DNA of 37,833 nucleotides. It comes from a virus. Position numbers and translations under genes: made by a program. The stretch's first letter is position 1, and each line of letters starts with the position of its first letter. Under the pieces are notes generated by a model. That model was not told the DNA's origin. It saw only the letters and a list, made by a program, of their open reading frames with translations, and searched no databases. Positions 1 through 37,833 of this stretch are shown piece by piece. The stretch lies in IMG/VR virus record IMGVR_UViG_3300032084_001688, positions 1 to 37,833 of that record. One strand, written 5' to 3'.

Positions 1-33
1 TTAGATGATGAAAATGATGTATTAGAAAATTAA
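1..33 (+). CDS. C-terminal end of an upstream gene (partial)
   Basis: Frame 1 reads ten codons (LDDENDVLEN) and then TAA at 31-33. The acidic tail and the gene-like spacing to the promoter-like element just downstream suggest the 3' end of a gene that begins outside the window. Too short to identify; it could also be chance. Confidence 0.4.
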   Translation, partial: LDDENDVLEN

Positions 34-35
34 AG

Positions 36-45
36 CATATTTATT
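36..45 (+). promoter_or_regulatory. Candidate phage late promoter element, CATATTTATT
   Basis: One of eight copies in this window of [C/G]ATATTTAT[A/T]. It ends 13 bases before the ATG at 59 and is followed by an A-rich leader (TATAAAAAAAG). A late-promoter role is inferred from recurrence, fixed orientation toward the gene and the gp55-like sigma encoded at 20940-21731. Confidence 0.5.
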
Positions 46-58
46 ATAAAAAAAGAAC

Positions 59-847
59 ATGGATTTCGGTACATTAAAAAATACATTTACAGAGACTTAT
101 ATTAAGTCCCACTTAAACGAAGACGTAAAAGGTAAAGAACTATATAAAAGATTTTTAGAGGTATTAAAAGAAAGTGAGACTTTAAAGTCTTACTTTATTG
201 TTTATAAAAATCTAGAAAACAAAACAGTTTCCAACGAATTCGAAGCTAATGAATATCTTAGAGAAAATTTAGCTATATTAGATAAATTTAGAGGTGATAA
301 AAGTATCATCAAAGAATCTCAGAAATTAATTAATTTATTAGAAAATAATGACGTTGAGGTGTCTAGTGAATCTACCACTTTTAACAAATCGTTACATACA
401 CTAACTACTAATTCTAGAGACATCAATAATATAGATTCCATACACGAAGCTAAACTAAACTTAGTTAAACATTTAATGGAGGATAAAAATAAAGTTAATA
501 GTGATGATGAATTAGTTAGGGAAAATATTGATGTAAGTAAATTTCTTAATATAGCCACTGAAAAGTATAATGAAAAATATTCTACTTTATCTGAGGAAGA
601 AAAGAATATAATTAAAGTTTTAAGGGAAGGTAGTGAAAGTGATAAAGAATCATTACTACGTTCTATGGTCAAAGAAACAGTTTCACTAGTTAATGGTAGG
701 TTAGAGGGGACGAAAGATAACATAGACCTTAAAGCTAAACTATTAGAAACCAAGGATGTTATCTACAATATGGAATATAACGTAGAGACATTTTCTGAAA
801 ATATTAAAAAACTCTACGACATTAAAAGTGTATTTGTAGGGTCATGA
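59..847 (+). CDS. Hypothetical helical protein
   Basis: 262 residues, highly charged and rich in Lys, Glu, Asn and Leu, predicted by eye to be mostly alpha-helical. No signal peptide, membrane segment, cysteine cluster or known motif is visible, and I do not recognise the family. The ATG at 59 follows the late-promoter-like element at 36-45 by 13 bases, which supports this start. Its stop codon overlaps the start of the holin-like gene (ATGA at 844-847), so the two are probably translationally coupled and expressed late. It could be a virion or scaffold-associated protein, but only its position suggests that. Confidence 0.75.
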   Translation: MDFGTLKNTFTETYIKSHLNEDVKGKELYKRFLEVLKESETLKSYFIVYKNLENKTVSNEFEANEYLRENLAILDKFRGDKSIIKESQKLINLLENNDVEVSSESTTFNKSLHTLTTNSRDINNIDSIHEAKLNLVKHLMEDKNKVNSDDELVRENIDVSKFLNIATEKYNEKYSTLSEEEKNIIKVLREGSESDKESLLRSMVKETVSLVNGRLEGTKDNIDLKAKLLETKDVIYNMEYNVETFSENIKKLYDIKSVFVGS

Positions 848-1371
848 AAAATGTATTAAATTATATAGTAACAAATTTTGGTTTTAACGATTTAGGGGAT
901 TTTAGTAATTCTTTAATTCATAAAACATGTCCGTTTTCTTCTAAATCGATATTATTAACTATGTTACCTTTAGCTGGTATATCATCTATAATAGAAACTA
1001 TTTTCGGTCTACAGGGTTTAACTGTATTGGCTTTTGTTATACTAGTTACTTTAGAGTTATTAACTGGTCTTATAGCTTCTAGGTCTAGAGGTGAGGCCAT
1101 AGTATCCAAAAAGTTTAGTAGGTTCGGATTAAAAGTTTTTGTTTGGTTGTCCTTACTATTTGTACTTAACGCTTTAAAGAGAGAATATCACGATGAAGGA
1201 TTATTCGATGGTATGGCTAGTGTGTTATTTACTTGGTTACATGGTACGTTATTTATTTACATAAATTTAGAATATTTAATATCAGTACTAGAAAATTTAG
1301 GTATTATTACTGGTAAAGATAACGATGGTATAATTAAGGTTATTAAGAAAAAGTTTAAGGGTTTATTTTAA
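844..1371 (+). CDS. Holin-like membrane protein
   Basis: 175 residues with several hydrophobic segments, roughly 33-52, 56-77, 94-108 and 118-145. Between the second and third lies a polar loop reading GLIASRSRGEAIVSKKFSR. A membrane segment ending in TGLIASR, then a GE and a basic SKKFSR stretch, resembles the phage holin_4 family (PF05105-type), whose members form inner-membrane lesions at lysis. The ATG overlaps the stop of the upstream gene by four bases. No endolysin is adjacent in this window, so the lysis role rests on resemblance alone. A structural or unrelated membrane role is possible. Confidence 0.6.
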   Translation: MKNVLNYIVTNFGFNDLGDFSNSLIHKTCPFSSKSILLTMLPLAGISSIIETIFGLQGLTVLAFVILVTLELLTGLIASRSRGEAIVSKKFSRFGLKVFVWLSLLFVLNALKREYHDEGLFDGMASVLFTWLHGTLFIYINLEYLISVLENLGIITGKDNDGIIKVIKKKFKGLF

Positions 1372-1404
1372 TAAACATAAAAAGTTTTAAATTTAGTTTT
1401 AAGG

Positions 1405-1683
1405 ATGGTTAAAAATATTATACAACGTATGAAAAATTTCTATTCAATTTTCAAAGACAACAACGATTGGAATGAGAAGTCTATTGTAGGTTTTTTATCT
1501 TTCGCTGTTATGGTTATTTTCGCCTTAGGTGATTTAACTACAGGTTACTTTGGAAAGGATTTGGTTATCAACGACTATATTTATAACTCCTTCCTGTGGA
1601 TTGTTTTAGGTTCATTTGGAATAGACGGAGCACAAAAAATATTCGGTGGTAAAAAAACAGACAAAGAAGAAGATATGAGATAA
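1405..1683 (+). CDS. Small membrane protein, possible second holin or antiholin
   Basis: 92 residues. Two hydrophobic segments (about 27-45 and 62-80) are separated by a short polar loop with a glycine. The N-terminus is basic (MVKNIIQRMKNF) and the tail is charged (GGKKTDKEEDMR). This two-helix hairpin layout with charged ends is typical of class II holins, and it follows the holin-like gene by 33 bases. No family is recognised, so the lysis assignment is inference. A strong terminator begins 15 bases after the stop and closes this transcription unit. Confidence 0.6.
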   Translation: MVKNIIQRMKNFYSIFKDNNDWNEKSIVGFLSFAVMVIFALGDLTTGYFGKDLVINDYIYNSFLWIVLGSFGIDGAQKIFGGKKTDKEEDMR

Positions 1684-1698
1684 TCCCAAATAATGTAA

Positions 1699-1726
1699 AG
1701 CCTCAACGAAAGTTGGGGCTTTTTTT
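1699..1726 (+). terminator. Rho-independent terminator
   Basis: A nine-pair stem (AGCCTCAAC / GTTGGGGCT, one G-T wobble) closes a GAAA tetraloop and is followed by seven T residues. It ends the holin-region transcript before the glutamine synthetase gene. Confidence 0.9.
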
Positions 1727-1781
1727 ATTGCACAAAAATGTGTAAAATTAATAATAATAATTTAGTTTCAAAAACAATTAA

Positions 1782-2858
1782 ATGAAAATTTTTTTAGAGT
1801 ACGTTTGGTTGGATGGTTATAAACCAGCTAACCTTAGAAGTAAAACGAAAGTTTTAGATTTACCTAAAGACGTAAAAGAACTATCGAACAAAATTGATGG
1901 TTTACCAGTGTGGTCGTTTGACGGTAGTTCAACTAAACAGGCTGAAGGTACAGATAGTGACTGTTTACTAAAACCTGTTTACATGGTGGATGACCCTTTT
2001 AGGGGTAAACCACATAAAATTGTCCTATGTGAAGTTTTAAATGCGGATGGTTCACCTCATGAAACAAACACAAGAACAGAATTAGAAGAAAGGTATAAAA
2101 ATGAATCTAACCGTAGAAAAGAAGACTTACCTTGGTTCGGTTGGGAACAAGAATACACCTTAACTACAAAACCTAATTTTAAAGAAGGTGAGGGTTTACC
2201 TCTTGGTTTTAGACCTAATGAAAGTCCTAGAGCACAGGGAGAGTTTTATTGTGGTGTAGGTTCTAATAATGTTGTAGGAAGAAAAATCACTGAAGAACAT
2301 TTACAGAAATGTGTTGAGGTGGGACTTGATGTCTCAGGTGTAAATGCTGAAGTAATGTTAGGTCAGTGGGAATATCAAATAGGACCTGTTACACCAGTTA
2401 ATGGGTCAGACCAATTATGGATTTCTAGGTACATATTAAACCGTGTGGCAGAAGAACACGGAGTAAACGTCTCTTACCACCCAAAACCTATGAAAGGGGA
2501 TTGGAACGGTTCGGGATGTCACGTTAATTTTTCAACACCTGAAATGAGAGAAGAAGGTGGTCAAAGATTCATTGAGGAAATGTGTGAAAGGATGGGTGAT
2601 TTACGTGATGAACACATCAAATCATACGGTGAACACAATGAGGAACGCTTGACTGGAAACCATGAAACGTCTAAAATTACAGAATACAGTTGGGGTTATA
2701 GTGACAGAGGTAGAAGTATTAGAATACCTGTGTCAGTAAGATTAGAAGGAAAAGGTTATTTAGAAGATAGAAGACCTTCATCTAATTGTGACCCATATAA
2801 GGTTTCACTAAGAATGGTTGAGACAGCTTATTTAACAACTGAAATAATACAAGGATAA
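1782..2858 (+). CDS. Type II glutamine synthetase
   Basis: Makes glutamine from glutamate, ammonia and ATP in the cytoplasm. The 358-residue length matches the short eukaryote-type GSII family rather than the roughly 470-residue bacterial GSI. Family landmarks are in order: FDGSS (46-50) in the beta-grasp domain, WFGWEQEYTL (118-127) and GQWEYQIGP (194-202) carrying metal and glutamate ligands, NGSGCHVNFS (242-251), NHETS (293-297), DRGRSIRIP (308-316) and EDRRPSSNCDPY (328-339). All look intact, so the enzyme is probably active. It lies between terminators with one downstream unknown gene, as a likely auxiliary metabolic gene for nitrogen or amino-acid supply. Many Bacteroidetes carry GSII, so capture from a host is plausible. 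Confidence 0.95.
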   Translation: MKIFLEYVWLDGYKPANLRSKTKVLDLPKDVKELSNKIDGLPVWSFDGSSTKQAEGTDSDCLLKPVYMVDDPFRGKPHKIVLCEVLNADGSPHETNTRTELEERYKNESNRRKEDLPWFGWEQEYTLTTKPNFKEGEGLPLGFRPNESPRAQGEFYCGVGSNNVVGRKITEEHLQKCVEVGLDVSGVNAEVMLGQWEYQIGPVTPVNGSDQLWISRYILNRVAEEHGVNVSYHPKPMKGDWNGSGCHVNFSTPEMREEGGQRFIEEMCERMGDLRDEHIKSYGEHNEERLTGNHETSKITEYSWGYSDRGRSIRIPVSVRLEGKGYLEDRRPSSNCDPYKVSLRMVETAYLTTEIIQG

Positions 2859-2868
2859 AAAAATCATT

Positions 2869-3309
2869 ATGAAAAGAGGCAAGGAGATTTCCTTATCTTT
2901 ACCCTACGAATATAATGTTGTTTCAGGTACGGTAGATAATAGACACCCGAAATCAATATACATTCAAATATCAGCATGGGGTAAACCTAAGGATAATAGA
3001 GAAGAAGATTACGAAAAAATTATTAGACAAAAATCAAAAAGAGTTAAAAAGAAATTATATGAGGTATTAAATAAACACGATAGATTTTACAAAGATAGAT
3101 GTATTGTTGATTTTAATATGGCCTCATCAGGTGTTTCTTTCGATAAAAGAAGTTTTATGTCGGTAGAAATGACATTATTTCAAAAAGAACCATTTATACA
3201 AGTTAACTCAGAAGAACTATTCCCAACACTAAATAACATTTCCACAGAAATTATTAAAGGTGTTTTTGAAGAAGATGAAGATTTTAAATTTTATAGACGT
3301 AAATCCTAA
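2869..3309 (+). CDS. Hypothetical protein co-transcribed with glutamine synthetase
   Basis: 146 residues, charged and soluble, with a basic helical stretch (residues 45-65, rich in Lys and Arg) and an acidic C-terminus (EEDEDF). No motif is recognised. It starts 10 bases after the glutamine synthetase stop and ends just before a strong terminator, so the two genes form a small operon. Its function is unknown. Confidence 0.75.
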   Translation: MKRGKEISLSLPYEYNVVSGTVDNRHPKSIYIQISAWGKPKDNREEDYEKIIRQKSKRVKKKLYEVLNKHDRFYKDRCIVDFNMASSGVSFDKRSFMSVEMTLFQKEPFIQVNSEELFPTLNNISTEIIKGVFEEDEDFKFYRRKS

Positions 3310-3313
3310 AAAG

Positions 3314-3339
3314 AAACCCCCTCAATCGAGGGGGTTTTT
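3314..3339. terminator. Bidirectional terminator between convergent genes
   Basis: A ten-pair perfect stem (AAACCCCCTC / GAGGGGGTTT) with an AATC loop. T-rich tracts follow on both strands (TTTTT on +, TTTCTTTTT on -). It separates the + strand gene ending at 3309 from the - strand gene ending at 3341. Confidence 0.9.
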
Positions 3340-3340
3340 A

Positions 3341-3997
3341 TTATGAAGATGCCTTAGCTCCTTTTAGTTGGAGTACAGGTCTTACTTCCTCATAGAGTGT
3401 TTCGATGTCAACATCTTTCTCTTTAGAGATTAAGTACAATTTATCAATAGTACCTTTTTTAATAGAGTATTTAGTAACACCCTCTATTAGGTTTTCTTTA
3501 TCCTCGTCAGAGATTTCATCACACTCCTCAAAGAATTTTTCGATAACTTCTTGGTTTCTCTCCAATACATCCATATTGAATTTAAATTCGGTAGTTTCAT
3601 CTACAAATGTATCTATTAAATTTTCATCATCATCGTAAGTACCGTAAGTTTCGTTAAGGTAATTAGCTCTTTCATCATCAATAGATAAGTATTTGTCTTG
3701 TGGTACCACCATTACAGTCCCACCAGCTTCTGATGTAATGTGAAAGGATTCTTTTTTACCTGTTTTACCTAATAGTTTACAGAATTCGTCTGAACCCATC
3801 TGTTTGATATCACCTTCGATAGATTTATATTCAGCGGTAAGTTCGGTAATTTTAGCTTTTAAAGTGGCAAACTTGTCTAATTTTTCATTGAACTCTTTAA
3901 CTTCCTCAGAAGTTTCAAATTTAGGTGTTACCTGTACTTTCTCTTTAGTAGTAGACTTTTTCTTAGTTGTAGCTTTCTTTTTATCAAAAATTCCCAT
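3341..3997 (-). CDS. Hypothetical lysine-tailed, coiled-coil protein
   Basis: 218 residues. The N-terminus is strongly basic and low-complexity (residues 6-20, Lys and Thr repeats). A heptad-like helical region follows (about 30-70), then an acidic body with EECDEISDEDKEN. I do not recognise the family; the basic tail would suit nucleic-acid binding, which is a guess. It has its own promoter fitting the Bacteroidetes vegetative consensus, so unlike the surrounding late genes it may be expressed early by host RNA polymerase. Confidence 0.75.
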   Translation of the reverse strand: MGIFDKKKATTKKKSTTKEKVQVTPKFETSEEVKEFNEKLDKFATLKAKITELTAEYKSIEGDIKQMGSDEFCKLLGKTGKKESFHITSEAGGTVMVVPQDKYLSIDDERANYLNETYGTYDDDENLIDTFVDETTEFKFNMDVLERNQEVIEKFFEECDEISDEDKENLIEGVTKYSIKKGTIDKLYLISKEKDVDIETLYEEVRPVLQLKGAKASS

Positions 3998-4032
3998 GTG
4001 TAATTGTTTTTAGTAGTTGAACATCTTGAGTA

Positions 4033-4062
4033 CAAATATAGTGTACACTTTTTAATTGGCAA
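4033..4062 (-). promoter_or_regulatory. Bacteroidetes-type vegetative promoter
   Basis: On the - strand, TTG (4062-4060) is followed by 19 bases and then TATATTTG (4040-4033). This matches the Bacteroidetes primary-sigma pattern of a TTG element near -33 and TAnnTTTG near -7. It lies 36 bases upstream of the ATG at 3997, with the expected start site inside that leader. Confidence 0.65.
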
Positions 4063-4064
4063 TG

Positions 4065-4074
4065 GATATTTATA
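4065..4074 (+). promoter_or_regulatory. Candidate phage late promoter element, GATATTTATA
   Basis: A copy of the recurring element, followed by TAAAAAG, ending 14 bases before the ATG at 4089. It lies inside the longest open frame (from TTG at 4056), which shows that the upstream start codons are not used. Confidence 0.55.
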
Positions 4075-4088
4075 TAAAAAGTCAAGAA

Positions 4089-5165
4089 ATGAGTAAAAAA
4101 TATCATATAACAGAGTCTCAGATGAGACGTTTAGTTAAACATATTAACGAAAGTCAGAAAGAACAAGAGGTATTAGAAGAGGGGTGGAAAGAAGTCGCTT
4201 TAGGTGCCGCTATGTTACTTGGAGCCACTTTTGGTGGTAATCAAGCTATGGCTCAGAAAGCTAACGACGCTGTAAATAAAACTGAAATACTAACACAAAT
4301 TAAATCTACACTAGAAGATGAAGAAGGTAAGGCCAATTTAGCCAAATTCCTTAAAATGTCTCCTGAACAGTTAGACGGTTATTTAGTTAAAAACGCTGAA
4401 AGGGTTGAGAATGACTTTGAGATGGCGGCTAAGAAAAAGAAATTAAATCTTAGTTTACATGTTAAAGATGTTAAAAATCAAAGGGGTAATATTACTTCTA
4501 AGGTTAAACAAGGTTACGCTGTTTCTGATATTATTGTACACAGAGACACTATTGTTGAACCAGGTGATGTTGTTTATGCACAAGATACAATAGACATCGC
4601 TTACTCTAACGCGGAAATGTTCGTTACAGGTAAATACCAATTAACACCTGAAGTAATGAACGACATTAATCAAACTATTGAGTCATTAAAATCTGTTGGT
4701 GGTAAGATTGTTAAAGTAAATGTGGAAGCTTCCACAGATAAAGAACCAATTAAAATAGGTAACGACCAACTAGCTAAAAACAGAGCTAATAGTGTTATCC
4801 AAGTTCTACAGTCTTTAGGTGTTGATGCTGACATGAGTGTAACAACACTACCCGACCAAGGGCCTGATGTGTATAGTAGAACTATGTCATCACAAGAAAG
4901 AGAACAAGCTCGTCAACAAACATCGGAATATAGATACGTTAAAATCAGTTTTGTTGTTATAGTAGCCGAACCTGTAACCGACCAACCTGAACCACTTTAT
5001 AAAGTTAACGAAAGGATTGAGGTTAAATTGGTTAGAACGGGTGTATACAAAAAAGGTAAACCAAAGAAATTTAAATACAAGAAACCTAAAACAAATTACA
5101 AAGGTAAATGTGTTAAGGTTAAAAAACATAAAGGACCAAAATTAGACTGTTATTTTGAAATGTAG
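4089..5165 (+). CDS. Tagged OmpA-like domain protein, putative virion cargo
   Basis: 358 residues from the ATG at 4089. That start is preferred over TTG 4056 and ATG 4062 because the promoter-like element lies at 4065-4074 and because it exposes the N-terminal tag. Residues 1-21 read like the other tags here (HITESQMRRLVKHINE) and end in I-N-E, a T4-type prohead protease site; a second such site (L-E-E) is at 29-31. A hydrophobic stretch (about 35-55, ending AMAQ) follows. Residues about 183-300 resemble the OmpA C-terminal peptidoglycan-binding fold, with NDQLAKNRANSV (225-236). The tail is very basic (KKGKPKKFKYKKPK). It may be a capsid- or tail-associated cell-wall-binding protein, or a secreted one. 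Confidence 0.75.
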   Translation: MSKKYHITESQMRRLVKHINESQKEQEVLEEGWKEVALGAAMLLGATFGGNQAMAQKANDAVNKTEILTQIKSTLEDEEGKANLAKFLKMSPEQLDGYLVKNAERVENDFEMAAKKKKLNLSLHVKDVKNQRGNITSKVKQGYAVSDIIVHRDTIVEPGDVVYAQDTIDIAYSNAEMFVTGKYQLTPEVMNDINQTIESLKSVGGKIVKVNVEASTDKEPIKIGNDQLAKNRANSVIQVLQSLGVDADMSVTTLPDQGPDVYSRTMSSQEREQARQQTSEYRYVKISFVVIVAEPVTDQPEPLYKVNERIEVKLVRTGVYKKGKPKKFKYKKPKTNYKGKCVKVKKHKGPKLDCYFEM

Positions 5166-5166
5166 T

Positions 5167-5193
5167 AAAAAGGTGGGTTATCCCACCTTTTTT
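5167..5193. terminator. Bidirectional terminator between convergent genes
   Basis: An eleven-pair perfect stem (AAAAAGGTGGG / CCCACCTTTTT) with a TTAT loop. Its A- and T-tracts make it work in both directions. It separates the OmpA-like gene (stop at 5165) from the CAP-domain gene, whose stop codon at 5192-5194 touches the T-tract. Confidence 0.9.
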
Positions 5194-5830
5194 ATTCTCT
5201 AAAGTTTTGTACCATATACTCATCACCCCAAGACGGATGTCCTTTTATATAATAAACTGATATATACTTCCATTTAACGTTAAGTATATTATATCTGTGT
5301 CCATAACCAGGTACACCAGCATCTACCATTAAACCTATTAAACTAGAACCACAATTTTCCGAACCTTTAGGTCCTAGTCTTTCAAACGGTGTTTGACCGT
5401 TTGGTCCGTAGTGTCCTGTTTGATTAACACTTTTTAAATACTCTCCGTGTGATACAGTTATTTTATACATTAAAGAATCAAATACTAATGTATCCATTGG
5501 TGTCAAAGTATCTAAAATACTTATTAGTTCTTCAGCTACTTTAATGTTTCTGATATGAACGTCTTTACCTGTGGTTTTTTTTATGTTAATATTTTTATTG
5601 TTAACATCTTTATTGCCTGTATAAGACACTGTTTTTATGGTAGATTTTGGGTCATCGTATCTACTCAATAACCACTTCTGAGCGTCCAAATATTTCTCAA
5701 CTTTTGGTATGTAAGATTTTGGGTTACTTCTAATTTTATTGATTTCATAAATCATTAACATTTCCTCATTGGTTTGTGTCGAACAAACAAACGGTACTAA
5801 AACTAATAATATTGCTATAAACTTTTTCAT
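5192..5830 (-). CDS. Secreted CAP-superfamily (SCP/PR-1-like) protein
   Basis: 212 residues from the ATG at 5830, chosen because MKKFIAILLVLVPFVCS is a clear signal peptide; the longer frame to 5875 only adds residues overlapping the upstream terminator. After the signal comes INKIRSNPKSY, typical of the first helix of bacterial CAP domains. Later come a helix with SHGEYLKSVNQTGHYGPNG, then GSENCGS and GYGHRYNILN, which supply the two histidines (SHG and GHR) and the NIL strand characteristic of the fold. CAP proteins are extracellular with varied roles. A phage-encoded exported copy is unusual and might act in the host envelope. It appears to have its own promoter. Confidence 0.75.
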   Translation of the reverse strand: MKKFIAILLVLVPFVCSTQTNEEMLMIYEINKIRSNPKSYIPKVEKYLDAQKWLLSRYDDPKSTIKTVSYTGNKDVNNKNINIKKTTGKDVHIRNIKVAEELISILDTLTPMDTLVFDSLMYKITVSHGEYLKSVNQTGHYGPNGQTPFERLGPKGSENCGSSLIGLMVDAGVPGYGHRYNILNVKWKYISVYYIKGHPSWGDEYMVQNFRE

Positions 5831-5834
5831 ATCA

Positions 5835-5865
5835 CTAATATACAAAAACAATTTTAAATAGCAAA
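5835..5865 (-). promoter_or_regulatory. Probable promoter of the CAP-domain gene
   Basis: On the - strand, TTTG (5865-5862) is followed by 19 bases and then TATATTAG (5842-5835), close to the Bacteroidetes TTTG-N19-TAnnTTTG pattern. It sits directly after the terminator T-run of the preceding gene. Transcription would start at or just before the ATG at 5830, giving a leaderless or nearly leaderless message. Confidence 0.45.
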
Positions 5866-5891
5866 AAAATCCCATTATTTAAATGGGATTT
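5863..5891 (-). terminator. Terminator of the CCA/2H gene, overlapping its stop codon
   Basis: On the - strand, a ten-pair perfect stem (AAATCCCATT / AATGGGATTT) with a five-base loop is followed by seven T residues (5869-5863). The gene's stop codon (5877-5875) lies at the loop and stem junction, so the last codons form half of the hairpin. Confidence 0.85.
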
Positions 5892-7416
5892 CTTGTAATG
5901 TTCCTGAAATTTTAAAAGGTTCTAATGAAGTCCAAGATGTAATATCATTACTCATTCTAGGTTTACCACTAGGTGATACAGCTAGTGTAACGTGTGGTGT
6001 TTTATTAGATACTTCTAAAGGTGTGTCAACCTTAACAGCTACTACATCACTTGTTGAACCTATATCGGTTACGGTTAATTCTATGTCTTGACCTATAAGA
6101 CCTCTTAATTTCATAGGTAAAGGACCTAAATTAACTGTCATGTGATGACAATAAACCTTCCAATCTTCAATATCTTTAAAGTGTTCGTATAATACGGAAA
6201 CTAAATGGTTTTGTGATTCACCATCCAAAACTACACCCGAATATGATATTGTAGATTTACCCATCAACATTTTGAATTTTTCAGTTTCTATTCTTTCTTT
6301 TTCTTGATTTATTTCTTTACCTCTAAAACCTTGTTTAGCTATTTGACCACCATCGGTGGTTATTTGGTATTTGATGAATGTTTTGATAAAATTAGTATCC
6401 ATACCCATCAACCTACCAAAGTTAGAAATAATTCCGTTATCTAAATGTAATCCTGTTAATTTATTTTTAAATTCAAAAGCTGTATCAGTTTCACCGTTTC
6501 TAAAGAAATCAATTAAAAATTTAACTTGTTTACCTTGTAGTTTGGTAAACTTTAATCTACCTATTAGTTTCTTATCTAAGTTTGTATCAATCTCATTTCT
6601 TAAAATAGAAGATATTACTATAATTGGTACTTTAGACTCAACTACTTCACCATCAGTATTTAAGTCTTGAAATACCCATTTCATTAAATCATATTTTCTA
6701 AGTAACCCTATAAACTGTTTAACAGATTTAGCTTGTATAATACCTTTAATAAATTCATCTTGAATTCTTTCCTGAGCTAAAGGTTTTCCGTCACCACTTA
6801 CTATTGAATTGTCTTTTTTAATAGCCTCATCAATACCTTTATCTACATCGGAACCGACACGTGCAGCAAATCTCATAGACCTCATTATCCTTAATTTGTC
6901 TTCGTCGAATCTATCTTCAGCATTACCAACTGTTTTAACAACACCGTTTTCCAAATCACTGATACCACCCACAAGGTCAACAACCTCACCTGTATCTAAA
7001 TCGTAGAATAAAGCGTTAATGGTTAAATCACGTCTTAATACGTCTTTGTCTATCGTAGAGAATTTTACTTCATCAGGTCTACGACCTTTACCTATATCTT
7101 CACGAAATGTAGCAATCTCGTAAGTGTCATCTTCAGTTACAACGTTTACAACGGCAAACTGTTCACCCGATTCTATTGTGTTGTACATAGGTAAAAGTTC
7201 CTTTACCTTATCAGGTACGGCATCAGTTGCCAAATCAAAATCTTTAGGTTTTCCACCCATCAAAGAATCCCTAACAGCACCACCAACAAGGTATAACTTA
7301 AACCCATTGTCTTTAAAAATTTTATGGATTTTATTTATTGAGTTAGGAACAGGGATATCCATTTTAACTCGGATTTCCTTATTCTCTTTTAGTATCTTTC
7401 TAATCATATCTTTCAT
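5875..7416 (-). CDS. CCA-adding tRNA nucleotidyltransferase fused to a 2H phosphoesterase domain
   Basis: 513 residues. Residues 1-11 (MKDMIRKILKE) match the short tag form here and end in an L-K-E prohead-protease-type site. Residues 25-250 are a class II polymerase-beta-type CCA or poly(A) enzyme: GGAVRD (45-50), the catalytic DFD pair D59/D61, RRDLTINAL (128-136) and the RIMRSMRFAAR helix (176-186). Residues about 385-513 form a second domain with two H-x-T motifs 50 residues apart (H425-M-T427 and H475-V-T477), the signature of 2H phosphoesterases that act on 2',3'-cyclic or 2'-5' phosphates in RNA. The fusion suggests tRNA 3'-end repair in one polypeptide. It is transcribed divergently from gp21. 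Confidence 0.85.
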   Translation of the reverse strand: MKDMIRKILKENKEIRVKMDIPVPNSINKIHKIFKDNGFKLYLVGGAVRDSLMGGKPKDFDLATDAVPDKVKELLPMYNTIESGEQFAVVNVVTEDDTYEIATFREDIGKGRRPDEVKFSTIDKDVLRRDLTINALFYDLDTGEVVDLVGGISDLENGVVKTVGNAEDRFDEDKLRIMRSMRFAARVGSDVDKGIDEAIKKDNSIVSGDGKPLAQERIQDEFIKGIIQAKSVKQFIGLLRKYDLMKWVFQDLNTDGEVVESKVPIIVISSILRNEIDTNLDKKLIGRLKFTKLQGKQVKFLIDFFRNGETDTAFEFKNKLTGLHLDNGIISNFGRLMGMDTNFIKTFIKYQITTDGGQIAKQGFRGKEINQEKERIETEKFKMLMGKSTISYSGVVLDGESQNHLVSVLYEHFKDIEDWKVYCHHMTVNLGPLPMKLRGLIGQDIELTVTDIGSTSDVVAVKVDTPLEVSNKTPHVTLAVSPSGKPRMSNDITSWTSLEPFKISGTLQEIPFK

Positions 7417-7442
7417 ATAGCCTAAATATACCTACAAATGTA

Positions 7443-7452
7443 CATATTTATA
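7443..7452 (+). promoter_or_regulatory. Candidate phage late promoter element, CATATTTATA
   Basis: A copy of the recurring element in the 54-base divergent gap between the CCA/2H gene and gp21. It ends 18 bases before the gp21 ATG and is followed by TAGAAATAAC. It points toward gp21. Confidence 0.55.
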
Positions 7453-7470
7453 TAGAAATAACAAAAAGAT

Positions 7471-8208
7471 ATGAAGATATTAAAACCAGGTGAAACAGGT
7501 TATGGTTATTTAGTGGAATATGACGCGGGATTTATTGGTCCTGAGTTAACTTGTGCTGATGGTACATGTACAAACGCTAATCTAATAAGAGAATTTGATT
7601 CGAGTATCAAATCACCTGACCTATATAATGAAGATGGTAGTCTACCAGACAAAGTTACTTTATACGCTGTATTACAAAAGTACGGTGTTGAGAATAGAAA
7701 CGGTAGAGTGTACCCAAAAGAGGTATTAGTAAAACAAAACGAAGCTTACCAAGAATATATTAAAATGAAAACAGCTCTAGGTGAATTGAATCACCCTGAA
7801 TCATCTATTATTGATGGTGAAAGAGTATCACACCTTATTACAGAAACATGGTGGGATGGAGCTACATTAATGGGTAAACTAGAATTAGACACAACTCCAG
7901 GTTATCACAAAATGGGTATCGTAAGTACTCTTGGTGATAAAGTGGCAAACATGTTAAGAAAAGGATGGACCGTAGGTATTTCTTCAAGGGGTGTTGGTTC
8001 ATTAAAACAAGAAGGTGGTAAGAATGTGGTACAAGATGATTTTGAAATTATTTGTTGGGACATTGTAACTTCACCATCTACACCAGGAGCTTGGGTGTCT
8101 ACTTCAGACGGTGACTTAAAACAATTTACCGAATCTACTGTAAACGGTAATAGAATTGTGGCAGAGTCAGACCAATCACTATTAAATAAATTAAACAAAT
8201 TACTGTAA
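7471..8208 (+). CDS. 21: Prohead core protease, T4 gp21-like
   Basis: 245 residues. This serine protease cleaves scaffold, capsid and internal proteins inside the prohead. T4 gp21 landmarks are all present: NRNGRVYPKEVL (76-87), ALGELNHPESS with the probable catalytic His108, ETWWDG (125-130), RKGWTVGISSRGVGSL (163-178) with the probable catalytic Ser at 171-172, and CWDIVTSPSTPGAWV (195-209). The family cuts after (Leu/Ile)-x-Glu, a motif that recurs in gp22, gp23 and the tagged proteins around it. Its stop overlaps the ATG of the next tagged gene (TAATG), placing that gene in the same head operon. Confidence 0.93.
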   Translation: MKILKPGETGYGYLVEYDAGFIGPELTCADGTCTNANLIREFDSSIKSPDLYNEDGSLPDKVTLYAVLQKYGVENRNGRVYPKEVLVKQNEAYQEYIKMKTALGELNHPESSIIDGERVSHLITETWWDGATLMGKLELDTTPGYHKMGIVSTLGDKVANMLRKGWTVGISSRGVGSLKQEGGKNVVQDDFEIICWDIVTSPSTPGAWVSTSDGDLKQFTESTVNGNRIVAESDQSLLNKLNKLL

Positions 8209-8684
8209 TGGCTAAGAAAGTTATAAGATTAACAGAAAAAGATATTGAATCTTTGGTTGGTAAAATCATGAATGAAGCTTCTGTTTCCAAAGACCAACAA
8301 AGAGCTGCCGGTATAGCGTTATCAGCTAAACGTGGTGAAACACCTGTTGGGGATTTAAAAGGTTCAGCTAAAGAGATGTATGACTCTATGACTGAAAAAC
8401 AACTTGAGGATTTTGCTAGTACAAAACATAAGGGTTTACCTGAAAAAGTTAATGAGGATTTACCTAGGAGAGAAAGGGAAAGACACGATACTCAATTTAG
8501 AAGAAGTTCATTTGAACCTTACCAAAGAGAATCTCAATTAATGGACATATTCGGACCTTATAAAGAAGACGTTCCACCAAACGTAATTTCTTATATGAGA
8601 AAAAATCCAGCTCTTATTATTAAGAGATTGGAACAAGTTTATGGTAGAGATAAAATTTTAAGATACTTAGGTATACAAGAGTAA
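8208..8684 (+). CDS. Tagged DUF3008-domain protein, putative prohead cargo
   Basis: 158 residues. Residues 1-23 are the long tag (VIRLTEKDIESLVGKIMNE), ending at E23 with a T4-type cleavage context. Residues about 24-80 (SKDQQRAAGIALSAKRGE, then LKGSAKEMYDSMTEKQLED and ASTKHKGLPEKV) match the small bacterial DUF3008 family, which has no known function. The C-terminal half is basic and unassigned. The ATG overlaps the gp21 stop. In T4 the small core proteins gp67 and gp68 lie next to gene 21, so position and tag both suggest a prohead core or internal protein. Confidence 0.8.
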   Translation: MAKKVIRLTEKDIESLVGKIMNEASVSKDQQRAAGIALSAKRGETPVGDLKGSAKEMYDSMTEKQLEDFASTKHKGLPEKVNEDLPRRERERHDTQFRRSSFEPYQRESQLMDIFGPYKEDVPPNVISYMRKNPALIIKRLEQVYGRDKILRYLGIQE

Positions 8685-8697
8685 TATATATAAAAAG

Positions 8698-8734
8698 GCG
8701 CTGCAGCGCTTTAGCAAAAAGCAGCTTAAGCAGC
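8698..8734 (+). repeat. GC-rich palindrome plus short direct repeats in an AT-rich gap
   Basis: GCGCTGCAGCGC (8698-8709) is a perfect 12-base palindrome, extendable to 8695-8712 with one G-T pair. Two copies of AAGCAGC follow (8719-8725 and 8728-8734), separated by TT, with GCTTAAGC palindromic across the junction. It lies between two head-region genes and has no T-run, so it is not a standard terminator. An RNA hairpin or protein-binding site is possible. Confidence 0.6.
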
Positions 8735-8747
8735 AATCATTTTTAAT

Positions 8748-9167
8748 ATGAAAAAAAAAGATAAATTAAAAAACATAGAAGAAGCTAATAAGAGATTATT
8801 AGGTGAAGACTTTGAATGGACTGGTGATGTACCTTCTGATGAAAAATATAAAATGAAAAGTTCTTCAAAGTATGATTTATCTGAAAAAGAAAACTTAGAT
8901 GAGTTTATGAACCAACTGATTACCTTATGGAATCAATATACAGGACATAAACCAAACAACGCGGCAATCGCTAATGACAATAGAGCTATATTATTCAACC
9001 TACTTACAAGTGGTGAGTTAGCTAAACAAATAAATCAAAGAATCCCACCAAGTAGTTTACATATGGGTTCACATGGTAGAGAATATTGGTCTAACAACCC
9101 AGAACAAATGACCAAATTTTTAAATAATATAGGTATAACAGATTTCCAACTTAAACCATTAGGATAA
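8748..9167 (+). CDS. Hypothetical head-region protein
   Basis: 139 residues. The N-terminus is basic and amphipathic (MKKKDKLKNIEEANKRLLGE), with an L-G-E at 18-20 that could be another prohead-protease site, though the sequence differs from the main tag. The rest is soluble and polar (Asn- and Gln-rich; NPEQMTKFLNNIGITDF near the end). No known family. The stop overlaps the ATG of the next tagged gene (TAATG at 9165-9169), so it belongs to the gp21 head operon. Probably a minor head or core protein, by context only. Confidence 0.75.
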   Translation: MKKKDKLKNIEEANKRLLGEDFEWTGDVPSDEKYKMKSSSKYDLSEKENLDEFMNQLITLWNQYTGHKPNNAAIANDNRAILFNLLTSGELAKQINQRIPPSSLHMGSHGREYWSNNPEQMTKFLNNIGITDFQLKPLG

Positions 9168-9460
9168 TGAAAAAAAGAGTAATTAGATTAACAGAATCAG
9201 ACGTAGAAAATTTAGTGAAAAAAATCATTAAAGAAGAGGATACCATTAGTAGTTCAGAACTAGGTCAAAATACTAAAGACACAGCTAAAGAACTTAAGAA
9301 AGGTGGGTTAGCTCCAAAAGAAAGAGAAACATTAAACCAAGCTATAGAAATGTTAACAAACTTTTTTAAACAACCAGGTAATCAAGCAACAGGAAAAGCT
9401 TATAACCTATTCAATAAACTAAAATCTGAATTAGAAAATGTTAAACCTGAAGAGGAGTAA
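9167..9460 (+). CDS. Small tagged protein, putative prohead core protein
   Basis: 97 residues. Residues 1-23 are the canonical long tag (VIRLTESDVENLVKKIIKE) with an I-K-E cleavage context after E23. The remaining 74 residues are charged and helical (ELKKGGLAPKERETLNQAIEMLTNFF) with an acidic tail. The tag is nearly the same as in the 14836-15279 protein, while the bodies differ. Predicted mature form: residues 24-97, if gp21 cuts there. The start is fixed by TAATG overlap with the upstream stop. Confidence 0.78.
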   Translation: MKKRVIRLTESDVENLVKKIIKEEDTISSSELGQNTKDTAKELKKGGLAPKERETLNQAIEMLTNFFKQPGNQATGKAYNLFNKLKSELENVKPEEE

Positions 9461-9522
9461 CATTTACAAGTATGATTAGATTGAATATTCTTAATCTATA
9501 ATCATTAAAAAAGTTTTAAATT

Positions 9523-9756
9523 ATGAACGAACAAATAGCAAAGTACTTTTTAGTAAAAGTTGAGTTCGAAGGAATCAACGAGAACAACGGGAAACCAAAG
9601 AAAATTAAATCACAATACTTAGTGGATGCACAATCGTGTACTGAGGCTGAGGCAAGAATGTCTGAATATCTTAAAGATACTATTCTAGACTACGAAATCG
9701 TTTCAGCTGTGAAATCTCCAATTGAAGATGTTGTAGAGGTGTCGGTAACGGCTTAA
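9523..9756 (+). CDS. DUF4494 family protein
   Basis: 77 residues. The pattern YFLVKVEFEG..NENNGKPKKIKSQYLVDAQSCTEAEAR matches DUF4494, a short family found mainly in Bacteroidetes and their phages, with no established function. It supports the host assignment. It follows the tagged gene by 62 bases; the gap holds a weak inverted repeat (AGATT/AATCT) and an A-rich leader. The last four bases overlap the end of the convergent metallopeptidase gene, leaving no terminator between them. Confidence 0.8.
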   Translation: MNEQIAKYFLVKVEFEGINENNGKPKKIKSQYLVDAQSCTEAEARMSEYLKDTILDYEIVSAVKSPIEDVVEVSVTA

Positions 9757-10160
9757 TCTCTATACTTGTGGGGTAACCCACACAAATCTGATAACCTATG
9801 AAAGTGTTCATCATGTTCATGGTTCTTATGACCAAGAACGGCGTGGATAAGTTCATGGGTTATTATATGCTTAACGTATTCCTCACCACCATTATCAATA
9901 GCTTTAGGTTTAATTAACATAATCCCATGGTCATCTTCATTCTCAGGATGAATAAAGGCCCCAATCTTACCATCTTTAAAGTTATCATCGAATTTTAAAT
10001 AAATTTCAGGTATATCAGGCTCATGTCCGTGTAAATTTTTATATGCTCTGTAAATTTTTTTAACACAGTCATTAAATAATTCATTTAACGAATTATCCTC
10101 GATTTTTACATCGTTTTCGATGTATTCTCTAAGTATTACACGAATTTTTTCTCTTACCAT
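9753..10160 (-). CDS. SprT-like zinc metallopeptidase with short N-terminal tag
   Basis: 135 residues. HELIH (102-106) is the HExxH zinc site, followed by HKNHEHDEHFHRL with a candidate third ligand at H116 or H119, as in SprT- or WSS-like proteases. The preceding beta-strand segment (PEIYLKF...IGAFIHP...GIMLIKP) also fits this fold. Residues 1-12 (MVREKIRVILRE) resemble the short tag and end in L-R-E, so it may be packaged in the capsid. SprT-type enzymes cleave proteins on DNA; the substrate here is unknown. It has its own late-like element immediately upstream. Confidence 0.7.
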   Translation of the reverse strand: MVREKIRVILREYIENDVKIEDNSLNELFNDCVKKIYRAYKNLHGHEPDIPEIYLKFDDNFKDGKIGAFIHPENEDDHGIMLIKPKAIDNGGEEYVKHIITHELIHAVLGHKNHEHDEHFHRLSDLCGLPHKYRD

Positions 10161-10163
10161 AAC

Positions 10164-10173
10164 TATAAATATC
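10164..10173 (-). promoter_or_regulatory. Candidate phage late promoter element, GATATTTATA (minus strand)
   Basis: A copy of the recurring element reading toward the metallopeptidase gene. It ends only three bases before the ATG at 10160, much closer than the other copies. The message would be leaderless, or the true start may lie further downstream. Confidence 0.4.
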
Positions 10174-10193
10174 TGAATAAGTCAAGAATAAAA

Positions 10194-10215
10194 TAAACAA
10201 AATTTTATTTGTTTA
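10194..10215. repeat. AT-rich inverted repeat in the divergent gap before gp22
   Basis: TAAACAAA (10194-10201) and TTTGTTTA (10208-10215) form a perfect eight-base inverted repeat around a six-base loop. It sits in the 146-base gap between the metallopeptidase and scaffold genes, between their two opposing promoter-like elements. It could be an operator or a weak hairpin; no function is shown. Confidence 0.4.
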
Positions 10216-10236
10216 AGATTTTTCCACATCAAATTA

Positions 10237-10246
10237 CATATTTATT
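10237..10246 (+). promoter_or_regulatory. Candidate phage late promoter element, CATATTTATT, before the scaffold gene
   Basis: A copy of the recurring element 60 bases before the gp22 ATG, the longest leader of the set. The leader contains CCCTATATGGG, a small three-pair hairpin, and a long A-rich run just before the start codon. Confidence 0.5.
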
Positions 10247-10306
10247 GAGAAACGACCCTATATGGGTGCGTAATAATAATTAATTCTTTAAACAAAAAAG
10301 AAAAAA

Positions 10307-11524
10307 ATGGCAAAAGAAGAAAAATCGGTTATCGAACAAGCTCTCCTAGAGGCAGAACAAATTGATGCTACCTTCAAAGCCAACGCGAAAGAAATACTGA
10401 CTCAAACAATGGGTTCAGAAATTGAAGACATGGTAAAGGAATCTTTAGAAGGTTCAAGAAAGGCTATTAATGAGGATGAGGACGATGACATGGAAGCAAC
10501 AGACCTAGATTTAGGGGCTGATGATGAATTAGACCTAGAAATGGGTGACGACGAAGCTGACGATTTAGACTTAGGTTTAGATTTAGGTGGAGACGAATTA
10601 GAAGGTGAAGATGAAATGGATATCGTTGACTTGACCGACGCAGATGACGCAGAGTTAATCAAAGTCTTTAAGGCTATGGACCCTGACTCAGAAATCGAAG
10701 TTGTTCAAGATGAAGACGGTGTATCATTTACCGACACTGAAACTGGTGCTGAATACAAAGTACAACTTGGTGGTGAAATGGAATTGGAAGACGATGAGTT
10801 AGAAGATGACATGGAACTAGAGTTAGGTGACATGGATGACGAAGAAGAAGTTATCGACTTAGAAGCTGGTGATGAACTAGAAATCGAAGAAGGTGAAGAA
10901 GAAGTTGTTTATGAAATCGAAATCACTGAAGAAGATGACGAAGACGATGAGGAAGATGAACTTGAAGAAGGAAGTCGTACTCTAGGTTCTGGTAGGTCTC
11001 ATGGTAGAAAAGGATTACCTAAACCAAAGGCTTATAAGAAAATGTCAGAATCAAGAAGACCAAGTACTACTGATGTAAAACTTGTAAAAGAGAACAAAGT
11101 TCTAAAACATAAATTAAATGGTCTTGTATCTGAAAATGAGGAGTTAAAAGAAAACCATGAAAAAATGGTTGACGCTCTTAAACAGTTCAGACAAAAGTTA
11201 CAGGAAGTAGCTGTATTCAATAGTAACCTAGCACACGTTGTTAGATTATTTACTGAGAACACTACAACCAAAGAGGAAAAAGTTGACATCGTTAAGAGAA
11301 TGGATGAGGCTACTTCACTTAAAGAATCTAAGATGATGTTCAAAACATTATCTAAAGAACTTGAAAGTGTTAAGTCTAAAAAAACAATCCAAGAGTCTGT
11401 TGACGAGAAAGTTAATAAAACAGCCTCTACAGGTTCTAAAGAAATAATAACAGAATCTAAAGTATATGCACACCCAGAACTTGATAAAATGAAAAAGATG
11501 TGGGAGTTCAACTACAAATACTAA
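10307..11524 (+). CDS. 22: Prohead scaffold (core) protein, T4 gp22-like
   Basis: 405 residues. The position between gp21 and gp23 matches T4 gene order. Residues about 55-225 are extremely acidic, dominated by Asp and Glu. A helical coiled-coil follows (about 255-300), then a basic to mixed C-terminus, as expected for a core protein that is degraded after assembly. Candidate prohead protease sites include I-N-E at 54-56 and I-T-E at 381-383, which would release a 22-residue C-terminal peptide (SKVYAHPELDKMK...). The assignment rests on context and composition rather than strong sequence identity, which is usual for scaffolds. Confidence 0.85.
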   Translation: MAKEEKSVIEQALLEAEQIDATFKANAKEILTQTMGSEIEDMVKESLEGSRKAINEDEDDDMEATDLDLGADDELDLEMGDDEADDLDLGLDLGGDELEGEDEMDIVDLTDADDAELIKVFKAMDPDSEIEVVQDEDGVSFTDTETGAEYKVQLGGEMELEDDELEDDMELELGDMDDEEEVIDLEAGDELEIEEGEEEVVYEIEITEEDDEDDEEDELEEGSRTLGSGRSHGRKGLPKPKAYKKMSESRRPSTTDVKLVKENKVLKHKLNGLVSENEELKENHEKMVDALKQFRQKLQEVAVFNSNLAHVVRLFTENTTTKEEKVDIVKRMDEATSLKESKMMFKTLSKELESVKSKKTIQESVDEKVNKTASTGSKEIITESKVYAHPELDKMKKMWEFNYKY

Positions 11525-11557
11525 TAACGAAAAATAATTTTAAAAAAACCAAAAAAA

Positions 11558-13306
11558 ATGGGATATTTATTAAAATCAGGTGAAGTTGGAAACATCGGAC
11601 TTAAACACCAAAAAGCAATCCGTGAAGCAACGGTAAACAAATGGGACTCTTTAGGATTCCTAGAAGGACTTGAAGGTCACGTAAGAGAGAACATCGCTCT
11701 TTTATATGAGAACCAAGCGTCTGTATTAATCAACGAAACTACTGACTCAGCAGGGTCAAACGGTTCTTTCGAGACTGTAGTTTTCCCAATCATTAGAAGA
11801 GTATTCTCTAAGTTATTGGCTAACGATATCGTATCTGTACAAGCATTAAACTTACCAATCGGTAAATTATTCTACTTTGTACCTAAGATTTCTGATAGAG
11901 ATAATTTTACTGACCCACTATTAGGTAATCATAGAGGTCCTAAAGTTGTTAACTGTATTAACTGTCCAGCAGTTACTTTCTCAGGAAACACTAACCTTTA
12001 TGACGCATTTTATGATGACGCTTTATTTGACCACTCTAAAGGAGCTATAACTGTTAACACTGTAACAGGTACAGCTGTAACTTTCGCATCTAACACTTAT
12101 ACAGCTGGTGACGAACCTTTATCTAACGATGGTTCAAGAAGAAGACAACTTTTAGAGGTAGCTGGATTCTCTCAAGCTTCAGCTGGTAGATTAATCGGAC
12201 CTGACGGTGAAGAGGTTGATACTGAAGAGTTCTTAGCATCTCTTAGAGTTATCGCTACAAATGACATACTAGCACACAGTTCAGCTGACCCTGGTAACCC
12301 TACGAACGTAATCGTATCTGCTGGTAACGAAGTACCATTTAGAGTACACACAATGCAGTACGGTAAAGGTATGATTAACTATGGGGATATCTGTAACGCT
12401 AACGGAAACCTTTACATCGAATTAGACCTTACTACTCCAGTATGTGTTGAGTGTGGTGATAACACTTTTGATGGTTACATCGGAGCATCTACAGGTACTA
12501 CAATAGATGGTGGAAATACATACGTTACTTGGAACTCTTATGACTCTTTAGAGGAAGAAGACCAAATGGGGGAAGTTTCTTTCGAACTTGATTCTGTAAC
12601 AGTATCGGTTACTGAAAGAAAACTAAGAGCTACTTGGACTCCTGAATTAGCACAAGATGTAAGTGCATTCCACAACATCGATGCTGAAGCTGAATTAACA
12701 GCATTACTTTCTGAACAAGTTGCAGCTGAAATCGATAGAGAAATCTTGAGAGACTTAAGAAAAGGAGCAGCATGGTCATTAAGATGGGATTACAACGGAT
12801 GGAAGAGATTACCTAACAACAACGGTTACACTCAAAAAGATTGGAACCAAACTCTTGTTACGGCAATCAACCAAATCTCAGCACAAATCCATAAATCAAC
12901 TTTAAGAGGTGGAGCTAACTTCGTAGTTGTATCTTCTGAGGTATCAGCAGTGTTTGATGACTTAGAGTACTTCCACGTATCTAACGCATCTCCTGAGTCT
13001 GATACTTACAACATGGGTATCGAAAGAGCTGGTTCATTAGGTGGTAGATATACTGTATACCGTGACCCTTACGCACCTTCTTACTCTGTGTTAATTGGAC
13101 ATAAAGGTAAATCATTGTTAGACACAGGTTACATCTACGCACCATACGTACCGATGCAACTTACCCCTACAATGTACAACCCATTCAACTTTGTTCCGAT
13201 TAAAGGTATCATGACAAGATACGCTAAGAAAATGGTTAACAACCGTTTCTACGGACACATCAGAGTTGACGGATTGAGAACATTCCCTGTGGCTGAATTG
13301 AGATAA
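11558..13306 (+). CDS. 23: Major capsid protein, T4 gp23-like
   Basis: 582 residues, HK97-fold shell protein. Near the N-terminus, ENQASVLINE (51-60) followed by a small-residue linker and VVFPIIRRVFSKLLANDIVSVQALNLPIGKLF parallels T4 gp23 around its maturation site, so cleavage after Glu60 is expected. The C-terminal half has the typical EAELTALLSEQVAAEIDREIL helix and GRYTVYRDPYAP strand. It is about 60 residues longer than T4 gp23, with an insertion around 130-330 containing two CxxC pairs (C133/C136 and C296/C299). Codon choice is richer in C-ending codons than in neighbours, as expected for high expression. A strong terminator follows. Confidence 0.95.
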   Translation: MGYLLKSGEVGNIGLKHQKAIREATVNKWDSLGFLEGLEGHVRENIALLYENQASVLINETTDSAGSNGSFETVVFPIIRRVFSKLLANDIVSVQALNLPIGKLFYFVPKISDRDNFTDPLLGNHRGPKVVNCINCPAVTFSGNTNLYDAFYDDALFDHSKGAITVNTVTGTAVTFASNTYTAGDEPLSNDGSRRRQLLEVAGFSQASAGRLIGPDGEEVDTEEFLASLRVIATNDILAHSSADPGNPTNVIVSAGNEVPFRVHTMQYGKGMINYGDICNANGNLYIELDLTTPVCVECGDNTFDGYIGASTGTTIDGGNTYVTWNSYDSLEEEDQMGEVSFELDSVTVSVTERKLRATWTPELAQDVSAFHNIDAEAELTALLSEQVAAEIDREILRDLRKGAAWSLRWDYNGWKRLPNNNGYTQKDWNQTLVTAINQISAQIHKSTLRGGANFVVVSSEVSAVFDDLEYFHVSNASPESDTYNMGIERAGSLGGRYTVYRDPYAPSYSVLIGHKGKSLLDTGYIYAPYVPMQLTPTMYNPFNFVPIKGIMTRYAKKMVNNRFYGHIRVDGLRTFPVAELR

Positions 13307-13328
13307 TCAATAAAACCAAATAAACTCT

Positions 13329-13356
13329 AAAGGAGGACTTCGGTCCTCCTTTTTTT
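13329..13356 (+). terminator. Terminator after the major capsid gene
   Basis: A ten-pair perfect stem (AAAGGAGGAC / GTCCTCCTTT) with a UUCG tetraloop, the most stable loop class, followed by a run of T residues. It ends the head transcript. The opposing gene finishes at 13355, so it may also help from the other side, though the T-tract there is poor. Confidence 0.92.
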
Positions 13357-13750
13357 ATGCTGATAATTTTTTAAAGAAATTTTTAAATCTATCCCACTTA
13401 GATTTTCTAGGTAATGGGTGTATTAATTCTACCCATTCATTTTGTAAATAAACTTCCATTAGATTTGTATCGGTATTATACCTTAATTGTCCTTGTGATG
13501 GTGGGATTTCAGCTGAACCTGCTACAACTAAATCACTAATAGTTACTTGATTGTTTGTGTCTATACGTAAACCTTCATTATTATAACCTAATTGTATTAT
13601 GTTATGGTCTGATATTGTTGTGGTCCACTCCGTACTACCATCGTATACTAAAACACCACCATCTACAGGTGGGTAATTAGGTATTATATTCCTACGTTTT
13701 TTAGGTTTATTTTCTACGAAACTCCAAGCATGTAAATCCCTCTTAATCAT
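13355..13750 (-). CDS. Probable virion structural or fibre-associated protein
   Basis: 131 residues. The segment GQLRYNTDTNLMEVYLQNEWVEL (about 85-107) has the pattern often seen in phage tail-fibre and virion surface proteins, where RYNTDTN and NEW/NxW precede a short strand. VLVYDGSTEW (33-42) is similar in style. The C-terminus is basic (KSKWDRFKNFFKKLSA). No enzymatic motif. It may be a fibre tip, decoration or adaptor protein. Its start is preceded by a partial palindrome (GTATTATTAATAC) but not by the full late element. Confidence 0.65.
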   Translation of the reverse strand: MIKRDLHAWSFVENKPKKRRNIIPNYPPVDGGVLVYDGSTEWTTTISDHNIIQLGYNNEGLRIDTNNQVTISDLVVAGSAEIPPSQGQLRYNTDTNLMEVYLQNEWVELIHPLPRKSKWDRFKNFFKKLSA

Positions 13751-13789
13751 GTATTAATAATACCGAATAAGAGGGACTAATTGTAGAGT

Positions 13790-13987
13790 TTAGACGAAAT
13801 TAAACTCAGGTATTGATTTTTCTACGAATTGTTCATCCCCGAACCAATCTTCCATGGTTACCTTTTCATACGCTTCATATAACTCCTTAATTAATTCAGA
13901 GTTTCTCATATCATACATAAATTCTATATCTGACATGTTATACTCAACGTATCTACTTTCTCTTTCCATATATCCGTAGTCATTCAT
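13790..13987 (-). CDS. Hypothetical small acidic protein
   Basis: 65 residues, acidic and aromatic-rich (MNDYGYMERESRYVEYNMSDIEFMYDM), predicted helical. No family recognised. It starts one base after the stop of the upstream gene (13989), so it is likely translated from the same message. Coding status rests on the tight spacing and lack of a competing frame. Confidence 0.6.
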   Translation of the reverse strand: MNDYGYMERESRYVEYNMSDIEFMYDMRNSELIKELYEAYEKVTMEDWFGDEQFVEKSIPEFNFV

Positions 13988-13988
13988 A

Positions 13989-14738
13989 TTAATAATCTAA
14001 TTTAATTTTTTTACCCTCAGCTATTTTCATGTTAGAATCACCCTCTAAAGTATCATTAACTAAGTTAATTATATCAGATGGTACATTCTTATAGATTTCC
14101 ATCATATCAGACACATTTAATTGGGTATCTTTTACGTTCCAAATTGTAAGACCTTTGTCTTTATCCTTGTACTTGTGGAAAGCCAATTTAGCGTGGTTGT
14201 TTTCAGGTTTTCTAGCGTCAGCCTCTTTAACTCTTTTGTCGATTAAGAAAACAAGAACACCGTTTTGGGTGTAATCTTTAAAGTACTTCTTAAAGTTGTG
14301 GTCATCAGCCGATACACACCATTTGGTAGATTTTCCGTAAAGGTTGGAACTTCTAGAAGTAAGTGGTTGTAACAATAACCAAGTATCATCCTCATGTAAT
14401 ACTAAAGTTTCTTTCTTTTTAACTTCAGAACGTGTTACTTTTTCACGAGCCAATTTAATCTCATCAACAATATCTTGATTACCCTCATAGGAATAGATAT
14501 CTTTATTTTCCAATAAGTTTCTTTCTGATAACTCTTCAAACTCTTTTACAATGTCAAACATTTCTTTAAAAGTGTTTTTCTGTAATTCTTCTTTAAACCA
14601 CTCCAACCAATCTTTGGTTTGTGATACCATAAATGGTAAATATTTATTCGTCTTTGAGGGGTCGTGTGAAGCTAATATATCCACTAAATCTATAACATAT
14701 TCAGGATTCTGTGCTTTTACGTCTTTAATTCTCGCCAT
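13989..14738 (-). CDS. Conserved-looking phage protein with a STKWC motif, function unknown
   Basis: 249 residues. The central region contains DDTWLLLQPLTSRSSNLYG, then KSTKWCVSADDHNFKKYF and VLVFLIDKR, then HAKLAFHKYKD and GLTIWNVKDTQ. This resembles a family I have seen in phage genomes with a (S/G)TKWC core and alternating strands, but I cannot name it or assign an activity. The N-terminal 100 residues are helical. A Bacteroidetes-type promoter at 14777-14807 suggests host-polymerase, probably early or middle, expression, unlike the neighbouring head genes. Confidence 0.75.
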   Translation of the reverse strand: MARIKDVKAQNPEYVIDLVDILASHDPSKTNKYLPFMVSQTKDWLEWFKEELQKNTFKEMFDIVKEFEELSERNLLENKDIYSYEGNQDIVDEIKLAREKVTRSEVKKKETLVLHEDDTWLLLQPLTSRSSNLYGKSTKWCVSADDHNFKKYFKDYTQNGVLVFLIDKRVKEADARKPENNHAKLAFHKYKDKDKGLTIWNVKDTQLNVSDMMEIYKNVPSDIINLVNDTLEGDSNMKIAEGKKIKLDY

Positions 14739-14776
14739 ATTCTACAATTATGTGTTTATTACTGTTTAATTCTCTA

Positions 14777-14807
14777 CAAATATAGAAAACCTTTTTCTTA
14801 CAAACAA
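14777..14807 (-). promoter_or_regulatory. Bacteroidetes-type vegetative promoter
   Basis: On the - strand, TTG (14807-14805), 20 bases, then TATATTTG (14784-14777), an exact TAnnTTTG. A start site about seven bases on gives a leader of roughly 30 bases for the gene starting at 14738. It overlaps closely with the divergent late-like element at 14809-14818, so the two may interfere. Confidence 0.65.
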
Positions 14808-14808
14808 G

Positions 14809-14818
14809 ATATTTATAT
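14809..14818 (+). promoter_or_regulatory. Candidate phage late promoter element, GATATTTATA
   Basis: A copy of the recurring element ending 17 bases before the ATG at 14836 and followed by TAAAAAACAC. It is nearly identical over 15 bases to the copy at 4065 (GATATTTATATAAAA), which precedes another tagged gene. Confidence 0.55.
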
Positions 14819-14835
14819 AAAAAACACAGACTTTT

Positions 14836-15279
14836 ATGAAAAAGAGAATAGTTAGATTAAACGAACAAGATATAGAGAACCTAGTTAAGAAAATAATCAA
14901 GGAAGATGATACTATGGATTCTACACAACCAAAAGAAAAAAAGGAAGAACCAAAAACAACCATGACTCGTCACGCAGCTTATCCAGCAATTGATAGATTA
15001 GAGACTGAGTTGGAGAGACTTAAAATGGAATTCAAAGATAGTATTGCTAACGCGGTATCAGGAACAGATGGTTATCATAGTGAAATAGATAAATTCTCAG
15101 AAGACTTTGGTAAATTCATTACAAAGGTATCAAACCTTAAAAGTAAAATTAATCAATACCAACTAGATACTAAGGAACAAAGAAAAAAGGCTGTTGAACA
15201 AAGAAAAGCTTCCTACATGGCACAACATAACGATAGAAAACATAAGGCTTCGAGAGAAGGTAGAAATTATTCTTATTAA
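14836..15279 (+). CDS. Tagged coiled-coil protein, putative prohead cargo
   Basis: 147 residues. Residues 1-23 are the long tag (IVRLNEQDIENLVKKIIKE) with an I-K-E cleavage context after E23; it is closest to the tag of the 9167-9460 protein. The body has a low-complexity Lys/Glu/Thr stretch (30-45), a coiled-coil-like region (about 50-125) and a basic C-terminus rich in Arg, Lys and His (RKASYMAQHNDRKHKASR). A basic, packaged protein might contact DNA in the head, which is inference. It starts a three-gene + strand unit. Confidence 0.75.
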   Translation: MKKRIVRLNEQDIENLVKKIIKEDDTMDSTQPKEKKEEPKTTMTRHAAYPAIDRLETELERLKMEFKDSIANAVSGTDGYHSEIDKFSEDFGKFITKVSNLKSKINQYQLDTKEQRKKAVEQRKASYMAQHNDRKHKASREGRNYSY

Positions 15280-15280
15280 T

Positions 15281-15475
15281 ATGAATTGGAAAAAACAAAA
15301 ATTAGCTAACATGGTGTCAGCGAACACTAACCTACTTAAAGAAACTCATGTAGATACTGACGAAGGTAAAATGAACTATATTAAAGGGGCTTTAAATAAT
15401 TTAAGTTCTGAAGATTTAGATAAGGTTTATGCTCAAGTAGAGAAATTAGACCCTGAATATAAAGGTAGAAAATAA
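15281..15475 (+). CDS. Hypothetical small protein
   Basis: 64 residues from the ATG at 15281, one base after the upstream stop; the longer frame beginning at 15194 overlaps the tagged gene and is not credible. The sequence (MNWKKQKLANMVSANTNLL, ending EKLDPEYKGRK) is helical and soluble. LSSEDLDKVYAQVEKL looks like a short helix pair. No family recognised. Confidence 0.65.
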   Translation: MNWKKQKLANMVSANTNLLKETHVDTDEGKMNYIKGALNNLSSEDLDKVYAQVEKLDPEYKGRK

Positions 15476-15477
15476 TT

Positions 15478-15621
15478 ATGAAAGAATGTACTTGTAATAA
15501 TTGTGACTGTGGTGGTACATGTACTCGTGAATGTACTTGTGAATGTTGTAAAACCGTTACAGTAGATATAAAGACTATGAAACCTAAACGTGGTGATTAT
15601 ACAAAAAATGAAAAGGTCTGA
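15478..15621 (+). CDS. Cysteine-rich microprotein, possible metal binder
   Basis: 47 residues, starting two bases after the previous stop in the same run. Nine cysteines fall within residues 4-24, in repeated CxC, CxxC and CC patterns (CTCNNCDCGG, then CTRECTCECC). This resembles metallothionein-like or small zinc-cluster proteins. The C-terminal half (TVDIKTMKPKRGDY) has no cysteine. The stop codon lies within the stem of the terminator that follows. With so many cysteines and no signal peptide, intracellular metal binding is the simplest reading. It is not a recognised family. Confidence 0.6.
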   Translation: MKECTCNNCDCGGTCTRECTCECCKTVTVDIKTMKPKRGDYTKNEKV

Positions 15622-15638
15622 TTTCTCAGACCTTTTTT
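15611..15638. terminator. Bidirectional terminator containing a stop codon
   Basis: An eleven-pair perfect stem (AAAAGGTCTGA / TCAGACCTTTT) with a TTTC loop and T-tracts on both strands. The TGA stop of the cysteine-rich gene forms the top of the stem. The convergent gene ends at 15640. Confidence 0.9.
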
Positions 15639-15639
15639 A

Positions 15640-15906
15640 TTATCTACAAACTAAATTTTGTATTTCTCTTAGGTAATTGTTATATACATCTGCGTCACCA
15701 CCAATATCTTCAATATCTCTTTTTGTTTGTTGTCTTATTGATTCTATTTCTTTTTGGTATTTGTCGTCATATTCCATCTTATCTAACAAATCCTCTATTT
15801 CATCCCAAGAGTTAACTGTCATAATATCACAAATATTATGTTCTGTTGACATTACTTCCTCGTTATCAAACTCTTCTTTTAGTATTTTTTTAATTAAATC
15901 CTTCAT
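15640..15906 (-). CDS. Small acidic protein with the short tag
   Basis: 88 residues from the ATG at 15906, one base after the upstream stop; a longer frame to 15975 runs back into the upstream structural gene. Residues 1-11 (MKDLIKKILKE) are almost the same as the first 11 of the CCA/2H fusion (MKDMIRKILKE) and end in L-K-E. The rest is acidic and helical (SWDEIEDLLDKMEYDDKYQKEIES). The shared tag on two otherwise unrelated proteins is the main point of interest. Function unknown. Confidence 0.7.
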   Translation of the reverse strand: MKDLIKKILKEEFDNEEVMSTEHNICDIMTVNSWDEIEDLLDKMEYDDKYQKEIESIRQQTKRDIEDIGGDADVYNNYLREIQNLVCR

Positions 15907-15907
15907 A

Positions 15908-17392
15908 TTAACACCAATCTTTTTCTGACACAATTTCAAACTTAATAACATCATCATAAGTTCTTGTTTCATCACCTGACTCTATTTTAACCTCTAAATA
16001 ATAGTCGTTAGGGATAAACCAAGATGTATCCACAAGGAAGAAGTTACCGTCAAATGCTCTACTAACCTCAGTCCAATCAATATATTCAATTTGAGTATTA
16101 CCTTCCCTTATATAAATTCTGTAATATATCTTATCTAAGACACCCACTTGGTCTAAAGTAAGTGGTACTCTCGCCTCTACGTTTAAACGTCTTGTGTCAC
16201 CTCTTTTAATCTTTTCAAGATGTTTTATACCACTCACACGGAAAGCGTAATCGTATATAGATAAATTAGAAGAACTTCCAACACCTAACCCACTAGCTCC
16301 AGCCGCCATTGTAGTACCGACAGTGTAATAAGAATTTTCTTCTCTAAGTATAAACTCTTGTTCCGAATTACCTAAACTATTACCATTTATAGTAACATTT
16401 GACCATGTATCCGTAAACATAACATTACCACAATAACCTGATGCTGGTGTATTAGGTACGTTAACTGTTACATAATAAACACCACAATCCTGTTTAGTTA
16501 TACCTGAGGAAGGTATAGTTTGATAAACATTATCGTTATGGTCTTTTATTATAACATTATCGAATGTGGCATCAACTCTTTCACCACCAGCGTTAACATA
16601 AAGATAAAGTCTATTAGACTTATCCAAGTAGAAATGATTCCTATCGTCCTTAATAGTAGTATCAAAAGTAGTCTCAATAAATGGTTCGTAAACAGTGTTA
16701 GTTTCTTTTCCAAAAAAGCCAACATAGAATGTATCTTCATCTGTAAGTATTTCTTGTGAGTAGTTGTAAGCGATACCTAATCCGTTAAAAGTACTAGTAT
16801 CTCCTGTTAATAAAAGATTATTTATATAATCTGTTATATCTATACAAAGGTTTTCATCACCGTGGTCAAAATGTTGTGTACCTACAACAATACCACCGTT
16901 AAATGTTTGAGCGTCACCGCTATAAGTACCGTTGTGGGTCCAATTAACGTTAGTTTGTCTTTCTAACCAGTTGGCTGGTGATTCACAATAAGTTTTATTG
17001 GCGTCTTCACAAGTTATAGATGGAGCCTCAACATAATCATAACCATTACCTTCATCCCAAGATTCAGGTATTTCAAATAAAATCAAATCAAATGAAGTGG
17101 CTCTTCTAACGTCACCGACTGAACTACAATTTGTTTTACAATATAATTCTTTGTCGAAACATGACGTATTTGTCATTTTTAAAGTATGTGTCATACCAGT
17201 TATACTAGTACAACTAGTTTTACCTGTTATTTGTGAAAAATCTATGTCGAATAGATATCTAGAATATTTTGTATCGTTAATATTTGTAGAACCACCGTAA
17301 AATAGTTCGGTAATTGGGTTACTACCCGTGTTAACACAAGAGTTTCTAACTATAGTCGTATCTTTTGAGAAGTATGTACGTAAAATGCCCAT
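15908..17392 (-). CDS. Large virion structural protein, probable tail or baseplate component
   Basis: 494 residues, rich in Asn, Thr, Ser, Tyr and aromatic residues, predicted all-beta, with at least fourteen cysteines mostly in the first 185 residues and no enzymatic motif. The first half (WDEGNGYDYV...NWTHNGTYSGDAQTF...LCIDITDYINNLL) resembles the DNRLRE / carbohydrate-binding-like beta-sandwich of surface proteins. The C-terminal part (IKRGDTRRLNVEARVPL...YYRIYIREG...YYLEVKIESGDETRTY) looks like Ig-like domains. It follows the gp5-like hub gene and is preceded by a late-promoter-like element. A role in host binding or in the baseplate is likely by context. Confidence 0.75.
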   Translation of the reverse strand: MGILRTYFSKDTTIVRNSCVNTGSNPITELFYGGSTNINDTKYSRYLFDIDFSQITGKTSCTSITGMTHTLKMTNTSCFDKELYCKTNCSSVGDVRRATSFDLILFEIPESWDEGNGYDYVEAPSITCEDANKTYCESPANWLERQTNVNWTHNGTYSGDAQTFNGGIVVGTQHFDHGDENLCIDITDYINNLLLTGDTSTFNGLGIAYNYSQEILTDEDTFYVGFFGKETNTVYEPFIETTFDTTIKDDRNHFYLDKSNRLYLYVNAGGERVDATFDNVIIKDHNDNVYQTIPSSGITKQDCGVYYVTVNVPNTPASGYCGNVMFTDTWSNVTINGNSLGNSEQEFILREENSYYTVGTTMAAGASGLGVGSSSNLSIYDYAFRVSGIKHLEKIKRGDTRRLNVEARVPLTLDQVGVLDKIYYRIYIREGNTQIEYIDWTEVSRAFDGNFFLVDTSWFIPNDYYLEVKIESGDETRTYDDVIKFEIVSEKDWC

Positions 17393-17404
17393 TTATCTTT
17401 TATT

Positions 17405-17414
17405 AATAAATATC
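17405..17414 (-). promoter_or_regulatory. Candidate phage late promoter element, GATATTTATT (minus strand)
   Basis: A copy of the recurring element exactly in the gap between the gp5-like gene's stop (17415) and the structural gene's ATG (17392), ending 12 bases before the latter. It lies inside an otherwise continuous operon, implying an internal promoter. Confidence 0.5.
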
Positions 17415-18419
17415 TTAGGCAATTGAATTATTTCCTGTATTCTCAGTAGGTACGTCACCACCAACATAGATATTTCTACTTAATAACCTATCGTCTAGAT
17501 TTTTAATAAACCATTCTTCTAGTCTAACAGTATCACCAGATGGGTCGGTTGGTAAACCGTGGTATGGGTGTATATGACTTTTAATCCAAGACCTAAGTAT
17601 AACCAAGAATTCCTTTAATACGTCACCATAAACTACTGGGTGTAAATCATCTTCTAATTTTAAATGGTCTTCTGTTGTTAAAATTGGTTTTATAACTTTT
17701 GAATTTGAGTCTCTACCTATTAAAAATATTTTATTACTAACAATAACAGTATCCGTTCTATCTTCACTAAGATTTAAATCTTTTTCGGTTTGATTTTGAT
17801 TTTCCTTTTTTTCTAAATCAGAAGGTTTTAGTAACCTCATGTTTATGTAAGCGGGGTTTTTTTCGTTTAATTTTAAAGGGTTATCTATTTCGTGTACACC
17901 CACTCTAATTAAAGCCTCTCTTTCTCTTAATATTATATCAGAGTTGTCCCTACCTAATAACGCTACATCGTCATCTTTAGGGTATATTCCATCCGCTTCA
18001 GCTATCGTCTTTACAGAACGACCCAATTTCATCAATCCACCAACCTTACCAGCTAAAGCAGTAAAAAAGAAAGGGTCTTCTTTAATTTTTTCAGGTTGTG
18101 AGATTATAGGACCAACCCATTCACGTTGTTGATTCGGGTTTTTTGTGTCCATTAAAATTATTTTAACAGCCTCACCTACTTTAGGACAAACATTAAACAT
18201 TCTAGGTAAAAAAGGTTCACACCAAGGTAAGTCTTCGGCATTAATATCGGGTTCATCTACACCACGAATAAAAACCTTTAGTTTCATATTACCGTCATCA
18301 CTAACTTTAAAAACTCTACCGTAGTGTATGACTCTATTATATTTATCTATTTGTTGTTTTGAAGCGGAACCCCTAGCTCCATCACCTAAACTTTCATTTC
18401 TACCTCTAATAACACCCAT
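17415..18419 (-). CDS. 5: Baseplate hub protein, T4 gp5-like, without a lysozyme domain
   Basis: 334 residues. The region about 27-113 (YGRVFKVSDDGNMKLKVFIRGVD, then DLPWCEPFLPRMFNVCPKVGEAVKIIL) matches the gp5 N-terminal OB-fold that links the hub to the tail tube. No lysozyme catalytic segment (T4 gp5 middle domain) or long repeat-rich needle is visible. The C-terminal part ends with a helix and HIHPYHGLPTDPSG, a segment often seen in short hub proteins of T4-related phages. The start overlaps the stop of the previous gene (TAATG), in a tail operon read right to left. Confidence 0.8.
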   Translation of the reverse strand: MGVIRGRNESLGDGARGSASKQQIDKYNRVIHYGRVFKVSDDGNMKLKVFIRGVDEPDINAEDLPWCEPFLPRMFNVCPKVGEAVKIILMDTKNPNQQREWVGPIISQPEKIKEDPFFFTALAGKVGGLMKLGRSVKTIAEADGIYPKDDDVALLGRDNSDIILREREALIRVGVHEIDNPLKLNEKNPAYINMRLLKPSDLEKKENQNQTEKDLNLSEDRTDTVIVSNKIFLIGRDSNSKVIKPILTTEDHLKLEDDLHPVVYGDVLKEFLVILRSWIKSHIHPYHGLPTDPSGDTVRLEEWFIKNLDDRLLSRNIYVGGDVPTENTGNNSIA

Positions 18420-18592
18420 TACAATAAACCTCTTTTTTTAAGTTCTTTATAAACTTTTTGGTGGTCTTCACCTATAGATTGCCAATAGTCATAAACTTTA
18501 ACAACGTCAAACCTAATTTTTTCAAATTTATCACGAAGTTCTTTCTCTAAAGAATGTAATTCGTTATTTGATTTTTTATCTAAATCTTTCAT
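18419..18592 (-). CDS. Hypothetical small helical protein
   Basis: 57 residues from the ATG at 18592, one base after the upstream stop; a longer frame to 18616 overlaps that gene. The sequence is a charged helical run (LHSLEKELRDKFEKIRFDV, ending YKELKKRGLL), probably a coiled coil. It lies in the baseplate operon. No family recognised. Confidence 0.65.
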   Translation of the reverse strand: MKDLDKKSNNELHSLEKELRDKFEKIRFDVVKVYDYWQSIGEDHQKVYKELKKRGLL

Positions 18593-18593
18593 A

Positions 18594-19031
18594 TTACGAT
18601 ATTTGTGCATTACCACTAGCTATACCCACTATTGTACCAACAACCTGTACGGGACCACCAGCATTACCACCTGTACCTTGTATAGCGGTACCTGGTTGTA
18701 TGGCCACGTCTACTCTAGCCTCAGCAGTTAAAGCCTTAACCATCTCCTCAATCCTAATTCTTTCCATTATTTCGGCTGGGTTTGTTTGTCCACTAGGTAA
18801 TGGTCCTACACGAGCACCCGCTTCTGATTGTCTTTGTATTATTCTAGAAGCTATTTGACTAGGACTCATTCCAGGTTTAGCTTTCGTAGCTAATATTAAT
18901 GGTGTAGGCATCCTTTGTGAAGTGGTCATCGGTATTTTAAATAAATTTAATAAAGCTTTTAAAACTGATTTATAATTTTTAAAATTAATTTTACCGTCTA
19001 TGTTGGTGTCTAAACATCTATTTGCTGCCAT
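18594..19031 (-). CDS. Hypothetical tail-region protein
   Basis: 145 residues. The N-terminal CLDTNIDGKINFKNYKSVLKALL (6-28) looks like a dockerin or EF-hand-like calcium loop (DTNIDGKIN), with Asp and Asn at the expected positions, followed by a helix. The middle (MSPSQIASRIIQRQSEAGA) is helical. The C-terminus is Gly/Ala-rich and hydrophobic (GTAIQGTGGNAGGPVQVVG). Position between the hub gene and a large structural gene suggests a minor baseplate protein. The Ca-loop call is tentative. Confidence 0.65.
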   Translation of the reverse strand: MAANRCLDTNIDGKINFKNYKSVLKALLNLFKIPMTTSQRMPTPLILATKAKPGMSPSQIASRIIQRQSEAGARVGPLPSGQTNPAEIMERIRIEEMVKALTAEARVDVAIQPGTAIQGTGGNAGGPVQVVGTIVGIASGNAQIS

Positions 19032-19033
19032 AA

Positions 19034-20515
19034 TTATACGTAATTTGAAGTGTCGGGTATGTCTATTGATTCGATAGCACCTGTTACCGCGTTAGTCAAG
19101 TATATACCAGCTATAGAACCTATATATAATTGAACTTTTTCTTTTATTATTTTAGTAGCTACTCTAGTAATTAAAGCTATTAATTCTTTTTTAATTTTAT
19201 TAAACACTATTTCTAATAATGCTCCACCAGCTTCCCTAGCCACAAACTCAAAAAATGTTCTAGCCGCTTTTGAAAAGTCGTACCCGTCTTTAACATCTAA
19301 AATTATGTCATTAACTGTTTGATGTGATATTTGATATAATGAAACCACTTTAGGTGTTATTACCATCCTCATTAATATTTTAGGGAATGATAAAACCGAT
19401 TGTTTCTGAAAATTAACTTTCATAGTAGGTCCATCAGAAGGACTACCAAAACTAGCCACAGCTGTACCTGTAGAATTTATTGTTTTTTCTAATATGTTTT
19501 TAACTTCTTTCGGTGGTGTGTTATCGTCTATGGTTAATATATCATCCATTATAGATGTCGGTACAGAAACCTCAACTAAACCACAACCTAAATCCATAAC
19601 ACTTACACCACGCATTCTATTATTAGCGTCACGTTCAAACTTAGCTAACTCTTCATTACCAAAATCAAAAAAACTATCATCTAAAACTAACTTATCTGCA
19701 CAAACATCTACATCTAAAATCTTTTCTATGGAATTATCCATTTTTGCCTGACTAATTAAAACATCCACACCAATATTATTAGCCCTAGATATTATACCAA
19801 ACATAAAATCCATTATAGTACCCATTATGTTTTTGGTTGTAAATAATTGTACACTATTAATATAATCTACTAAGAAATCGTGAAAACTACCACCACGTCT
19901 ATCATTTTGTGGACCTGGATTAATAGTACCGTCAGCTATTTTTAATGTTATAGTTGGTTGATTGTTTGTTGCTGGGGTTGGTAGATTGTAACTTACATAT
20001 AATAAGTCATTACCGTTTTTATCGGACCAAACATCACTTGTTTTGTTTGTTATTACATTTAAGAAAAATCTATTAAAATCTTTATTAGGGTCGCCAAATA
20101 AAGCTCCAGCGGGACCATTAGGGTCCATCTTCATCATATCATTTAAATCTAAACGATTAATTTCTGTTGTTAACTGTGGTGCTGGGTCAGGTATTGTAAA
20201 ATCGGTACCACAAGCTAAACCAGCTTTAATACCCTTTATAATCCCTTCTTTAACTATTTTGATTAGTACTGGTAAAAATTCTATTAATATCTCTAATAAA
20301 ATTCTAGCTACTTCACACCTAGCCTTATCTTTTAAACTTTTAGCGTTATCCATACAACTAGAATACAGTAAATCTAACAGAAACGGTAATAAGTTTTTAG
20401 AGTTACTAGATATCGAATCCAAAGAATTAAATTTCTTATTCTTTGGTAGACCAGCTAGAACATTAAAAACCCCTATCTGTTCAAATAACTCACCTTTGTC
20501 GTTTTGAAAACCCAT
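19034..20515 (-). CDS. Large virion-associated protein of unknown function
   Basis: 493 residues. Hydrophobic helical stretches occur near residues 65-105 (EVARILLEILIEFLPVLIKI) and near the C-terminus (about 420-480; ALLEIVFNKIKKELIALITRVA). The centre is beta-rich with few recognisable features. The stop of the upstream small gene overlaps its ATG (20515). It lies in the tail operon and could be a baseplate wedge or tail protein. I do not recognise the family. The paired hydrophobic helices are unusual for a baseplate protein and might insert in a membrane during infection. Confidence 0.7.
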   Translation of the reverse strand: MGFQNDKGELFEQIGVFNVLAGLPKNKKFNSLDSISSNSKNLLPFLLDLLYSSCMDNAKSLKDKARCEVARILLEILIEFLPVLIKIVKEGIIKGIKAGLACGTDFTIPDPAPQLTTEINRLDLNDMMKMDPNGPAGALFGDPNKDFNRFFLNVITNKTSDVWSDKNGNDLLYVSYNLPTPATNNQPTITLKIADGTINPGPQNDRRGGSFHDFLVDYINSVQLFTTKNIMGTIMDFMFGIISRANNIGVDVLISQAKMDNSIEKILDVDVCADKLVLDDSFFDFGNEELAKFERDANNRMRGVSVMDLGCGLVEVSVPTSIMDDILTIDDNTPPKEVKNILEKTINSTGTAVASFGSPSDGPTMKVNFQKQSVLSFPKILMRMVITPKVVSLYQISHQTVNDIILDVKDGYDFSKAARTFFEFVAREAGGALLEIVFNKIKKELIALITRVATKIIKEKVQLYIGSIAGIYLTNAVTGAIESIDIPDTSNYV

Positions 20516-20895
20516 TACTTAATCTTATACTCGTTGTCGTCATCGTCCTTATTATCACCCATAAGATTTTGAATCATTTCTAAATCCTCAGGTGTTATAG
20601 CACCACTACCAGCTGATTCAGAACTCGAATCACCTTTAAATATTAGGTTACTCATCATTTTAAGGATGTTTAATTTCTTGTCGATTGTACTATCTACAAG
20701 TTTAAGAAGGTCGGTGTTTACCTTATTCATGGTACCCAAATCATGAGTATCTTCAACCTCAACCTTCTTTTTGTTTTCGTTGATTTGTCGAATAGCTGTA
20801 CTTCTTTGTTCCACTAGTTCGTTATAGGCTTCTTGAGCCATAGCTAGGAAACTATCAGTACTTAATTCTACTTTCTTTTTTTTAGGTCTTGCCAT
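20515..20895 (-). CDS. Hypothetical coiled-coil protein
   Basis: 126 residues from the ATG at 20895 (MARPKKKKVELS). The longer frame starting at a TTG (20931) is rejected because the late-promoter-like element lies inside it. Basic start, a helical middle (LAMAQEAYNELVEQRSTAIRQ), then a Ser/Gly linker and a very acidic tail (NLMGDNKDDDDNEYKIK). No family recognised. Gene order next to the sigma factor could suggest a transcription accessory protein such as gp33, but no sequence resemblance supports that. A structural role is equally likely. Confidence 0.7.
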   Translation of the reverse strand: MARPKKKKVELSTDSFLAMAQEAYNELVEQRSTAIRQINENKKKVEVEDTHDLGTMNKVNTDLLKLVDSTIDKKLNILKMMSNLIFKGDSSSESAGSGAITPEDLEMIQNLMGDNKDDDDNEYKIK

Positions 20896-20910
20896 GATTG
20901 TGTTTTTATC

Positions 20911-20920
20911 TATAAATATC
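20911..20920 (-). promoter_or_regulatory. Candidate phage late promoter element, GATATTTATA (minus strand)
   Basis: A copy of the recurring element, followed by GATAAAAACAC and ending 15 bases before the ATG at 20895. It opens the long minus-strand tail transcript just downstream of the sigma-factor gene and sets the start of the 126-residue protein. Confidence 0.55.
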
Positions 20921-20939
20921 TTAAAACACAACTTTACTA

Positions 20940-21731
20940 TTATAAATCGTCTTTTAACATCTTATAAATGACCTTATAACGTTTCATTGCGTTTCTAATA
21001 TCTTTAGTTGATAGGGATGTCATTTCCCTCATGTATAACAGTATTAGATTTTTGTTATATTTCTTACCTGTAGTATCACTATCAAAAAGAGTTTCCCAAT
21101 TATCTAAAATATAAACTAAAGCGTTGCCAACACGTATTTCATTTTCCGATAATACACGTTCTTCTAATTCGTTTTTAATACTAGAAGATACACTAATTAT
21201 AAACTTAGTTAACTCTTGATTATCGTCATGTAGATTATAAGAATATTCTTCGTCATCTTCTATTGTCGAAGACATATCTTCATAGGATAATAAAGATTTC
21301 ATCTTCTTATCTTCTTTCATAATCTTACCTAGTAAATAGTGTTTACACACAGTACCATAGTATGAGTATGATTTTTTACCCTTAGATGGTTTGAACTTAT
21401 AGAATTTTAACATTAAAAATGATAATGTATCAGTGTGTAAATCCTCAAACTCCATTGTTTTAGAATAAAGTTTATAGGTTCTAATGATACTTTCTATCAT
21501 TTTATTAAGTGGACCTCTTAAATGTTCCCTATAAATCCTATTACGTTGGATTTCTTCTTGGGTACTTCCAGTCCATCTAAGTAGAGGCTTACCATTTTCG
21601 TCTAATTTATTAGGGTCCTCAAATATGGACCCTAATGACATATACTCTACAACAGCTTCTTCTTGTTCACGACCAAAATAAGGTTTCTTTTTGGGTTTTC
21701 TACCTCTTTTTTTTGGTTGTTCGTCAGACAT
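20940..21731 (-). CDS. 55: RNA polymerase sigma factor for late transcription, gp55-like
   Basis: 263 residues. After a basic tail (KKRGRKPKKKP), residues about 60-135 (RNRIYREHLRGPLNKMIESI, then FEDLHTDTLSFLMLKFYKF, then SYSYYGTVCKHYLLGKIMKE) follow the pattern of sigma-70 region 2 as found in T4 gp55-type late sigmas. There is a helix pair, an FEDL-type segment, a FKPSKGKKSYSYYGT stretch binding the -10 region and a basic helix. No region 4 is evident, as in gp55, which relies on the sliding clamp. It would direct host polymerase to late promoters, presumably the repeated [C/G]ATATTTAT[A/T] element. It lies directly upstream of one copy. Confidence 0.7.
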   Translation of the reverse strand: MSDEQPKKRGRKPKKKPYFGREQEEAVVEYMSLGSIFEDPNKLDENGKPLLRWTGSTQEEIQRNRIYREHLRGPLNKMIESIIRTYKLYSKTMEFEDLHTDTLSFLMLKFYKFKPSKGKKSYSYYGTVCKHYLLGKIMKEDKKMKSLLSYEDMSSTIEDDEEYSYNLHDDNQELTKFIISVSSSIKNELEERVLSENEIRVGNALVYILDNWETLFDSDTTGKKYNKNLILLYMREMTSLSTKDIRNAMKRYKVIYKMLKDDL

Positions 21732-22597
21732 TAAGCTTCGATTTTTTCCTCTATATATTTTATACCCCTATCGTTTTTAAAGTAACTTTCTTTTCTAGCC
21801 GTATTAAACCAAAATCTAGCCTCAACAGGGTCCATTTTAGTTTCTTCAACATGGTAGTATCCGTGAAATAATGAACCAGGTCTCATATTAGTTTTTCTAT
21901 AACCTAACTTAGGTATAGTCATCATTTTTTTATCGTAATAAGACATTCTTAACAAAAACTCGTAAATGAATTGTAACTTAAGTGTTGGTTTAAGACCACC
22001 AACTGAGTTATAAGATTCTGTTTTAATAACACCTCCCGATAATTGGAAGTTGGGGAAGTTTAATAACGAGTCGTTATCTAAAAACCCTTGTTTGTCAGAA
22101 AAATCTTTAGCCCATACAGGTTCATTTGTGAAATGTAAGAAACGACCTTCGGTATTTACGTCTAAACAAAGTGGTAATGCCACATCAACGTCATACCATT
22201 TTCTATACTTAACTACATTGTCAAACCAAATAGTCGCGTATTGGTCATCAACTTCTAATATTGAGAAGTATTCGGTATTAACTTCTTTTACACCAAAGTT
22301 AATTTGTGAGGCAAAATCAGTTTCACCTTCGTTTACCAAAACCCTAAAATTAACTTTATCAGAATTAACCGTTTCTTTAATCTTATTATCTATTTCGTTT
22401 TTATCCACATCCTTACCGATTACAACTAAAACCTCTTCAGGTAATAATTTTTGTGTTGTAATACTGTTAAGGGCTGTATTAAGATAATTCGCCTTATTTT
22501 CTACTTGTTTACCTTCTTGTATTGCAGTTACCGTATATTCTAAATTATCTAAAGTAACAATAGGTAAAATTACTGTGATATTACTTGTTTCTCCCAT
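21731..22597 (-). CDS. Family 2-like glycosyltransferase
   Basis: 288 residues. The opening TVILPIVTLDN and the central YFSILEVDDQYATIWFDNV (with a DD metal site, about 112-130) fit a GT-A fold. LPEEVLVVIGKDVD and LSGGVIKTESYNSVGGLKP also fit, as in nucleotide-sugar transferases of family 2. It sits between the sigma factor and a GT4-like gene inside the structural and regulatory operon, apart from the main sugar cluster. The stop overlaps the next gene by one base. The acceptor is unknown; a virion protein or a host surface sugar are both possible. Confidence 0.7.
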   Translation of the reverse strand: MGETSNITVILPIVTLDNLEYTVTAIQEGKQVENKANYLNTALNSITTQKLLPEEVLVVIGKDVDKNEIDNKIKETVNSDKVNFRVLVNEGETDFASQINFGVKEVNTEYFSILEVDDQYATIWFDNVVKYRKWYDVDVALPLCLDVNTEGRFLHFTNEPVWAKDFSDKQGFLDNDSLLNFPNFQLSGGVIKTESYNSVGGLKPTLKLQFIYEFLLRMSYYDKKMMTIPKLGYRKTNMRPGSLFHGYYHVEETKMDPVEARFWFNTARKESYFKNDRGIKYIEEKIEA

Positions 22598-23712
22598 TAT
22601 GATTTAATTTCTTCTTTTTTGTTATCATCACCGATTTCAATTACCTCAGCGTTTTCATCAGTTTCTTTACCAATTTCAGCTTCTAAAGCTTTAACTAGTT
22701 CTTCTTTTCTACCATTAAAAATACCCTCATACACTTCTTTAATTTTTTCAGTCATTTCTGATATAGTGTAAGAATCTTTAACCTTAGACATTTCATCATA
22801 CAATTCACTAGGTTCACTATCTTCTAACCAAGCCTGTACGTAATTAGAAATTAAATCAGGTATTGTGTTAATGTCATGTGTCCATAAACCATTTTTATCT
22901 GTAAAGTACTCAGGAATAATATTAGGTACTTTAGCTAGAACAGGTACATCTGACTTCATAGCTTCTAAAGGGAATGTCCCAAAACCAGCTATATCGTCAA
23001 CCCAAACAGCTAAACAAGATTCAGCTAAATCTTTAGCGAATATTTCTTTAGGTAAACCTCTCATATCACGGAATGTAATCCATTTTAAATGAGGGTACTT
23101 TAAATAAAATGATTTAAATATTTTAACTAGGTCTCTTTGGTCCCTAGTCATAACAGATACAATAGGTTTTTTATCTTTATTGGTTGGTTTAAAATAATCT
23201 GGTATACCAACAGGTACAACACTAACATCTATAGTGTTAGAGAATAAATTGTTAATGTATTCTTTTTGTTTTTCAGTAGTTGTGATACATTTAGTTACAC
23301 CATAATCTCTCCAAGATTTACCAGGTGGTAACATTTCAAGTATATAATCATACGATTGACACATTACAACTCTATAACCAGGTAACTTAGAAACCTGTTC
23401 AATAACGTTAGCGTAAATTTCAGGTACAACAATTAAATCTTGTGGTTTAACTTGTAACTGATTGGATTCAGCTGAAATATGTGGTAGTTGAGTATACTCT
23501 TCACCTAACCAAGTTACAGGTGTGTAACTATTTTTTTCATGTAGTATTTGTGCGTTATACCCTAATTCTCTTAATATCTTAACATGTTCATAAATGTTAG
23601 CTACACCAGCACTAGGGTTGCCTTGTGTATCCATTGTAAAGAAATATAGACCAAATTCTTTGTTGTCTATACTTTCAATAGCTGTTTCAATTACTTTTTT
23701 TGTACTATCCAT
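22597..23712 (-). CDS. Family 4-like (GT-B) glycosyltransferase
   Basis: 371 residues. The N-terminal half has GVANIYEHVKILRELGYNA, the usual first segment of GT-B enzymes. The C-terminal half has VVPVGIPDYFKP (about 163-174), KPIVSVMTRD and GFGTFPLEAMKSDVPVLA, the donor-binding stretch with the conserved glutamate. The last 40 residues are acidic and low-complexity (ENAEVIEIGDDNKKEE). It is translationally coupled to the GT2-like gene downstream, and the pair may work in sequence on one acceptor. Donor sugar cannot be read from sequence. Confidence 0.75.
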   Translation of the reverse strand: MDSTKKVIETAIESIDNKEFGLYFFTMDTQGNPSAGVANIYEHVKILRELGYNAQILHEKNSYTPVTWLGEEYTQLPHISAESNQLQVKPQDLIVVPEIYANVIEQVSKLPGYRVVMCQSYDYILEMLPPGKSWRDYGVTKCITTTEKQKEYINNLFSNTIDVSVVPVGIPDYFKPTNKDKKPIVSVMTRDQRDLVKIFKSFYLKYPHLKWITFRDMRGLPKEIFAKDLAESCLAVWVDDIAGFGTFPLEAMKSDVPVLAKVPNIIPEYFTDKNGLWTHDINTIPDLISNYVQAWLEDSEPSELYDEMSKVKDSYTISEMTEKIKEVYEGIFNGRKEELVKALEAEIGKETDENAEVIEIGDDNKKEEIKS

Positions 23713-24070
23713 TCTTTTTTAATATTTTATTAATTAATAATGTATTAAACGAAATTCTAAATGGTATTGAGAGTTGTTGTTCTAATTTGGCAACACCCAT
23801 ACTCTCATCCACTTCACCTTGTTCCGATAATACGGTTTCTATCATGGCTTTAGTTAACTCCCATTTGGTTATATCAATCATTTGACCATAAGACTCTTCC
23901 GGCATAACAGGTATTTCCTCCTCTACACCATCTTCTTCTTTAGTTTGGTCATCTGATTGACTTAATATGTCAACTAAATCTTGTTCTTGTCTCTCTAATC
24001 TGATGAAGTCACTTATTTTATCTAAATCAAAAAAGTATTCTTCACCACCTATTTTGAATAAATCTTCCAT
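23705..24070 (-). CDS. Hypothetical acidic protein
   Basis: 121 residues. The opening FKIGGEEYFFDLDKISDFIRL and the closing LSIPFRISFNTLLINKIL bracket an acidic Glu/Asp-rich linker (about 38-60). IDITKWELTKAMIETVL is a predicted helix. The stop overlaps the GT4-like gene start by eight bases. No family recognised. It looks like a compact conserved phage protein; its role cannot be inferred. Confidence 0.7.
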   Translation of the reverse strand: MEDLFKIGGEEYFFDLDKISDFIRLERQEQDLVDILSQSDDQTKEEDGVEEEIPVMPEESYGQMIDITKWELTKAMIETVLSEQGEVDESMGVAKLEQQLSIPFRISFNTLLINKILKKNG

Positions 24071-24107
24071 GGTTTTAATTTAAGGGATTTTTAACTATTG
24101 TACAGTC

Positions 24108-24767
24108 TTAGGGTAAGTCTAATATGTCATTTAACTCTTTTATAGATTCTATTCTAAAATCACCTTCTTGTTCTCTGTTAAATTCTTTATCAATAACGAC
24201 ACAAGCCTTACCTTCAGGTTTAGATGATATAACGTCAGGATGGTCAGTAACCATCAAGTCTACATATTTCCAAGAATCCCTAGAATCCATAACAAATTTA
24301 ACTTCAGATACCATACAAGAAGTTTTACTTAAGAAAAAATATGTAGATGGTACACTTAACCCAGTTTCTCTACTAATTAGTACAAACTCATGTTCAGGAA
24401 ATTCTAATACCATATTATTTAAAGCGTTCATAACGTTAGGTACCATCTCATCAGCCGAACCAAATATTTCTAAAGTACACTTTTCGTAAAGAAACTCCTC
24501 TAAAGTCACTTCTTCCTCCACTTTACTCAACTCCAAGTCTTGTACGGAATCTCTACTTTTACTACTAAACGGGTCAAAGTTTGGGTCAAACTCTATTTCG
24601 GCTTGTTCAGTTTCTTCTTTAGGAAATGTCACCCATTTTTCTAAATTATAATCTAAAACTTTAATACCATCTTCACCTTCTTCAGGTGGAAAGTATTTAG
24701 AGTGTGTTTCTTCTATTTGTTTGAAGTAATTTCTTAAAACCCCATTAATTGAAATTCCTATTCTCAT
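24108..24767 (-). CDS. Degenerate HAD-like protein
   Basis: 219 residues. The start (RIGISINGVLRNYF) has the form of HAD motif I (hhhDxDGVL), but the two catalytic aspartates are replaced by Ser and Asn (ISINGVL). Later segments keep the fold's rhythm: FVLISRETG (motif II-like, about 138), then a long helix, and DLMVTDHPDVI (motif IV-like, about 172-182), followed by ACVVIDKEFN. The middle holds an acidic insertion (EETEQAEIEFDP). Loss of the nucleophile makes phosphatase activity unlikely, so a binding or structural role is inferred. The stop overlaps the PhoH gene (ATGA). Confidence 0.6.
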   Translation of the reverse strand: MRIGISINGVLRNYFKQIEETHSKYFPPEEGEDGIKVLDYNLEKWVTFPKEETEQAEIEFDPNFDPFSSKSRDSVQDLELSKVEEEVTLEEFLYEKCTLEIFGSADEMVPNVMNALNNMVLEFPEHEFVLISRETGLSVPSTYFFLSKTSCMVSEVKFVMDSRDSWKYVDLMVTDHPDVISSKPEGKACVVIDKEFNREQEGDFRIESIKELNDILDLP

Positions 24768-25573
24768 CCTTTTAATAATCCTTTATTAGTTGTAATGCCC
24801 TCGTCAATCTCATCAAAAGTCTCTTCAATAATTTTAATAATTGGGTTTCTAACTACATCGTCAGGATTTCTTAACTCTACACAACCAAAACCATCAATAC
24901 CGTTAAACCTGTCAATCACAACCTCAAGTGAACTATCAGATTTTTTCTTAATATCTTTTTGTTTGACATCTCCCAAAATAACCATTTTAGAATTATCGCC
25001 AATACGGGTCATAAGTGTTCTCATGTTAGCCACAGATATATTTTGAGCCTCATCAACAATAATAATTGTATTATCAATACTTCTACCCCTAACAAACGCT
25101 AAAGGTTGTATCTGTATAATACCCAATTCCCTAAGTTTTTTAGTTAAAGATTCACCAATAATCTTTTCAAAATTATCTAGAAAAGAAATCATGTAAGGGT
25201 CTAATTTATCTTTTAAATCACCTGGTAAAAAACCTAATTCCTCACCTGGTAACTGTGTTACTGACTTAACTAATAAAACCTTTTTATATTTTGGTTTTGA
25301 TTTAATAAGTTTTAAAGCCTCAGCACACGCTATGTAAGTTTTACCTGTACCAGGTAATCCCGATACTATAGTAATTTCGTTGTTTTTAATGGAATCTCTA
25401 ACTTTACCTTGATTCTCATTTTTACATCTGTAGTTAACAGACATACTTTTTAAAAATTTGTCTTCTTCTTGGTTTTTACTGTAGACAAAATTCTCAACCT
25501 CCCTTAACTCATCTTCGGTTAATTGTTTATTTCTTCTTCTATTTTTACTCATATTCTTCCGTAATTCTATCAT
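24764..25573 (-). CDS. phoH: PhoH-like ATPase
   Basis: 269 residues. Walker A GLPGTGKT (72-79) and Walker B IIIVDEAQN (170-178), with the intervening SVTQLPGEELGFLPGDLKDKLDPY typical of PhoH and the VILGDVKQKD sensor segment. PhoH is a P-loop NTPase related to the N-terminal part of RecD-like helicases and is very common in marine T4-like phages; its role is still uncertain. Translation could start at residue 1 (overlapping the Gmd stop as ATGA) or at Met8 (MSKNRRRNKQ). It marks the boundary between the tail/regulatory block and the sugar operon. Confidence 0.93.
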   Translation of the reverse strand: MIELRKNMSKNRRRNKQLTEDELREVENFVYSKNQEEDKFLKSMSVNYRCKNENQGKVRDSIKNNEITIVSGLPGTGKTYIACAEALKLIKSKPKYKKVLLVKSVTQLPGEELGFLPGDLKDKLDPYMISFLDNFEKIIGESLTKKLRELGIIQIQPLAFVRGRSIDNTIIIVDEAQNISVANMRTLMTRIGDNSKMVILGDVKQKDIKKKSDSSLEVVIDRFNGIDGFGCVELRNPDDVVRNPIIKIIEETFDEIDEGITTNKGLLKG

Positions 25574-26598
25574 TTATCCTTCATAATTGTTGTCATGACT
25601 TCTGTCGGAATACCAACATTGTTAGACCCATAATGATTCATCCAATAGTCAACCATCTCGTCTATCATAGTCTCAAAAGTATACTCATGGTCCCAACCTA
25701 AAGTCTCTTTTATTTTAGTACAGTCACCTTTTAAATCCCTTAACTCTTCAGGTCTAAAGAATTTCTCATCAATGGTAACATATTTTTTCCAATCTAAGTC
25801 TAACTTGGAAAATGTGTATTCTACTAAGTCCTTGACTGAATGTGAGACACCTGTAGAACAAACAAAATCATCAGACTCGTCATGTTGTAAAATCAACCAC
25901 ATAGCCTTTACGTAATCTTTAGCGTGACCCCAATCTCTAGTAGCTTCTAAATTACCTAAACTAAGTTCACGTTCTAAACCTAACTTAATTTCTACAGCTC
26001 TTTTAACAACTTTATTAGTTACAAAGTTAGTCCCTCGTCTTGGTGACTCGTGATTAAATAGAATTCCGTTAGATGCAAATAAACCATATGAGTTTCTATA
26101 GTTTCTAATAATGTTATAACCGAATACCTTAGAACATCCGTAAGGACTTACAGGATTCATAGGTGTAGTTTCTCTCTGATACCCATCATCATCAATATTA
26201 TTACCAAACATTTCTGAAGAACTGGCTTGATATAGTTTGATGTTAGGATTAGTCATCCTAATAGCTTCCAACATATTAAGAACACTCACACCTGTGGCGT
26301 TAGTTGTGTATAAAGGTTGGTCGAAACTGATTCTAACGTGTGATTGTGCCCCTAAATTATATATCTCATCAGGGTTTGATTTTTGTATTACTTTAATTAT
26401 GGATGCCAAATCAGTTAAGTCACAATACTCCAACTTCAATTTATCCATAATATGGTCAATTCTAGATGTCTGGTTCTCCGATACAGAATTCCTTTTAATT
26501 GTACCCCATACTTCATAACCTTTCTCTAATAAAAATTCGGCTAAGTATGAACCGTCTTGTCCGTTAATACCCGTTATTAACGCTTTTTTCATATTCAA
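25570..26598 (-). CDS. gmd: GDP-mannose 4,6-dehydratase
   Basis: 342 residues. Converts GDP-D-mannose to GDP-4-keto-6-deoxy-D-mannose using NADP(H). Short-chain dehydrogenase features: GINGQDG (10-16) nucleotide loop, ASSSEMFG (125-132) with catalytic Ser and Glu, and YGCSK (153-157) with the Tyr and Lys pair. HESPRRGTNFVTNKVV and the GNLEATRDWGHAKDYVKAMW stretch are specific to Gmd. This is the entry step for GDP-fucose, GDP-colitose and GDP-perosamine. It is the last gene of the sugar operon, overlapping the ColD-like gene by 35 bases and PhoH by four. Confidence 0.93.
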   Translation of the reverse strand: MNMKKALITGINGQDGSYLAEFLLEKGYEVWGTIKRNSVSENQTSRIDHIMDKLKLEYCDLTDLASIIKVIQKSNPDEIYNLGAQSHVRISFDQPLYTTNATGVSVLNMLEAIRMTNPNIKLYQASSSEMFGNNIDDDGYQRETTPMNPVSPYGCSKVFGYNIIRNYRNSYGLFASNGILFNHESPRRGTNFVTNKVVKRAVEIKLGLERELSLGNLEATRDWGHAKDYVKAMWLILQHDESDDFVCSTGVSHSVKDLVEYTFSKLDLDWKKYVTIDEKFFRPEELRDLKGDCTKIKETLGWDHEYTFETMIDEMVDYWMNHYGSNNVGIPTEVMTTIMKDK

Positions 26599-27751
26599 AA
26601 TTTAAAATACTTGTTATTAAATCTATTTGTTCTACTGTTAAGTCTTGGTGGTTAGGTACGTAGAATCCGTACTTATCGATAGACTCACAATTAGGTAGAT
26701 TATCTTTTTTACCGTTCCACATTGGTTTGTTTGCCATGTTACCAGCGATTAACGGTCTAACCTCGATACCAGCTTTTTGTAGTTCACTGATAATCTCACT
26801 TCTTTTACTGTTTAGAACAGGTATGGCGAAACTAGATACGAAGTCACCTTTTCTTTCCACCAATGTTAACGTGTTATGTTTAATTTTACTTTGATATTCA
26901 AAGAAATTATTCCTTCTTCTTTTACCATACTCATCTAATCTATCAATAACCTTAAGACCAATAAAAGCCTGTAGGTCTGTAGAACGTAGATTCATTCCAG
27001 GTACATAGAAGTTGTATAAAGCCTCGAAATCAGAACACTTATATTCTTCTCTTAATTCCTTTTGTTTCCATTCTGGTAAATCTCTATCCCATCCGTGACT
27101 TCTCATCATAAGAAGTAAGTGATAGAATTCTTCATCGTTAGTATTGATGAATCCACCTTCAATAGTTGATAAGTGGTGTCCGAAGTACATTGAGAAGAAT
27201 GAAGCGAATCCCATACTACCAAGATACTTTCCTTGATACTTGGAACCCATACTTTCACATACGTCTTCCAATAATACAACATTATATTTCTCACATAACG
27301 CAACTACTTCATCCATCTTAGGTACAAGCCCTAATGGAGATACAAGTATCAATACAGATGGGTCATGTTCTTTGAATAACTTTTCTAAATGATTTAAGTC
27401 ACAAGATAAATCCTCTAAGTTACAATCACACATAATTGTTTCATAACCTAAAAGCATTGGTGAACTTACATCAGTTGCCCAACTTAATGCTGGAACCACA
27501 ATCTTATTATTCTTAAGTCTTCTTTTACTCACTTTACCTAGATGTTGTAAAGCAGCTAATGTTAATAGGATTGAAGATGAACCAGAATTTACAAAAACTG
27601 AATACTTAGTCCCAATCTTTTCAGCCCATTTCTTTTCTAATTCCCAAGTTAACTCACCTTTTGTGAGTCTTGGTATTTCATCCTGAGATAACCACTCAAT
27701 TAAACTATTGATGTCGTCTCGGTTGATTGTATCACTTACTAATTTTATCAT
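26564..27751 (-). CDS. colD: ColD-like GDP-4-keto-6-deoxymannose 3-dehydratase
   Basis: 395 residues, DegT/DnrJ aminotransferase fold. In aminotransferases of this family a lysine before a GEGG-type turn holds PLP. Here the segment reads FGHHLSTIEGG (190-200), with His192-His193 in that place, as in E. coli ColD (SHHIATMEGG). ColD uses the histidine as a base to remove the 3-hydroxyl rather than to transaminate stably. Other ColD-like stretches: LLEDVCESMGS (160-170), RSHGWDRDLP (217-226), GIEVRPLIAGN and YGFYVPNHQ. With Gmd upstream in the pathway, the expected product is GDP-4-keto-3,6-dideoxymannose. The overlaps with both neighbours support joint expression. It could act on a different keto-sugar. 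Confidence 0.85.
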   Translation of the reverse strand: MIKLVSDTINRDDINSLIEWLSQDEIPRLTKGELTWELEKKWAEKIGTKYSVFVNSGSSSILLTLAALQHLGKVSKRRLKNNKIVVPALSWATDVSSPMLLGYETIMCDCNLEDLSCDLNHLEKLFKEHDPSVLILVSPLGLVPKMDEVVALCEKYNVVLLEDVCESMGSKYQGKYLGSMGFASFFSMYFGHHLSTIEGGFINTNDEEFYHLLLMMRSHGWDRDLPEWKQKELREEYKCSDFEALYNFYVPGMNLRSTDLQAFIGLKVIDRLDEYGKRRRNNFFEYQSKIKHNTLTLVERKGDFVSSFAIPVLNSKRSEIISELQKAGIEVRPLIAGNMANKPMWNGKKDNLPNCESIDKYGFYVPNHQDLTVEQIDLITSILNFEYEKSVNNGY

Positions 27752-28634
27752 AAACTTTTTTAATTCCTTCCCCTAAAGATATTGTCTTAAAGTCAGGAAG
27801 TAAATTCTTAAGTTTATCTATGGATACATCTTTTCTGTATTGGCCATCAGGTTTTGTAGAGTCGAATATAATAGACGTATTCTCTAGTAACCCACAACTA
27901 TCTAAAGCTATCTCAGCCATCTCATGTATTGATAAGTTTTCTTCGGTGGCTACGTTGAAGTTGTTGTATATATCTCTTTCCAAACATTCATTAATAACCC
28001 AAGCTAAATCATCCGAATGCATGAATTGTCTTAGGGGTTTACCTGTACCAAATAGTTCTAATGTCTCTTTACCCTCTTGTTCCATTTTAACTATTTTCTT
28101 AACTAAGGCAGCGATGAAATGACTATTCTCACCAAACTTATCGTTCTCACCGTATAGATTACAAGGTGTTAGATATTGATATCTAGTCCCGTATTGTTTG
28201 TTACACGCGTCAATATGTACAGCTAAACATCTCTTAGCATAACCATAGGAAAAGTTAGTCGGTGTTGGTGGCCCTTGGTGTAACATTTCTTCTGTCATCG
28301 GGTACACCCCCACTTTATCAGGATAGATACAAGTACTTAATATACCTATAAATCTTTTCACACCTGTTAAACGTGACCACTTAACAATGTTAGTGTTCAT
28401 CTGTATGTTATCAGTGAAATATGTGTCAGGGTTGTTAATATTGTCGATGATACCACCGACTTTGGCAGCTAAATGAATAACCACATCAAACTTGTTATTA
28501 GTCATTAAAGATATTACAGCATCTTCATTAGTTAAGTCACAATCTTTCGATGATAAGTACATGGCGTCAGGTAATAACTTTTTCAAAGATTTACCCACCA
28601 TACCACTACCACCAGTCACTAATATTTTACTCAT
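27732..28634 (-). CDS. colC: GDP-colitose or GDP-fucose synthase (epimerase/reductase)
   Basis: 300 residues. NADP-binding GGSGMVG (8-14), HLAAKVGG (54-61), catalytic STC (100-102, keeping the GDP-fucose synthase cysteine), YGYAK (130-134) and NSHFIAAL with His172. These are the residues used by Fcl for C3/C5 epimerisation and 4-reduction. ColC is the close homologue that epimerises at C5 only and reduces GDP-4-keto-3,6-dideoxymannose to GDP-L-colitose. Sequence alone does not separate Fcl from ColC. The ColD-like neighbour argues for colitose, although the enzyme could serve both routes. It overlaps the GT10-like gene by eight bases. Confidence 0.8.
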   Translation of the reverse strand: MSKILVTGGSGMVGKSLKKLLPDAMYLSSKDCDLTNEDAVISLMTNNKFDVVIHLAAKVGGIIDNINNPDTYFTDNIQMNTNIVKWSRLTGVKRFIGILSTCIYPDKVGVYPMTEEMLHQGPPTPTNFSYGYAKRCLAVHIDACNKQYGTRYQYLTPCNLYGENDKFGENSHFIAALVKKIVKMEQEGKETLELFGTGKPLRQFMHSDDLAWVINECLERDIYNNFNVATEENLSIHEMAEIALDSCGLLENTSIIFDSTKPDGQYRKDVSIDKLKNLLPDFKTISLGEGIKKVYDKISK

Positions 28635-29445
28635 TTATTGATTTAATTTTTCGGTTAACAACTTCCCATATATTATAATCATTTAATACTATATTTCTAG
28701 CTTTAGTTAAAGCCTCAACATTTACAGGTTGTTTCACAATTTCAATAATATCAGATAGTTTAGTTTTATTCATATCTATCATATGATATGAACCTTCAGG
28801 GAAATAATCTTCCATGTTAGTACAACCCCAATAGATTGGTACACACCACGAAAGGAAAGCGTCACCTAACTTCTCACCCCAATAATTCTTTTGTTGTGAA
28901 TTTTCCATAGCTATATTGTATTTGTAGTCCAACATACCACGAAGTTTACACTTACCATCATAATTTAAAGGACCTTTATAGTTATTACCGTAATAAGAAT
29001 GATTATGACCATAACCGTATAAATCAATAGGTGAATCACCCTTAAACAAGGATTTTATGTAATTATTCCTATGTACGTGTTTAGAAGATGCCACACAACT
29101 AACATCTTTAGGTTTCTCAGGATATTCCATAACAACTAGTTCATCGTAAGTCTTATTAATCCACCAAGTAACCCCACAATTAGTGTCCTTCCAATCAATC
29201 ATATGTTTATAGTTCTGTCTTCTAGAACTAATGTAATCAGGTTCTCTTTTAACGAATATTGTTTTATCTTGTGATAACATTTTTGGGTGTCCGTCTAGAA
29301 CTATATAATAATCAGCTTCATCGAAATTAGAGGTTCCCTCTATATCACCCCATTTACCTGAATTACCAGGTGTTTGTTTACTATATCTCTTCAATAGGTC
29401 AGAATTACTCTCACCCCAATTATTTAAAAATATTACTTTTTTCAT
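28627..29445 (-). CDS. GT10-type fucosyltransferase-like enzyme
   Basis: 272 residues. The C-terminal half carries the family 10 donor-binding signature: YKYNIAMENS (174-183) and GEKLGDAFLSWCVPIYWG (190-207) followed by YFPEGSYHMID. This is the alpha-1,3/4-fucosyltransferase pattern for binding the GDP-sugar. The N-terminal half, which reads the acceptor, is divergent (MKKVIFLNNWGESNSDLLKRY). Given the adjacent ColD- and ColC-like genes, the donor may be GDP-colitose rather than GDP-fucose. Overlaps both neighbours, so it is part of one operon. Confidence 0.85.
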   Translation of the reverse strand: MKKVIFLNNWGESNSDLLKRYSKQTPGNSGKWGDIEGTSNFDEADYYIVLDGHPKMLSQDKTIFVKREPDYISSRRQNYKHMIDWKDTNCGVTWWINKTYDELVVMEYPEKPKDVSCVASSKHVHRNNYIKSLFKGDSPIDLYGYGHNHSYYGNNYKGPLNYDGKCKLRGMLDYKYNIAMENSQQKNYWGEKLGDAFLSWCVPIYWGCTNMEDYFPEGSYHMIDMNKTKLSDIIEIVKQPVNVEALTKARNIVLNDYNIWEVVNRKIKSINE

Positions 29446-30269
29446 TTTAAAATCTCGTTAACGTTGGTGAATCCTTCTAACCCGTCCCACCTATTATAAT
29501 TCCTAAGTCTCCAAAAAATTTTATCACTATCACTCATGTAAGACGCTAGTATAGGGTACGTACTTAATCCAACAATCAAAACGTCTACTGAAGCCATTTT
29601 CCTAAAAGTCTCAACATCAGAACCACCAATAATGAAAGTGACATCATCACCATCAAGTTCCTTGAAGTCGTTGACTGAGCCTTCTGAAAAAACATAAAAC
29701 TGTGGGTTATCGTATAACTTTTTAGACCTAATAGCGTCCATAACCTCTCTATATTCACTTAACTCTAACCATCTGTTGGCATTACCTTTTTTCGAGATGT
29801 CACCTCTCCGAATATGGACGCCTATACTGGTACCATCACCAAAATCGTGTGGTGTTTTATCACTCCAATAACATTCACGTAATTTATCAGACAATCCATG
29901 AATTTTTTCACTCATGAAACCTGGGAATAAATCAAATGGTAATTTAAACAAGGTATTATCTTCAGCATCATTAATTAATTTCCTATATGTGTTAAGGTTT
30001 TTTTCGAAGGTTTCTTTTGTGGCTGAAATGTCTGTACCCATATCAATTTTAGGTAATTCCACTACCTTAGATGGGTTTATATCTTTAACAGTTTTAAACC
30101 CCTTACTGAAATTAAGAACATTCTCCCACCTACTACACATATCTCTAAAAGGTGTGTGTATACATTCGACATTATCAAACTCACCACTTAAAGCTAAAGC
30201 CAAACTCCAATTCTGAAATTGGTGGCCTAACTTACCATGGTTATTGGGTTGTGCTACGATATACTTCAT
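29442..30269 (-). CDS. GT11-like (alpha-1,2-fucosyltransferase type) glycosyltransferase
   Basis: 275 residues. GVHIRRGDI (150-158) is the HxRRxD donor-site motif of alpha-1,2- and alpha-1,6-fucosyltransferases. The start has NNHGKLGHQFQNW, comparable to the GLGNQMFQ loop of GT11, and FYVFSEGS (about 196-203) is also typical. GT11-type enzymes transfer colitose in some O-antigen clusters, so a colitosyltransferase role fits the neighbours. A second GDP-deoxysugar transferase beside the GT10 enzyme implies two linkages or a repeated unit. Confidence 0.7.
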   Translation of the reverse strand: MKYIVAQPNNHGKLGHQFQNWSLALALSGEFDNVECIHTPFRDMCSRWENVLNFSKGFKTVKDINPSKVVELPKIDMGTDISATKETFEKNLNTYRKLINDAEDNTLFKLPFDLFPGFMSEKIHGLSDKLRECYWSDKTPHDFGDGTSIGVHIRRGDISKKGNANRWLELSEYREVMDAIRSKKLYDNPQFYVFSEGSVNDFKELDGDDVTFIIGGSDVETFRKMASVDVLIVGLSTYPILASYMSDSDKIFWRLRNYNRWDGLEGFTNVNEILK

Positions 30270-30811
30270 ACTTCAACGTACCAACAACTATCATAAGTTT
30301 TAACCCTATCCCCAAACTTTTCATCAACGGCCTGTTTAACGCCACACGGGTTAAAATAATCATGACCACTAATCATACCACCTTTTCTTACTTTAGGTAA
30401 CCAACTATTAATGTCTTTAACAACACTTTCATATGTGTGGTCGGCGTCTATGAAAACAAAATCGACAGATTCATCATCAAAGTCCCCAGAAGCCTCCCAT
30501 GATATTTTCTGTATTTCATTTATTTTGTTTTTTAGGTTGGCGTTCTTAACGTTTTGTCTAAAAATCTCTAATACGTGTTCTTTTTGTTGTTTAAGTGGTC
30601 CGTCAGTATATTTGTAGGTTTCACCCCACAAATCAACGGCATGTATATTAACTTCTCTTTCATTTAAAAGACCCCCTAAGTAGACTATTGAGTGTCCCTT
30701 CCACACACCAATCTCAACGAAATCAGTATATTCTTTTTTTGCTACCATCTCGTAAAATTTAGAAAAGTTAAACCACTTATGTGTTTGTAAATTATTCTCT
30801 ACGAATCCCAT
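30266..30811 (-). CDS. Class I SAM-dependent methyltransferase (Methyltransf_24-like)
   Basis: 181 residues. FVEIGVWKGHSIVYLGG (32-48) forms the SAM-binding loop, HAVDLWGE the second acidic strand, VDFVFIDADHTYESVVKDI (114-132) the motif of this family, and GGMISGHDYF the fourth strand. These proteins often methylate sugars or occur in polysaccharide clusters. Here it is coupled to the GT11-like gene by a four-base overlap. A likely target is an O-methyl group on the glycan made by this operon; the acceptor is not determinable. Confidence 0.8.
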   Translation of the reverse strand: MGFVENNLQTHKWFNFSKFYEMVAKKEYTDFVEIGVWKGHSIVYLGGLLNEREVNIHAVDLWGETYKYTDGPLKQQKEHVLEIFRQNVKNANLKNKINEIQKISWEASGDFDDESVDFVFIDADHTYESVVKDINSWLPKVRKGGMISGHDYFNPCGVKQAVDEKFGDRVKTYDSCWYVEV

Positions 30812-30832
30812 TATAATGTTTTTTAATTGTAA

Positions 30833-31450
30833 TTATGACCAAAAACGGTCTATTTCTTTTTTATAAGATATATTGATTAACTCTATAACCTCATCATCTA
30901 ATATATCCTTATAATTCAATTTGGTTTTATGTTTATTGATATGTGGTAATTTAATGTCTTTAATAGATAAATCAATACAAAGTTGGTTGAAATCTGACTT
31001 TAAATTATCAAAGTCTAATAATCTATCAACAATTACTTCATCATCATTATCACAAACATATCTGTTTATAGACCATTTAGGTCTATTAGGTACATCGTCA
31101 CAGTCACCTTTCGGTATTAAACTTATGAATCTTTTTTTGTCATACGGCTTATTATGAATCCAATGGTATAGAGATAATAATCTATCCCAAGGATTCCTAA
31201 TTACGGCGAATTTTAAATACGTATTAAACTTTTCAGCTCCATACTGACTTACTAATTCTGAGGCTGTCGCGTGTTTTATATTATTAAAACTATTCGGTAT
31301 TACATTTTTTATACCACCAACAACATCCACATTTCTTTCATTTACTTTATTAACCGGCTCTATTATCAAATCCTTTAAACAGTATTCAATAGAACTACCA
31401 CCAGTTTTTGGTATATGTACGAATATTAATTTATTTTTATCTGATATCAT
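30833..31450 (-). CDS. Sulfotransferase (carbohydrate type)
   Basis: 205 residues. FVHIPKTGGSSIE (10-22) is the 5'-phosphosulfate-binding loop, and FAVIRNPWDRLLSLYHW (81-97) is the 3'-phosphate-binding segment of PAPS-dependent sulfotransferases of the membrane/carbohydrate type (Sulfotransfer_2-like). The C-terminus LPHINKHKT follows the usual pattern. It would add sulfate to a sugar hydroxyl. PAPS would come from the host, as no PAPS synthase is in the window. It overlaps the next gene by four bases. Confidence 0.85.
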   Translation of the reverse strand: MISDKNKLIFVHIPKTGGSSIEYCLKDLIIEPVNKVNERNVDVVGGIKNVIPNSFNNIKHATASELVSQYGAEKFNTYLKFAVIRNPWDRLLSLYHWIHNKPYDKKRFISLIPKGDCDDVPNRPKWSINRYVCDNDDEVIVDRLLDFDNLKSDFNQLCIDLSIKDIKLPHINKHKTKLNYKDILDDEVIELINISYKKEIDRFWS

Positions 31451-32745
31451 ATTATAGTATTAATTAACTTTACGTCACGTTTATCTTTCTCTTCACCCCT
31501 TGTTTCTTTTAACTCCCTAACTAATCTAGGTACCATAAACTTAACACCTCTAGTGTAAAAATGGTGATTAGGGTTGAATATTATCTCATCGTAATTAAAT
31601 GGGTATAAATTCACGCCGTAACTATTATGACTACTTATTAAATTATTACCATTAATTTTCACATCACCATGATGTATGTAATCTAAATCTTGTCCTTCTC
31701 TTAACCCGTAGATTGATAGGACGGAACTAGCTGTCACACAGTAATTCTCTGAATCTAAACCATGTTGTTTAAAGTAATTTATATACTGATTTAATAACGA
31801 TTCAAAGTTGGTGTAGTATTGTTGGTCTTTGGTTCTCCATTCAGGTGTTAAACCAACAGATTTATTATTATTTAAGAAATGTACACTATTATCATTAAAT
31901 AAGGCCTTAGCTATTCTAACTGTTTCTTCATGTCTATCATTAATGTGTACAGAGTGTTTACCGATATTATAAACACGTCTTATCTTATCTTTCACCCTAA
32001 CGGTATCCTGTAGACTATTAAATTCACATAGATAAACAACGGTATCACCTTCACCTTGATAACATAGTTTGGCTTTGGCCCTAAACCCACCATATTCGGG
32101 GTGTTTACCCGCCCAAGCTTCACCGTAATAGAATTCACGCATTATATTGAACGCTCCGACATTATTTAATTTTACACGTTTTTTATAAAATACTTTTGTG
32201 TTATCATTTAATATTTTTTCTACCTGTTCTAAACCACCTCTAGATGTGGCTGATGGGAATACTGTTACAATATGTGTGTTAGGTTTGAGTTTGGCGTATT
32301 CCAAAGCTACTCTGTCAGCGTACTCAGGTCTAAGACCTAAGTTTTCAAACATAGACCAACCACAGTTAAGTTGTCCATCTCTACCGTCGATACCGTTTAC
32401 ACAAACAACATCGTTATTATTCACTAATGACGCTGCCACTCTATGTGCTCCGTTTAGTATATTATTACCCATAACAGGTACGGCTGATATGTCACCATTA
32501 AAACCATTAACTGTAATCTCATCAATTAATTCCTCAAAAATCTCCTTAAATGCCTCAAAACTATTTTTTTTCGGGTTGTTATACTCTTTGAAATTATTCC
32601 ATATTTTAAGGTGTTGTTTATACATCTTTAAGAAATAGTCTGTTTCATAACCATTCTTATAACTTTTAGCATACAAATACTTAACAATCAAATCAAATCT
32701 TGTTGTTGTTAATAATTCCTTTGCTTTCTTTTTAAATTTCTCCAT
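31447..32745 (-). CDS. ParB-like domain plus nucleotidyltransferase-like domain protein
   Basis: 432 residues from the ATG at 32745 (MEKFKKKAKELL), one base after the upstream stop; a longer frame to 32835 overlaps that gene. The N-terminal third contains ISAVPVMGNNILNGAHRVAASLV (about 86-108), like the DG.HR.AA site of ParB/Srx-fold proteins. The middle (RVALEYAKLKPNTHIVTVFPSA) is unassigned. The C-terminal part has CVTASSVLSIYGLREGQDLDYIH, like the substrate-binding and DLD metal site of minimal nucleotidyltransferases, followed by VKFMVPRLVRELKETRGEEKDKRDVKLI. Such proteins occur in surface-polysaccharide clusters. The reaction is unknown. Confidence 0.65.
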   Translation of the reverse strand: MEKFKKKAKELLTTTRFDLIVKYLYAKSYKNGYETDYFLKMYKQHLKIWNNFKEYNNPKKNSFEAFKEIFEELIDEITVNGFNGDISAVPVMGNNILNGAHRVAASLVNNNDVVCVNGIDGRDGQLNCGWSMFENLGLRPEYADRVALEYAKLKPNTHIVTVFPSATSRGGLEQVEKILNDNTKVFYKKRVKLNNVGAFNIMREFYYGEAWAGKHPEYGGFRAKAKLCYQGEGDTVVYLCEFNSLQDTVRVKDKIRRVYNIGKHSVHINDRHEETVRIAKALFNDNSVHFLNNNKSVGLTPEWRTKDQQYYTNFESLLNQYINYFKQHGLDSENYCVTASSVLSIYGLREGQDLDYIHHGDVKINGNNLISSHNSYGVNLYPFNYDEIIFNPNHHFYTRGVKFMVPRLVRELKETRGEEKDKRDVKLINTII

Positions 32746-32746
32746 T

Positions 32747-33676
32747 TTATACTTTTTGTTTAATAGCGTATCCGATACCATCAATACCGAATCCATTACC
32801 GTTATAAAACATATGTTTATCCCCATTAATGTCAATAACTGACGGGTATGTCATCATTTTAGAGTCAAACCCCTTTTCAGATAAACCAATTCCAACTTTA
32901 TCATCCATTCTGTCCCAATCAATACCATCAATAGATTCAGCGTACCCTATTCTATAACTGTCTTTACCGTCTCTATAGTCAAAACTACCCCTATAACAAT
33001 ACCACATCTTATAAACCCCATCTTCCTTGATTATCGATGGTCTAGCTGTACACTCAAATTCATTTTTAGGTATTATACAACTGATATTATCCCTAATCCA
33101 ATGTATACCGTCATTAGACTCAGCGTATTTAATATGGTATAGTGGTGAATGGTCACCAGCGTTGGTGACTTTAACAAATCCAGTACTAGAAGCGTACCAT
33201 ATTTTCCATTTACCGTCCTCAAACATTACACATGGTGAGGCTGTGAAAAATGGTTCGTCTAAATTTCTATCAATAACAGGTCCTTTGTGTAACCTCCTAA
33301 AATTCTCACCGTCTTCACTAACCATCAAACCGATAGAATTTCTGTAAGGTACTGAAACAGATGGGTTCCAACCCACGTAGTACATGTAGAATAAACCATC
33401 CTTTTTAACTACCGAACACGGCATTATACCACCATCATCGAATGTACCTATCTCACCTAAATCGATGATAGGTTTTTCACCAACTCTTACAATGTTTTTA
33501 GGGTTATCTTTCTCCACATCAATAAACACAGGTATACTCCGACATTTATCGTTTCTAGGTGCAAAATATATTCTAATGACATCGTCTAATTCAATAGCCG
33601 TAGGAACACAAGCGTGTGACCTAACCCAATCCCATTGATTATCTGTTTTAAAGATTAACCCTTTTTTATCCCACAT
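32747..33676 (-). CDS. Five-bladed beta-propeller glycosidase-like protein
   Basis: 309 residues with repeated blade segments: SIGLMVSEDGENF, YHIKYAESNDGIHW, YRIGYAESIDGIDW and FYMYYVGW, KWKIWYAS, VYKMWYCYRG. The alternation and the repeated (A/V)ES.DG..W units are typical of the GH32/43/130-type propeller proteins found in O-antigen and capsule clusters. Aspartate and glutamate candidates are present (FDDGG, FECTARPS), but catalytic residues cannot be placed with confidence. It may trim or bind the glycan rather than hydrolyse it. It starts one base after the stop of the acyltransferase gene. Confidence 0.7.
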   Translation of the reverse strand: MWDKKGLIFKTDNQWDWVRSHACVPTAIELDDVIRIYFAPRNDKCRSIPVFIDVEKDNPKNIVRVGEKPIIDLGEIGTFDDGGIMPCSVVKKDGLFYMYYVGWNPSVSVPYRNSIGLMVSEDGENFRRLHKGPVIDRNLDEPFFTASPCVMFEDGKWKIWYASSTGFVKVTNAGDHSPLYHIKYAESNDGIHWIRDNISCIIPKNEFECTARPSIIKEDGVYKMWYCYRGSFDYRDGKDSYRIGYAESIDGIDWDRMDDKVGIGLSEKGFDSKMMTYPSVIDINGDKHMFYNGNGFGIDGIGYAIKQKV

Positions 33677-33677
33677 A

Positions 33678-34361
33678 TTATCCAGCTGTTTTATGTGACA
33701 TACTATCTAAGTCGATAGATTTAAAATCTTTTTTAGTTGGTTTAGCTCCAAACCAAACATCACCAACACTAGTATCTTTTGTTAAAATACAACCCATACC
33801 GACTAGTGTGTATTCCTCAACAACAGTTTCGTCTCTAACTGTGGAATTCACACCAAAGAAACTATTATCTTTTATGGTACAACAACCTGAAATAACAACA
33901 TGGGAAGTTAAGAACACATGGTCACCGATAGTTGAGTGGTGTCCGATGTGATTACCACTCCATAAGACACAGTTGTCACCTATCTTAACGTAAGGTTGTA
34001 TTGTGTTATCTTCAAATATGAAACAATTCTCACCAACGTCTAAATCAGGCCAAGTTGTGGCTTTACTACTAACATAACTAACAAAACTATACCCCTTTCT
34101 TTTACCTTCTAAGAATTTCTCTTTTCTATTATTACTCATTTTCTTAAAAGATAATGGCGCAAATAGTTTATATTCTGACGGCGGATACACCTCTTCAAGA
34201 TTCTCAAAAGATACCAAAGGTTTACCTTCGAACTCATTAGACTCAATATAATCAGGGTCTAATGTAAAAGCGACTACTTCATGGTTTGTATCGTGTGTAA
34301 AGTAAAAGTGGGCTAAACTAGCCAACTGACCCACACCAAAAATTACTATCTTTTCTTTCAT
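33678..34361 (-). CDS. Left-handed beta-helix sugar O/N-acyltransferase (NeuD/PglD-like)
   Basis: 227 residues. The N-terminal part (KIVIFGVGQLASLAHFYF, 4-21) is the Rossmann-like lobe of NeuD/PglD-type acetyltransferases. From about residue 105 come hexapeptide repeats (IGDNCVLWSG, IGDHVFLTSH, IKDNSFFGVNS) and GHHSTIGDHV with a catalytic-type histidine. Such enzymes acetylate amino or hydroxy sugars using acetyl-CoA. In this operon it lies next to a WbqC and a DegT-like gene, a grouping seen where amino-deoxysugars are made. It overlaps WbqC by four bases. Confidence 0.8.
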   Translation of the reverse strand: MKEKIVIFGVGQLASLAHFYFTHDTNHEVVAFTLDPDYIESNEFEGKPLVSFENLEEVYPPSEYKLFAPLSFKKMSNNRKEKFLEGKRKGYSFVSYVSSKATTWPDLDVGENCFIFEDNTIQPYVKIGDNCVLWSGNHIGHHSTIGDHVFLTSHVVISGCCTIKDNSFFGVNSTVRDETVVEEYTLVGMGCILTKDTSVGDVWFGAKPTKKDFKSIDLDSMSHKTAG

Positions 34362-35023
34362 ATTAATTTAAATTTATTTAATTCTTCTTTTATCTCCTCT
34401 TTAGGTTTTGTTAAACATACGTCTATAATAGATAGACTACCTAGACCTTCAATAAAGTTAAGTTTTATACCGTGATTTTTAAACTCTGTTTTATCATAAA
34501 GTTTGGTACCACCGATGGGATTTATATAATGTTCTGAGTTTTGATTTTTACAAATATTAACAATGTTTAAAACCCTATCATCAGTCCTCTCATACCCAAT
34601 CTCTGAAGCCACCTTTATCTCTGTATCAATATCCAAGTAATCACAAAATCCTATTATAGATTTTAAAGCTAATTCAGATATTTTTTCAGGTTTATCTTCG
34701 AACACTTTTTCTAGAATACCTAGTACATCATTTAAGTAGGGTGATTTACTGTAAGATTGTTCTATGGTCTTCATTAGTTTATCGATATTATCAATATCCC
34801 AATTAACCTCTGTTTCATTAATCTTCTTAAAGGAACTTTGTTTTATTAAAGGTATACCTATTAATTTTTCTCTGTTATTGACTATAAGTTTATTCCTGTG
34901 AATCCAACCACCTTTAATGAAATTAACGTCATCATAAGAAACGAAAACGTCTACCTCATTTATTAATTGGAAGTATCCCATGTACGGGGCAAAGTATGGT
35001 TGACATAAAGCTAATTTTTTCAT
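34358..35023 (-). CDS. wbqC: WbqC-like family protein
   Basis: 221 residues. The opening CQPYFAPYMGYFQLINEVDVFVSYDDVNFIKGGWIHRN is diagnostic of the WbqC family, found in lipopolysaccharide and capsule clusters but without a proven reaction. SEHYINPIGGTKLYDKTEF and GIKLNFIEG also fit. It often accompanies DegT aminotransferases and acyltransferases, as here on both sides. It shares one base with the previous gene (TAATG) and four with the next. Confidence 0.9.
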   Translation of the reverse strand: MKKLALCQPYFAPYMGYFQLINEVDVFVSYDDVNFIKGGWIHRNKLIVNNREKLIGIPLIKQSSFKKINETEVNWDIDNIDKLMKTIEQSYSKSPYLNDVLGILEKVFEDKPEKISELALKSIIGFCDYLDIDTEIKVASEIGYERTDDRVLNIVNICKNQNSEHYINPIGGTKLYDKTEFKNHGIKLNFIEGLGSLSIIDVCLTKPKEEIKEELNKFKLI

Positions 35024-35658
35024 TATCTATTGGCTTTTGTGTAAACCTCAAACTTAGATAAATCAGGGTATTCTAATTCTAAATCATCGTTACTAACTTT
35101 CTCACCATCAAAATAAAATTGACTCATTAACAACAACCCTCTCGCGGCTAATTCCGGCATCATATAAAAGTTCCAACCTATCATATCGAAATTATCGTCA
35201 TGGTATGAACATTCACGTCTACCACTATATCTGGCTCTTTTAAACCAAAGATAGGCCTCATAACTATCAGTTAAAATAGCCCCACCCTTACTTAATTTGA
35301 AATGTTTGTATGGCCCTGTAAACGATACACACATATGTGATTTAGGTATGTACATGTCGGATGTGAATCTTAAAGCAGAATCCCACACATTACTACCCTC
35401 TAGGTTGTATGCCCCTTTAAGTGTCTTACCCTCCAATTTTCTAAAATTAACCTTACCACCAGCATGTATAATTTCACAAGGAACTGATGGGTATGTTCTA
35501 TTAGGTATTGTTATTTCTTTACCTTCGATACCTTCATATTTTAATGCTAAAAATAACGCGTTAGAAGCGTTATCAACTGTAACTACATACGGTGCTCCCG
35601 TGTAGTCGGATAAGGACTGTTCAAACTCTTCAGTCACTTTATAAACTCCTTTACCCAT
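35023..35658 (-). CDS. Short DegT/DnrJ-type PLP protein
   Basis: 211 residues, versus about 370 for the family. It keeps the N-terminal substrate part (YVVTVDNASNALFLALKYEG), the VWDSALRF segment with the PLP-contacting aspartate, and FTGPYKHFKLSKGGAILT with lysines where PLP attaches. It then lacks the C-terminal domain that completes the active-site dimer. The stop is followed directly by WbqC, so this is either a naturally compact form or a truncated gene. It may supply an amino-sugar branch from the Gmd product, but activity is uncertain. Confidence 0.7.
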   Translation of the reverse strand: MGKGVYKVTEEFEQSLSDYTGAPYVVTVDNASNALFLALKYEGIEGKEITIPNRTYPSVPCEIIHAGGKVNFRKLEGKTLKGAYNLEGSNVWDSALRFTSDMYIPKSHMCVSFTGPYKHFKLSKGGAILTDSYEAYLWFKRARYSGRRECSYHDDNFDMIGWNFYMMPELAARGLLLMSQFYFDGEKVSNDDLELEYPDLSKFEVYTKANR

Positions 35659-35668
35659 AATTAATTAT

Positions 35669-36487
35669 TTAGTTATTATTATGTTCTAATGTATATACTG
35701 TGTAATCACCATCACCAGGTAATCTCATCTGTGTCATTGGTCCAGCTATTTTACGTAGTTTAATATAGTCTTTAACCTCAGGTATGTTTATCAATGACAT
35801 ATATTCGTCATCTAAACCACTAGTAATAGTACTCATGTTTAATACAGGTGTCTTATCGTACCTAACCGATTTAATACCACGTCTCCTAAGCCACATAATC
35901 AACTCACCGTCTATGAATAATCTACCTGGGTATTGTTTTAATATATCTGTTTTAAATGTGTAGAAATGACCATTATGGTGACAATGTCCGTCTATATTCT
36001 TATAACACCAATCATCACCAAAAGTTTGTCTATGTTCGATATAAAATTTAGTTTTGTGGTTACCACTAGCTGTCGATAGTGTGGGGTGTTGTAGACTATG
36101 GAAGGCTACTGAAGCTAAGTCATCCTCAGACGATAACTTATTAACAAACGTAGTTAACCAACAAGGTGTGTCTTTTTTTGTTATATAAACATCTGAATCT
36201 GTGATTATTGTATATTTTGTTTTTTTCTCTTTTCTAAAAATATATGGTGTCACACTAGCTAAAAAATTCTCATTAAAGAAATAAGCTTTATCCACTTTAC
36301 CTGAATCAACATATTCACGTAATTTTTCTCTGATAGTTGGTGAATTGTCACTTAAATTTTCCGCAACAATAAGTCTGTATGGGTAATCAGTCACCTCAAT
36401 TAACCTATCAATACATTTGAATAGTGCGTCACCTAAATAATATGTGACCATTATTATAGTTACATCTTCATTCACACCCATGCCCAA
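35669..36487 (-). CDS. Family 2 glycosyltransferase
   Basis: 272 residues. VTIIMVTYYLGDALFKCIDRL (about 8-28) and YRLIVAENLSDN are the GT-A nucleotide-binding opening, and YTIITDSDVYI (about 92-102) has the DSD metal-binding site. DGELIMWLRRRGIK marks the acceptor side. A long cluster of His and Cys residues occurs near 165-175 (CYKNIDGHCHHNGHF). It transfers an unidentified sugar within the glycan operon and overlaps the galactosyltransferase-like gene by 16 bases. Confidence 0.8.
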   Translation of the reverse strand: MGMGVNEDVTIIMVTYYLGDALFKCIDRLIEVTDYPYRLIVAENLSDNSPTIREKLREYVDSGKVDKAYFFNENFLASVTPYIFRKEKKTKYTIITDSDVYITKKDTPCWLTTFVNKLSSEDDLASVAFHSLQHPTLSTASGNHKTKFYIEHRQTFGDDWCYKNIDGHCHHNGHFYTFKTDILKQYPGRLFIDGELIMWLRRRGIKSVRYDKTPVLNMSTITSGLDDEYMSLINIPEVKDYIKLRKIAGPMTQMRLPGDGDYTVYTLEHNNN

Positions 36488-37230
36488 GTCTTTATGTGGT
36501 TTTCTATTTCGGTTTTATTCATACTTTTTATTCTAGCATATTCATCACCATTAAATTTATAGAATGGGTTACTACCTGAACTATTGTGTGACCTACTATG
36601 TGTTAAATGGTATAAAACACCATTAGTCCTACAAACAGAACCTTCTAACTTTTCCACTCTACGAATTCTTTCCCAGTCCTCATACCCCCACGATACAAAG
36701 TTTTCATTCTCCAACCCCATAGAAGTATAAATACTTTTATTGAAAAATATAGCCCCCCCAACCGAATTTGGGTTAAATAATGTACACTGATTTAAAGGAA
36801 TTTTGGGGAGAGTGTCGTTATTTACATGTTCAAAGAAATGTCTAGGTACATCGTAAAATTTACCATCATAAGGATAACATATCGTACAACCCTCTTTAAT
36901 CTTCTTCTTAGATTGTATGTATTGTTCTACGGGGAAGATAACATCGACATCATAGTTAACCACTATATTTGTCTCAGCCATCTTAGTCATGTCATTAAGT
37001 AATCTAGTTCTATGAAATAATTTATCGTCATTCTTCTCAAAAACGTATTTTATTTTGTCAGATACCGATTTAACGAAATCTTCATTTGATTCTCCGTCAC
37101 TCTCCAATACAATGATATTAGTGTCGAAGTTTCTAAGTATATAACCCATTGAAGTTCGGAAGTTTCTTCTTCTATCTTCCGAATCAAATCTAACGGGTAC
37201 GATGAATGTTACATCTTTAAAATCAATCAT
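36472..37230 (-). CDS. Galactosyltransferase-like (GT7C / GT2) enzyme
   Basis: 252 residues. VTFIVPVRFDSEDRRRNFR opens a GT-A fold, and VVNYDVDVIFP (about 90-100) has the DVD site. GGAIFFNKSIYTSMGLENENFVSWGYEDWERIRRVEKL matches the C-terminal galactosyltransferase/chondroitin-synthase (Glyco_transf_7C) segment, with WGYEDWE as the acceptor and metal loop. Probably transfers Gal, GalNAc or a related hexose. One-base overlap with the following partial gene shows translational coupling. Confidence 0.8.
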   Translation of the reverse strand: MIDFKDVTFIVPVRFDSEDRRRNFRTSMGYILRNFDTNIIVLESDGESNEDFVKSVSDKIKYVFEKNDDKLFHRTRLLNDMTKMAETNIVVNYDVDVIFPVEQYIQSKKKIKEGCTICYPYDGKFYDVPRHFFEHVNNDTLPKIPLNQCTLFNPNSVGGAIFFNKSIYTSMGLENENFVSWGYEDWERIRRVEKLEGSVCRTNGVLYHLTHSRSHNSSGSNPFYKFNGDEYARIKSMNKTEIENHIKTWAWV

Positions 37231-37833
37231 TATCCTCTATTTTGATATATTCCTTGTAATACCTGTTGTACAACCTGTGGTGGTTGTAATGGTGTTTCTG
37301 TTGGTGTCATTCCGTGTTTCTTCTTATACCAAGCCGTACCTTTTCTAAAGTTTTCATTCCACGTATCTGTATGAGCTATAGTACTTTGTTCTATAGAATT
37401 TGGTATGTCGGTCAAATATTCCCAACTCTTATCTATGTCAGCAAAATACCAAAATGGTGGGTGATATCCTTTCTTAATAGTTTGGTATGTGTGTTCTACA
37501 TGCTCCCAAGCGTTTTTAAAGTGAGGGTCAAATCCTCCCAAATCTTCCAAAACTGGTCTATAGTAGTAAGAGAAAGCCCCAACACAGTTAGGGTATAAGG
37601 CTATCCTAATGTTTTCATTATCCTCATCACCATTAGAGTAAGGTACTATCATTCTTGGATTAGGTTCCCCGTCAACATCCTTTCTTTCATCTAATGTATT
37701 AAATCCTCTACTACCCTTTTTATTAGCTGGACCATGTAAGGCGAAATTTAAGTGTTTGATTCCTGATATAAGTGAGTGTTTGATGTATGCCTCGAAAACA
37801 TTTTCATCTTTAATCAATATATCATCCTCCATG
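37230..37833 (-). CDS. Glycosyltransferase, C-terminal part (cut by window edge)
   Basis: At least 200 residues; the true start lies beyond 37833. The visible N-terminal MEDDILI is probably the internal (F/M)EDD metal-binding site of a GT-A enzyme, not the start codon. Further on, LYPNCVGAFSYYYRPVLEDLGGFDPHFKNAWEHVEHTYQTIKKG is typical of family 2 enzymes, with GGFDPxF and a WEHVEH acceptor loop. The last 40 residues are Pro/Gln-rich (TETPLQPPQVVQQVLQ). It belongs to the same sugar operon. Confidence 0.75.
   Translation of the reverse strand, partial: MEDDILIKDENVFEAYIKHSLISGIKHLNFALHGPANKKGSRGFNTLDERKDVDGEPNPRMIVPYSNGDEDNENIRIALYPNCVGAFSYYYRPVLEDLGGFDPHFKNAWEHVEHTYQTIKKGYHPPFWYFADIDKSWEYLTDIPNSIEQSTIAHTDTWNENFRKGTAWYKKKHGMTPTETPLQPPQVVQQVLQGIYQNRG

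Follow-up and report, generated by a model that had tools for sequence, protein, structure and literature searches.

Interchangeable N-terminal leaders on unrelated proteins of T4-like phages: probable capsid-targeting propeptides

The loading of proteins into phage heads by way of an N-terminal signal has been described in several phages. The internal proteins and Alt of phage T4 carry a capsid-targeting sequence (CTS) that is removed by gp21 (PMC9026906, PMC5694885, PMC3012670). About 10 residues of this sequence are needed; targeting depends mainly on residues 4 and 7 and processing on residues 8 and 10, and in T4 the two functions belong to separable parts of the leader (PMC9026906), as in IPIII. 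In phage SPN3US, gp53 and gp54 have been shown to begin with an identical stretch of 15 residues (PMC5694885, PMC10052503). The first 30 residues of the P1 protein DarB are enough to bring a reporter into the capsid (PMC9024508). For the cyanophage S-SCSM1, 45 virion proteins were identified by mass spectrometry, and the authors name NMNAT as detected in the virion (PMC9602691).

The DNA analysed here, referred to as the window, is the whole 37.8-kb stretch (37,833 nucleotides) of an IMG/VR virus record (IMGVR_UViG_3300032084_001688). The leader-bearing phages discussed below are uncultured T4-like phages, and a Bacteroidetes host is only likely, as their nearest cultured relatives include Flavobacterium phages. 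The left half of the window is a T4-like head module. It encodes a prohead protease of the gp21/Peptidase S77 family (positions 7471 to 8208, plus strand; PHROG 207 head maturation protease, 1.6e-43), whose match to PF03420 (2.5e-29) reaches 102.6 bits against a Pfam cut-off of 27. The major capsid protein belongs to the gp23 family (11558 to 13306, plus strand; PF07068, 1.2e-70). Between the protease and capsid genes lies the gene of an acidic protein resembling the prohead core or scaffold (10307 to 11524, plus strand), in which alignment reveals conserved [IL]-x-E↓[SD] sites (an arrow marks the end of a leader or a predicted cut). The predicted maturation site of the capsid protein is I-N-E60↓T61 (codons 11729-11737, plus strand). 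The capsid proteins of these phages carry this motif at the expected place, and it is kept as [IL]-[NTS]-E↓[TAS] in 42 distinct capsid proteins. A likeness between the leaders and the N-terminus of the scaffold-like protein (SEIEDMVKESL against SDVENLVKKII) was also considered and was rejected, since it scored below 4 bits and no resemblance was detectable.

The original prediction had placed one shared N-terminal tag on at least seven proteins of the window, and the seven N-termini that it listed are all encoded where it had put them. Three unrelated proteins begin with a long leader of 23 residues: a DUF3008-containing protein (leader at 8208 to 8276, MAKKVIRLTEKDIESLVGKIMNE↓A, a profile match at ATG), the protein starting at 9167 (9167 to 9235, MKKRVIRLTESDVENLVKKIIKE↓E) and the protein starting at 14836 (14836 to 14904, MKKRIVRLNEQDIENLVKKIIKE↓D), all on the plus strand. 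The last two are profile matches as well. When the first 25 residues of the 9167 protein were compared with the 423 open segments of the window, the 14836 leader was recovered at 29.2 bits (E 3e-9) and the 8208 leader at 18.4 bits (E 1.9e-5), against a maximum of 10.7 bits for the same query in 100 residue-shuffled windows. The three long tags are therefore real.

The single tag of the original prediction has given way to at least three leader classes within the window. An eighth tagged protein, overlooked before, carries a third type of leader (8748 to 8807, plus strand; MKKKDKLKNIEEANKRLLGE↓DFEW), which is also found on unrelated bodies in loci L003, L007 and L126. The OmpA-like protein (PF00691, 9.6e-11; homologues in L003, L004 and L120) had been taken to carry a variant of the long tag. 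Its divergent leader (4089 to 4181, plus strand; MSKKYHITESQMRRLV...VLEE↓GWKEV) scores only 1.8 bits against that tag and belongs to a different class with its own pattern, KYxITESQMxxxV. The E21 of the cut proposed for it is not conserved in its three homologues; the junction that is conserved is E-E↓G, which in the window reads LEE↓G and ends at E31.

Short leaders make up a further class. They are found on the minus strand in a CCA-adding/2H-like protein (7384 to 7416, MKDMIRKILKE↓N; PF01743, 7.9e-36), in a SprT-like protein (10125 to 10160, MVREKIRVILRE↓Y; domain match of 4.2e-5, slightly under the Pfam cut-off) and in a small acidic protein (15874 to 15906, MKDLIKKILKE↓E) that starts at an internal ATG of the open reading frame listed as 15640-15975. 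The CCA/2H leader occurs in the window and in L120, L023, L024, L027 and L144, but is missing from L003 and L005. Most relatives of the SprT-like protein begin with a short amphipathic N-terminus, and a relative of the small acidic protein in L021 begins with MRSLIRKILKEE. Within the window the three short forms individually fall below significance. They share a motif (hydrophobic-[RKQ]-x-hydrophobic-hydrophobic-x-E, the E lying at residue 8-16) that is strongly enriched at N-termini of near relatives (23 observed, 0.6 expected), far relatives (8 and 0.8) and contigs selected by leader (50 and 2.9), and shows no enrichment in random IMG/VR contigs (2 observed, 1.15 expected). The enrichment shows that the short tags which the original prediction had noted on these three proteins belong to a real class. 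Some of the motif matches are surely due to chance, such as L144 17258, which looks like a glycosyltransferase by eye. The recognisable domains behind short leaders are SprT-like, CCA-adding and GP88. An element resembling D-F-[DE]-W follows 19 of 107 short leaders, compared with 11 of 2096 other starts. The short leader is similar to the C-terminal half of the long one.

The long leader recurs widely. A first profile, built from the three window leaders and was run on 80 loci chosen by their protease alone; the window plus its near relatives accounted for 46 matches, every one at an ATG. Selection of IMG/VR by leader yielded at least 168 confirmed places, and the iterated profile gave 215 matches over 161 loci, 212 of them at ATG and 2 at GTG or TTG. 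The consensus is MKKIIRLTESDLxRIVKRVIKE, and up to eight tagged genes occur within a 20-kb stretch (L139). A few leaders in L005, L025 and L019 lack the terminal E. The leader did not occur in any of 41 random contigs, an empty result that means little by itself, but the same alignment did match 9 of 12 relatives; random contigs served as the control, and PhoH-selected contigs, which were mostly close relatives, were set aside. In the genomes of 84,980 prokaryotic species there were 104 pattern matches, and not one was confirmed as a leader. In the far protease-selected group (L029-L082) the S77 protease is present, the long leader is absent and the leaders found are short. A tblastn search of cultured phages with a 24-residue leader gave no match, which says nothing either way for so short a query run with the low-complexity filter on, and tblastn found no relatives of the 14836, 9167 and SprT-like proteins among them.

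The proteins behind the long leader fall into at least 69 body families (BLAST, E<1e-3). It might be supposed that the tagged genes are plainly homologous and owe their shared start to common ancestry, and some bodies do form families, the largest of 14 members. The number of families, and the finding that the same body may carry a long leader, a short leader or none, leave this explanation scarcely worth entertaining. A tag profile that matched many non-virion genes had been named beforehand as evidence against a virion signal. This outcome was not seen: at E<=1e-3 a peptidoglycan-binding domain is the sole Pfam match among the 69 families, none of which was recognised at that threshold as a family of replication, metabolism or tail proteins. 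An ADP-ribosyltransferase-like cargo was considered on account of YHG(S/T) motifs (L132, L075) and a YHIT motif (L072). This candidate was dropped: Pfam gave no support in any of the three loci and a PDB sequence search gave none for L132 and L075. No relatives of the L132 and L075 proteins were found, and the predicted structure of the L132 protein was useless (pLDDT 33).

With every body family weighted once, the long leader carries about 2-3.7 bits of information per residue, with two positions near 1. The terminal residue (P1) is E in 97% of cases (3.5 bits), and P3 is I, L or V, also M. Beyond this glutamate the information drops to 1.6 bits at the next residue and to less than 0.3 from the third residue on. 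The residue at P1' is Q in 39%, E in 24% and D in 10% of long leaders. This preference differs from the A, S or T at the capsid sites. At the DNA level, the first, second and third codon positions of the leader carry 1.08, 1.31 and 0.38 bits, and the DNA upstream is hardly conserved. Since the third position varies, selection acts on the leader peptide. These figures bear on a reading that treats the conserved 5' ends as recombination stubs, shared DNA for the shuffling of accessory genes without a function as peptide. Such stubs would suit the arrays of unrelated small genes in which leaders occur (L139, L151) and the slight excess of identical residues encoded by the same codon (63%, 55% expected). 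The weak third position and the poorly conserved upstream DNA make the stub reading highly improbable, and it was rejected on codon-position conservation.

Orthologous bodies may carry different leaders that are joined at the same glutamate. In about 12 loci one body is preceded by MNIRKIIKEELLKE↓VGGYDDP or near variants, and its orthologue in L019 bears another leader, MKKKVIRLTESDLEKLVKKIITE↓VGGYDDP. In the family of the window protein at 9167, the members from the window and from L009, L010 and L025 carry the long leader, and the orthologue in L003 has the third leader instead, KLKxIEExNKRLLSE (MNRLNKLKHIEELNKRLLSE). A family containing YMFF occurs with a long leader, with a short one or with none.

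The 8208 protein, in which DUF3008 spans residues 27-81, offers a related case. Its cyanophage homologues are leaderless and start where the leader ends (MPAVSKAQQR, compared with MNE↓ASVSKDQQR in the window; more widely M-PAVSKxQQR). A second predicted cut site, V-N-E↓D (8448 to 8456, plus strand), lies between DUF3008 and the C-terminal LPRRERER modules, and its N-E is invariant in six of six homologues. Four of five relatives lack the DUF3008 module, and their leader almost directly joins [VI]-N-E↓[ADG]-x-P-x-R-E, and the L027 relative has a different insert between the leader and the second N-E site. A structure model of moderate confidence, based on six sequences, places a helix at residues 10-23 followed by a break; its low-confidence stretches, 21-24 and 73-86, fall at the two predicted cut sites. 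Taken together, the leaders are real, N-terminal, conserved as peptides, present on unrelated proteins and exchangeable exactly at E.

A leaderless DUF3008 homologue of the 8208 body, ORF93 of S-SCSM1, is annotated as a virion protein. We read this label as detection by mass spectrometry because NMNAT also bears it; the proteins so labelled number slightly more than 45. The NMNAT protein starts with MKSFLQFLKE↓A, a T4-CTS-like leader, and ORF30, the other protein of that genome with a T4-like leader, lacks the virion label. Among the matches listed, 16 leader-selected contigs are 100 kb or longer, and the S77 protease was found in 13 of them. The remaining three have no gp23 match either, so those fragments probably contain no head module. 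Random contigs encode S77 in 4 of 41 cases, a rough contrast given that they are mostly shorter. The co-occurrence of leader, S77 and gp23 is not independent evidence because it was seen within related phages. Strand and neighbourhood of the leaders fit late genes.

The leaders are probably capsid-targeting propeptides that work like the T4 CTS, with longer and different sequences in several interchangeable classes. Targeting to the head is the best-supported reading because a gp21-family protease and a gp23 gene adjoin, because conservation ends abruptly after (I/L/V)-x-E, as at the capsid site [IL]-x-E, and because leaders swap at E and a leaderless body homologue occurs in cyanophage virions. 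The original prediction is partly supported, in its cleavable capsid-targeting signal; the cut after E21 and the single tag are not supported. Against targeting to the head count the unlike P1' residues, the far protease-selected group with its short leaders only, the leaders that lack the terminal E, and ORF30 of S-SCSM1. The leader could instead localise or dock proteins at a target other than the capsid, such as a replication compartment, a membrane or the tail and baseplate, with the terminal E being merely part of a helix. Such a role would suit the many leaders that lie, in whole contigs, at least 30 kb from head genes (one of them on the opposite strand), and the unlike P1' residues; packaging of the leader-bearing proteins themselves is also something we infer. 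It is nevertheless unlikely, given the abrupt end of conservation, the exchange at E, the virion homologue and the presence of S77 in every leader-selected contig of at least 100 kb with gp23, among the matches listed.

If the leaders target the head, packaging, docking, cleavage and injection of the tagged proteins would follow a scheme that we infer as below. The leader, in which a short amphipathic helix comes after a basic stretch, would dock its protein onto the prohead core during head assembly. By analogy with T4, targeting would fall to the helix and processing to (I/L/V)-x-E. The gp21-family protease, in the window the predicted leader-removing enzyme, would cut after the terminal (I/L/V)-x-E, as at the sites of the core and capsid proteins. 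The freed cargo would stay in the head, travel with the DNA and probably be injected with it. We consider it possible, if rather doubtful, that the leaders form a modular address code, in which interchangeable classes load large, fast-changing sets of unrelated effector enzymes encoded in dedicated gene blocks; the classes may differ in the core layer or the timing that they serve. The classes in question are the long RLTESD type, the short MxxLIKKILKE type, KLKxIEExNKRLLxE and MKYIITESQ. The cultured Flavobacterium phage immuto (NC_055915) has the leaders MKKSxLRxIIKEAL and NFDLKKFLVENKLT; repeated leaders whose ends are of the [LI]-x-E type occur on its gp072, gp076, gp077, gp080, gp092, gp094 and gp095.

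If capsid targeting is correct, a rule based on sequence alone would predict which of the many uncharacterised proteins of uncultured T4-like phages are carried in the particle and reach the host together with its DNA. It would be a direct source of candidate anti-defence and takeover proteins and would supply further leaders to direct proteins into phage heads. About a hundred cargo families, instead of a handful of proteins, would come under the T4 CTS idea, and leaders would evolve as exchangeable parts. In the open-access literature, no earlier description was found of these leaders, of several exchangeable classes or of use on such a scale.

Several features are common to these leaders and the T4 CTS (PMC9026906, PMC5694885, PMC3012670). 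The long leader is N-terminal (214 of 215 matches at a start codon) and sits on unrelated and diverse cargo (the 69 or more families); it ends in the gp21-type motif hydrophobic-x-E, which the capsid proteins share; and its phages encode an S77 protease, in the window (PF03420) and in the 13 of 16 contigs, together with a gp23-type head. The long leader differs in its length of 22-23 residues, outside the 10-20 residues of a T4-type CTS, in its consensus, in its several coexisting classes and in its far more numerous cargo families. The short leaders (11-14 residues) fit the CTS in length and not in sequence, the T4 sequence having been compared without an alignment tool. The head propeptides of SPN3US and phiKZ are likewise N-terminal and cut after x-E by the prohead protease (PMC5694885, PMC10052503). 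Their cleavage follows A-x-E (S/A-x-E in phiKZ), while P3 of the leaders here is I, L or V, and most SPN3US propeptides are 111-254 residues long. Sharing in SPN3US is between two paralogues, and here it is among dozens of unrelated bodies. DarB of P1 resembles the tagged proteins in its N-terminal packaging signal, but the Dar N-termini have no consensus according to the authors, and P1 appears to have no separate scaffold (PMC9024508). The S-SCSM1 NMNAT, similarly, is an enzyme found in virions, and its leader ends in L-x-E (PMC9602691); its leader is T4-like in sequence, unlike those described here, and is one of only two such in that genome. The kind of system is established by T4, P1 and SPN3US (PMC3012670, PMC9024508, PMC5694885). 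By analogy, the leader system works like the CTS and is filed beside the T4 CTS family, not as a sequence member of it.

Leader-rich blocks in four of the comparison loci (L139, L105, L111 and L150) were found to hold an additional N-terminal class, MK[YFIV]I[IL][TS]E[SRQ]xL..., carried by many small proteins. The same blocks also hold the long leader, the predicted capsid-targeting propeptide. This additional class is similar to the N-terminus of the OmpA-like protein of the window (4089). Within a leader-rich block of L139, a single protein (14040-15803) combines polyphosphate kinase 2 (2.7e-70) with a phage lysozyme (6.1e-19). Some of the short leaders are followed immediately on their C-terminal side by a D-F-[DE]-W element, which is seen in unrelated proteins at many loci; in the window it also occurs at 8808-8819, immediately C-terminal to the 8748 leader.

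The protein encoded at 59-847 of the window shares the N-terminus FGxIKNxFNxxLxE|[AGS] with far relatives (e.g., 7861 in L032 and 8025 in L057), and this start may be cleaved as well. In relatives, the counterparts of the gene directly follow a portal-sized gene, and its product is possibly a core protein. Elsewhere in the window, the gene at 1782-2858, adjoining the head module, is by eye presumably glutamine synthetase-like, and we take 5192-5875 (minus strand), also by eye, to encode a putative secreted CAP/SCP-like protein.

Repeated leaders were also found in the cultured, gp23-type Flavobacterium phage immuto (NC_055915). Between 2294 and 25468, unrelated proteins of this phage carry two other leaders: one MKKSxLRxIIKEAL-like (gp072, gp080, gp094 and gp095) and the other NFDLKKFLVENKLTxNSxLLKE (gp076, gp077 and gp092). 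In cyanophage S-SCSM1, the virion DUF3008 protein ORF93 (L337:2995-3204) ends in RTFKEFLEYIE, a C-terminus that looks like the T4-type leader motif.

Follow-up and report, generated by a model that had tools for sequence, protein, structure and literature searches.

What would a phage gain from joining, in one chain, an enzyme that rebuilds tRNA 3' ends to a phosphoesterase? The question is raised by a gene in a 37.8-kb virus record with a T4-type head module (the whole of this stretch is hereafter the window), in which a predicted CCA-adding enzyme is followed by a 2H phosphoesterase-like domain. An earlier note, made from the letters of the DNA, had read its product as a one-chain repair system for tRNAs damaged by host anti-phage nucleases, possibly delivered in the virion.

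Gene layout and domain composition

The minus strand carries the gene, in an intact frame (Table 1); the plus strand across 5875-7416 shows stops throughout. The coordinates in the earlier note, which gave no strand, are correct, and the positions it listed for GGAVRD, DFD, RRDLTINAL, H425/T427 and H475/T477 are all exact. A model of the full-length protein has a mean pLDDT of 91.3 and a pTM of 0.83.

Table 1. The CCA-2H gene, its parts and its surroundings in the window
Feature	Position	Strand	Remark
CCA-2H fusion gene	5875-7416	-	513 aa + stop
N-terminal tag MKDMIRKILKE	7384-7416	-	residues 1-11; candidate capsid-targeting/propeptide sequence, ends L-K-E
CCA-adding (tRNA nucleotidyltransferase) module	6265-7383	-	residues 12-384; activity predicted
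GGAVRD	7267-7284	-	residues 45-50
DFD	7234-7242	-	residues 59-61; metal-binding carboxylates
RRDLTINAL	7009-7035	-	residues 128-136
EDKLRIMR	6880-6903	-	residues 172-179; EDxxR nucleotide-selecting motif
2H phosphoesterase (CPD-like) domain	5878-6264	-	residues 385-513
HxT motif 1	6136-6144	-	H425-M-T427
HxT motif 2	5986-5994	-	H475-V-T477
TTTG-N19-TACATTTG	7435-7465	-	Bacteroidota-type promoter-like site, 18 bases upstream of start codon
CAP-domain-like secreted protein	5192-5875	-	neighbour; weak Pfam match, below cut-off
Prohead (head maturation) protease, T4 gp21-like	7471-8208	+	divergent neighbour
Gp23 major capsid protein	11558-13306		Pfam 1.2e-70

Residues 12-384 constitute a class II CCA-adding enzyme of predicted activity. 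This core is matched by PolyA_pol (PF01743, 7.9e-36) and PolyA_pol_RNAbd (1.5e-4) in the Pfam scan and by the PHROG tRNA nucleotidyltransferase (1.6e-53); its best PDB sequence match is a CCA-adding enzyme (3.6e-31), with the E. coli poly(A) polymerase (PAP) scoring about equal to CCA-adding enzymes in the same comparison. In structure searches the full-length model recovers human and bacterial CCA enzymes at 1e-15 to 1e-14. The class II head motifs GG-x-VRD (45-50) and DxD (59-61) are present, as are the nucleotide-selecting motifs RRD (128-130) and EDKLR (172-176), which were aligned to those of the CCA enzyme 6ibp. Poly(A) polymerases bear the signature [LIV][LIV]G[RK][RK]F, which has no match in the window protein; we accordingly set aside an identity as PAP, with the proviso that sequence alone separates the two kinds of enzyme incompletely. 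Thus, profiles, intact motifs, structure matches and many relatives bear out the assignment first made in the earlier note.

The 2H domain was modelled by AlphaFold2 from a 59-sequence alignment (pLDDT 95.0, pTM 0.87). The top Foldseek matches of the model are CNPase catalytic domains (1e-4), and in VIA-align comparisons CNPase (Z 14.4, rmsd 2.0 over 127 aa) is followed by the fungal tRNA ligase kinase-CPD 6u05 (Z 11.7), Acb1 (Z 8.1) and LigT-like enzymes (Z ~7). It is this fold comparison that carries the 2H assignment, since a PDB sequence search with 2H profiles gave chance matches only. The Pfam model PF08302 (tRNA_lig_CPD) scores weakly against the window domain alone (20.1 bits, below the cut-off of 23), at 24.7 bits against the relative L118, and matches eight of the nine members of alignment A1, at best with 7.6e-9. 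In the Pfam scan of the window protein no HD-domain model appeared at E-values up to 1, the Acb1 model PF23474 had no match, and neither a ligase nor a kinase was detected, the chain comprising CCA and 2H only. The earlier note had staked its reading on the C-terminal domain folding as a 2H protein, and this is the fold that is confidently modelled.

Both HxT motifs sit at strands of the domain model (46-50 and 96-101), and correspond in kind to the catalytic pairs H230/T232 and H309/T311 of CNPase. H425, T427 and T477 are invariant in the 59 aligned relatives, and H475 is retained in 58 of them, the exception having Asn. The scan pattern behind most of these relatives included 'HHM', so that part of the conservation of motif 1 stems from ascertainment; no pattern of that scan contained motif 2. 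As judged from the aligned sequences, conservation across the 59 relatives rules out a chance occurrence of the two motifs. In the solo 2H homolog L141:3995-4378, Asn (PNIT) stands in place of the second catalytic His. CNPase and the tRNA-ligase CPD free the 3'-OH and keep the phosphate at the 2' position. CPD activity is common to the yeast, lancelet and vertebrate enzymes of the group (PMC5434554).

Recurrent fusions and their genomic company

A full-length profile scan of IMG/VR yielded 287 relatives, 80 of which were kept, and a scan with the 2H domain yielded 150, of which again 80 were kept. The search for the fusion in other phages, which the earlier note had proposed, recovered CCA-2H fusions in L002, L017-L026 and L028. 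Within its CCA part the L018 copy is frameshifted, which probably reflects a sequencing error. In L027 CCA and 2H are two genes that overlap by ATGA at the domain boundary (an assembly indel is possible), and Met385 of the window protein aligns with the start codon of this separate 2H gene; a huge-phage ortholog, LR745206, terminates exactly at the point where 2H would start. The order is reversed (2H-CCA) in L071 and L081, and other CCA enzymes are fused to a polynucleotide-kinase-like P-loop domain (L065:4287-6149, AAA_33 5.6e-9) or to a HAD nucleotidase-like domain (L091:4980-6857, phrog_2643 1.4e-18). Polyvalent proteins in L115, L153 and L161 combine 2H with CCA domains, those of L115 and L153 along with an ART domain.

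The 80 kept relatives of the 2H scan include ~29 distinct kinase-2H proteins, mostly bearing an N-terminal tag like that of the window protein, along with solo 2H proteins and HAD_SAK_1-2H proteins (1e-34). Standalone 2H relatives are present in crAss-like, DAC and Lak phages.

Several of these architectures merit separate description. The tagged kinase-2H proteins of L118, L120, L126, L127, L109 and ~24 others (e.g. L118:3434-4372) are ~316 aa long, are often encoded beside Rnl1, and amount to the healing half of the fungal/plant tRNA ligase plus a virion-type tag. L153:1109-5242 encodes a 1378-aa polyvalent protein with CCA and ADP-ribosyltransferase domains, a 2H domain of the Acb1/LigT type and a further one of the CPD type at the scan hit. 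In L024:4227-6527 and L025:4188-6494, ~250 unassigned residues lie between tag and CCA core; the insert of L024 had no Pfam match. In L028:3800-6236 a GIY-YIG endonuclease-like ORF splits the CCA-2H gene near the GRR motif and probably belongs to a mobile intron; a group I intron was considered there and set aside, having no Rfam match at the gathering score.

In the CCA tree the CCA-2H proteins form a single clade (SH-aLRT 98) and the 2H-CCA proteins a separate one (99). In the 2H tree (132 columns, with many weakly resolved forks) separate positions are taken by the CCA-2H proteins, by the 2H-CCA proteins together with L178, and by the polyvalent versions, which makes it likely that CCA and 2H were joined at least three times, i.e. 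in CCA-2H, in 2H-CCA and in the long polyvalent proteins. That the two were joined more than once, and in either order, speaks most strongly for a shared pathway. We also considered that the CCA enzyme had acquired its 2H domain from the kinase, and rejected this, as the CCA-2H versions group near the solo and HAD-linked 2H domains, outside the kinase-2H clade.

The association extends beyond fusion: 28 of the 34 records bearing this CCA enzyme have one 2H domain each, fused to CCA, on a ~280-330-aa protein (mostly kinase-2H) or, in a few cases, on shorter frames. Among 19 capsid relatives neither 2H nor this CCA enzyme was found (0/19; Fisher p 1.5e-9 for the comparison, uncorrected for kinship, the phages being related and the records hence not independent), and no CCA or 2H came up in a local search that covered 80 capsid-gene loci. 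Rnl1-type ligases are present in 13 of 22 records, Rnl2-type ligases in 15/22 (12 above cut-off) and tRNA genes in 16/22; in six records (G010, G011, G015, G016, G026 and G032) the Rnl1 ligase and the 2H gene are no more than ~3 kb apart. The fusion phage G002 encodes HAD_SAK_2, Rnl1 and a kinase of 139 aa that lacks 2H one after another, the last two overlapping by ATGA.

A predicted role of the CCA-2H protein in tRNA/RNA repair is well supported by this genomic context, since the fusion recurs independently and the related phages carry kinase-2H proteins, Rnl1 ligases and HAD_SAK phosphatases. The repair system envisaged in the earlier note fits the context in this respect; calling it one-chain is too strong, because a CCA enzyme with a CPDase would mend 3' ends only, and resealing needs a kinase and a ligase, which a fusion phage encodes as separate genes.

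The head module and the N-terminal tag

In the window 4.2 kb separate the gene ending at 3309 from the protease, as against 62-174 bases at the equivalent place in the capsid relatives L215, L216, L223 and L225. The CCA-2H gene, the CAP-like gene and others thus form an accessory island in the head module; the CAP-like gene also accompanies CCA-2H in L017, L018 and L027. A glutamine synthetase-like gene in the same head module (1782-2858, Pfam 3.4e-19) is retained in L215 and L216. A PADLOC scan gave nothing useful.

The promoter-like site TTTG-N19-TACATTTG ahead of the CCA-2H gene is suggestive by position alone, its pattern occurring in the window no more often than chance predicts. We considered TATAAATA as a late promoter of the T4 type and rejected it: it occurs upstream of all eight members of the CCA-2H clade, but its window count is only weakly above chance (6 vs 2.7). 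A further element, TATAAATAT, lies upstream of three minus-strand genes (4066-4074, 7444-7452 and 14809-14817, all on the minus strand), each time followed by a TAnnTTTG box; these sites are weakly above chance.

The short tag to which the earlier note had drawn attention is real and recurs on relatives, being present in L017, L018, L019, L024 and L025 and absent from L002 and L027 (two of the closest relatives). Expressed as M-x(1-4)-[IVC]-[KR]-x-x-L-x-E at the protein start, it is found on 24 of the 68 CCA proteins and on 20 of the 24 kinase-2H proteins vs 43 of 1350 other ORFs of the same loci, these counts being drawn from related, not independent, sequences. It is modelled as a low-confidence helix.

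A short N-terminal sequence directs proteins into the T4 head (PMC9958956), and the prohead proteases of T4 and of giant phages cleave after Glu (PMC5694885). The tag has the T4-type capsid-targeting form, i.e. the N-terminal 10-20 residues with an LxE or IxE end and a gp21-like protease encoded nearby. The T4 internal proteins IPII and IPIII and the injected Alt similarly combine a short N-terminal tag ending in LxE with a location near prohead protease and Gp23-type genes; however, they are inhibitors or an ADP-ribosyltransferase, whereas the window protein is a predicted RNA-repair enzyme, with putative packaging and cleavage. Packaging of the CCA-2H protein into the virion via this tag is a tentative reading, which we consider possible rather than probable.

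Alternatively, the tag could be a generic helix for interaction, membrane association or localisation, with the enzyme working only in the cells that express it; this explanation, itself compatible with repair, has in our estimate not quite an even chance. It is favored by the lack of the tag in L002 and L027 despite their close kinship and same neighbourhood, by the presence of tags on many unrelated proteins and by the host-type promoter-like site preceding the gene, but it sits less well with the LxE end beside a gp21-like protease, with the strong enrichment of the tag on CCA and kinase-2H proteins and with the position of the gene in the head module, where relatives have so few bases. The virion delivery suggested by the earlier note is accordingly left with the tag, its LxE end and the neighbouring protease in its favor and with the two untagged relatives against it.

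Other proteins of the window bear tags as well. A SprT-like protein (9753-10160, minus strand; Pfam match just under the cut-off) begins with a tag of the CCA type, MVREKIRVILRE. Small proteins near the protease and capsid genes (8208-8684, 9167-9460 and 14836-15279) display a second kind of tag, e.g. MKKRVIRLTESDVENLVKKIIKE, which is also seen in capsid relatives; its bearers are candidate head-core proteins.

Predicted function and relation to known systems

Taken together, we propose that the CCA-2H protein probably repairs tRNA 3' ends as a bifunctional enzyme and belongs to a multi-gene phage RNA-repair set. Through a nuclease, host defence or spontaneous hydrolysis, a tRNA would come to bear a 2',3'-cyclic phosphate on its acceptor end or close to it; the 2H domain would convert this phosphate to a 2'-phosphate and a free 3'-OH, in the manner of CNPase and the tRNA-ligase CPD, and the CCA domain would extend that 3'-OH, restoring the missing C, C and A. 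We infer this order of steps from the need of a nucleotidyltransferase for a 3'-OH; the fusion itself need not imply sequential action on one molecule. Both activities, the 2'-phosphate product, the substrate, the coupling of the two steps and any benefit against host nucleases are likewise predictions. In the case of cut anticodon loops, repair would fall to the separate phosphatase, kinase and RNA ligase, with the 2H domain providing the healed 3' end.

The same chemistry would suffice for the ordinary maturation of phage tRNAs that lack an encoded CCA, with 2H tidying cyclic phosphates left by processing and no defence involved. Related phages have up to 65 tRNA genes, and an encoded CCA end is seen in just 8 of 164 tRNA predictions (from sampled, overlapping loci). 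Against this, no tRNA gene was found in the window (a fragment), tRNAs are likewise absent from four fusion records of 61-130 kb, with 26 in one of 318 kb, the neighbouring kinases, HAD_SAK phosphatases and Rnl1 ligases point to broken RNA, and a virion-type tag would be odd on such an enzyme. Hence, while compatible with repair, we hold maturation alone to be unlikely. Predicted tRNAs in L195-L214, L029, L036, L118 and others mostly end in a single C, without the full CCA.

It is very unlikely that the 2H domain serves in counter-signalling and, like the phage 2H enzyme Acb1, destroys the cyclic (oligo)nucleotides of CBASS-like systems, with the CCA fusion reflecting shared cargo: the structural match to Acb1 and the polyvalent protein of L153, which holds Acb1-type and CPD-type 2H domains with CCA and ART, are outweighed by the far better matches to CNPase and the tRNA-ligase CPD, by the assignment of this 2H family in Pfam to PF08302 rather than Acb1, and by the fusion of the same 2H domain to a polynucleotide kinase in sister phages.

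The bifunctional repair enzyme that we favor has several partial precedents. In the E. coli-type CCA enzyme, as in the window protein, a hydrolase domain comes after the class II nucleotidyltransferase core; however, there it is an HD domain, of a different fold from 2H, and a functional parallel would be convergent. PMC10673834, citing Yakunin et al., describes that HD domain as a 2',3'-cyclic phosphodiesterase thought to fix damaged tRNA 3' ends. The closest folds to the 2H domain are those of the fungal/plant Trl1 kinase-CPD and the vertebrate CNPase, and in Pfam too its nearest model is PF08302, at a score under the cut-off. The kinase-2H order of Trl1 is also found in the sister phages, but in Trl1 the CPD partner is a kinase, a ligase lies in the chain and the domain has ~210 aa, whereas in the window protein the partner is CCA, the ligase is absent and the domain has ~130 aa. 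The relatives of the window also carry Rnl1, P-loop kinases and HAD_SAK phosphatases, as do T4-type tRNA repair (Pnkp + Rnl1) and the Swiss Army Knife proteins.

Phage CCA enzymes and 2H domains are already known, as is the HD analogue in bacterial CCA enzymes; the 2H fusion and its recurrence would be the new part. The available part of a review of jumbo phages records that these carry CCA enzymes and 2H domains, and does not mention their fusion (PMC7824862), and the paper on polyvalent proteins never mentions CCA and never found its 2H domains with RNA ligases (PMC5512222). The fusion was not found in the literature searched, although the survey of Burroughs and Aravind (2016) might list one.

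A metal-dependent nuclease such as Cas12a3 (RuvC) should leave 3'-OH ends; there CPD would be unnecessary, and the 2H domain would instead answer metal-independent nucleases. For tails cut past the discriminator base, CCA addition would not be enough to restore the end. Cas12a3 has recently been shown to act by trimming the CCA tail of tRNAs, an attack that viral tRNAs cannot readily evade, such that viral resistance would need 'yet unknown' means (PMC12851939). One such means could be that tagged CCA and CCA-2H proteins, and in sister phages the tagged kinase-2H proteins, enter the cell together with the DNA and instantly restore tRNA 3' ends, resisting tail cutters of this kind; we regard this as a rather improbable scenario. 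A phage family that unites the rebuilding of tails with the healing of ends, recurs through independent fusions and is maybe virion-borne makes a direct, testable candidate for resistance to tRNA-tail cutting. Relative to the HD domain in bacterial CCA enzymes the CCA-2H protein would be a convergent solution, and it links CCA enzymes, kinases, phosphatases and ligases as one phage repair set. Thus, the recurrent pairing of CCA with 2H indicates a phage tRNA-repair toolkit, perhaps directed against tRNA-cutting host defences.
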